A stretch of 64,000 nt of DNA from Salvelinus alpinus (lineage: Eukaryota > Chordata > Actinopteri > Salmoniformes > Salmonidae), in contig NC_092087.1 in NCBI RefSeq assembly GCF_045679555.1, forward strand, positions 84,078,629 through 84,142,628, in the 5' to 3' direction. Below the pieces are notes generated by a model. That model had not been told where the DNA came from. It did not search any database and was given only the letters and a program-made list of their open reading frames with translations. Positions 1 through 64,000 of this stretch are shown one piece after another; positions within the stretch are counted from its first letter, which is position 1; each line of letters begins with the position of its first letter. Both the position numbers and the translations under genes were made by a program.

Positions 1-770
1 GGAGTATCAGATCAATGATGGAGCTCTATACAGGGAGTATCAGATCAATGATGGAGCTCTATACAGGGAGTATCAGATCAATGATGGAGCTCTATACAGG
101 GAGTACCAGTACCAGATCAATGATGGAGCTCTATACAGGGAGTATCAGTACCAGATCAATGATGGAGCTCTATACAGGGAGTATCAGATCAATGATGGAG
201 CTCTATACAGGGAGTATCAGTACCAGATCAATGATGGAGCTCTATACAGGGAGTATCAGATCAATGATGGAGCTCTATACAGGGAGTATCAGTACCAGAT
301 CACTGATGGAGCTCTATACAGGGAGTACCAGATCAATGATGGAGCTCTATACAGGGAGTACCAGTACCAGATCAATGATGGAGCTCTATACAGGGAGTAT
401 CAGTACCAGATCAATGATGGAGCTCTATACAGGGAGTACCATTACCAGATCACTGATGGAGCTCTATACAGGGAGTACCAGATCAATGATGGAGCTCTAT
501 ACAGGGAGTACCAGTACCAGATCACTGATGGAGCTCTATACAGGGAGTACCAGATCAATGATAGAGCTCTATACAGGGAGTATCAGTACCAGATCAATGA
601 TGGAGCTCTATACAGGGAGTACCAGTACCAGATCAATGATGGAGCTCTATACAGGGAGTATCAGTACCAGATCAATGATGGAGCTCTATACAGGGAGTAC
701 CAGTACCAGATCAATGATAGAGCTCTATACAGGGAGTACCAGTACCAGATCACTGTGCAGAGGTACCAGG
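1..770. repeat. Minisatellite with 33-bp and 39-bp units, about 21 copies
   Basis: Units read gatcaatgatggagctctat followed by acagggagtatca, and come in a 33-bp form and a 39-bp form that differ by an extra agtacc. All lengths are multiples of three, so a meaningless open frame runs through the array (MELYTGS motif). The unit resembles LINE 3'-region sequence, and the array joins directly to more LINE-derived sequence at 770. It runs off the left edge of the window. Confidence 0.93.
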
Positions 771-1315
771 TACTTGAGGTAGATATGTACATGAAGGCAG
801 GGTAAAGTGACTAGGCATCAGGATAGATAATAATAAGGTATTTGAGGTAGATATGAACGTGAAGGCAGGGTAAAGTGACTAGACATCAGGATAGATAATA
901 ATAAGGTACTTGAGGTAGGTATGTACATGAAGGCAGGGTAAAGTGACTAGGCATCAGGATAGATAATATTAAGGTATGCGAGGTAGGTATGTACATGAAG
1001 GCAGGGTAAAGTGACTAGGCATCAGGATAGATAATATTAAGGTATTTGAGGTAGGTATGTACATGAAGGCAGGGTAAAGTGACTAGGCATCAGGATAGAT
1101 AATATTAAGGTATTTGAGGTAGGTATGTACATGAAGGCAGGGTAAAGTGACTAGGCATCAGGATAGATAATAATAAGGTATTTGAGGTAGATATGTACAT
1201 GAAGGCAGGGTAAAGTGACTAGGCATCAGGATAGATAATAATAAGGTATTTGAGGTAGGTATGTACATGAAGGCAGGGTAAAGTGCCTAGGCATCAGGAT
1301 AGATAATAATACGAG
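766..1315. repeat. Minisatellite, 68-bp unit, about 8 copies, LINE-derived
   Basis: The unit begins aaggtatttgaggtaggtat and ends with ggatagataata. Copies start 68 bp apart (for example 971 and 1039). The phrase agtgactaggcatcaggata is typical of the noncoding 3' region of the LINE that occupies 1320-2740, so the array appears to be an internal expansion of that element. Confidence 0.92.
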
Positions 1316-1359
1316 TAAAATAAAGTACAGAGTAGCAGCAGCAAATTATGAGTGTAAAA

Positions 1360-1480
1360 GTGTGTGTGTGTATGTGTGTGTGTGTGTGTAATATATATGT
1401 ATGTAGTGTGTGTAAATGTGGGTGGGTTTTGTGTAGGAGTCTCAATGTAGTGTGTGTGAGTGAGGGTGTGTAGGATCAGT
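1360..1480. repeat. GT-rich low-complexity stretch within the LINE
   Basis: Imperfect (GT)n with TATATA interruptions, about 1360-1470. Confidence 0.7.
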
Positions 1481-1921
1481 GCAAGACAGAGTCCAAGCAG
1501 ATAGTTCAGGGACCATTAATTGACTATTTAGCAGTCATAGCAGGGGGGAAGAAGCTGTCTCTGAGCCTGTTGGTCCAAGAGCCGATGCGCCAGTACCGTT
1601 TGCCGGACGATAGCAGAGTGAACAGTCTTATGGCTTGGGTGACTGGAGTCTGTGGCCTTCCTCTGACACCGCCTGAGGTCCTGGATGGCAGGGAGGTCGG
1701 CCCAAATGATGCACTGGGCTGTCCGCACCACCCTCTAGCGCTTTGCGCTCCAGGGCAGTGCATTTGCTGTACCAAGCGGTGATGCAGCCAGTCAAGATGC
1801 TCTCGATGGTGCAGCTGTAGAACTTTTTGAAGATCCAAGGGCCCATGCAAAATCTTTTCATCCTCCTGAGGTGGAAGAGGTGCTACCGTGCCCTCTTCAT
1901 GATGGGGGGGTTGTGTGTGGA

Positions 1922-2708
1922 TCATGTTAGGTCCCTCGTGATGTGGACACCAAGGAATTTGAAGCTCTCGACCTGCACCACTACAGCCCCGTCGATGTGG
2001 ATGGGGGCGTGCTCTGCCCTCTTTCTCCTATAGTACACGATCAGCTCATTGGTCTTTCTGACGTTGAGGGAGAGGTTGTTGTTCAGGCACCACCCTGCTA
2101 AGTCTCTGACCTCCTCCCTGTAGAAGGACTCATTGCTGTCGGTGATCAGGCCGATCACTGTCATATCGTCATACGTAGCCACGCAGTTGTGGGTGAACAG
2201 GGAGTACAGGAGGGGACTAAGCACATACTCTTGAGGTGCTCCCGTGTTGAGGGTCAGCGTAGCGAAGGTGTTGTTGCCTACCTTCACCACCTGCGGCCGG
2301 CCCGTGAGGAAGCCCAGGATCCAGTTGCAGAAGGAGGGGTTCAGTCCCAGGGTCCTTAGCTTGGTGATGAGCTTGGAGGGGACTATGGTGCTGAACGCTG
2401 GGCTGGAGTTTGTGAACAGCATTCTCACAGTTATTTCCCCTCTTGTCCAGGTGGGAGAGGGCAGTGGCATGTGTAACTGAGATGGCATCCTCTGTGGATC
2501 TGTTGGGGAGGTATGCAAATTGGAGTGGTTCTAGCCTGTCTAGGATGATGGTGTTGATGTGTGTCATGACCATCCTTTCAAAGCACTCCATAATTATAGA
2601 TGTGAGTGCTACAGGGCGATAGTCATTTAGGCAGGTTAACTTGGAGCTCTTGGGAACAGGGACAATGGTGGTCAGGTTGAAAGTAGTTGGGATTACAGAC
2701 TGGGACAA
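1922..2708 (-). pseudogene. LINE reverse transcriptase fragment, frameshifted
   Basis: Two overlapping minus-strand frames (2708-2217 and 2518-1922) encode consecutive RT blocks. NDYRPVALTS and [10 protein letters not shown] lie in the upstream frame. The next frame carries [11 protein letters not shown], a Q-E altered version of the usual GxPQG block ([16 protein letters not shown]) and a degraded catalytic box (TYDD in place of F/YADD). [13 protein letters not shown] and FKFLGVHI follow. A frameshift lies between the first two blocks. The endonuclease and ORF1 are absent. Not functional. Confidence 0.88.
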
Positions 2709-2765
2709 GGAGAGATTGTGTGCATTTGCCTGCCTTCATGTGTTTGTGTGATAGATGGTCCCCTT

Positions 2766-3085
2766 CAGCACAGTGTCAGCCAGTCAGCCAGTCAGTCAGT
2801 CTGTCAGCTAGTCAGGCAGTCATGCAGTCAGCCAGTCAGTCAGTCAGTTAGGCAGTCAGGCAGTCAGTCAGCCAGTTAGGCAGTCAGCCAACCAGTTAGG
2901 CAGTCAGCCAGTCAGCCAGGCAGTCAGGCAGTCAGCCAGTCTGGCAGTCAGTCAGACAGTCCCACGTAAAGGTAGTAAGTCAGTCAGCTAGTCAGCCAGT
3001 CAGCCATCCATCCATCCAGTCAGTCAGTCAGTCAGTCACCTATTCAAGCAGTCAGCCAGAGCCAGTCAGCCAGTCAGTCCCAGAT
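2766..3085. repeat. Degenerate CAGT tetranucleotide array
   Basis: About 300 bp of cagt/cagc/cagg tetramers (cagtcagccagtcagtcagt type), broken by short insertions such as ccatccatccatccagt and cccacgtaaagg. Confidence 0.9.
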
Positions 3086-3507
3086 AAAGGCAGGCCGTAA
3101 ACACACACAGACAGGCTGTGATGGAGAAAGAGCTGTGATGGAATCCTTTGACAGACTGGCCTTGTGTTGCCACGCCGACACCGCATCACGTCACTACGGT
3201 TACACAGCAGAGACGGGTGAAGGAAGGGGGAAGGAGGCAAGACAAGACAAGGCGAAATGAGAGGAATGTGTATGTGATTGTGTGTGTGTGTGTGACTGTG
3301 TGTGTGATTGTGTGTATGTGTGATTGTGTGTGATTGTGTGTGTGTGTGTGTGTGATTGTGTGTGTGCGCGTGCGTGTGTTCGTACAGTAGAAGTGGTGTC
3401 ATAATACAGTGTAAATCCAGATTAGAAGTGTGTCATTAGCTAGACCGCTGGGTAATCCTCATCTGATCTGTGGTAGATAATCCCACTGCTGCCCAGCACA
3501 CACACTC
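3086..3507. other. No gene seen; GT-rich stretch at 3262-3380
   Basis: 3086-3260 shows no recognisable gene or repeat. 3262-3380 is an imperfect (GT)n interspersed with gattgtgtgtg units. 3380-3507 is unremarkable. Confidence 0.5.
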
Positions 3508-3842
<335 letters not shown>

Positions 3843-4021
3843 AAATAAAATCACACAAATCCCACACACACTCTAAGTGTTAAAACCTCCCTAATGTAAC
3901 ACACAAACACTGTGTCACAGCGTCTCTTAAGTAGAGTACATTTGGAAGTGGTGTTCCAATGACTTGGTGGATACCTGACCACTAGGGAGAGAGTGGTGCT
4001 GTGAAAGCAATTCCCCCTCAC

Positions 4022-4140
4022 ACAGCGTGGAGCTTCACAACACAGCACTCCGTCTCACACAGCGTGGAGCTTCACAACACAGCACTCTGTCTCACACAAC
4101 ATGGAGCTTCACAACACAGCACTCCGTCTCACACAACATG
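4022..4140. repeat. 37-bp tandem repeat, 3 copies
   Basis: The unit gtggagcttcacaacacagc plus actccgtctcacacagc repeats three times with a few substitutions. Confidence 0.85.
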
Positions 4141-4213
4141 GGATCCTATCTCACTACTGACACCAGCGTAGCAAACAACAGCATGTGTAGTCTATTAGAA
4201 GATACACACACTA

Positions 4214-4246
4214 ACAATACAAAGGGCTTTATTGACATGGCAAACA
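4214..4246 (-). mobile_element. 3' tip of AATTG-tailed LINE, minus strand
   Basis: caaagggctttattgacatg matches, in reverse complement, the terminal polyadenylation region of the LINE at 30002-31420 (ccaataaagccccttg). It is followed immediately by the Tc1 fragment. The same LINE family resumes at 6104 in the same orientation. Confidence 0.65.
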
Positions 4247-4660
4247 TACAGTACCAGTCACACCTACTCATTCAAGGGTTTGACTTCATGTTTACTATGT
4301 TCTGCATAGTAGAATAATAGTGAAGACATCAAAACTATGAAATAACACATATGGAGTCATGTAGTAACCAAAAAGGTGTTAAACAAATCAAAATATATTT
4401 TATATTTGAGATTCTTCAATGTAGCCACCCTTTGCCTTAATGACAGCTTTCCACACTCTTGGCAATCTCTCAACCAGCTTCATGAGGTAGTCACCTGGAA
4501 TGCATTTCAAATAACAGTTGTGCCTTCTAAAAGTGAATTTGTGGAATTTCTTTCCTTCTTAGTGTTTGAGCCAGTCAGTTGTGTTTTGACAAGATAGGGG
4601 TGGTATACAGAAGATAGCCCTATTTGGTAAAAGACCAAGTCCATATTACGGCATTAGAGT
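4247..4660 (+). mobile_element. Tc1-like transposon, 5' fragment
   Basis: Starts with a TIR-type sequence (tacagtaccagtca) and continues through cctactcattcaagggtttg, aatagtgaagacatcaaaac, gtagtcacctggaatgcatt and aaaagaccaagtccatatta. These match the Tc1 copy at 57446-58727 in the same order. The sequence jumps from just upstream of the transposase start straight into the 33-bp array, so the intervening coding part is deleted. Confidence 0.9.
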
Positions 4661-6098
4661 TACCTCTGCTGCAGAGGATAAGTTCATTAGAGTTACCTCT
4701 GATGCAGAGGATACGTTCATTCGAGTTACCTCTGCTGCAGAGGATAAGTTCATTAGAGTTACCTCTGCTGCAGAGGATAAGTTCCTTAGAGTTACCTCTG
4801 CTGCAGAGGATAAGTTCATTAGAGTTACCTCTGCTGCAGAGGATACGTTCATTAGAGTTACCTCTGCTGCAGAGGATAAGTTCATTAGAGTTACCTCTGC
4901 TGCAGAGGATACGTTCATTAGAGTTACCTCTGCTGCAGAGGATAAGTTCATTAGAGTTACCTCTGCTGCAGAGGATACGTTCATTAGAGTTACCTCTGCT
5001 GCAGAGGATACGTTCATTAGAGTTACCTCTGCTGCAGAGGATACGTTCATTAGAGTTACCTCTGCTGCAGAGGATACGTTCATTAGAGTTACCTCTGCTG
5101 CAGAGGATAAGTTCATTAGAGTTACCTCTGCTGCAGAGGATACGTTCATTAGAGTTACCTCTGCTGCAGAGGATAAGTTCATTAGAGTTACCTCTGCTGC
5201 AGAGGATACGTTCATTAGAGTTACCTCTGCTGCAGAGGATACGTTCATTAGAGTTACCTCTGATGCAGAGGATACGTTCATTAGAGTTACCTCTGCTGCA
5301 GAGGATACGTTCATTAGAGTTACCTCTGCTGCAGAGGATAAGTTCCTTAGAGTTACCTCTGCTGCAGAGGATAAGTTCATTAGAGTTACCTCTGCTGCAG
5401 AGGATACGTTCATTAGAGTTACCTCTGCTGCAGAGGATAAGTTCATTAGAGTTACCTCTGCTGCAGAGGATACGTTCATTAGAGTTACCTCTGCTGCAGA
5501 GGATAAGTTCATTAGAGTTACCTCTGCTGCAGAGGATACGTTCATTAGAGTTACCTCTGCTGCAGAGGATACGTTCATTAGAGTTACCTCTGCTGCAGAG
5601 GATACGTTCATTAGAGTTACCTCTGCTGCAGAGGATACGTTCATTAGAGTTACCTCTGCTGCAGAGGATAAGTTCATTAGAGTTACCTCTGCTGCAGAGG
5701 ATACGTTCATTAGAGTTACCTCTGCTGCAGAGGATAAGTTCATTAGAGTTACCTCTGCTGCAGAGGATACGTTCATTAGAGTTACCTCTGCTGCAGAGGA
5801 TACGTTCATTAGAGTTACCTCTGCTGCAGAGGATACGTTCATTAGAGTTACCTCTGCTGCAGAGGATAAGTTCATTAGAGTTACCTCTGCTGCAGAGGAT
5901 AAGTTCATTAGAGTTACCTCTGCTGCAGAGGATACGTTCATTAGAGTTACCTCTGCTGCAGAGGATACGTTCATTAGAGTTACCTCTGCTGCAGAGGATA
6001 CGTTCATTAGCGTTACCTCTGCTGCAGAGGATACGTTCATTAGAGTTACCTCTGCTGCAGAGGATACGTTCATTAGCGTTACCTCTGCTGCAGAGGTA
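4652..6098. repeat. 33-bp minisatellite made from Tc1 transposase coding sequence, about 43 copies
   Basis: The unit agagttacctctgctgcaga plus ggataagttcatt occurs once in the Tc1 transposase reading frame at 58028-58060, where it encodes [11 protein letters not shown] near the DNA-binding domain. Here it is repeated about 43 times. Units alternate between gataag and gatacg variants, and the order of variants itself repeats. The diagnostic gttccttag variant occurs at 4781 and 5342, exactly 561 bp (17 units) apart. Both strands stay open for about 490-500 codons because 33 is a multiple of three; this is not a gene. Confidence 0.97.
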
Positions 6099-6103
6099 AC
6101 GTC

Positions 6104-6546
6104 AGGTATTCTGCCACTGTGTCTTCTCTGTTTAGGGCCAAATAGCATTCTAGTTGCTCAGTGTTTTGATTAGTTCTTTCCAATGTGTCAAGTAATTATC
6201 TTTTTGTTTTCTCATGATTTGGTTGGGTCTAATTGTGTTGCTGTCCTGGGGCTCTTTGTGGTCTGTTTGTGTTTGTGAACAGAGCACCAGGACCAGCTTG
6301 CTTAGGGGACTCTTCTCTAAATTAATCTCTATGTAGATGATGGCTTTGTCATGGAAGATTTGGGAATGGCTTCCTTTAAGGTGGTTGTAGAATTTAACGT
6401 CTCTTTTCTGGATTTTGATAATTAGTGGGTATCGTCCTAATTCTGCTATGCATGCATTATTTGGTGTTTTACGTTGTACACGGACTATGTTTTGCTGAAT
6501 TCTGCATGCAGAGTCTCAATTTGGTGTTTGTCCCATTTTGTGAATT
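6104..6546 (-). mobile_element. AATTG-tailed LINE interior, minus strand
   Basis: Reverse complement matches 30360-30795 of the plus-strand LINE copy: gtcaggtattctgccactgt, tctcatgatttggttgggtc and ctaattctgctatgcatgca are all present in mirrored order. Together with 4214-4246 it brackets the Tc1-derived array. About 560 bp of LINE 3' sequence expected between the two pieces is missing. Confidence 0.85.
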
Positions 6547-6654
6547 CTTGGTTCTCTCTCCCTCTCTCTCCCTCTTGCTCGCGCTCAAAACTCCTTAAGG
6601 TGTCTGCGTACTAGGTTCGGTTTGCTCCTAGCAGAAGTCATCTAGGCAAAGTTA

Positions 6655-7900
6655 TTTTTTTATTTTAGCAAATTGATTGAAAATTCAAATACAGAAATAT
6701 ATCATTTACATAATTATTCACACCCCTGAGTCAATAAATGTTAGAATCATGTTTGGCAGCGATTACAGCTGTGAGTGTTTCCTGGTAAGTATCTAAAAGC
6801 TTTGCACACCTGGAATGTAAAATATTTGTCCATAGTTTTTTCAAAATTCTTCAAGCTCTGCCAAATTGGTCGTTGATCATTGCTAGACAACCATTTTCAA
6901 GTCTTGCCATAGATTTTAAAACAGATTTAAGTCAAAACTGTAACTCAGCCACTCAGGAACATTCATTGTCTTCTTGGTAAGCAACTCCAGTGTAGATTTG
7001 GCCTTGTGTTTTAGGTTATTGTCCTTCTGAAAGGTGAATTAATCTCCCAATGTCTGATGGAAAGCAGACTGAACCAGGTTTTCCTTTAGGATTTTGCCTG
7101 TGCTTAGGTCCATTTTGTTTATTTTTTATCCTGAAAAACTCTCCAGTCTTTAACGATTACAAGCATACCCATCACATGATGCAGCCGCGACTATGCTTGA
7201 AAATGTGGCTCGTGGTACTCAGTGAGGTGTTGTATTCAATTTGCCCCAAACATAACACTTTGTGTTCAGGACAAAAAGTGAATTACTTTGCCACATTTTG
7301 TGCAGTGTGAGACCAAGCAACTGATCATGTGACTTAATAGGCTTCTACCCCCAAGCAATAAGACTCCTGAACAGCTAATCAAATGGCTACCCAGATTATT
7401 TGCATTGTCCCCCCTCCCCTTTTTACGCTGCTGCTATTCTCTGTTTATTATCTATGCATTGTCACTTTAACTCTAACTACATGTACATATTACCTCAATT
7501 ACCTTGACTAACCGGTGCCCCTGCACATTGACATTGTGTACCGGTACCCCCTGTATATAGCCTCGCCAATGTTAATTTACTGCTGCTCTTTAATTATTTG
7601 TTTCTTTTATTTTTTACTTAACTATTTTTTACATAACACATATTTTTATTAAAACTACATTGATGGTTAAGGGCTTGTAAGTAAGCACTTTTTATTTTAT
7701 TTGACTTGTTAAGCAAACTTTTTACTCCTGAACTTATTTAGGCTTGCCATAACAAAGGGGTTGAACAATTAGTGACTCAAGACATTTCAGCTTTTCATTT
7801 TTTAGCAATTTGTAACAATTTCGAAGAACATAATTACACTTTGACATTATGGGGTATTGTGTTTAGGCCAGTGACAAAACATTTTTTCAGAGGAGATCTT
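6655..7900 (-). mobile_element. Decayed Tc1-like transposon split by a LINE 3' end
   Basis: 6700-7310 reads as the minus-strand transposase region of a salmonid Tc1 family (ttggcagcgattacagctgt, gcatacccatcacatgatgc, gccccaaacataacactttg). 7703-7900 is the terminal part of the same family (tactcctgaacttatttagg, acattatggggtattgtgtt). The element is frameshifted throughout. The middle (about 7340-7702) is foreign LINE sequence. Confidence 0.8.
7340..7702 (+). mobile_element. LINE 3' end (L2/CR1-like), plus strand, 5'-truncated
   Basis: Contains the LINE 3' terminus: caataagactcctgaacagc, caaatggctacccagattat, tttatta/tctatgcattgtcac and cctgtatatagcctcgcc, ending in gggcttgtaagtaagca. It is inserted into the Tc1 relic. 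It is the same family as the minus-strand LINE at 1-2740. Confidence 0.8.
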
Positions 7901-8177
7901 AGTCGCGCAATTTTACATCTAACTAAGATGTTTGGTGCAGTATTTCTCAAATGAAAAAATGTGCATGAAAACGAGTCGTCTTTTGATGAATGACAACACA
8001 CACTTCATTGAAGAATCCCTACTGTTGACCAATCACTGACGAAGGAGAGTAGACTTCGGCTACCAAAATGTGGCTTCCCTCAAGCAAAAATGTAGTGTGC
8101 ACACCGTTACAGCCAACACACAGCACCCCACCACACACACTCTGACAGACATGTAAGCTCCACCTGGTCAGGGTAGA
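7900..8177. other. No gene or recognised repeat
   Basis: Mixed-composition sequence with no convincing ORF or family match. Confidence 0.4.
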
Positions 8178-8390
8178 ACCCATATAACCCAGGTCATCAT
8201 GGGCCAGGATCCATCAAGAGGGGGCCTGACAGCCTGGAGCCCCCGGGGCAAAGCTCCACAGCTGGACATATGGGGCACTTTGGGGTCATCACTCCAGACC
8301 GGACCGCTGAACGGGGTCCAAATGGATCAGATAAGAGGATATTTGGGGAGTGGTTGGAAAGTGGACACTGGAGGGTGTGAGAGGTATCTG

Positions 8391-8503
8391 TGTCCCAAAT
8401 AGCACCATATTCCCTAAATAGGGCACTACATTTGACTAGGGCCCATAGAACTCTGGTAAAAAGTAGTGCACTATGGAAGGAATATGGTGCCATTTGTGAT
8501 GCA
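8391..8503. mobile_element. Palindromic MITE (CCCTATT family), duplicated copy A
   Basis: The left arm (gtcccaaatagcaccatatt) and right arm (gaatatggtgccatttgtga) are inverted complements around a centre rich in actagggcccatag. It is also present in copy B, so it predates the duplication. Confidence 0.8.
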
Positions 8504-8609
8504 ATCACAGTAGAATGAGGTACAGATGGGGGGTCGTCCTGATCTGTCCACTGAGTTGTGACTATCACTCAACCCAACCACTGCAGTGGTGGTTTAATGG
8601 AATGTATCA

Positions 8610-8791
<182 letters not shown>

Positions 8792-9463
8792 ATTAATGCC
8801 TTCAGATTGGTTCACAAATTAATTTGTTGATGGATGAAGGGTCCTATTGCAAGCCTGTAAAGTTGGCAGCTCTCCATAGAGATGTACTAGAGAGCTCCTC
8901 TCCTATCTTTGCAATGGTAGCTTCTTTCGGACTTTGGGCCAAGTGTGCCGTCTATCCAACTCTATGTAGAGATGGCCTTAACCAGCATATCTGGGCAGTT
9001 TTCGATTGAGACTCCTAAAAAACCTGCAATGTGATTAGGATAAGAACCAAAACTGGGGGGTGATTTGTGCTGTTCCTGAGCCTATGGAAGCTCTATACAG
9101 AGGCCAAAACTTCCTGTGAGATGAAGAGCGCTGTAAAAATAGTAACGGTGCTGATGATGATGATGGTGATGATGTTTCTGATCATCATAACTGCAGCGCT
9201 AACAATGCCAATACTGCGCTACAAAGGCACATTTCTTATACTACATGATATATTCTGATCAACTGGCTTGTTCCTGTGTCAGGAAACTAAATACCACATT
9301 AATCAGATAATATAACTGGCCATTACAACAGATCAAAGATTTTTGACCAAATTCCTAGTTCCTGTGTTTTGCCTTTGTTAGGCAAAATAGCTCTTCTGCC
9401 TATTAGCATAATTCATGTCATTCCGGTAATGCACTCAAACACCGAGACGTCGCTCAGGATGCG

Positions 9464-9505
<42 letters not shown>

Positions 9506-9734
9506 CAAGAATGGCCTCTGTAAAAATAGACTTGCAGTCATTTCTTACATCGTGAAGATAAACAGTGCTGTACTTCCATTATAAGTACAGGCTCATTAAC
9601 AGCAGTAACATGGTGAAGATAGAGATGCTAGGTGAATGTGGAAGATTCTAGATACAGATTCTAGATTCATGTGGAACATTCTGGTTTCAGGGAAATCCTG
9701 TAAGATAAGGCCTGATGTGTTCCAGTGTGTGTAT

Positions 9735-9907
9735 CACAGGTGGTTAGTGGCACCTTAATTGGGGAGGATGGGCTCGTGGTGATGGCTGGAGCGGAATAAG
9801 TGGAATGGGATCAAATACATCACATGGTTTCCACGTGTTTTAGGCCATTCCATTTGCGCCGTTCCAGACTTTACTATGAGCCATCCTCCTCTCAGCAGCC
9901 TCCACTG
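9735..9907. mobile_element. hAT-like non-autonomous element (173 bp) with 8-bp TSD
   Basis: The element ends in gcctccactg. It is flanked on both sides by gtgtgtat (9727-9734 and 9908-9915). The paralogous copy B has an uninterrupted site (ccagtgtgtgtatttaggc, near 11425-11443). The arms gaggatgggctcgtg and gagccatcctcctc are inverted complements. An 8-bp TSD with CAG..CTG-type ends fits the hAT superfamily. A related copy lies at 16945-17128. Confidence 0.85.
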
Positions 9908-10445
9908 GTGTGTATTTGGACTTATAGTGAAGCTAACTGGCCTGGGTTAGTCTAGGGTGCTGTAGGTAGATATATACATATAGGCCTGCTGTGCTGTGTG
10001 TTATTAAAGATAGTCCAGGCTGCCTCAGGGTAAGTGACAGGATTCTGTGCTTCACTGCAAGACTATGGTCATGGAGGCAGCTAGCTATTAGCTACTGTAA
10101 CAGGCTATGGCCATGGACGTAGCTAGCTAGTATGCAACTACTGTAACACGCTATGACCATGGATATCGATAGCTAGTAACTACTGTATCAGGCTATGGCC
10201 ATGGAAGTAGGTAGTGCACCCATGCCCAGGACAGAGAGCCCATCCTGGGCCAGGATCTATCAGGAGGGAGCCTGACAGCCTGGAGCTCCAGGGCAATTCT
10301 CCACAGCTGGACACATGGGGCTGTATGGGGCCATCACTCCAGACCGGACAGCTGAACTGGATCCAACTGGATCAGACTTGTTCAAATGTGAGTTGGCATA
10401 GGGGGGACGTGGTTATAAAGGGGACACTGGAGGGTGTGAGAGGTA

Positions 10446-10555
10446 AGTGTGTCCCAAATAACACCCTATTACCTATATAGTGCACTACTTTTGACAAGGG
10501 TCCATAGGACTCTGGTAAAGAAATTAGGGAATAGGGTGCCATTTGTAATGCAACC
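10446..10555. mobile_element. Palindromic MITE (CCCTATT family), duplicated copy B
   Basis: Arms gtcccaaataacaccctatt and gaatagggtgccatttgtaa form an inverted repeat. It is the ortholog-by-duplication of 8391-8503. Confidence 0.8.
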
Positions 10556-11771
10556 ATAGTAGAATGGGGTATAGATAGGTGGTGGTCCTGATATGTCGAC
10601 TGAGTTGTGACTATCACTCAACCCAATGGCTGCAGTGTTGGTTTAATGGAATGTATCAGTGTATGTGTGTGTGAGTGCGTGTGTGCGCACACGTGTTTTA
10701 ATGTAATGTATGATAATGCATTCATGTTGGCTCACAGATTAATTTGTTGATGATGAGTGGTCCTATAGCAAGCCTGTAAAGATGCCAGCTCTCCATAGAA
10801 ATGTACTAGAGAGCTCCTCTCCTTGCTATGCTTGAACAGGCTTTGGAACAAGTGTGCCCTCTATCCAACTCTATGTAACCAGATCTGGGGTGTTTTTGAT
10901 TGAGACCCCAAAACAACCATGCAATATGATGGGGATAAGACCCAAAACTGGGGGATGAATTGTGCTGTTTCTGAGCCTGAGGAAGCTCTCTATGAAGAGG
11001 CCAATACTCCCTGAAAGATGAAGAGGCTGTACAACAATACTAATGGTACTGATGATGCTGATGATGATGATGGTGATGATGCTGCTGATGATGATGGTGA
11101 TGATGTTGCTGATAACAATAACACGATGTCAATAGCTCTTCTGCATATTAGCATAATTAATGTCATTCCGTTAATGCACTCAAACACTGAGAAACACACA
11201 CACACACACGCACGTCAAGACTGGCCTGCTTAAAAATAGACTTGCAGTAATTTCTTATTAATTGTGTAATTGTGAAGATAAACAGATTCTACATACAGAT
11301 TATAGATGCATGTGGAAGATTCAAATTCTAGATTAATGTGGAAGATTCTAGATGCAGATTCTAGATTCATGTGAAACGTTCTGGATTCATTGGTATCCTG
11401 TAAGATAAGGTCAGATGTGTTCCAGTGTGTGTATTTAGGCCTATGGTAAAGCTAGATTGTCTTGGTTAGTCGAGTGTACTGCAGGAAGTTACAGTGCATT
11501 CGGGAAAGTATTCAGACCGCTTCACTTTTTCCACATTTTGTTACGTTGCAGCCTTATTCTAAAATTGATTAAATAGATTTTTCCGTCATCAATCTACACA
11601 CAATACACCATAATGACAAAGCAAAAACAGGTTTTTAGAATTTCTTGCAAATTTATTAAAAATAAAATATGAAAATATCACATTTACATAAGTATTCAGA
11701 CCCTTTACTCAGTACCTTGTTGAAGCATCTTTGGCAGCGATTACAGCCTTGTGTCTTCTTGGGTATGACGC

Positions 11772-12430
11772 TCCCCACAGGTGTGATTACTACCTCTGGA
11801 GGTTTAGAGCTTGAGGTAGTCACCTCATACAAGTACTTGGGAGTATGGCTAGATGGTACACTGTCCTTCTCTCAGCACATATCAAAGTTGCAGGCTAAAG
11901 TTAAATCTAGACTTGGTTTCCTCTATCGTAATCGCTCCTCTTTCACCCCAGCTATCAAAATAACCCTTATTCAGATGACCATCCTACCCATGCTGGATTA
12001 CGGAGACATAATTTATAGATCTGCAGTTAAGGGTGCTCTCGATCACCTAGATGTTCTTTACCATTCGGCCATCAGATTTGCTCCTTATAGTACACATCAC
12101 TGCACTCTATACTCCTCAGTAAACTGGTCAACTCTGTATACTCGTCGCAAGACCCACTAGTTGATGCTTATTTATAAAACCCTCTTAGGCCTCACTCCCC
12201 CCTATCTGAGATATCTACTGCAGCCCTCATCCTCCACATACAACACCCGTTCTGCCAGTCACATTCTGTTAAAGGTCCCCAAAGCACACACATCCCTGGG
12301 TCGCTCATCTTTTCAGTTCGCTACAGCTAGCGACTGGAATGAGCTGCAACAAACACTCAAACTGGACAGTTTTATCTCAATCTCTTCATTCAAAGACTAC
12401 CTCAGGCGAGCAACACCTCAAGACTACTTT
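11772..12430 (+). pseudogene. LINE reverse transcriptase C-terminal fragment, plus strand
   Basis: Frames 11669-12160 and 12161-12469 encode the region after the RT catalytic core of a non-LTR element: YKYLGVWLDGTLSFSQHI, MLDYGDIIYRSA, YHSAIRF, HCTLYSSVNW, then LIYKTLLGLTPPYLRYLL and FQFATASDWNELQQTLKL. One stop codon interrupts the frame after RRKTH. The family differs from the L2/CR1-like LINE at 1-2740. Confidence 0.8.
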
Positions 12431-13058
12431 AATAATAGACATTGCGCACCAGCTGTTATTGACAAATAGACACACACCCCCACCCCTCGTTTTACCGGAC
12501 GTAGCTGTTCTGTCCTGCCGTTGCACGGAAAACCCAGCCAACTGTATATTATCCGTGTTATCGTTCAGCCACGACTCGGTGAAACATAAGATATTACAGT
12601 TTTTCATGTCTCGTTGGTAGGATAGTCTCGAACGGAGCTCATCCAGTTTATTCTCCAGTGATTGCATGTTGGCTAATAGAACGGATGGTAGAGGCGGGTT
12701 ACCCACTCATTGACGAAGGCACCCTGATCTCCGCCCTCTGTATTTCCTTATTTTCTTCATGTGAATGACAGGGATTTGGGCCTTGTCTGGGAGCAACATT
12801 ACATCTTTTGCGTCTGACTCATTAAATTTAAAAAAAAATTGTCCAGTTCGCGGGGTGAGTAATTGTTGTTCTGATATCCAGATGCTCTTTTTGGTCATAA
12901 GAGACGGTAGCATCAACATTTTGTACAAAATAACTTACAAACAATGCCACAAAACACACAAAACACACAAAACACACACAACACACAAAACACACACAAC
13001 ACACAAAACACACAAAACACACAACATGGTTAGGAGCTCGTAAAACGGCAGCCCTCCC
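12431..13058 (-). pseudogene. LINE 5' end with endonuclease start, minus strand
   Basis: Minus frames 12928-12707 and 12706-12440 encode the end of a first LINE segment and the start of an AP-endonuclease-like domain (LLANMQSLENKLDELRSRL, NILCFTESWLN, GGGVCLFVNNSWC). 13022-13058 (ttaggagctcgtaaaacggc) is LINE 5' leader. A fragment holding the 5' end but not the 3' end is atypical for a LINE insertion. It meets the plus-strand fragment head to head at about 12430. Confidence 0.75.
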
Positions 13059-13394
13059 ACCTGGTAGTCATTCAAGAATGATGTGAAACGCTATTATTGT
13101 ACACTTGTTAAGCACATTTTTACTCCTGAACTTATTTAGGCCACAACAAATGGGTTCAACACTTATTTCTAAAAGCATAATTCCACTTTTACATGATGGT
13201 GTATTGTGTGTAGGCTAGTGACAGACAATCTCAATATAATCTATTTTAAATCCAGGCTGTAACACCATAAAATGTGGAAAAAGTCAAGGGGTGTGAATAC
13301 TTTCTGAAGGTACTGTATAGGCCTGCTGTGCTGTGTGTTATTAAAGATAGCCCAGGCTGCCTTAGGGAAAGTGACAGGATTCTTTGCTTCACTG

Positions 13395-14060
13395 CTCACT
13401 CCGCTTCACTGCAAGACTATGGTCATGGAGATATATAGCTAGCTGGTAGCCTAGCTTCTATAACAGGCTATGGCCATAGAGGTAGGTATTTAGTAGCTAC
13501 TGTAACAGGCTATGGCCATGGATGTCGGTAGCTAGTAGCTACTGTAACAGGCTGTGGCCATGGATGTCGGTAGCTAGTAGCTACTGTAACAGACTATGGC
13601 CATGGAAGTAGCTAGCTAGTAGCTACTGTAACAGGCTATGGCCATGGATGTCGGTAGCTAGTAGCTACTGTAACAGGCTGTGGCCATGGATGTCGGTAGC
13701 TAGTAGCTACTGTAACAGACTATGGCCATCGATATAGGTAGCTAGTTGCTACTGTAACAGGCTATGGCCATGGAAGTAGCTAGCTAGTAGCTACTGTAAC
13801 AGGCTATGGCCATGGATGTCGGTAGCTAGTAGCTACTGTAACAGGCTATGGCCATGGATATAGGTAGCTAGTAGCTACTGTAACAGACTATGGCCATGGA
13901 AGTAGCTAGCTAGTAGCTACTGTAACAGACTATGGCCACGGATGTAGGCAGCTAGTTGCTACTGTAACAGGCTATGGCCATGGATATAGGTAGCTAGTTG
14001 CTACTGTAATAGGCTATGGCCACGGACGTAGCTAGCTAGTAGCTACTGTATAAGGCTAGC
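13395..14060. repeat. 42-bp minisatellite, about 15 copies
   Basis: The unit tagctactgtaacaggctat plus ggccatggatgtcggtagctag repeats every 42 bp (for example 13501 and 13543), with variants at the gtcgg/atagg/agtag position. The same motif ends duplication copy A (about 10060-10215) with only three to four units. Confidence 0.93.
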
Positions 14061-14082
14061 TAGTAATTCATAGTAATTGCTA

Positions 14083-14489
14083 TGAATCAAATCCAAATCA
14101 AATCAAGTGTTATTGGTCACATATACATGCTTCTAGTTCTGCAGCAATATCTAACAAGTAATATCTAACAATTCCACGACAAATACCTAATACACACAAA
14201 TCTAAGTAAGGAATGGAATAATAATATATAAATATATGGATGAGCAATGTCAGAGCAGCATAGGTAAGATGCAATAGATAGTATAGAATACAGTATATAC
14301 ATATGAGATGAATATTGAAAGATATGTAAACATTATTACAGTTAAATTATTAAAGTGACTAGTGTTCCATTTATTAAAGTGTTCCATTTATTAAAGGGTT
14401 CCATTTATTAAAGTGGCCAATGATTTCAAGTTTGTATGTAGGCAGCAGCCTCTCTGTGCTAGTGATGGCTGTTCAACAGTCTGATGGCC
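14083..14489 (-). mobile_element. LINE 3' region, minus strand, inserted in the minisatellite
   Basis: Begins with the reversed tail caaatccaaatcaaatcaag and continues with the reverse complement of the LINE 3' region type at 56755-56965 (aattccacgacaaatacct, ataaatatatggatgagcaa). It contains a 17-18-bp tandem attaaagtgttccattt repeat at about 14350-14415. The 42-bp-type motif resumes at 14491. Confidence 0.8.
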
Positions 14490-14835
14490 TTACAGGCTAT
14501 GACCACGGACATAGCTAGCAAGTAACTACTGTAACAGGCTATGGCCATGGATGTACTGTAGGTAGCTAGTAGCTCCTATTGAAGGCTAGAAGGCTAGGAC
14601 TAGGAACCCATGAAGGTAGCTAGCTGGCTATAAGGCTAAAGGTAGCTAATGTAGCAGGCTAGGGCCATGGACATAGCTAGCAGGGTAAGGTTAAAGATAA
14701 CTACTGTATAAGGCTAGGGCGATGGACATAGCTAGCAAGCTTAGGCTAAAGTTAGCAACTGTAGCAGGCTAGGGCCATGGATATAAAGTGGCTAGCTGGC
14801 TATAAGGCTAAAGGTACCTATATGCTTAGAAAGTG
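14490..14835. repeat. Diverged continuation of the 42-bp minisatellite
   Basis: gctagggccatggacatagc units recur at irregular spacing with ggctaaaggtagc insertions. Confidence 0.7.
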
Positions 14836-15253
14836 GAGACGTCATAGAATGTCAAAGAGTAACATTGCTGGAGACACGTTGACGTTTTGGGGACACTGTC
14901 GGGATTGCTAGCAATGAGATTTGTGTTGGCTAATTAATGGCAAATAAGTTAATTGTTTTGCCTCAGTTAGCCAAGACATTTAGCTAGTCAGCTAAAATTG
15001 TTCACAGTGAGTTAACAATCGCTTCTACACCATTTTGTTAGTTGCCGTGTCAATAACAACCTGTCTACAAAAATGACGAGGCGTCTCCAGTTTTGTTTAT
15101 ATTTTACCATCTTAAATACATATGACCAGCATCCATGCGTAACCACTTCTTCTGCGTATTGTGGTGGGCTATCACCACCTCATTGCAAGGCAATAGAGAT
15201 AGCTGCTGTGGACCTGTGGAGGATCTGTGTAGTTAGTGTATCGCATGGGAGAA
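14836..15253. other. No gene or recognised repeat
   Basis: Apparently single-copy sequence, presumably intron 1 of the cacng2-like gene. Only short unsupported ORFs are present. Confidence 0.4.
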
Positions 15254-15728
15254 AGGATGAATGATCTACTGTGGTAAGCAGTTCTCTGACAGGTCATGAC
15301 AATACAGACTGGGAGAGGGGCAGAAAGAGAAAGGATGAATGATCTACTGTGGTAAGCAGTTCTCTGACAGGTCATGACAACACAGACTGGGAGAGGGGCA
15401 GAAAGAGAAAGGATGAATGATCTACTGTGGTAAGCAGTTCTCTGACAGGTCATGACAATACAGACCGGGAGAGGGGCAGAAAGAGAAAGGATGAATGATC
15501 TACTGTGGTAAGCAGTTCTCTGACAGGTCATGACAACACAGACTGGGAGAGGGGCAGAAAGAGAAAGGATGAATGATCTACTGTGGTAAGCAGTTCTCTG
15601 ACAGGTCATGACAACACAGACTGGGAGAGGGGCAGAAAGAGAAAGGATGAATGATCTACTGTGGTAAGCAGTTCTCTGACAGGTCATGACAATACAGACT
15701 GGGAGAGGGGCAGAAAGAGAAAGAGGGA
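15254..15728. repeat. 78-bp minisatellite, 6 copies
   Basis: The unit aggatgaatgatctactgtg ... agaggggcagaaagagaa repeats six times almost without change; the main variant is caacac/caatac. The length is a multiple of three, which creates a spurious minus-strand ORF. Confidence 0.95.
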
Positions 15729-15795
15729 GTGAGTGGAAGAGTGTCTGACGTCACAGTGTAGTCAAAGGACTCTGTCAGACTTCAACCCACACATT

Positions 15796-15935
<140 letters not shown>

Positions 15936-16089
15936 CTTATGCACAGACACACTGTGTTGGAACATGATTGAACACCCACATCAAACCACCAACGTAATCC
16001 ATCAATCGATACTGTGGCATGTGGCATTTTCACATTGTGGGGGTCAGCACTGAATGGGCGAGGTTGGCCAACAAATGTTTGAAAAAAAT

Positions 16090-16246
16090 GTTTTGAGTCA
16101 TTTAGCAGACGCTCTTATCCAGAGTGACTTACAGTAGTGAGTGAATACGTTTTAGTACTTTTTCATACTGGTCCCCTGTGGTAATTGAAACCTCAACCCT
16201 GGCATTGCAAGAGCCATGCTCTACCAACTGAACCACGCAGGACCCA
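16090..16246 (-). mobile_element. tRNA-derived SINE, minus strand
   Basis: In reverse complement the head reads ggttcagttggtagagcatg (A-box-like) and later gggttgaggtttcaattacc (B-box-like). The tail at the left contains catttagcagacgctcttat, the conserved end of a common fish SINE. A plus-strand relative lies at 60284-60372. Confidence 0.8.
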
Positions 16247-16375
16247 ACTGAGCCCCCACCCAACACACACACACACCCCCACCTACCTACCCATTGTGTC
16301 TCATTACCAATAACACCCCACCATTTCACCAGACCAGCCATCGAATCACTCTGTCTGGCTCACACACACACAGAC

Positions 16376-16660
16376 ACCCCATTGGGCAGACGCCAGTTCA
16401 TCGTCTAGTTTTGATTTACATTTGGTTGATTTGTCAACTAAAAGTGAATTCAACATGAAATCAACAACAAATGTCATCATGTCATTGTATTTAGGTTAAA
16501 CGTTGTGTGACAAAGAATACGAAATGCCCTTCTGTTGATAACTTTTTTCAAATCCAATCAGTTTTTCACGTTGATTCAACGCCATCGCATTGATTTTCTT
16601 TGGTTGAAGTGATGTGGAAACAGCATTGATTCAAACAGTGTTTTGCACGGTGGGACGGGT
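16376..16660 (-). mobile_element. Dispersed salmonid repeat, probably non-autonomous
   Basis: Recognised by phrases ttttgatttacatttggttg, caatcagtttttcacgttga and agtgatgtggaaacagcatt, familiar from a repeated salmonid sequence. There is no coding capacity. Class not determined. Confidence 0.5.
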
Positions 16661-16761
16661 GTCACATTAGTATTGAAATGGCTTTGACCCCAGAGGCAAA
16701 TAACAACATAAAGAGGTCAACCCCTGGTCCCCGACCACCTGGGTTGTATCCCAACCACATT

Positions 16762-17128
<367 letters not shown>

Positions 17129-17302
17129 GTACACACACACACTCACACACATCCTGAGCAGGAAAATCAGCAAATGTATTATATTAAGGAAAATCTGGAA
17201 TTCTATCAGGGAATGATTACATAAAGAATGGGAAGTCCAATACAACTTCCATTTCAGGCCATGGGCTGCTGGCAGGCTGGCTGTGACATATTATTATCTG
17301 CA

Positions 17303-17396
17303 TCCCAAATTGCACCCTATTCCCTATTTAGTATACTACTTTTGACCAGGGCCCATAGGGAACTATGTAGGGAATAGAGTGCCATTGGGATGCAAC
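17303..17396. mobile_element. Palindromic MITE (CCCTATT family)
   Basis: gcatcccaaattgcacccta and tagagtgccattgggatgca are inverted complements around gaccagggcccata. Confidence 0.85.
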
Positions 17397-17499
17397 CTAG
17401 GAGTGGCTGGATGTTACAGTTACTGTGTGTGACGTCTGTGAGAGAGAAGCACGGCCTTCTGGGATTGAAATTGCCCCCGGGCAACTGGGTCAAAGTTAG

Positions 17500-17590
17500 A
17501 CGTTGGTCTCTCTCTCCCTTTCTCTCTCTCCCCTTCTCTCTCCTCCCTCCTCCTCACTTCTCCCCTCCCTCCTTCCTTCCTTCCTTCCCT

Positions 17591-17637
<47 letters not shown>

Positions 17638-17996
17638 CCTCCCTCCCTCCCTCCCTCCCTCCCTCCCTCCCTCCCTCCCTCGTTTTCTCTTTCACTCACT
17701 CACTGAATCTCTCTCTCTCTCCCTTTCTCTCTCTCTTTCACTCACTTTCTTTCTCCCTCTCCCTTTCTCTCTCTTTCACTCACTTTCCTTCTCTCTCTCT
17801 CCCTTTCTCTCTCTTTCACTCACTTTCCTTATCTCTCTCTTTCACTCACTTTCCTTCTGTCTCTCTCTCCCTTTCTCTCTCTTTCACTCACTTTCCTTCT
17901 CTCTCTCTCTCTCTCTCCCTTTTTCTCTCTTTCACTCACTCACTTTCTTTCTCTCTCTCTCCCTTCCTCTCTCTTTCACTCACTTTCTCTCTCTCG
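17500..17996. repeat. CT-rich / (TCCC)n low-complexity tract
   Basis: About 500 bp of polypyrimidine. CTCT and CCCT tracts lie at 17510-17690, then there are repeats of ctctctctctttcactcactttc about every 45-60 bp to 17996. Confidence 0.93.
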
Positions 17997-18161
17997 GCCT
18001 CAGACAGCCAATTACGTAATGACTTAACAGGCCGCTCAGCATGTGCCGAGAGTTCGAAAAGAGATCATACACAACAATCAAAATATGAATGTGGACAACA
18101 GGCAGGCAGCATTAGAAACACATGAAATACATATGAGCTTCTATATTGGGACATGATGCCA

Positions 18162-18295
<134 letters not shown>

Positions 18296-18297
18296 AC

Positions 18298-19287
<990 letters not shown>

Positions 19288-19363
19288 ACATGGGAGGATG
19301 TGATGTCACAGTCAGAAGATATACACTGAGGACCAGGAACGAATCAGATCTTAGACTACGCCT

Positions 19364-19470
19364 GCATTCCAAATCGCACCCGATTTCCTTACAGTGCACT
19401 ATATGGGCCCTGGTCAAAAGTAGGAAATTAGTGCACTATAATAGGGAATAGGGTGCCGTTTGGGATGCAG
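19364..19470. mobile_element. Palindromic MITE (CCCTATT family)
   Basis: attccaaatcgcacccgatt and gaatagggtgccgtttggga form the arms around tatgggccctggtcaaaag. Confidence 0.85.
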
Positions 19471-19527
19471 ATAATCTGTACCTAAATACAGAAAAGGCTT
19501 TTACTGATCCAGGGTCAACCGTACGCC

Positions 19528-19784
19528 TGATCCTAGACCAAGCCTTACTCTCCAAGCAACCCAGCTATGCTTCAAACAGATCCTAGACCAAGCCTTACTC
19601 TCCAAGCAACCCAGCTATGCTTCAAACTGATCCTAGACCAAGCCTTACTCTCCAAGCAACCCCGCTATGCTTCAAACTGATCCTAGACCAAGCCTTACTC
19701 TCCAAGCAACCCAGCTATGCTTCAAACTGATCCTAGACCAAGCCTTACTCTCCAAGCAACCCAGCTATGCTTCAAACTGATCCT
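19528..19784. repeat. 50-bp minisatellite, 5 copies
   Basis: The unit tgatcctagaccaagcctta plus ctctccaagcaacccagctatgcttcaaac repeats at exactly 50 bp (19571, 19621, and so on). Isolated tgatcctaga(a/c)cag motifs continue to 20240. Confidence 0.93.
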
Positions 19785-20246
19785 ACATCAGACAGGCATT
19801 GCCTCCCATGCAGCGCAGGTGAGCTTCAATCTGAAGAGACCTACATATTACTAATCCAGTGTTTTGGGGTGGATGATCGTACTGATCCTAGAACAGGCCT
19901 TAAGACAACTGCAGAGACAGTTGCAGAGACAGGTCACTACAACTATTGCCTAGACCAGGCCTTAGCTGACCTTCCAGGCAGCAGAGAGTAAGCTGTTAAC
20001 TGATCCAGTGCTTCTGGGTGGACCGTACTGATCCTAGACCAGACCTTAAGCCTTAAGACAACTGCAGAGACAAACAAGGCCTGCAGGTACCTACAGGAAC
20101 TGATTCTAGACCAGGCTACACTTCCAAACTACACTGTTAACCTGATCCAAGATTTGTACTTGAACTGAAGAGGGCTACAATTACTGATCCAGGGTTTACA
20201 GGAACTGATCTTAGACCAGGCCTCAGCCTATTGATCTTGATCTTAC

Positions 20247-20457
20247 CTTCCAGGCAGCAGGTCCGCCACAGGCCGGAGTGTGTCATCACCTCCTCGTTCT
20301 TCTTCACGGTCTCGTTCTCGTTGTTGCTCTTGGATTTGCACGTCCCTCGGGAGTACAACCAGTAATCCGTCCCCACGGCGATGGTCATGAGGCTGAAGGC
20401 GGCGAACGCACCGACCGTGGTCAGCAGCATCTGAACTCCGCGGTCAAACACGCCCAT
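20247..20457 (-). CDS. cacng2: TARP / voltage-dependent calcium channel gamma subunit, coding exon 1 (stargazin-like)
   Basis: Encodes the first 70 codons of a four-transmembrane auxiliary subunit of AMPA receptors and voltage-gated calcium channels, a postsynaptic membrane protein. The start ATG (20457) has a strong context (aacATGG); an in-frame ATG 15 bases upstream is weaker and not in the family. [20 protein letters not shown], the first membrane segment (about residues 10-28), DYWLYSRG, the N-glycosylation sequon NET (48-50) and the claudin-family loop motif GLWRTCC (62-68) are all visible. The exon ends in phase 1 at a consensus donor (gaag|gtaaga), as expected for exon 1 of CACNG2/3. 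The N-terminus [11 protein letters not shown] favours gamma-2 over gamma-3. No later exon was recognised at 1-20246, so intron 1 probably spans that sequence. Which salmonid duplicate this is cannot be told. Confidence 0.92.
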
Positions 20458-22960
20458 GTTGCCGCATTCCATGAAAGGGGAACCCCCTTTCCTCTTGACG
20501 AACAGGAAGTAAATGTTGGTCAGCTTGTGAGACCACGGGGTGGAGGCAGAGGCGGGAAATGGGCCCTGGTGGTGTGGGGGGTGGTTTCCACGGGCCCGAG
20601 GTGGGGGGGTGTCGGGGGGGGAGGCAGGGGAGCTCGGGGGGAATCGTATGGTTGGTTTTCGGGCGGGGGAACTGACACAGGTGAGAAATTAGGTGATGGA
20701 AGGAAGTTGGTGTTTGTTTGGGCCCTCTAAGGACGAACGTGATAGGCCAAACAGCCTCTATGAACAAACGTGATAGGCCTAGCAGCCTCTACAAACAAAT
20801 GTGATAGGCTGGCCAAACAGCAGAGGCCTACTGGTTTGGAGTAGGGCTACAGACCCTAACCAGAGTAGATGGAAAGCTACCAACTACCTGCCGAAAACAG
20901 CTAACCTACTAGTAGCATTGACATTTATCCTCTCTGTCCTCTCACTAGTGATGTCACACGTGTTACACGACTTCTATCTGGAAAGTGTGCGATAAGGGGC
21001 ATGTGTAGGGGACCGGTCCAGCACAGAACCCACACTCACACAAACACACTCACTCACACTCTCTCACACACACTCACACACGTACTCACACTCTCTCACA
21101 CACACTCACACACGTTCTCACACACACTCACACACAGGGAGTTCAGATTGAACGGCCAATGGGATTAGGAGGAGGCTGGGGGTTAGGTCTAATGGTAGAC
21201 CCTACTGATTTCCTAAACCCTCTGATCCACAATCTAAAAAGGCTTCCGACCAATTAGAATAGGCCTACCGAAAATCTACTGACAATTTTCTGACAACGTT
21301 ATTCTAACCTGCCTGGTCAAATTCACATGGAATCATGGAGTCTTGTCAAGCATCTTGCCTGTCTGTCTTTGACCTATTATTCTATTCGGCAAAGAGAGGA
21401 GAACAGGGAGGGAGGGAGAGAGAAAGAGAGGGAGACGGGGTTGGGGACTTGAAGGTAGAGAGGAAGAGAGGGAGACGGGGTTGGGGACTTGAAGGTAGAG
21501 AGGGACACTGAGAGGAAATGAAACAATGAACAACAATTCAAATGAACGCATTCAAATGGTGCCCCAAAACCAACATAACGAAATACTCGGCAGGGGCAGA
21601 CATGATGGCTTGCCTTAGATCAAATCAAATAAACAACCATCGGGGGAAACGAGGGAGAAGAATCGAATTCAAGCCCCGAATCCAAATGAATGAATATAAT
21701 CAAGTCACAACGCAAAACCCCAGCCCCCTAAAAATGTAGTAGCTTCGTCGTGGAATAAAATCAAAAAGATCAGCACCACTATAGGTTTCCTTTTTCCTAA
21801 AATTCTGGTCCTCAGTTTCCATATGTAGGATCGAGAATGCGGAAGGTTACCAACGAAAACTGAGCGCTGTTAGAAGGGGGAGAGGTACCGATGCAGAACC
21901 TTGGAGCTCTGTGGAGAGAGGGCGCATCCAGCCATCCAAGCCGACCATTACTCGTCATAGAGCCGGGTAGAGGGAAAGGATATGGCGGGGGCGCCGGAGG
22001 CGTTGTTGCTGCTGGAGCCTCTCTGGTAGACCAACGAGACTGCTGTTGCTGCTCCGGTATCCAAATTATCCTCGGTGGTTATATCACAGGCAGACCCGGA
22101 GCCGAACCGCATACACCGTCCGCGCGCCATGTAAAAAGCGAAAAGATAAAAAATAAATGAAATGGTCAAAATGCAGGCTAGTCCAAGACGCAGGCAGAAA
22201 GAGATCAGGCTAAATAAATAACATTATGCCTTGATGGTGGTATGTTTCGCCCCTCGTCAGTTTCCATCTCCCCATTTGCTTTTTCTTGCAGCCTGAGAGG
22301 GAAGTGGAGCCGAGAGGGAGGGGGGGGGGGGGGTGATGGTTAGAAGCGGCGTATGAAAAAAAAACGACACAACCAGAGAGGAGGTCCACGGGTCCACGCA
22401 CAGCACACACTATATGCCAAAGCAGTATAGCACGGGTGCGGGTTTTTCTGGTCTGGGGGGGGGGGGGGGGGGGGGGTCCAGATTTGAAGTCAAACCTTTT
22501 TTATTATTATTCCCTTTGTATGTTTAGAAAACATACACATTTGATTCCATCTCCTTTATTTATTTTTATTGTCTTATGAGTTTTGACGAGGGGCGATGCG
22601 TCTTGCCGGTGTGTGTTTCCACCGATTCCCCTCTCGTTGGGGGGAATTGTTTTTCTTCACACGGTCTCCAATGAAAAGCGCCACCGAAATGTGCGCTTGT
22701 TGCTGGAAAGAGTTGAACGATTTTCATTTCGGGAGGGAGGGAGTGGCGGGGGAGAGCTTGGAGGAGGATGCCCGGTTTTGTCGTGGATAAGAGTGTGAAG
22801 ACGGGAATGAAAGAGAACCGGTTGGTTGAGTGGGTTAAAGTGCTCGGCATGCCGTTTATTTATATATTTGTCGTGATGACGGGGATTTGTGAGTGTTTGT
22901 TGTTGTGAGACTATGTGTTGTGTATCGAGGGGAGGAAAGGGAGGGGGAAGCATTTATTTA
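20458..22960 (-). promoter_or_regulatory. Probable 5' UTR / promoter flank of the cacng2-like gene
   Basis: This lies upstream of the minus-strand start codon and contains CpG-bearing GC-rich blocks (21890-22130, 22570-22800), unlike the surrounding AT-rich repeats. It also holds poly-G runs at 22320-22334 and 22455-22477, a (CACACT)n stretch at 21030-21135, and a 73-codon minus-strand ORF at 21948-22169. No TATA box or transcription start was identified, so the promoter call is inference from position and composition. Confidence 0.4.
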
Positions 22961-23581
22961 GTGTTTTCTGATCTAGGTTACAGTTTGTCATAGCTACACT
23001 CACTCATCCATAATGATGTGCTTGCATTGACATGCCTTAATACAAACGAATATAAATATCGGCCTATGCAATTTAGGCCGACAATATTCTTGTCGCATAC
23101 TAGTGTTGAATATTTGTAGGTCTATACCTGCTTATAATTGTGTTTTTATGTAGCCTGCAAATACTTAGCACTTCGGGGCCATATCCCTGCACAATCCGGC
23201 ATGACAAACCATGCCTATTCCAGTTATCTCTCCCCCACGCACCGGCGCGCTCGACGCCGATCGCTTCTCCCGGCCACGGCTCTCGTTCTAATATGGTGCT
23301 GAAACGGACAGCTCCGCGTCCCCATTCTAACCGCTGTGTTCTGTATTTTACTGCAATTGTCTCCCCCTTGTGATAGGCTGTACCAGAGCCATGGATTTAG
23401 AATCATAGAAATAGAATCTATAGAAAGGATTTGGAACCTCTGACCCTGGCAAGAGTGGGGAGGGTCTCTGATCAACAGTAGTACACGGGGAATAGGCTGC
23501 CATTCGGGACATGGCGTTTTAGAGCACAGGAACACACACTCTCAACGTCACTTGTTGATTCATGGGTATTTCGGTGACGTT
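22961..23581. other. No gene; partial MITE arm at about 23476-23515
   Basis: Mostly unremarkable. ggaataggctgccattcggg near 23490 resembles one arm of the palindromic CCCTATT-family MITE. Confidence 0.4.
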
Positions 23582-24013
<432 letters not shown>

Positions 24014-24581
24014 TGTCATGTTTTTGATTATCATGTCTTGTCCCTGTGCTTCCCTTCTATTCGTTTCCCTCTGCTGGTCTTATTAGGTTCTTTCCCTCTT
24101 TCTGTCCCTCTCTCTCCCCCTCCCTCTCTCCCTCTCTCGCTCTCTCTCTCTATCGTTCCGTTCCTGCTCCCAGCTGTTCCTCATTCTCCTAACTACCTCA
24201 TTTACTCTTTCACACCTGTCCCCTATTTTGCCCTCTGATTAGAGTCCCTATTTCTCCCTCTGTTTTCCGCTTCTGTCCTTGTCGGATCCTTGTTTGATGT
24301 TTGCTGTTCTGTGTCCTTGTTCCGCCCTGTCGTGTTTTTGCCTTCTTCAGATGCTGCGTGTGAGCAGGTGTCTATGTCAGCTACGGCCTGTGCCTTCCCG
24401 AAGCGACCTGCAGTCTGTGGTCGCGTCTCCAGTCGTTCCTCTCTACTGACGAGAGGATTTCAGTTTTCCTGTTTTGGATTTACCTAAGATAATATCCAGG
24501 AGTATCGTTTTTTGTTTAAGACTGGAATAAAGACTCTGTTTCTATTAAGTCGCTTTTGGGTCCTCATTCACCTGCATAACA
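24014..24581 (+). mobile_element. Solo LTR of the Ty3/gypsy chromovirus family
   Basis: 568 bp starting tgtcatg and ending cataaca. It is colinear with the LTRs at 42981-43537 and 47276-47830, with a small insertion and scattered substitutions. The flanking 5-bp duplication gagag (24009-24013 and 24582-24586) shows integration into the GA array followed by LTR-LTR recombination. Confidence 0.93.
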
Positions 24582-25187
<606 letters not shown>

Positions 25188-25800
25188 ATTAAGGAATGCT
25201 TTGACTATGTACAGACTCAGTGAGCATAGCCTTGCTATTGAGAAAGGCCACCGTAGGCAGACCTGGCTCTCAAGAGAAGACATGCTATGTGCACACTGCC
25301 CACAAAATGAGGTGGAAACTGACCTGTACTTCCTAACCTCCTGCCAAATGTATGACCATATTAGAGACACACATTTCCCTCAGATTACACAGACCCACAA
25401 ATAATAAAAAAACAACTCCAATTTTAATAAACTCCCATATCTATTGGGTGAAATACCACAGTGTGCAATCACAGCAGCAAGATTTGTGACCTGTTGCCAC
25501 AAGAAAAGGTCAACCAGTGAAGAACAAACACCATTGTAAATACAACCTATATTTATGTTGATTTATTTTCCCTTTTGTACTTTAACTATTTGCACATCAT
25601 TACAACACTGTATATAGACATAATATGACATTTGAAATGTCTCTATTCCTTTTGAACTTTTGTGAGTGTAATGTTTACTGTTCATTTTTTATTGTTTATT
25701 TCACTTTTGTTTATTATCTATTTCACTTGCTTTGGCAATATAAACATATGTTTCCCATGCCAATAAAGCCCCTTAAATTAAATTGAAATTGAAATGAAAA
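25188..25800 (+). mobile_element. AATTG-tailed LINE, 3' end
   Basis: 5'-truncated copy matching 30810-31400 (actatgtacagactcagtga, acctcctgccaaatgtatga, tttcccatgccaataaagcc). The ORF is broken by a stop after the ACCCACAAA position. The tail is degenerate (aaattgaaattgaaatg). Confidence 0.9.
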
Positions 25801-26499
25801 ATGTAATTGACAGAGTGAGAGACACAGAGAGACAGAGAGAAATACAGAGAAGGAGAGAGGGAGAGAGAGATGGAGGGAGAGGGAGGGAGACAGGTTAAAG
25901 AGAGATGATAGAGTTGTGTATTTGGAGATACAGGAGGAGACACATTATGACACAACAGACTGTGCTGCTGGGTGACAATGTCAATGACCTGCAGAGACTC
26001 AGTTAATGCTGTCTCTTACTTGTGTGTGTGTTTGTGTGTGTGTGTTTGTGTGTGTGTGTTTTGGCACTGCCCTCGAGAAAGGCAGCTGGGCATGGTCCTC
26101 TCTGTTTGTCTCTGTTTGTCCAACTCACTGATAACAGTGAGATCACACAGAGTATTAGACAGATTACAGCAGCTTTACAGATACATGAGCAAACCCACTG
26201 CTGGCGTACACCAACTACTCTCTCTCGGTGTGTATGTGTGTGTGTGCGTGTGCGCGTGCACTCTCTCTCTCTGTCTCTCTGCTATCCTATCTCCTCTCCC
26301 TCTATCGCTCTCTCTTTCTCATTCTTTCTCTCCATGCCTCAGGGTGTCTCTCTCCCTGTGTTACTGCAGGATACCGAACCATGTGGATAAATTAGTTACC
26401 TACCGACCTGCTGAAACTTGGCCTACTACTGAAGTACCCCCTCTTCCTGTCCTCTTCTTCTTCTCTCCCTGACTGCAACCAGCAATGTCACACTGGACA
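25801..26499. other. No gene; GA- and GT-rich patches
   Basis: Imperfect GA (25805-25890), GT (26020-26062 and 26228-26262) and CT (26262-26350) patches in otherwise unremarkable sequence. Confidence 0.4.
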
Positions 26500-26669
<170 letters not shown>

Positions 26670-26925
26670 GGTACAACACTGCTATAGAGTAATTGTAAAA
26701 TAAAAGGAGAAATAAAAGGAGAAATAAAGGGTTGACTGAGTTAATAGAGCGATAAAGAGGGAAGCTTGTTAATTGCTTGTTAATTCTCTCCCTGGGACCC
26801 CCGCTGATATGGAGGTGGACACTCTCTCTCTCTTTTCCTCTTGTCTTCCTCCGCCTTTCTTTTCTCTCTCTGGTGTAAAGGCTATCCCACAGCGGCCTCC
26901 ATCTCCTCCGCCCTCTTTCCATCCC

Positions 26926-27008
26926 AAATGGCACCCTATTCCCTACATAGTGTACTACCCTGGTCAAAAGAAGTGCACCAGGTTGGGAATCGGGTGCTAT
27001 TTGGGAAC
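26926..27008. mobile_element. Palindromic MITE (CCCTATT family)
   Basis: ccaaatggcaccctattccc and aatcgggtgctatttgggaa are the inverted arms. Confidence 0.8.
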
Positions 27009-27354
27009 CTAGCCTTAGAGTACCGATGTTAATAGGGGCAAAGGGAAGTATAGGGGATAGGGAAGAGAAAACCTCTCTCTCTCTCTGTCCGTCACACTTT
27101 GCGTTTTGAGCAGTGAGTCAGGGGAAACTTGGTTACGCTTGGGGTTTTATTTCTTTCTCTCTCTCTCGTTTGTTTCTTCCATTTCCTCTTTACTTTCTTC
27201 CTCTTCCTCTCTACTCCTGCTCTATCTGTGTCTCCTTCCCTCTCTTCTTCTCTCTGTGCATGTGGTTCCAAGGACATCTTTATAAATAAACTTCCTTTCC
27301 TCCTCTGTAGGGATGGCTGGTATTCACAGCACGGCCCTAGCTGCAGCCCTGACA

Positions 27355-28545
27355 CACTTCTCCAAGCACAGTGGCCCACATTCAGCCTGCCCCAGGGCCT
27401 ATGTCACCGATATGACAGGCTAATGTCATGATAAGTCACTTCTTTGTCATGATAAGTCTCCAAGCACAGTGGCCCACATTCAGCCTGCCCCAGGGCCTAT
27501 GTCACCGATATGACAGGCTAATGTCATGATAAGTCACTTCTTTGTCATGATAAGTGTCCAAGCACAGTGGCCCACATTCAGCCTGCCCCAGGGCCTATGT
27601 CACTGATATGACAGGCTAATGTCATGATAAGTCACTTCTTTGTCATGATAAGTCTCCAAGCACAGTGGCCCACATTCAGCCTGCCCCAGGGCCTATGTCA
27701 CCGATATGACAGGCTAATGTCATGATAAGTCACTTCTTTGTCATGATAAGTCTCCAAGCACAGTGGCCCACATTCAGCCTGCCCCAGGGCCTATGTCACC
27801 GATATGACAGGCTAATGTCATGATAAGTCACTTCTTTGTCATGATAAGTCTCCAAGCACAGTGGCCCACATTCAGCCTGCCCCAGGGCCTATGTCACCGA
27901 TATGACAGGCTAATGTCATGATAAGTCACTTCTTTGTCATGATAAGTCTCCAAGCACAGTGGCCCACATTCAGCCTGCCCCAGGGCCTATGTCACCGATA
28001 TGACAGGCTAATGTCATGATAAGTCACTTCTTTGTCATGATAAGTCTCCAAGCACAGTGGCCCACATTCAGCCTGCCCCAGGGCCTATGTCACCGATATG
28101 ACAGGCTAATGTCATGATAAGTCACTTCTTTGTCATGATAAGTCTCCAAGCACAGTGGCCCACATTCAGCCTGCCCCAGGGCCTAAGTCACCGATATGAC
28201 AGGCTAACGTCATGATAAGTCACTTCTTTGTCATGATAAGTCTCCAAGCACAGTGGCCCACATTCAGCCTGCCCCAGGTCCTATGTCAGACTAATGTCAG
28301 GCTAATGTCATGATAAGTCACTTCTTTGTCATGATAAGTCTCCAAGCACAGTGGCCCACATTCAGCCTGCCCCAGGTCCTATGTCAGACTAATGTCAGGC
28401 TAATGTCATGATAAGTCACTTCTTTGTCATGATAAGTCTCCAAGCACAGTGGCCCACATTCAGCCTGCCCCAGGTCCTATGTCAGACTAATGTCAGGCTA
28501 ATGTCATGATAAGTCACTTATATGTCATGAAAAGTGTCAAAGTAC
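27355..28545. repeat. 98-bp satellite-like tandem array, about 12 copies
   Basis: Units start tccaagcacagtggcccaca at 98-bp spacing (27361, 27459, 27557 and so on). Each contains a gtcatgataagt repeat pair. The last three copies share a variant (ggtcctatgtcagactaatg), so the array has a diverged end. The first unit adjoins the sequence ctgcagccctgacacacttc. Confidence 0.96.
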
Positions 28546-28559
28546 AGTGGTCCATCACT

Positions 28560-29255
28560 CCCTTTGAAGGGTATATTACTGGAAAATGTCCAAGTTTATC
28601 AGTAAACTACCAGAATTTTGGTATCTTTCAATGGTGTTATTTTATTTGATCAGATGACATCTAGTGGCCTATTTGGGTACTTCCGATTAGTACAGGTCTC
28701 TGTAATTATCTCTGGCCCTCTGTCTGGCCTTAAAATATCTCAAATAATCAAATAAGATGAATTTAAAATAAAAAATAGAATGACAAAGCTGTAAAACATG
28801 ATCTTAAATACAACCATCAACCTAGTGGCTACCATTGGTGTTTAAGATGAGAGTTTTAGCATTACATATAATTAATTATATTTGTTTTTACACACTTGTA
28901 TTATTTGACTATGTCTTTGTTGTAAATATGTTGTTGTCAAACTGGTGGCAGTTGTGAAGAAAGTCAACAGTTGGAAGAGTTGCAGAGTTAATTGAAAATA
29001 ACGCTGTTGTTGATTAAATGCTTTTTCCATTAACGAGGCTATTTTTCTCTTGATCCATATGGTCTATCCATTAGAAACTTATGGACAATATGGACACAGA
29101 TATAAAACGTGTATACTATATATGAATAGATTTTTTTAAAGTTATTTGAATATAAATTACCAAAGTTACCATATATTACCAGTTATTTAGCCAAATGAAT
29201 TACCAAGAATCTGGCAACTTTGGTAAATTACTGGTAGCTTTGCAAGCCTAGTGAG
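28560..29255. mobile_element. AT-rich sequence, possible inverted-repeat element
   Basis: Weak inverted similarity exists between the left (agtaaactaccagaattttg) and right (aactttggtaaattactggt) ends. There is no coding capacity. This could be a decayed DNA element or simply AT-rich intergenic sequence. Confidence 0.3.
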
Positions 29256-29854
29256 TAACCATCTAACGTCAAGTTGTAAAATCCCGAACTTCCACTTTAA
29301 GTCACACCAATGTCACAGTTATGGGACATTCAAATTGTCTTCTTCTTTCTCTCTCCCTCCCTCCCACTCACTTTATCCTTCTCTCTCCCTCCGTCACTCT
29401 CGTTAAAGGGCTGGTAGACCCTGATTAGAATGCGGGGGAGTGAGCCACTGCTGAACATTTTTAATATATTGATTACCCCCTTAACAGAGAGAGAAAGAGA
29501 GAGGGGAAGAGAGAGAGGGAGAGAGAGCGAAAGAGAGAGGGATCAAGAGAGGGACACAGAGGAAATGAAACAATTAATTAAAATGGTCCAAACAGTGAGT
29601 AGAAGTAAGTAGCCCAATACTATTTGCAACACACACACACACACTCACGTACACACAATGTGAGGATACTGCACTGCTCTGTCCAGGCCTATATGAACTC
29701 CTCATATGAACATCACAAGTGTCGGGCTCCGTGGTCACCATGGTAACAGGTTCAGGAGGGCAGTGTCATGGTGTGTGTATTTGACTGTGTGTGTATATAT
29801 GTGTGCTATGACTGCGTGCACGAGTGTATGTGCTACTGTGTGTGTATGTGTGTG

Positions 29855-29893
<39 letters not shown>

Positions 29894-29951
29894 TGCATGC
29901 AATGTGTGTGTGGCTGTGTGTGTTTGTGCCACTTCCCTGTCCAGCTGTGGT

Positions 29952-30001
<50 letters not shown>
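29256..30001. repeat. Low-complexity CT, GA, GT and GA patches
   Basis: CT-rich 29340-29400, GA-rich 29485-29560, GT-rich 29766-29930, and (GA)n 29955-30001 touching the LINE start. Confidence 0.7.
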
Positions 30002-30003
<2 letters not shown>

Positions 30004-31413
30004 ACCATCAAACCTGGGCCCTGACAGTAAATCTCAGTAAGACCAAAATAATGGTGTTCCAAAAAAGGTCCAGTCGCCAGGACCACAAATTCCATCTAGA
30101 CACCGTTGCCCTAGAGCACACAAAAAACTATACATACCTCGGCCTAAACATCAGCACCACAGGTAGCTTCCACAGAGCTGTGAACGATCTGAGAGACAAG
30201 GCAAGAAGGGCATTCTATGCCATCAAAAGGAACATAAATTTCAACATACCAATTAGGATCTGGCTAAAAATACTTGAATCAGTCATAGAGCCCATTGCCC
30301 TTTATGGTTGTGAGGTCTGGGGTCCGCTCACCAACCAAGATTTCACAAAATGGGACAAACACCAAATTGAGACTCTGCATGCAGAATTCTGCAAAAATAT
30401 CCTCCGTGTACAACGTAGAACACCAAATAATGCATGCAGAGCAGAATTAGGCCGATACCCACTAATTATCAAAATCCAGAAAAGAGCCGTTAAATTCTAC
30501 AACCACCTAAAAGGAAGCGATTCCCAAACCTTCCATAACAAAGCCATCACCTACAGAGAGATGAACCTGGAGAAGAGTCCCCTAAGCAAGCTGGTCCTAG
30601 GGCTCTGTTCACAAACACAAACACACCCCACAGAGCCCCAGGACAACAGCACAATTAGACCCAACCAAATCATGAGAAAACAAAAAGATAATTACTTGAC
30701 ACATTGGAAAGAATTAACAAAAAAACAGAGCAAACTAGAATGCTATTTGGCCCTAAACAGAGAGTACACAGTGGCAGAATACCTGACCACTGTGACTGAC
30801 CCAAACTTAAGGAAAGCTTTGACTATGTACAGACTCAGTGAGCATAGCCTTGCTATTGAGAAAGGCCGCCGTAGGCAGACATGGCTCTCAAGAGAAGACA
30901 GGCTATGTGCTCACTGCCCACAAAATGAGGTGGAAACTGAGCTGCACTTCCTAACCTCCTGCCCAATGTATGATCATATTAGAGAGACATATTTCCCTCA
31001 GATTACACAGATCCACAAAGAATTTGAAAACAAATCCAATTTTGATAAACTCCCATATCTACTGGGTGAAATTCCACAGTGTGCCATCACAGCAGCAAGA
31101 TTTGTGACCTGTTGCCACAAGAAAAGGGCAACCAGTGAAGAACAAACACCATTGTAAATACAACCCATATTTATGCTTATTTATTTTAACTTGTGTGCTT
31201 TAACCATTTGTACATTGTTACAACACTGTATATATATAATATGACATTTGTAATGTCTTTCTTGTTTTGAAACTTCTGTATGTGTAATGTTTACTGTTAA
31301 TTTGTATTGTTTATTTCACTTTTGTGTATTATCTACCTCACTTGCTTTGGCAATGTTAACACATGTTTCCCATGCCAATAAAGCCCCTTGAATTGAATTG
31401 AATTGAATTGAAT

Positions 31414-31420
<7 letters not shown>
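30002..31420 (+). mobile_element. AATTG-tailed LINE, 3' half with open RT C-terminal frame
   Basis: 5'-truncated non-LTR retrotransposon. The frame 30002-31157 stays open for about 385 codons of the region after the RT catalytic box: NLSKTKIMVFQKR, YTYLGLNIS, IEPIALYGCEVWG, and a C-terminal cysteine/histidine cluster CAHC ... HFLTSC (about 30907-30963). A 250-bp 3' UTR has ccaataaagccccttg and a tail of six AATTG pentamers (31390-31420). (GA)n lies on both sides and may be the target-site duplication. I/Nimb-like clade is possible but not established. Confidence 0.9.
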
Positions 31421-31457
<37 letters not shown>

Positions 31458-32429
31458 GAGAGAGAGGTAGAGAGAGAGTTGGGACCACGGGATGGGATGC
31501 CAACAAGAAGGGTCCACAGAAAAACATACAAATGTGCTGACTGCTCAGTTTCCATGGGAACGGCCCCTCCCCCCTTTCCTCCCTCCCTCCTCATTGCACT
31601 TGCTAAAGCATGATGAGCCTTGCTCATACATCTCACCTTGTCTTAATAATGTCTGTCTGTGTATTCCTGGGAGTGCTCACACATTGTTGTCTCTATTTTT
31701 CAGTTGTGTTTATGCAATCATCTGACATGACAGTTCTGTGTGTGTGGACCCTCCCTCCCTCCCCTCACCCTCCCTCCCCCTCCCCTCAAACTACATCCGC
31801 CCCTCCCCCCTCCCTCCCCTCCTCCCTCCCTCCCTCCCTCCCTCCCCTCCCTCCCCTCCCCCCTCCCCCTGCACACTGAACTACTGGAAATGCACCTTTT
31901 AAAGACATTCACAGAGCTCCGTCCAGGATAAACACTGTGAATGTTAGGTTATGTCAATTACAAAGCATCCGTGACATCTCAATGCGTTAGTCAGTCAATG
32001 CGTTTCCTCGGTCATTGAATCATGGCCTATGGTTCTGTGGTTTCTTCCACATCCTCCGCTAAAACCTGGGGTCACACTGCATCCCTATGGACATTCAGTG
32101 AAACTGCAACACAAAACTTGAAAATTACATTTCCATAAGAAAATGTGTGCTTACCAGTCTTGAAGTATTTCTGGTTGTGAAATAGTAGAAGTAGTGGAAG
32201 TGACTGCAGTAGAAGACGTTGTAATAGTAGTGGTAGTAATATGGTTCTGGGTGTAGATCGTAGCTTCCCCCTCTCTCACTCTCTCCTACACCCAGGTTCT
32301 GTTATCTCAGGTCGTAAATTCCTGGCGGAGACTCTCTCCCCCTTTTCATGCAGAGAGAGAGACAACAGAGTGAACAAAGGATTTCACGTGGCCGAACTCC
32401 TAAATCCCCAAAATGTGAAAATGAAACTC
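31421..32429. other. No gene; GA and CCCT low-complexity
   Basis: (GA)n at 31421-31475, CCCT-rich tract at 31745-31870. The remainder shows no supported feature. Confidence 0.5.
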
Positions 32430-32579
32430 TTCCAGCTGCAATAGTCATTTACAACATTAACAATGTCTACACTGTATTTCTGATCAATCTGATGTTATTT
32501 TAATGGACAAAAAATCTGCTTTTATTTCAAAATACAAGGACATTTCTAAGTGACCCCAAACTTTTGAACGGTAGTGCAT
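32430..32579 (-). mobile_element. Tc1-like transposon terminal fragment
   Basis: aatgtctacactgtatttct ... gtgaccccaaacttttgaac followed by ggtagtgcat is the outer end of a known salmonid Tc1-like family. The transposase is absent. Confidence 0.7.
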
Positions 32580-32581
32580 AC

Positions 32582-32965
32582 TCCCTCTCCAGCCTCTAGG
32601 TCATCAGGCTGCTGATTACCCCGCACACCTGTCACCATCGTCTCGCACACCTGTCACCATCGTCTCGCGCACCTGTCACCATCGTCTCGCTCACCTGTCA
32701 CCATCGTCTCGCGCACCTGTCACCATCGTCTCGCTCACCTGTCACCATCGTCTCGCGCACCTGCGCCTCATGACACTCATCTGGACTCCATCACCTCCTT
32801 GATTATCTTCCCTACGTCTGTCACTCCCCTTGGTTCTTTCCTCGGGTGTTATTGACAGTTTCCATGTCGGTGCGTTGTTTGTGTTACGTGTTCATTGTTT
32901 CATTTATTTATTAGAGCACTCCCTGAACTTGCTTCCCGACTCTCAGCGCACATCGTTCCAGCCTC
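32582..32965 (+). mobile_element. LTR fragment of another gypsy-type family
   Basis: gcctcatgacactcatctgg, cctccttgattatcttccct and gcttcccgactctcagcgca are familiar from a salmonid LTR. The internal segment is tandemly expanded (see 32623-32765). No internal domain is present. Confidence 0.55.
32623..32765. repeat. 22-bp minisatellite, about 6 copies
   Basis: The unit cacctgtcaccatcgtctcg plus c(a/g/t)c repeats every 22 bp inside the LTR fragment. Confidence 0.92.
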
Positions 32966-33094
32966 AATCAGAACAATCAGAAAGAAGTTGTCTGGAATTC
33001 AAGAAGCTGTGGAAGTAAAGTCCACACAGTATCAGCAATATCATTCATTCAAACAGATAGGATATCGATATCGGTTTGAAAAATGCAACTGATA

Positions 33095-33265
33095 TAGAGT
33101 CTCCATATCTCCGCCCATCACCAATAAGTAGTATCTAAACATTGCAGAAGTCCCAGGGTCCCATAGCTTAGTGATGAGCTTTGAGGGCACTATGGTGTTG
33201 AACGCTGAGCTGTAGTCAATAAACAGCATTCTCACGTAGGTGTTCCTTTTGTCCAAGCAATGCAA
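33095..33265 (-). mobile_element. L2/CR1-like LINE reverse transcriptase scrap
   Basis: The minus strand encodes [20 protein letters not shown] followed by [10 protein letters not shown], the RT block containing the first catalytic Asp (FIDYSSAF). It is truncated at both ends. Confidence 0.82.
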
Positions 33266-33391
33266 GGAATGTCCCCACGGCCATGTTTCTGGTATTACTG
33301 GTATTATTAGGTTGGTGGATGGTGATTTATGGAATGAATGAGCCATTTTGACAGATGCACAATTTCAGAAAGCATATAATAGGCACAGACA

Positions 33392-33625
33392 GACCTGTAA
33401 ACGTCCTTCTACCCCTCCTCTCTTCTTCCCCTCCTCTTTTCTCCTCCTCCTCCAACCTGAAGAGTAGAAAGACCTGTACAGTAAACGTCCTTCTACCCCT
33501 CCTCTCTTCTTCCCCTCCTCTTTTCTCCTCCTCCTCCAACCTGAAGAGTAGAAAGACCTGTAAACGTCCTTCTCCTCCTCCTCTTTTCTCCTCCTCCTCC
33601 AACCTGAAGAGTAGAAAGACCTGGA
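33392..33625. repeat. Tandem repeat, about 80-bp unit, 3 copies (last shortened)
   Basis: The unit acctgtaaacgtccttctac ... caacctgaagagtagaaag lies just upstream of the sulfotransferase start codon, so it may be in its 5' UTR or promoter. Confidence 0.9.
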
Positions 33626-33688
33626 TATAACAGATACCTCCCAGTTCTGCTGCTCTCATTCCTCACAATTGTCTAGCCAACTGTCGTC

Positions 33689-42019
<8,331 letters not shown>

Positions 42020-42033
42020 ATCTGAATAGAACA

Positions 42034-42159
42034 TGGATGGGTTCCAAATGGCACCCTATTTCCATATACAGTTTAATACACTACTTTTAATCAGAGCCAT
42101 ATGGGCCCTGGGCAAAAGTAGTGCACTATATAGGGAATGGAGTGCCATTTGGAAAACAG
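42034..42159. mobile_element. Palindromic MITE (CCCTATT family) in the sulfotransferase 3' UTR
   Basis: gttccaaatggcaccctatt and gaatggagtgccatttggaa are inverted arms. It splits the tandem array that starts at the stop codon. Confidence 0.85.
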
Positions 42160-42935
42160 GCCATTTGTCACTATAGAATTGAATAAAAAATGTGTCACTG
42201 TGGAATCTAGTACAACACTTGTCACTATAGATTTATATAAAACTTTTGTCACTATAGAATCTAATAGAACATGTGTCACTATAAAATTATATAGAACTTA
42301 ATAGAACTGTTTTAATTGAATAGAACTTCATAATTGAATCGAGTTGAATAGAACTGTACAATTGAATAGAACTGTATAATTGAATAGAACTGTATAATTG
42401 AATAGACCCTTATAATTGAATAGAACTGTTAAATTGAAAGAACAGTATAATTGAATAGAGTTGAATGGAATTGTTGAATTGAATAGAACAGTATAATTGA
42501 ATAGTGTGGAATAGAACTATAGAATTGAATAGAACTGTAGAGCTGAATAGAACAGTATTATTTAATATAGTTCAATAGAAGTGTAGAATTGAATAGAACT
42601 GCTGAATTGAATAGTATAATTGAATAGTGTGGAATAGAACTATATAATTGAATATAACTGTTGAACTGAATATAACAGTATTATTTAATATAGTTCAATA
42701 GAAGTGTAGAATTGAATAAAACTCGAATAATAAAGTAAACTTGAATAGAGTTGAATAGAACTGTATAATTGAATAGAGTTGAATAGAACTGTATAATTGA
42801 ATAGAGTTGAATAGAACTGTATAATTGAATAGAGTTGAATAGAACTGTATAATTGAATAGAGTTGAATAGAACTGTACAATTGAATATAATTGCATAATT
42901 GAATATAACTCTATAATTGAATACTTTGAGTCAAT
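42160..42935. repeat. AATTGAATAGAAC-type tandem array downstream of sulfotransferase
   Basis: The first units contain tgtcactatagaatctaata (42170-42290). Later units are aattgaatagaactgtata, about 18-28 bp, more than 30 copies. The first unit overlaps the stop codon of the sulfotransferase (ctgtcactatag at 42008-42019). Confidence 0.93.
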
Positions 42936-42980
42936 ATTCACATAATAATAAGGAATTCAAACAAATTGGGGTAAACAAAG

Positions 42981-43537
42981 TGTCATGTTTTGTCATTGAT
43001 CATCATGTCTTGTCCCTGTGCTTCCCTCTGCTGGTCTTATTAGGTTCTTTCCCTCTTTCTATCCCTCTCTCTCCCCCTCCCTCTTTCCCTCTCTCGCTCT
43101 CTCTCTCTATCGTTCCGTTCCTGCTCCCAGCTGTTTCTCATTCTCCTAACGACCTCATTTACTCTTTCACACCTGTCCCCTATTTTGCCCTCTGATTAGA
43201 GTCCCTATTTCGCCCTCTGTTTTCCGCTTCTGTCCTTGTCGGATTCTTGTTTGATGTTTGCTGTTCTGTGTCCTTGTTCCGCCCTGTCGTGTTTTTGCCT
43301 TCTTCAGATGCTGCGTGTGAGCAGGTGTCTATGTCAGCTACGGCCTGTGCCTTCCTGAAGCGACCTGCAGTCTGTGGTCGCGTCTCCAGTCGTTCCTCTC
43401 TACTGACGAGAGGATTTCAGTTTCCTGTTTTGGATTTACCTTTGATAATATCCAGGAGAATCATTGTTTGTTTAATACTGGAATAAAGACTCTGTTTCTA
43501 TTACGTCGCTTTTGGGTCCTCATTCACCAGCATAACA
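42981..43537 (+). repeat. 5' LTR of gypsy chromovirus (557 bp)
   Basis: TG...CA termini, AATAAA near 43484, CT-rich first third. A solo relative lies at 24014-24581. Confidence 0.95.
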
Positions 43538-43553
43538 GAAGAATCCGACCAGT

Positions 43554-46500
43554 ATGGACCCAGCGACTACGGATTCTCTCAACACTGCCGTCAAGTTCCA
43601 GGGAGCAATGCTCGGCAGACACGAGCAGGAATTGTCTGCTGCTCGTCATGCCGTTGAGACCCTGGCCGCTCAGGTCTCCGACCTGTCAGGACAGTTTCAG
43701 AGTCTTCGTCTCGTGCCACCAGCTACTTCCTGGCCTTCCGAGTCTCCGGAACCTAGGGTTAATAACCCACCATGTTACTCTGGGCAGCCCACTGAGTGTC
43801 GCTCCTTTCTCACCCAGTGTGATATTGTGTTCTCTCTCCAGCCCAACACATACTCAAGAGAGAGAGCTCGGATCGCTTACGTCATATCACTCCTTACTGG
43901 TCGGGCTCGGGAGTGGGGCACAGCTATCTGGGAGGCAAGGGCTGAGTGTTCTAACGATTATCAGAACTTTAAAGAGGAGATGATACAGGTTTTTGATCGT
44001 TCAGTTTTTGGGAAGGAGGCTTCCAGGGCCCTGGCTTCCCTATGTCAAGGTGATCGATCCATAACGGATTACTCTATAGAGTTTCGCACTCTTGCTGCAT
44101 CCAGTGACTGGAACGAGCCGGCGTTGCTCGCTCGTTTTCTGGAGGGACTCCACGCAGAGGTTAAGGATGAGATTCTCTCCCGGGAGGTTCCTTCCAGCGT
44201 GGACTCTTTGATTGCACTCGCCATCCGCATAGAACGACGGGTAGATCTTCGTCACCGAGCTCGTGGAAGAGAGCTCGCGTTAACGGTGTTTCCCCTCTCC
44301 GCATCTCAACCATCTCCTCCCACCGGCTCAGAGACTGAGCCCATGCAGCTGGGAGGTATTCGCATCTCGACTAAGGAGAGGGAACGGAGAATCACCAACC
44401 GCCTTTGCCTCTATTGCGGTTCTGCTGGACATTTTGTCATGTCATGTCCAGTAAAAGGCCAGAGCTCATCAGTAAGCGGAGGGCTACTGGTGAGCGCTAC
44501 TACTCAGGTCTCTCCATCAAGATCCTGTACTACCTTGTCGGTCCATCTACGCTGGACCGGTTCGGCTGCTTCCTGCAGGGCCTTGATAGACTCTGGGGCT
44601 GAGGGTTGTTTTATGGACGAAGCATGGGCTCGGAAACATGACATTCCTCTCAGACAGTTAGGGAAGGCCACGCCCATGTTCGCCTTAGATGGTAGTCTTC
44701 TCCCCAGTATCAGATGTGAGACACTACCTTTAACCCTCACAGTATCTGGTAACCACAGTGAGACCATTTCCTTTTTGATTTTTCGTTCACCTTTTACACC
44801 TGTTGTTTTGGGTCATCCCTGGCTAGTATGTCATAATCCTTCTATTAATTGGTCTTGTAATTCTATCCTATCCTGGAACGTTTCTTGTCATGTGAAGTGT
44901 TTAATGTCTGCTATTCCTCCTGTTTCTTCTGTCCCCTCTACTCAGGAGGAACCTGGTGATTTGACAGGAGTGCCGGAGGAATATCATGATCTGCGCACGG
45001 TCTTCAGTCGGTCCAGAGCCAACTCTCTTCCTCCTCACCGGTCGTATGATTGTTGTATTGATCTCCTTCCGGGGACCACTCCCCCTCGGGGTAGACTATA
45101 CTCCCTGTCGGCTCCCGAACGTAAGGCTCTCGAGGATTATCTGTCTGTTTCTCTCGACGCCGGTACCGTGGTGCCTTCTTCCTCTCCCGCCGGAGCGGGG
45201 TTTTTCTTTGTTAAGAAGAAGGACGGTACTCTGCGTCCCTGCGTGGATTATCGAGGGCTGAATGACATAACGGTTAAGAATCGTTATCCGCTTCCCCTTA
45301 TGTCGTCAGCCTTCGAGATTCTGCAGGGAGCCAGGTTTTTTACTAAGTTGGACCTTCGCAACGCTTACCATCTCGTGCGCATCAGAGAGGGGGACGAGTG
45401 GAAAACGGCGTTTAACACTCCGTTAGGGCATTTTGAATACCGGGTTCTGCCGTTCGGTCTCGCTAATGCTCCAGCTGTCTTTCAGGCATTAGTTAATGAT
45501 GTACTGAGAGACATGCTGAACATCTTTGTTTTCGTTTACCTTGACGATATCCTGATTTTTTCACCGTCACTCGAGATTCATGTTCAGCACGTTCGACGTG
45601 TACTCCAGCGCCTTTTAGAGAATTGTCTCTACGTGAAGGCTGAGAAGTGCGCCTTTCATGTCTCCTCTGTCACATTTCTCGGTTCTGTTGTTTCCGCTGA
45701 AGGCATTCAGATGGATCCCGCTAAGGTCCAGGCTGTCAGCGATTGGCCCGTCCCTAAGTCACGTGTCGAGTTGCAGCGCTTTCTCGGTTTCGCTAATTTC
45801 TATCGGCGTTTCATTCGTAATTTCGGTCAAGTGGCTGCCCCTCTCACAGCTCTGACTTCTGTCAAGACTTGCTTTAAGTGGTCCGGTTCCGCCCAGGGAG
45901 CTTTTGATCTCCTCAAGAAGCGATTTACATCCGCTCCTATCCTTGTTACTCCTGACGTCACTAAACAATTCATTGTCGAGGTTGACGCTTCAGAGGTGGG
46001 CGTGGGAGCCATTCTGTCCCAGCGCTTCCAGTCTGACGATAAGGTCCATCCTTGCGCTTATTTTTCTCATCGCCTGTCGCCATCGGAACGCAACTATGAT
46101 GTGGGTAACCGCGAACTGCTCGCCATCCGCTTAGCCCTAGGCGAATGGCGACAGTGGTTGGAGGGGGCGATCGTTCCTTTTGTCGTTTGGACTGACCATA
46201 AGAACCTTGAGTACATCCGTTCTGCCAAACGACTTAATGCACGTCAAGCTCGTTGGGCGTTGTTTTTCGCTCGTTTCGAGTTCGTGATTTCTTATCGCCC
46301 GGGAAAGAAGAACACCAAGCCTGATGCCTTATCCCGTCTCTTTAGTTCTTCTGTGGCTTCTACCGACCCCGAGGGGATTCTCCCTGAGGGTCGTGTTGTC
46401 GGGTTGACTGTCTGGGGAATTGAGAGACAGGTAAAGCAAGCACTCACTCACACTGCGTCGCCGCGCGCTTGTCCTTGTAACCTTCTGTTCGTTCCTGTCT

Positions 46501-47129
46501 CTACTCGTCTGGCTGTTCTTCAGTGGGCTCACTCTGCCAAGTTAGCTGGCCACCCCGGCGTTCGGGGTACGCTTGCTTCTATTCGCCAGCGGTTTTGGTG
46601 GCCTACTCAGGAGCGTGACACGCGCCGTTTCGTGGCTGCTTGTTCGGACTGCGCGCAGACTAAGTCAGGTGACTCTCCTCCTGCCGGTCGTCTCAGACCG
46701 CTTCCCATTCCTTCTCGACCATGGTCTCACATCGCCTTAGACTTTATTACCGGTCTGCCTTCGTCTGCGGAGAAGACTGTGAGAGCCGCCAATAAACGTA
46801 GGATTAAGAGTCCTAGGTATTGTCGCGGTCAGAGAGTGTGGCTTTCCACTCGTAACCTTCCCCTTACGACAGCTTCTCGCAAGTTGACTCCGCGGTTCAT
46901 TGGTCCGTTCCGTGTCTCTCAGGTCGTCAATCCTGTCGCTGTGCGACTGCTTCTTCCGCGACATCTTCGTCGCGTCCACCCTGTCTTCCATGTCTCCTGT
47001 GTCAAGCCTTTTCTTCGCGCCCCCGTTCGTCTTCCCTTCCCCCCCCCGTCCTTGTCGAGGGCGCACCTATTTACAAGGTACGGAAGATCATGGACATACG
47101 TTCTCGGGGACGTGGTCACCAGTACTTAG
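43554..47129 (+). CDS. Gag-Pol polyprotein of the gypsy chromovirus, internally deleted
   Basis: Single frame of 1191 codons, with no gag/pol frameshift. In order: Gag (about 1-270); zinc knuckle [14 protein letters not shown] (about 285-298); aspartic protease with DSGAEGCF (about 347); RT with [28 protein letters not shown] and the YLDD catalytic box (about 661); RNase H start [14 protein letters not shown] (about 810); integrase HHCC zinc module (GHPGVRGT ... CSDC, about 995-1035); and the first core Asp in LDFITGLP. After SSAEK (46775) the frame jumps to C-terminal sequence ([11 protein letters not shown]), so the rest of the DDE core is absent. The frame leaves the chromodomain register at the C run 47039-47047. 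Predicted not to integrate on its own. Confidence 0.92.
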
Positions 47130-47262
47130 TGGATTGGGAGGGTTACGGTCCTGAGGAGAGGAGTTGGGTTCCATCTCGGAACGTGCTGGACCGTTCGTTG
47201 ATTGATGATTTCCTTCGTTGCCGCCAGGGTTCCTCCTCGAGTGCGCCAGGAGGCGCTCGGTG
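47050..47262 (+). pseudogene. Chromodomain tail of the integrase, out of frame
   Basis: In a frame different from the preceding polyprotein, 47085-47215 encodes a chromodomain with [19 protein letters not shown] and LIDDFL, ending at a stop near 47262. This identifies the element as a chromovirus. A nine-C homopolymer (47039-47047) marks the frame change and could be a real indel or a sequencing slip. Confidence 0.85.
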
Positions 47263-47275
47263 AGTGGGGGGGTAC

Positions 47276-47830
47276 TGTCATGTTTTGTCATTGATCATCA
47301 TGTCTTGTCCCTGTGCTTCCCTCTGCTGGTCTTATTAGGTTCTTTCCCTCTTTCTATCCCTCTCTCTCCCCCTCCCTCTTTCCCTCTCTCGCTCTCTCTC
47401 TCTATCGTTCCGTTCCTGCTCCCAGCTGTTTCTCATTCTCCTAACGACCTCATTTACTCTTTCACACCTGTCCCCTATTTTGCCCTCTGATTAGAGTCCC
47501 TATTTCTCCCTCTGTTTTCCGCTTCTGTCCTTGTCGGATTCTTGTTTGATGTTTGCTGTTCTGTGTCCTTGTTCCGCCCTGTCGTGTTTTTGCCTTCTTC
47601 AGATGCTGCGTGTGAGCAGGTGTCTATGTCAGCTACGGCCTGTGCCTTCCTGAAGCGACCTGCAGTCTGTGGTCGCGTCTCCAGTCGTTCCTCTCTACTG
47701 ACGAGAGGATTTCAGTTTCCTGTTTTGGATTTACCTTTGATAATATCCAGGAGAATCATTGTTTGTTTAATACTGGAATAAAGACTGTTTCTATTACGTC
47801 GCTTTTGGGTCCTCATTCACCAGCATAACA
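47276..47830 (+). repeat. 3' LTR of gypsy chromovirus (555 bp)
   Basis: Nearly identical to the 5' LTR; it lacks one CT in gactctgttt. Confidence 0.95.
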
Positions 47831-47989
47831 CAAAGATTCTTTCTCATTGACCCCCAGTGTAAAATAATATATAGAAATAACAAAAATGATGAAAAGCTGC
47901 TGTGTTGTTCAAAGTACAAAAATCTTAAGGAAATGGAGTCTGCGAGAAGAGCCCTGTGTCTTCAAGCTATTCGGAGTGGAAGAGTGGTA

Positions 47990-48435
47990 AATAGTGGGAA
48001 CCCAGTGTCTAAGAAGCTATGAAGAGGACTGGCCACCCCTCATAGCCTGGTTCCTCTCTCCACACGTAGCTATGTGGGTAATAGTGGGAACCCAGTGTCT
48101 AAGAAGCCATGAAGAGGACTGGCCACCCCTCATAGCCTGGTTCCTCTCTCTACACGTAGCTATGTGGGAAATAGTGGGAACCCAGTGTCTAAGAAGCTAT
48201 GAAGAGGACTGGCCACCATTCTTAGCCTGGTTCCTCTCTCCACACGTAGCTATGTGGGTAATAGTGGGAACCCAGTGTCTAAGAAGCTATGAAGAGGACT
48301 GGCCACCCCTCATAGCCTGGTTCCTCTCTCTACACGTAGCTATGTGGGTAATAGTGGGAACCCAGTGTCTAAGAAGCTATGAAGAGGACTGGCCACCCCT
48401 CATAGTCTGGTTCCTCTCTCCACACGTAGCTCTGT
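47990..48435. repeat. 90-bp tandem repeat, 5 copies
   Basis: The unit gggaacccagtgtctaagaa ... cacacgtagctatgtgggta. Its core (gaggactggccacccctcat) is the inverse of sequence in the dispersed repeat at about 48908-48955 (atgaggggtggccagtcctc). The length is a multiple of three, giving a spurious open frame. Confidence 0.94.
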
Positions 48436-48754
48436 GTGTGGAAAACATTTCACCACAGGTAAGACATTTCATTTGTTTAGTATAGTCTGTTTAGTAACTT
48501 CACCCACTACTTTCACCTGTAGAGTTTGTTTGTTCGTGTTCCTGGTCTCTGCTAGCTTAAAGGTCATGAACAGTCAAAATCATGTTTTTCATGAAATTGG
48601 ATGATATTTGAAGGAAACCAGATCAAAGCATGATGACCAAAGTACGAAAAATGACTGTTGTACATGTCTATGTACATTCATAAATCTGGATCATAAAGTT
48701 ACTGGTCCCCTCCCCTATGTCAATTACTTGGATTCATAATCAAGGGAACAAGGT
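48436..48754. other. No gene; probably old repeat sequence
   Basis: Unremarkable, with phrases such as aggtcatgaacagtcaaaat that feel repetitive in salmonids but cannot be classified here. Confidence 0.35.
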
Positions 48755-49290
48755 GATATCAAATCAAAATTTATATAGCCCTTCTTACATCAGCTGAAAT
48801 CTCAAAGTGCTGTACAGAAACCCAGCCTAAAACCCCAAACAGCAAGCAATGCAGGTGTAGAAGCACGGTGGCTAGGAAAAACTCTCTAGAAAGGCCAAAA
48901 CCTAGGAAGAAACCGAGAGAGGAACCAGGCTATGAGGGGTGGCCAGTCCTCTTCTGGCTGTGCCGGGTGGAGATTATAACAGAACATGGCCAAGATGTTC
49001 AAATGTTCATAAATGACCAGCATGGTCAAATAATAATAATCACAGTAGCAAGTCAGCACCTCAGGAGTAAATGTCAGTTGGCTTTTCATAGCCGATCATT
49101 AAGAGTATCTCTACCGCTCCTGCGGTCTCTAGAGAGTTGAAAACAGCAGGTCTGGGACAGGTAGCACGTCCGGTGAACAGGTCAGGGTTCCATAGCCACA
49201 GGCAAAACAGTTGAAACTGGAGCAGCAGCACGGCCAGGTGGACTGGGGACAGCAAGGAGTCATCATGCCAGGTAGTCCTGAGGCATGGTC
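48755..49290 (-). mobile_element. Dispersed salmonid repeat, retroelement 3' region
   Basis: gatatcaaatcaaaatttat marks a reversed LINE-like tail. atctcaaagtgctgtacaga, gaagcacggtggctaggaaa and gaacatggccaagatgttca are phrases of a very common salmonid repeat. There is no ORF. Class uncertain. Confidence 0.6.
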
Positions 49291-49854
49291 CTGAGGCATG
49301 ATATCACCTTAACTCTTACACCAATGGTAAAATTATATTCTCTTACCTATTTCTAATAAGTACTGCCTTGTAACCAATATCGGAGAAGGCGTTTTTGCAG
49401 AGGGGCGTGGTTTATATAGCTCTACATGTGTCAAAATGTGACTGTAGGGCAGGGGTTGGAACCAAAATGATTTCCCCACCTATCTTCTGAATCAAGCTTG
49501 TAACATCAGTGCAGTAGCCTATGCTTTGGAGGGGGGAGGGGCAGGTATCCTAAACACGCACAGGTAAAGATTTTCAGACACTGAAATATGTTTCTGAGTG
49601 ACAAAGTGAGGGCTTTGCACAGGCGCATTGTTGCAATTTGTTGTGGGACAACTTTAAATAACCTTATTAACTGGTTCCCATGCTTTTAAACAGTATGGAT
49701 CACTTTCGTTCCAGGTTCCGTTTCTGTTCCTTGAAAACTTTTATATTTTCCGGTTTTTGGTTCTGTTCTCTGAACCGGTTCCAACCCCTGCTGTAGGATG
49801 TCAGCAAATAAAATGTAAAGTTTACGCTATTCATCTATGGCAAAGACACTTATA
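49291..49854. other. No gene; scattered repeat-like sequence
   Basis: 49670-49800 (ttgaaaacttttatattttc, ctgaaccggttccaacccct) resembles dispersed repeat sequence. Otherwise no feature. Confidence 0.35.
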
Positions 49855-50098
49855 CACTGAGTGTACAAAAACATTTTTGCCCTCAGATGAGCCTCACTTC
49901 ATCAGAGCATGGACTCCACAAGGTGTCGAAAGCGTTCCTCAGAGATCCTGGCTCATGTTGACTCCAATGCTTTCCACAGTTGTGTCAAGTTGGCTGGATG
50001 TCCTTTGGGTGGTAGACCATTCTTGATACACACGGAAACTGTTGAGCATTAAAAACCCAGCAGCGTGGCAGTTCTTGACACTCAAACCGGTGCTAAAG
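49855..50098 (-). mobile_element. Tc1-like transposon, one half (transposase C-terminal side)
   Basis: Starts at the TIR tacactgagtgtacaaaaac and continues with tccacaaggtgtcgaaagcg, gactccaatgctttccacag and tggatgtcctttgggtggta, ending ctcaaaccggtgc. In minus orientation this is the C-terminal part of a Tc1-like transposase gene. The matching other half lies at 58797-59027. Confidence 0.82.
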
Positions 50099-50267
50099 TT
50101 ATTTTCTGTGGCCCCTAAGATCCTCACAAACTTTACAGATGCACAATTGAGAGCATCCTGTCGGGATGTATCACTTCCTGGTACGGTATGGAATCACTGG
50201 TCACTTTAATAATGGAGCACCAGTCCCTTTAATAATGTTTACATACTGCTTGACTAATTTCATATGT
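50099..50267 (+). mobile_element. L2/CR1-like LINE scrap
   Basis: ccctaagatcctcacaaact, gagagcatcctgtcgggatg and cacttcctggtacggtatgg correspond to the LINE C-terminal region seen in reverse at about 1770-1850. Confidence 0.7.
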
Positions 50268-51591
50268 AAACTCAGCACTCTCACTCTCACCTCTCACTGT
50301 CAACTGCGTTTATTTTCAGCAAACTTAACATGTGTAAATATTTGTATAAACTGAACAAAACTGAACAAGTTCCACAGACATGTGACTAACAGAAATTGAA
50401 TAATGTGTCCGTAAACAAAGAGGGGGTCAAAATCAAAAGTAACAGCCATTATCTGGTGCAGCATGCCACCAGCTGCATTAAGTACTGCAGACATTTCTGG
50501 GGGGAATGGCCCTAGCCCTCACCCTCCGATCCAACAGGTTCCAGACGTGCTCAATGGGATTGAGATCCGGGCTCTTCGCTGGCCATGGCAGAACACTGAC
50601 ATACCTGTCTTGCAGGAAATCACGCACAGAACGAGCAGCATGGCTGGTGGCATTGTCATGCTGGAGGGTCATGTCAGGATGAGCCTGCAGGAAGGGTACC
50701 ACAAGAGGGAGGAGGATGTCTTCCCTGTAACGCACAGCGTAGAGATTGCCTGCACTGACAACAAGCTCAGTCCGATGATACTGTGACACACCGCCCTAGA
50801 CCATGATGGACCCTCCACCTCCAAATCGATCCCGCTCCAGAGTACAGGCCTCGGTGTAACGCTCATTCCTTCGACGATAAACGCGAATCCGACCATCACC
50901 CCTGGTGAGACAAAACTGCGACTCGTCAGTGAAGAACACTTTTTGCCAGTCCTGTCTGGTCCAGCGACGGTTGGTTGTGCCCATAGGCAACGTTGTTGCC
51001 GGTGATGTCTGGTGAGGACCTGCCTTACAACAGGCCTACAAGCCCTCAGTCCAGCCTCTCTCAGCCTTGTTGTTGCCATCCTGTACCTTTCCCGCAGGTG
51101 TGATGTTCAGATGTACCAATCCTGCGCAGGTGTTGTTACATGTGGTCTGCCACTGCGAGGACGATCAGCTGTCCGTCCTGTCTCCCTGTAGTGCTGTCTT
51201 AGGCGTCTCACAGTACGGATATTGCAATTTATTGCCCTGGCCACATCTGCAGTCCTCATGCCTCATTGCAGCATGCCTAAGGTACATTCTCGCAGATGAG
51301 CAGGGACCCTGGGCATCTTTCTTTTGGTGTTTTTCAGAGTCAGTAGAAAGGCCTCTTTAGTGTCCTAAGTTTTCATAACTGTGACCTTAATTGCCTACCG
51401 TCTGTAAGCTGTCTGTGTCTTAACGACCATTCCACAGGTGCATGTTCATTATATGTTTATGGTTCATTGAACAAGCATGGGAAACAGTGTTTAAACCCTT
51501 TACAATGAAGATCTGTGAAGTTATTTGGATTTTTACGAATTATCTTTGAAAGACCGGGTCCTGAAAAAGGGACGTTTCTTTTTTTGCTGAG
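50268..51591 (-). mobile_element. Tc1-like transposon with broken transposase
   Basis: The right end tttctttttttgctgagttt and the left end aactcagc ... gcgtttattttcagcaaac define the element (about 1.32 kb; the left TIR is shortened). The minus-strand transposase is in pieces: 51079-50669, 50990-50796 with FFTDESQF (first catalytic Asp) and GGGGSIMV, and 50789-50478 with LQHDNATSHAA (second Asp) and SPDLNPIEHVWN (Glu). Frameshifts separate them and the N-terminal region is partly deleted. Confidence 0.9.
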
Positions 51592-52086
51592 TTTATTTGT
51601 GACTGACCAGCTCAAAACGGTCTCATGTAGTAAAATTTGAAATCGTTTTTTTTTTTTTACATTGGATAAAAGTAGAGACTCAGAGCTACAATATGCTATA
51701 TCATACACTGCATTTTTGAGGAACAATGGGAAAGTAATTCTACTTTGAACATTGATAAACTTGTAAACCCACTTTTGAGAAAAGGGCCTTTTAAAGTCTT
51801 GGTACCTGCTGGAGTGCTCTCCTTTGCCTACACCAATTCAGCATTGTTCACACCCTCGCCAGCCGCATCCATCTCTTTAAGGATTCATATGTGAGGTCAT
51901 GTGCTGAACAGTGAGTAGTGTAGTTAAGATCAATACTGAAAGTGGTAGTAGCCTACAATAAGGAACAATTCTAGGTCAACAAAGTGTCCAGATAAACATA
52001 TGTTATAAATAATGACACTTCCCCCAGACACACTTGTCTAAATTGATGGGTCATGTGAAAGACATGCTACAACCCCCAGCCACATC
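51592..52086. other. No gene; probably old repeat
   Basis: AT-rich, with a poly-T at 51647. No recognised family. Confidence 0.35.
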
Positions 52087-52485
52087 CAGTGGTGGAAGAA
52101 GTACTAAACTGTCATACTTGAGTAAAAGTATAAATCATTTCAAATTCCTTATTTTTTTTTACGAATAGCCAGGGGCACACTCCAACAAATTAAGCATTTG
52201 TGTTTTGTGAGTCTGCCAGATCAGAAGTAGTAGGGATGACCAGGGATGTTCTCTTGATAAGTGTGTGAATTGGACAATTTTGGACAATTGGACAATTTTC
52301 CTGTCAAAATGTAACGAGTACTTTTGGGTGTCAAGGAAAATGTATTGAGTAAAAAGTACATTATTTTCTTTACGAATGTAGTGATGTAAAATTTGCCAAA
52401 AATATAAATAGTAAAGTACGGATACCACAAAAAACTACTTAAGTAAAAATACTTGAAAGTACAACTTAAGTACTTTACACCACTG
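52087..52485. mobile_element. hAT-like non-autonomous element (399 bp)
   Basis: Ends cagtggtggaa and ttacaccactg are inverted complements. The flanks gccacatc and gccaaatg agree at 6 of 8 positions, consistent with an aged 8-bp target duplication. Internal cttgagtaaaagtataaatc and tacttttgggtgtcaaggaa are familiar from a salmonid repeat. No transposase. Confidence 0.82.
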
Positions 52486-53050
52486 GCCAAATGCCTTCAC
52501 ACCAGTACATTAGCATACTTTATATACTGTTGCACACACTTATCACATATATACCACACATAAGTTAAGGCCATGCAACCTGAGTTGAAACCTGAGTGAG
52601 GTGCACATGTACAGTACATAAACAGATGTATGCGCCATATATTTATGTGGTGGACACTTGATACGGTGACATGGTATTGTTGTGGTATGTCACCAATCAT
52701 GTTATGACCACACATAAATATTAATTTTACATATCAATATTTTGCTAAGTCTTGCTAAGTGGGTGGTCTCTACAGAAGGTGTAAACGGTACAGCCAAAAG
52801 GTTACTTGCATAGTAGCAATATAAGAAATAGATAGTGTCGATATAAAAAACATATACAGTATGTACAAGAACAATATCAATAACGATATCAGTGATAGAC
52901 GAGGTAGTTATATGCATACAATCAGGGGTAAAGTGGCTGAGCAGCAGGATACAAAATGTAGCAGCAACGCATGTGCAGATAGTGCTGATGACTGGTCCAT
53001 CCAAACCATGCATGAACAAGGGGATCTACATTCGGAGAGCCTGTGTCTGT
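52486..53050. other. AT-rich sequence; old LINE remnant at about 52850-53000
   Basis: aagtggctgagcagcaggat plus tagcagcaacgcatgtgcag recalls the noncoding 3' region of the L2/CR1-like LINE (compare 1285-1345). It is highly diverged. Confidence 0.4.
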
Positions 53051-53059
53051 CCTGCCCTT

Positions 53060-53900
53060 GACTTTAGTGTAGGGAATGTGATGTCCATAGCTTCTTCGTT
53101 GCAAAACTCCCTGATCTTGTCAAAAAGATAGTTTGTCTAGCTGTGTCCAGTCCAGATGGTGCTTTTACAGGCAGACCATCTATGAGAGGAAGGATGTCAG
53201 CGTTGCGCAGCAGCTGAAACGTGGTCCCGACAGTCCGGACGCTCCTAGGCGACAACACCAGGCTCCAGAGCATCGAAGCTGTAACAGGGAATAACAACAA
53301 AAAATCTACTTCACCTCCCAAGTTTAAGAATAATAAGAATAACCTCATACAATAAATTATTTTTTAGCTGAAGTGCTGGTACTGCTTGATCTGTGGCAGT
53401 GGCCTGAAGTACGGAGTCAGGTGTTGTTGCCAGCCATAGCTTTCCACCAGCACCGTACCATCCTCCAGTCCAACTAGCTGTGGGATGTTGAACCCTGTCA
53501 TAGTGCTGTCCTTCACAACACCAGCAATCTCAGACAAAGTGTTCACTCTGGTCTTTCTGAGCGCTGCTTGATGAGGCCGAAGCACCAGTCAGGGGCAATC
53601 TTGGTGTGGCCTGTGATCAGGAAGTGACGGTCCAGATTGTGGTGGAGCTTGTGCATGGTCCACCAGTCACAATACCAGAGCACAAACTTGTTCTTGTTTT
53701 GGCCATTGCAGTTATCACAATTCAGGTCCACACGTGTTTTCCCAACTCCGTAGTTGGTGAAGAAATGGTGCATGTAGTTGATGACTGCGCCGCTGCCTTT
53801 GCTTGCTTGGGCCAGCTCTCTTTTTGATGACTGTATGACTGGTGTATTAGAGTCAGGTGTGTTCTACTGATTGATGCTGAAAGACACATTCCAGATACAA
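53060..53900 (-). pseudogene. Decayed gene or transposase-like sequence with DNCNGQNKN motif
   Basis: Minus frames in order: 53773-53543 (HHFFTNYG, VDLNCDNCNGQNKNKFVLWY, FLITGHTKIAPDWCFGLI), then after a frameshift 53540-53364 (VNTLSEIAGVV, NIPQLVGLEDGTVLVESY), then after a 95-bp gap ending in an acceptor-like ttccctgttacag, 53265-53100 (FQLLRNADILPLIDGLPVKA). The Asp-Asn-Cys-x-Gly-Gln-Asn-Lys-Asn block resembles uncharacterised multi-copy fish proteins that may be transposase-derived. The intron-like gap without a GT donor and the stop after GVVA indicate a pseudogene. Family not identified. Confidence 0.6.
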
Positions 53901-54467
53901 ATATTTTAGCATTATTATACAGTAGATGTGAAATGGCATTCTGAGATACCATCACTACACACCGTTCATACAGGAAATGTTAGTTCTAACAGCAAGCTTT
54001 AACTAGCAATACAAACTGATTGTCATAGCTAGCTAAAGTTAACCAATGGGTTCAATGTTAGTTAGTTAGCTAGCTAACATTAGGCTATAACTAGGAATGC
54101 GAAATGGCACTCTGAGAAAACATCACTAACGTTACTCACACTTCATAGACATAAGTTAATGTTAGCTAGCAAGCCAGCCACCTAACCTAAGCTAATGTTA
54201 CCTAGCTAACAGCAAGCTTTAACTTGGGGTCTTTTGTTTAGACATGTCACGTTAACGTTAGCTAGCTAGCAAAATAATTAACTATAATCCCAATCCATAG
54301 AGTAACGTTACCAGCAATACAAACCGATTGTCATGGCAAGCTAAAGTTAACCAAATAGCATTAGGTTCAATGTTTGTTAGCAAGCCAGCAATCTAACTCC
54401 AGCTGGCTAGCTAACAGCAAGCTTCAGCTTGCAATGAAAACAACTTTCTGACAAAATTAGAAACATA
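53901..54467. other. No gene; TAGCTAGCTAA-rich sequence
   Basis: Repeated ttagttagctagctaacatt and aactagcaatacaaac motifs (54000-54440) suggest degenerate internal duplication. No ORF. Confidence 0.45.
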
Positions 54468-54469
54468 TA

Positions 54470-56081
54470 CAGTTGAAGTCGGAAGATTACATACACTTAG
54501 GTTGGAGTCATTAAAACTCGTTTTTCAACCACTCCACAAATTTCTTGTTAACAAACTATAGTTTTGGCAAGTCGGTTAGGACATCTACTTTGTGCATAAC
54601 ACTGGTAATTTTTCCAACAATCGTTTACAGACAGATTATTTCACTTATAATTCACTGTATCACAATTCCAGTGGGTCGGATGTTTACATACACTAAGTTG
54701 ACTGTGCCTTTAAACAGCTTGGAAAATTCCAGAAAATGATTTTATGGCTTTAGAAGCTTCTGATAGACTAATTGACATCATTTGAGTCAATTGGAGGTGT
54801 ACCTGTGGATGTATTTCAAGGCCTACCTTCAAACTCAGTGCCTCTTTGCTTGACGTCTTTGGAAAATCAAACGAATTCAGCCAAGACCTCAGAAAAAAAA
54901 TTGTAGACCTCCACATGTCTAGTTCATCCTTGGGAGCAATTTCAAACGCCTGAAGGTACCACGTTCATCTGTACAAACAAAATTACGCAAGTATAAACAC
55001 CATGGGACCACGCAGCTGTCATACCGCTCAGGAAGGAGACGCGCTCTGTCTTCTAGAGATGAACGTACTTTGGTGCGAAAAGTGCAAATCAATCCCAGAA
55101 CAACAGCAAAGGACCTTGTGAAGATGCTGGAGGAAATAGGTACAACAGTATCTATATCCACAGTAAAACAAGTCCTATATCGACATAACCTGAAAGGCCG
55201 CTCAGCAAGGAAGAAGCCACTGCTCCAAAACCGCCATAAAAAAAGCCAGACTACGGTTTACAACTACACATGGAGACAAAGATTGTACTTTTTGGAGAAA
55301 GAGAATAGAACTGTTTGGCCATAATGGTCACCGTTATGTTTGGAGGAAAAAGGGGAGGCTTGCAAGCCGAAGAACACCATCCCAACCGTGAAGCACGGGG
55401 GTGGCAGCATAATGGTGTTGGGGTGCTTTGCTGCAGGAGGGACTGGTACACTTCTCAAAATAGATGGCATCATGAGGGAGAAAAATTATGTGGATATATT
55501 GAAGCAACATCTCAAAACATCAGTCAGGAAGTTAAAGCTTGGTCGCAAATGGGTCTTCCAAATGGACAATGACCCCAAGTATACTTCCAAAGTTGTGGCA
55601 AAATGGCTTAAGGACAACAAAGTCATGGTATTGGAGTGGCCATCACAAAGCCCTGACCTCAATCCCATAGAAAATTTGTGGGCAGAACTGAAAACGCGTA
55701 TGCGAGCAAGGAGGCCTACAAACCTGACTCAGTTACACCAGCTCTGTCAGGAGGAATGGGCCAAAATTCACCCAACTTATTGTGGGAAGCTTGTGGAAGG
55801 CTACCCGAAATGTTTGACCCAGGTTAAACAATTTTAAGGGCAATGCTACCAAATACTAATTGAGTGGATGTAAACTTCTGACCCATTGGGAATGTGATGA
55901 AATAAATAAAAGCTGAAATAAATAATTCTCTCTACTATTATTCTGACATTTCACATTCTTAAAATGAAGTGGTGATCCTAACTGACCTAAGACAGGGAAT
56001 TTTTATTAAATGCCAGGAAATGTGGAAAACTGAGTTTAAATGTACTTGGCTAAGGTGTCTGAAAACCTCAGACTTCAACTG
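54470..56081 (+). mobile_element. Tc1-like transposon of the Sleeping Beauty-type TIR family, full length, inactive
   Basis: 1612 bp between TA dinucleotides (54468-54469 and 56082-56083). The outer TIRs cagttgaagtcggaagatta and cctcagacttcaactg are inverted complements. Direct repeats within the left TIR (tcggaagattacatacactt and tcggatgtttacatacacta near 54479 and 54675) give the IR/DR structure of this group. Transposase is present but broken (see 55070-55837). Confidence 0.95.
55070..55837 (+). pseudogene. Tc1-type transposase, broken by stops and frameshifts
   Basis: 55070-55324 encodes the linker and second helix-turn-helix part (VQINPRTTAKDLVKMLEE, YRHNLKGRSARKKP) and is disrupted where the first catalytic Asp block should be. 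55340-55837 encodes GGGSIMVLGCF, FQMDNDPKYTSK (second Asp) and SPDLNPIENLWAELK (Glu) to a natural-looking C-terminus. The N-terminal start region near 54916 meets a stop after 12 codons. Inactive. Confidence 0.93.
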
Positions 56082-56083
56082 TA

Positions 56084-56754
56084 ATATCTGATTGTGTAGC
56101 TAGATTCTTATCTGAATACATGGATGAAAGCTTCACGGCAGACTGCAACCCCTTTAATCAGACATCCTGTGTTGTTTCCGTTTAGTTCGCACAGCCTGTT
56201 TGGCCCGTTGTGTTCCACTGATTTCAAAACGTGTTCTTTTCAGAGTGAGAGAGAGTCAGCATTGCATGGCACGATCATCATCCAGAAAGTAGTCCATCAC
56301 AACTTTTCCCACTGACCTTTGTGGATAGCGCCTGATAAATTCAGGGCAACAATGTTATTGAGAGCAGTAGCAACATATTTTCAGTTGTCCATGGCTAACG
56401 TTATATGTTTGGGAAAAACTGTAGTAGAAAGGATTATCTACGCAATACAAGCAGCTCATTTTATAGACACAAGATGCAACACCGCAGACCAAACCAAACT
56501 CATCTCTCGGCATGTCCAGCCCACTCATTATCTTAGCCAATCATGGCTAGAGGGAAGGTTGCTGCCTTTCTCTGTGGCTAAACCAACTCAGCTCGTAATT
56601 TAACAATTTTATTCGTATTTACAGATGATATGAAAGTTCACATGTTCGAGAAGGCATTACTGGCAAAAAAAACACATTTTGATTAAAACAAATATTTTAC
56701 ATTCAAAAGGCTCTCCTGTGAAGTCGTGACTTGCGACATACGCATAGTTTCCTA
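56084..56754. other. No gene or recognised repeat
   Basis: No ORF with a recognisable domain. Confidence 0.35.
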
Positions 56755-56965
56755 GATCGGGTCATATATATCGTACTCTATTCTACTGTATTTTAGTCAA
56801 TGCTACTCCGACATTACTCATTGTAATATTTATATATTTCTTAATTCCATTATTTTACTTTTAAATGTGTGTGTATTGTTGTAAATTGTTAGATATTACT
56901 GCACTGTTGGAGCTAGGAACACAAGCATTTCGCTACATCCACAAAATCTCCTAAATATGTACACT
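56755..56965 (+). mobile_element. LINE 3' end scrap
   Basis: ttttagtcaatgctactccg, ttgttgtaaattgttagata and gctaggaacacaagcatttc are phrases of a common salmonid LINE 3' region. The minus-strand insertion at 14083-14489 is related. Confidence 0.7.
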
Positions 56966-56974
56966 ACCTATCAG

Positions 56975-57428
56975 GTATGAAGGTAAGACCCAGATGCAGA
57001 CAATGAACAATGGTTTAATAATCCAACAGGGACAGGCAATAGACATGTCAAGCCAGGCATGGGTCAGTAAACCAGAAGAGGGGCAAAGGTACCGGACGGC
57101 AGGCAGGCTCAGGGTAGGCAGAGGTCAATAGTCCAGAGGTGGGGCAAAGGTACAGGATGGCAGGCAGGCTCAGGTGGAGTGGTCAGGCAGGCAGGCTCAG
57201 AGTCAGTACAGGCAATGTTCAAAACCAGCAGGGGGAGAAAAAGTGAGACTGGGAAAAGCAGGAGCTGAGACAAAAAAGCGCTGGTTGACTTGACAAACAA
57301 GACGAACTGGTAACAGACAAACAGAGAACACAGGTATAAATATACAGGGGATAATGGGGAAGATGGGCGACACCTGGAGGTGGGTGGAGACAATCACAAA
57401 GACAGGTGAAACAGATCAGGGTGTCACA
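56975..57428 (-). mobile_element. LTR fragment of a gypsy-type family, minus strand
   Basis: In reverse it starts tgtgacaccctgatctgttt and continues cacctgtctttgtgattgtc. 57060-57200 holds a tandem ggggcaaaggtac(c/a)gga ... ggcaggcaggctcag repeat (2-3 copies). No internal domain. Confidence 0.55.
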
Positions 57429-57445
57429 CTAAAGGTTTTATAACA

Positions 57446-58727
57446 CCTACTCATTCAAGGGTTTTTCTTTATTTTTACTATTTTCTACATTGTAGAATAA
57501 TAGTGAAGACATCAAAACTATAAAATAACATATATGGAATCATGTAGTAACCAAAAAAGTGTTAAACAAATAAAAATATATGTTATATTTCAGATTCTTC
57601 AAATAGCCACCCTTTGCCTTGGTGACAGCTTAGGATACTCTTGGCATTCTCTCAACCAGCTTCATGAGGTAGTCACCTGGAATGCATTTCAATTAGCAGG
57701 TGTGCCTACTTAAAAGTTAATTTGTGGAATTTCGTTCCTTCTTAATGCGTTTGAGCCAGTGTTAGGAAGTGTCAGTTGTGTTGTGACAAGGTAGTGGGGG
57801 TATACAGAAGATAGCCCTATTTGGTAAAAGACCAAGTCCATATTATGGAAAGAACAGCTCAAATAAGCAAAGAGAAATGACAGTCCATCATTACTTTAAG
57901 ACATGAAGGTCAGTCAATCCAGAAAATGTCAAGAACTTTGAAAGTTTCTTCAAGTGCAGTCGCAAAAACCATCAAGTGCTATGATGAAACTGGCTCTCAT
58001 GAGGACCGCCACAGGAATGTAAGACCCAGAGTTACCTCTGCTGCAGAGGATAAGTTCATTAGAGTAACCAGCCTCAGAAATTGCAGCCCAAATAAATGCT
58101 TCACAGAGTTCAAGTAAAAGACACATCTCAACATCAACTGTTCAGAGGAGACTGTGTGAATCAGGCCTTCATGGTCGAATTTCTGCAAAGAAACCACTAC
58201 TAAAGGACACCAATAAGAAGAAGAGACTTGCTTGGTTCAAGAAACACGAGCAATGGACATTAGACCGTTGGAAATTTGTCCTTTTGTCTGGAGTCCAAAT
58301 TGGAGATTTTTGGTTCCAACCGCCGTGTCTTTGTGAGACGCAGTGTGGGTGAATGGATGATCTCCACATGTGTATTTCCCACTGTGAAGCATGGAGGAGG
58401 AGGTGTTATGGTGTGGGGGTGCTTTGCTGGTGACACTGCCTGTGATTTATTTAGAATTCAAGGCATACTTAACCAGCATGGCTACCACAGCATTCTGCAG
58501 CGATACGCCATCCCATCTGATTTGGGCTTAGTGGGACTATCATTTGTTTTTCAACAGGCCAATGGCCCAACACACCTCCAGGCTGTGTAAGGACTATTTT
58601 ACCAAGAAGGAGAGTGATGGAGTGCTGCATCAGATGACCTGGCCTCCACAATCCCCCGACCTCAACCATGGTTTGGGATGAGTTGGACCGCAGAGTGAAG
58701 GAAAAGCAGCCAACAAGTGCTCAATTT
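57446..58727 (+). mobile_element. Tc1-like transposon, ends truncated, broken transposase
   Basis: Starts cacctactcattcaagggtt and ends at ccaacaagtgctcaat; the outer TIRs are lost. Transposase remnants: 57926-58117 (KVSSSAVAKTIKCYDETG, then the [11 protein letters not shown] block that seeded the array at 4652-6098), further pieces to 58350 (FVRRSVGEWMIS), VKHGGGGVMVWGCFAG at 58384-58431, and VFQQANGPTHLQ at 58546-58581, where the second catalytic Asp is replaced. WDELDRRVKEKQPTS lies at 58675-58720. Frameshifts separate these. Confidence 0.9.
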
Positions 58728-58796
58728 TTTTCAGACCGATAGTGTATATGTTACCAATAAAATTTTATTTGATTCCATTTTTTTTTTTTTTATCAA

Positions 58797-59027
58797 GGGA
58801 CTTAAATATTTTGTCTTGCCCATTCACCCTCTGCATGGAACCCATATACAATCCATGTCTCAATGGTCTCAAGGCTTAAAACCTGTCTCTTTCCCTTCAT
58901 TTACACTGATTGAAATGGATTTAACAGGTGACATCAGTAAGGGCTCATAGCTTTCACCTGGATTCACCTGGTCAGTCTATGTCATGGAAAGAGCAGGTGT
59001 TCCTAATGTTTTGTATACTCAGTGTAT
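58797..59027 (-). mobile_element. Tc1-like transposon, other half (N-terminal side and TIR)
   Basis: tattttgtcttgcccattca, acaatccatgtctcaatggt and gtcatggaaagagcaggtgt, ending at the TIR aatgttttgtatactcagtgta. It has the same orientation and family as 49855-50098 and contains the portion missing there. Confidence 0.82.
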
Positions 59028-59444
59028 GGTTCCCCTTTCATTTGTGTCTGGTGTTAGCTAGTTAATGGCTAGCTAGGTCTTCAACCAGCATGAAACAAAA
59101 AGGGGTTAAGAGTCATTCAAAACTCTGACGCCATTTTCAAGTCCACGCATCCGTCTGTGCTGCTGTGGACCGCATCACAAGAGACATGCCAAACGGGAGA
59201 TGTATATCATTGATGCAATTTCAGTTGTTTGAGTTGCTTCATGTATCACCAAATTTGCTTTAGAAGATTTTACTGCATCACTGCATCCACGTTGCTTTAC
59301 ATAGGCGTTTCAAAGAGATGTCAGTCAAGGCATTTGAAAGAAAATTGCGTTTGAAAAAGGTAAAGTTTTTGCTGTGAGCCAATGGGATAACCAAGATGAC
59401 CAAGGGTTGTTTTCCGCCAAGGCGGGCGGGGCCGTAATGTTCTA
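59028..59444. other. No gene or recognised repeat
   Basis: Apparently single-copy sequence. Confidence 0.35.
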
Positions 59445-59655
59445 TTCAATACCGACTGAGTCTATAGAGTTAAATAGAACTGTAGAATTGAAAAGAACTG
59501 CAGAATTGAATAGCATTGTAGAATTGAATAGAACAGTAGAATTGATTAGCACTGTAGAATTGAATAGAACTGTATAATTGAATAGCACTGTAGAATTGAA
59601 TAGAACTGTAGAATTGAATAGAACTGTAGAATTGAATAGAGTTGAATAGAACAAA
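59445..59655. repeat. AATTGAATAGAACTGTAG tandem array, about 10 copies
   Basis: The 18-bp unit gaattgaatagaactgta closely resembles the array downstream of the sulfotransferase (42160-42935). Confidence 0.93.
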
Positions 59656-60283
59656 AATGATCATATGTACAGTATCCTATAGTTTAATTTAATACATCTA
59701 ACAATAGTTGTGAATGTCATTGTCTAGGTACAGAGATTAATAAAGCTAGCCTACATGACAATTAACAATAGTTGTGAATGGCAATATCTAGGTACAGAGA
59801 TAAAAGTGTACTGTAGCAATCCTTTGAAGATAAATACAAATGATTGAGCAAGGCAAACAGCAAGCACACACCATAAACCGAAATGAGGGACTAAAGTGAT
59901 GCTCTGACTGTCTTTTTTAGAGTGATGGGCACCGATATGGACAATCTAAATTGATATCAGTAGCATTTGTTTGATACGATATCGATATACACATCGGTTT
60001 ATACAAAACATTGCAACTGTGTGAAGGTTCACCTTTCTATTCACCTCCATGGCTCCCTGAAGGCAAGATAACTGCTTGCTGATTGGCCTGTTGGGACAAA
60101 TATATATGTTCTAGTATATTGTAGTAGTATAGAATAATATAATTTTCAAATGTTTTTGCACTTCAAATATATCTGGGTATTTGTATTTTTATGTATTTTT
60201 AGCTAATCTTTATCAAGGGTGCCAATAATAGTGGAGGTTGTATTAAATGTTAGTATGTAGTGATTAAACAGTGAGACTATCCT
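59656..60283. other. No gene; short duplicated segment
   Basis: gttgtgaatg(t/g)ca(t/a)t(g/a)tctaggtacagaga occurs twice (59708 and 59768). No other feature. Confidence 0.4.
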
Positions 60284-60372
60284 TATCCTTTGTAGCTCAG
60301 TTGGTAGAGCATGGCACTTGTAGCACCAGGGTAGTGGGTTTGAGTCCTGGGATGCACGCATGACTGTCTGCT
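60284..60372 (+). mobile_element. tRNA-derived SINE head
   Basis: gtagctcagttggtagagca (A box) and gtgggtttgagtcctgggat (B box) preserve a tRNA-like promoter, followed by catgactgtctgctgaata. It is too altered to be a tRNA gene. Related to 16090-16246. Confidence 0.8.
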
Positions 60373-61108
60373 GAATAGTATATATTGTAATTGTGATTAA
60401 AGCAAATATTTCATAATGAACTTTGATTTTGCATAAATTACTTAGATAGTGAAAGATGAAGCCAATGAATGCACAATGAAAGGTTCTGAACATAAGACAG
60501 GAAGTATTACAACTGTGAGTTTTGTACTTATAGTATTGAAAATGTATCACTATTAAACAGTGGACATTTGCACCAAACACTGAGGACAGTGAGCCTGCAC
60601 ATTTCAAAGTTGTTTTGGTATTGGTAGCTTTTACAGTTTTGTCGCTATATGTGCCAGCGGAAAGAGAATAATAATATGTCGGATTTCTAAAGTTGTTCTT
60701 GCTTTCAGCAAGCACATCTGACTCTAACTAATAAATGTTCCATCCTCTTTCTCGACTCTCGAAATGTCATACAACACATGTCAACATGATGGCGCTATAA
60801 TAAAGGAAATTAGAAGCAACTTGTTTTACTGTAGCAAACAGTCTTTAGTTAATAAAGTATCTTGAATGGTCGCTCTCCGTTTAGGTTACTCAAGAGTCAC
60901 GAGAAGAAAGAGTAATGAGAAGAAGCTCAGGTATGAAGGCGAAACTTGATTGATTTGTACAAGTTCAGATATCTCCCTTTACTGCTTTTCAAGCACATTT
61001 GACGTAAAAATCAACGAGACGTGAAGATCAACGTGTGCCAATGCGCAATCGCGGCGCAAGGTTGACGCTCATGAATGCATCAAAGTTGTCCACAGAGTTC
61101 CATCAAAG
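60373..61108 (+). other. No recognised gene; possible promoter region of the gene at 61109
   Basis: 60990-61108 is CpG-containing (aacgtgtgccaatgcgcaat, cgcggcgcaaggttgacgct) and directly upstream of the candidate start codon. Confidence 0.35.
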
Positions 61109-61892
61109 ATGGCGTCTCAGCGTCGGCAAATGATGCAAAGCGTAAGACAAAAACGATTTCTCCCTTTTGTAGACGTGCTTATTGTTTAAAAAAAAACTCC
61201 AGTCACATTTTGTTGTTTGAATAAAGTAATCTAACTCTCCAAAGGACAATTGAAACAACTACTTCACGGGCCCTGTGCGGGTGTGCCGCAAACAGCAACA
61301 TCCGCCGCTAGCCTAACGTGGCTAAAAACATTGTTAGCTTAGTCAACTAGCTAACTAAGTTTGAGTTCTTCACTTGGCAATTTATATGTATTTAGCTAGT
61401 TACTATTTAAGTGGCGATTTTCTTAGCCACGGGTCAGTTGAGTTTTATCCAAATAATTGTTTCTATCTACAGTAGCTAGCCAATGGTAGTGAAGAAAGGG
61501 ATATTTTCTGAACGCACTTAGTTTTCTGCTAATATTACACTGTGAGCCTAAGTTTCTATGTGAATATTGTAGTTTCTGTGGTCGTCAAAGCCTAAACTGA
61601 AGCAGGAGTCTGAGGAGACAATTAAGTAGGCCAAGTAGCAGGACAATTTCAATGGTTGTCAGAAAATTCTGAACACTAAAACCATAGAATTAGGCTACGT
61701 AAGTACGATCGCTATGACTAACACAATAGCTAATGTCATTCTTCAATCTCCACCCTGGTAGCATCAGAGCTGGACAGATGACCTGCCCCTGTGTCAGATG
61801 TGCGGGGTGGGCACGGCCCCCAACTGTACCTACGGACCCGACGGAAAGGACACCCAGAGCCACCCCAACGAGGACGGACACTTCAGGTTCAG
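61109..61892 (+). CDS. First two coding exons of an unrecognised gene with a C-x2-C motif (partial)
   Basis: Candidate exon 1 is 61109-61141 (MASQRRQMMQS, start context aaagATGG, donor agc|gtaaga). Candidate exon 2 is 61762-61892 (HQSWTDDLPLCQMCGVGTAP then NCTYGPDGKDTQSHPNED and GHFRF), with acceptor ccctggtag and donor cag|gtaact. Phase 0 joins the exons. The pair CQMC plus a later Cys suggests a metal-binding site. The exon composition is GC-rich compared with the flanks, and the region upstream has CpGs. The family was not recognised. An alternative donor exists six bases earlier (cttcag|gttcag). The rest of the gene would lie beyond the window. This is an inference from splice signals and coding appearance only. 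Confidence 0.5.
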
Positions 61893-62202
61893 GTAACTAA
61901 GACACCTGAGCCTGATTCACACTTTAAGGCCAAACCCAGCTGTCCTGCCCTGGTTACATATCCACCATAGCTACGGGAACCATGCTGGAAAGGACCATAT
62001 AACAAAAAACATATTCAAGCCAGCATAGTTTGGCTTGGCAGTCTGAAAATGCTACTGGAGCCATGAATATGTCTCTGTATACCAGCATTGCCCAAACAAG
62101 GGGTCGACTTATTTTGAAAATGTGGTTGTTAGATAACCCCCCCCATTGCTTGGTTCATAGAAACTCTGTTAGCCACTAGATGCGGTTGTCAGATTACACA
62201 AA
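61893..62202. other. Presumed intron, no feature seen
   Basis: No repeat or ORF recognised. Confidence 0.35.
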
Positions 62203-62478
62203 CCCTCAAAGAATTCAAAAAAACAAATCCAATTTTGATTAATGCCCATATTTATGGGGTGAACTACCACAGTGTGCAATCACAGCAGCTGTGACCTTTT
62301 GCCACAAGAAATGGGCAACCAGTGAAGAACAAACACCATTGTAAATACAAACTATATTCATGTTTATTTTTTTTTTTGTAAGTGTAATGTTTAGTGAATT
62401 TTGTGTTTATTATCTACTTCACTTGCTTTGGCAATGTAAACAGATGTTTCCCATACCAATAAAGCCCTTGAATTGAAC
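62203..62478 (+). mobile_element. AATTG-tailed LINE, 3' end
   Basis: Matches 31015-31400: caaatccaattttgattaat, accagtgaagaacaaacacc, ttgctttggcaatgtaaaca and ccaataaagcccttgaattg. It is strongly 5'-truncated. Confidence 0.88.
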
Positions 62479-62584
62479 TGTAATAAACAGAGCAGTTGTA
62501 ATGTTTTTCCTATAATTGTGGCTCTATCTTTTGAACGCTTTATGACCCCATTACTGAAAGATGAGCCTCTCAGAAACACGTATG

Positions 62585-63838
62585 TGTCTGCTGTTTCCCT
62601 CTACAATGCCCACAAGCCTCAGTAGAACAGATTGGACAAGACCACACACTACATCAGACTAGGGGAGGTGTCTGCTGTTTCCCTCTACAATGCCCACAAG
62701 CCTCAGTAGAACAGATTGGACAAGACCACACACTACATCAGACTAGGGGAGGTGTCTGCTGTTTCCCTCTACAATGCCCACAAGCCTCAGTAGAACAGAT
62801 TGGACAAGACCACACACTACATCAGACTAGGGGAGGAATCTGCTGTTTCCCTCTACAATGCCCACAAGCCTCAGTAGAACAGATTGGACAAGACCACACA
62901 CTACATCAGACTAGGGGAGGTGTCTGCTGTTTCCCTCTACAATTCCCACAAGCCTCAGTAGAACAGATTGGACAAGACCACACACTACATCAGACTAGGG
63001 GAGGTGTCTGCTGTTTCCCTCTACAATTCCCACAAGCCTCAGTAGAACAGATTGGACAAGACCACACACTACATCAGACTAGGGGAGGTGTCTGCTGTTT
63101 CCCTCTACAATTCCCACAAGCCTCAGTAGAACAGATTGGACAAGACCACACACTACATCAGACTAGGGGAGGTGTCTGCTGTTTCCCTCTACAATGCCCA
63201 CAAGCCTCAGTAGAACAGATTGGACAAGACTACACACTACATCAGACTAGGGGAGGTGTCTGCTGTTTCCATCTACAATTCCCACAAGCCTCAGTAGAAC
63301 AGATTGGACAAGACCACACACTACATCAGACTAGGGGAGGAATCTGCTGTTTCCCTCTACAATGCCCACAAGCCTCAGTAGAACAGATTGGACAAGACCA
63401 CACACTACATCAGACTAGGGGAGGTGTCTGCTGTTTCCCTCTACAATGCCCACAAGCCTCAGTAGAACAGATTGGACAAACTACACACTACATCAGACTA
63501 GGGGAGGTGTCTGCTGTTTCCCTCTACAATTCCCACAAGCCTCAGTAGAACAGATTGGACAAGACTACACACTACATCAGACTAGGGGAGGTGTCTGCTG
63601 TTTCCATCTACAATTCCCACAAGCCTCAGTAGAACAGATTGGACAAGACCACACACTACATCAGACTAGGGGAGGTGTCTGCTGTTTCCCTCTACAATGC
63701 CCACAAGCCTCAGTAGAACAGATTGGACAAGACCACACACTACATCAGACTAGGTGAGGTGTCTGCTGTTTCCCTCTACAATGCCCACAAGCCTCAGTAG
63801 AACAGATTGGACAAGACCACACACTACATCAGACTAGG
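62585..63838. repeat. 84-bp satellite-like tandem array, about 15 copies
   Basis: The unit tgtctgctgtttccctctac ... acatcagactaggggagg repeats every 84 bp (62585, 62669 and so on). The aatgccc/aattccc, gacca/gacta and gtgtc/aatct variants are clustered, suggesting block duplications. Confidence 0.97.
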
Positions 63839-64000
63839 GGGGGGTGGAACTAGGCCCCATCTTTCTACACAGAAGATCATACAAAATTATTGCCTGATGA
63901 GCTTCTGAACTTCCCAATACCTTTGTGATGCATTTCAGTCACTTCAAACTAGGTCCGGGCTTTAGAATCATGGCAAGTAAATAAAACATGAAGCGGATTT
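63839..64000. other. No feature seen
   Basis: Unremarkable sequence at the right edge. Confidence 0.35.

Follow-up and report, generated by a model that had tools for sequence, protein, structure and literature searches.

A 33-bp minisatellite formed from Tc1 transposase coding sequence in Salvelinus alpinus, and sister arrays in other Tc1 copies of the same genome

The window, a stretch of 64,000 nucleotides of Salvelinus alpinus contig NC_092087.1 (positions 84,078,629 to 84,142,628 of the forward strand, RefSeq assembly GCF_045679555.1), carries near its left end a tandem array at 4652-6096 on the + strand, for which Tandem Repeats Finder reports a period of 33, 43.8 copies, 97% matches, 0% indels and a score of 2729. 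Cut in phase from 4656, the array consists of 43 whole 33-bp units and a 44th that keeps 22 letters, and the original prediction of about 43 units at 4652-6098 was thus correct as to the array and its units, with the end placed two letters too far. Head-to-tail units of about 10-100 bp define a minisatellite, and the period of 33 and 43.8 copies place the array in that class; satellite DNA would require arrays extending far over some kilobases, and the longest of the eight loci of the 33/30-bp kind described below reaches 1.4 kb. The 43 units are of six types, 13 of the units being identical to the native Tc1 unit and 24 differing from it by C at position 26 alone.

To the left of the array lies the left part of a Tc1 transposon (4247-4653, + strand), comprising the TA target, CAGT tip, 5' inverted repeat and leader, and ending at a mutated start codon that reads ACGGCA instead of ATGGCA. 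Its TA target and CAGT-type inverted repeat tip (4247-4252) agree with those of Tc1/mariner elements as given in Table 1 of PMC2198921, and in alignment the flank at 4260-4651 matches a second Tc1 copy in the window, at 57443-57848, with 87.7% identity over 407 columns. Both the derivation of the minisatellite from Tc1 transposase coding sequence and the presence of the proper 5' part of the transposon at its left, as originally proposed, were borne out. At the left junction, Tc1 GGCA is joined to array CATTAGAG, and in our own reading the two letters CA (4652-4653, + strand) are a microhomology. The letters ahead of the first AGAG are CATT, the same as at the boundaries inside the array; among 60 native copies, the seven letters before AGAG are AAGACCC in 44 and AAGATCC in six. 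Since CAAGAACA stands directly after ATGG in 51 of the 79 native start regions found, GGCA and CATTAG have CA in common; the CA is possibly Tc1's own, and only TT is therefore strictly diagnostic of an internal boundary at the left edge. The simplest reading of the left junction would be a deletion with 2-bp microhomology, most likely of roughly 175 bp and later than at least the first duplication.

The right flank of the array is not Tc1, and the array has a natural Tc1 edge on neither side. A perfect hairpin with 12-bp arms (6077-6101, + strand, 100% complementary), formed by the last unit and its 3' edge, is completed by the right-edge letters GAGG-TAACG-TCAGG. The letters TAACG (6097-6101) are those expected if the left arm of the same unit had been copied by fold-back; a pair of neighbouring substitutions at positions 23-24 would produce them equally well. 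Among the loci compared, the perfect hairpin is present only in those covering the window itself. Improvement of the hairpin as a force driving change in the units was considered and dropped, because A26C alone leaves the folded energy unchanged, and the perfect hairpin of the last unit is accordingly kept only as a junction event. Next, starting with a shared G, comes a fragment on the - strand (6101-6553) that is broken at the array junction and matches 30333-30787 with 92.3% identity over 455 columns; in that second copy an ORF at 30303-31154 crosses the junction point. The fragment is called retrotransposon-like from its look, with Pfam giving a weak zf-RVT match below cut-off for the fragment copy.

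The second Tc1 copy of the window (57443-58724, + strand) is 3'-truncated and contains the unit once, in its natural context at 58028-58060, as had been stated. In this context (58028-58069, + strand) AGAGTTACC is followed by 24 bp and then by AGAGTAACC, which together form a 9-bp direct repeat exactly 33 bp apart, with one mismatch in the copy at 58028. Of 60 native copies, 25 have a perfect second repeat and a further 25 have one with a single mismatch. The native 33-bp stretch also contains a short hairpin, CCTCTGC T GCAGAGG. The region 57881-58114 matches PF00292 PAX (25.4 bits, cut-off 22), which corresponds to the paired-like DNA-binding domain of a Tc1/mariner transposase; HTH_SB in the same copy scores 17.8 bits, below its cut-off of 43. 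This copy had been put forward as donor of the array. However, exact matches to the native unit occur 3,832 times in the genome (2.37 Gb), about 33 of them being array units, so that the copy at 58028 is one among many and was rejected as a demonstrable donor. Searches of viral contigs, prokaryote contigs, plasmids and phages gave no result.

The window is rich in minisatellites. Three arrays (10063-10214, 13452-14058 and 14631-14785) have in common a related motif around GGCCATGGA, which suggests spread or a common origin, and two TAGAATTGAATAGAACTG-type arrays lie 17 kb apart at 42300-42923 and 59465-59640, the latter starting some 740 bp past the end of the Tc1 copy at 57443-58724. A stretch of 557 bp recurs 4.3 kb away with 99.5% identity (42981-43537 and 47276-47830) and once more, at 96.9% identity, at 24065-24583, and degenerate TTAGGG repeats at 18406-18524 resemble an old internal telomere-like stretch. 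In the whole units of the Tc1-derived array (4656-6074) all five variable sites are A/C changes, compared with nine of 76 across ten further arrays in the window (Fisher p 7.8e-5 in a post hoc comparison), and one of the five is a common variant in other Tc1 copies. The commonest of the five variants, A26/C26, has 478 matches in the genome, 24 of them in the window array and one in L009; as it also occurs at about 450 other places, A/C-only variation as a sign of oxidative damage was set aside as an oddity.

The unit-to-unit junction, used as a genome-wide search pattern with up to three mismatches, gave 85 matches at 13 loci. Eight of these carry two or more units: the window (44 units), L009 (14), L010 (7), L012 (4), L011 and L014 (3 each), L029 (2), and L013, which has 12 units of 30 bp each. 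Unit number thus differs from locus to locus in one genome. At each of the other five loci (L030-L034) a single unit adjoins a deletion or an altered left edge. Natural Tc1 letters stand directly at both edges of L009, L010, L011 and L014, although in L009 and L010 only a short natural stretch is retained at the left; L029 has natural Tc1 at the left and is altered at the right after its second unit, L013 has natural Tc1 at the right with the left side deleted, and L012 has it at the right only. A 33-bp array lying apart from any Tc1 and older than the Tc1 family, named in the original prediction as the finding that would speak against it, was not encountered, as each of the eight 33/30-bp arrays is flanked by Tc1 on one side or both. 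A 10-copy array with a period of 25 bp (L125), which has a native match of 2 bp only, also occupies this Tc1 spot. Its junction pattern gave 11 matches genome-wide at three loci, namely L125 with ten copies, L139 with two and L140 with one.

In the Haber-Louis model, a minisatellite is born by slippage or unequal exchange between repeats of 5-10 bp that flank the future unit (PMC6947457). The unit, with its native 9-bp repeat at a lag of 33, has such a repeat at the exact period. Over about 1.3 kb of one native Tc1 copy, only AGAGTTACC (at 0) and GTGTG (at +341) are exact matches of at least 5 bp at lag 33, and lag 30 likewise has two, at -147 (CAGTC) and at +156. A sample of 99 native copies from one chromosome, picked for holding the exact unit, yielded 53 tandem hits with a period of at least 12, of which 16 matched the reference copy; after removal of one entry outside Tc1 and another at the far end of Tc1, and with a near-identical pair counted once, 13 entries were tested. 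Two of these 13 mapped events fall on a native repeat of at least 5 bp, and they are also the only two with a period of at least 30: an 8-copy 33-bp array at +341 (L079), the sole 33-bp array of the sample, and a 30-bp duplication at -147 on the native CAGTC repeat (L071). The remaining 11 events (periods 12-28), the 25-bp array of L125 among them, are without a native repeat of that length.

Both of these further sites were also searched for genome-wide. The -147 junction pattern gave 12 matches at five loci, with natural edges on both sides in L135, L136 and L137; L135 and L136 look like one birth copied locally. The +341 pattern gave 67 matches in 23 clusters, 12 of which have at least two junctions, and all four of the loci inspected (L079, L141, L142, L143) lie within Tc1 and have natural edges on both sides; two singles with three mismatches may be native sequence. 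The +341 site is a second, busier site of 33-bp minisatellites in the Tc1 transposase gene, bounded by GTGTGGT and GTGTGAT. A control 33-bp interval with no native repeat had one match in the genome, a deletion without an array, as against the 85 at the unit site. Short native repeats fit the 33-bp and 30-bp births, and do not fit every birth. The +341 site has the shorter repeat and more loci than the unit site, so that repeat length alone does not set the rate, and hairpins or the purine-rich stretch at +341 perhaps also matter. The genome-wide patterns covered chosen sites only, and silence of other Tc1 sites is not implied.

Considering these findings together, a scenario in which amplification from the native 9-bp repeats came first, and losses of flanking sequence followed, is judged the probable history of the array. 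The starting point would be a Tc1 copy whose transposase gene has a 33-bp stretch bounded by the native 9-bp repeat AGAGTTACC and holding a hairpin. Slippage or short-homology repair between the two 9-bp repeats would duplicate the 33 bp inside Tc1, a first step that is visible at sister loci as natural-edged arrays of two to three units and is presumed for the window. Growth of the array would then come from repeated slippage, or from unequal exchange, involving whole units, the last large step in the window being a duplication of 17 units whose pattern can be read directly and whose mechanism is conjectural. The surroundings in which the window array was born no longer exist on its right side, a point that counts against the scenario. 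Left Tc1 sequence would have been lost by the deletion with 2-bp microhomology, and a break inside the last unit would have led to joining with the retrotransposon-like fragment, the five letters between them suggesting a fold-back route of repair. Like births would have occurred at other Tc1 copies and at the two further Tc1 sites that have native direct repeats. The array is without evident function in this account, and may be a by-product of repeat-rich transposon sequence.

The original prediction had placed the events in another order, from a single unit, through deletion of the preceding coding sequence, to amplification, and the idea that the deletion came first and set off or favoured amplification is the alternative that survives best, although we consider it unlikely. 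On the right side of the array, the break falls after position 22, yet every whole unit includes the positions past it, 23-33, and amplification therefore preceded loss of the right part of Tc1. On the left, the CATT|AGAG edge is like an internal boundary, although with the qualification, given above, that TT is its strictly diagnostic part. A comparison of left flanks, in which loss was taken as less than 70% identity of the left 60 bp to native Tc1, covered the eight loci together with L125 and L139 of the 25-bp kind. The left 60 bp are lost in five of these ten arrays (the window, L009, L012, L013 and L125) and in four of 97 native copies (Fisher p 2.5e-4), with L010 borderline at 72% identity. 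This count favours the deletion-first order, as do L125 and L013, which have a deleted left edge together with Tc1 at the right, and the short left stretches of L009 and L010; these four loci would allow deletion ahead of growth. Against it, arrays of two to three units (L011, L014, L029 and L139) keep the left flank in four of four cases, three loci (L030, L031 and L034) that are deleted as far as the unit carry it just once and have no array, and arrays of seven to eight units at the -147 and +341 sites have unbroken flanks (L135, L141, L079). Deletion before amplification is thus not a general rule. At the unit site, flank loss goes with array size: either the left edge of a large array is prone to breakage, or loss of sequence on the left promotes growth, in which case the deletion-first idea would be partly restored. 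Because of the flank-loss count, our estimate for that idea was raised from very improbable to unlikely, and that for the amplification-first reading, still the best one, was lowered from highly probable to probable.

The latest large growth step can be traced in the order of unit types. Units 2-18 make up a higher-order block of 17 units and 561 bp (block A, 4689-5249, + strand), and units 19-35 (block B, 5250-5810, + strand) repeat the same order of unit types save one, 16 of the 17 types being equal. An equally long block arose in none of 2000 shuffles and in four of 5000 first-order simulations. This points to a duplication of 17 units, 561 bp, as the latest large growth step, by a mechanism that would resemble the exchanges proposed above. 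The close agreement of the two blocks would also be expected of an assembly artefact, with two haplotypes placed end to end or the units miscounted; this appears quite unlikely, given that two substitutions separate unit 3 from unit 20, and the array itself is independent of the block.

A single array-bearing Tc1 copy that transposed and seeded all 33-bp arrays would explain why the canonical unit is common to L009, L010 and the window. The relationships of the arrays were examined in a quick right-flank tree of 107 rows, made up of eight arrays (seven sister loci and L125, the window excluded) and 99 native copies, in which the eight arrays occupy eight separate places. Starred branches force only two origins, which is compatible with a single seed to a degree, and 85 of the 103 inner branches are unresolved; the claim is for this reason one of several births and not of a number. 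Private unit forms speak against a common seed, with TTAACT in all three units of L014, TTTATT in three of the four units of L012 and the 30-bp form shared by all 12 units of L013, and L011 and L014 belong to another Tc1 subfamily, in which the second repeat is AGAGTTAAC. Seeding from one copy is thus regarded as very unlikely, and the arrays at the unit site suggest several births. That the array is retained because it serves some function, for example as a repetitive segment of a protein, is scarcely credible and was rejected. The period of 33 bp is divisible by three and translation of the array stays open over 473 residues, but the Tc1 start codon is now ACG, the deletion junction shifts the frame in our own reading, all five variable sites alter the residue or its codon class, and the Hepsin-SRCR Pfam score does not come from any stretch passing alone. 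That score, 51.7 bits for the translation of 4656-6074 (P0001), looks like an artefact of repetition.

The birth of the array resembles the Haber-Louis model (PMC6947457) in having a native 9-bp repeat at the exact period, and in that duplication comes first and growth between longer units later. It departs from the model as described there in that the starting sequence is a transposon present in thousands of near-identical copies, so that births repeat, and in that the rule is broken by L125, with its 25-bp period at the same position, and by most events of short period in the sample. Minisatellites are known from Alu, the B1 SINE and LTR elements, as tabulated in PMC6947457, and like these the array derives from the interior of a mobile element, whereas its source is the coding sequence of a DNA transposon; the term 'Tc1' does not appear in the text of PMC6947457. 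Satellites derived from DNA transposons include Tetris (PMC4079207) and DINE-TR1 (PMC6947457), which likewise comprise tandem repeats beginning within a DNA transposon; as described in these sources they give rise to satellite DNA, while the arrays studied here are short, and no two Tc1 copies need have the same one. DTSsa1 and other salmonid Tc1 families that have long inverted repeats have been described (PMC2198921), and the TA target, CAGT tip, inverted repeats of about 200 bp and many internally deleted copies are alike in both; the window copy is likened to this type, and the text of that paper contains neither 'tandem' nor 'minisatellite'. At the right edge, the short inverted copy beside a hairpin, joined with 0-5 bp of microhomology, is similar to the fold-back templated insertions at breaks reported in yeast (PMC11724301), with the difference that here there is a single old junction, and the route is suggested by five letters. 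A literature search, mostly of titles and the beginnings of abstracts, brought up no recognised account of tandem arrays of salmonid Tc1 transposase sequence.

In summary, the process is of a known kind, and the natural replicates are unusually good. Minisatellite birth usually has to be guessed from one finished array; here one genome offers several thousand near-identical starts, from which arrays have been born again and again at the same places, with two to 44 units, and several arrays still lie in their native surroundings, so that the short-repeat slippage model can be tested by counting. So far the counts support the model in the 33- and 30-bp births, show clear exceptions such as the 25-bp array, and unexpectedly tie large arrays to a missing left flank. 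One tentative extension, which we hold to be possible but on balance doubtful, is that the arrays and the internal deletions adjacent to them are two outcomes of the refilling of a gap from a sister copy after Tc1 excision, in which the filling strand could slip at native short repeats or hairpins, forward to give a deletion and backward to give a duplication. If true, this would account for the association of large arrays at the unit with left-flank loss. Minisatellites would then be produced by Tc1 transposition itself, at a small number of hot spots within the transposon's gene, and any genome carrying Tc1 in thousands of copies would amount to an ongoing experiment on how minisatellites are born.
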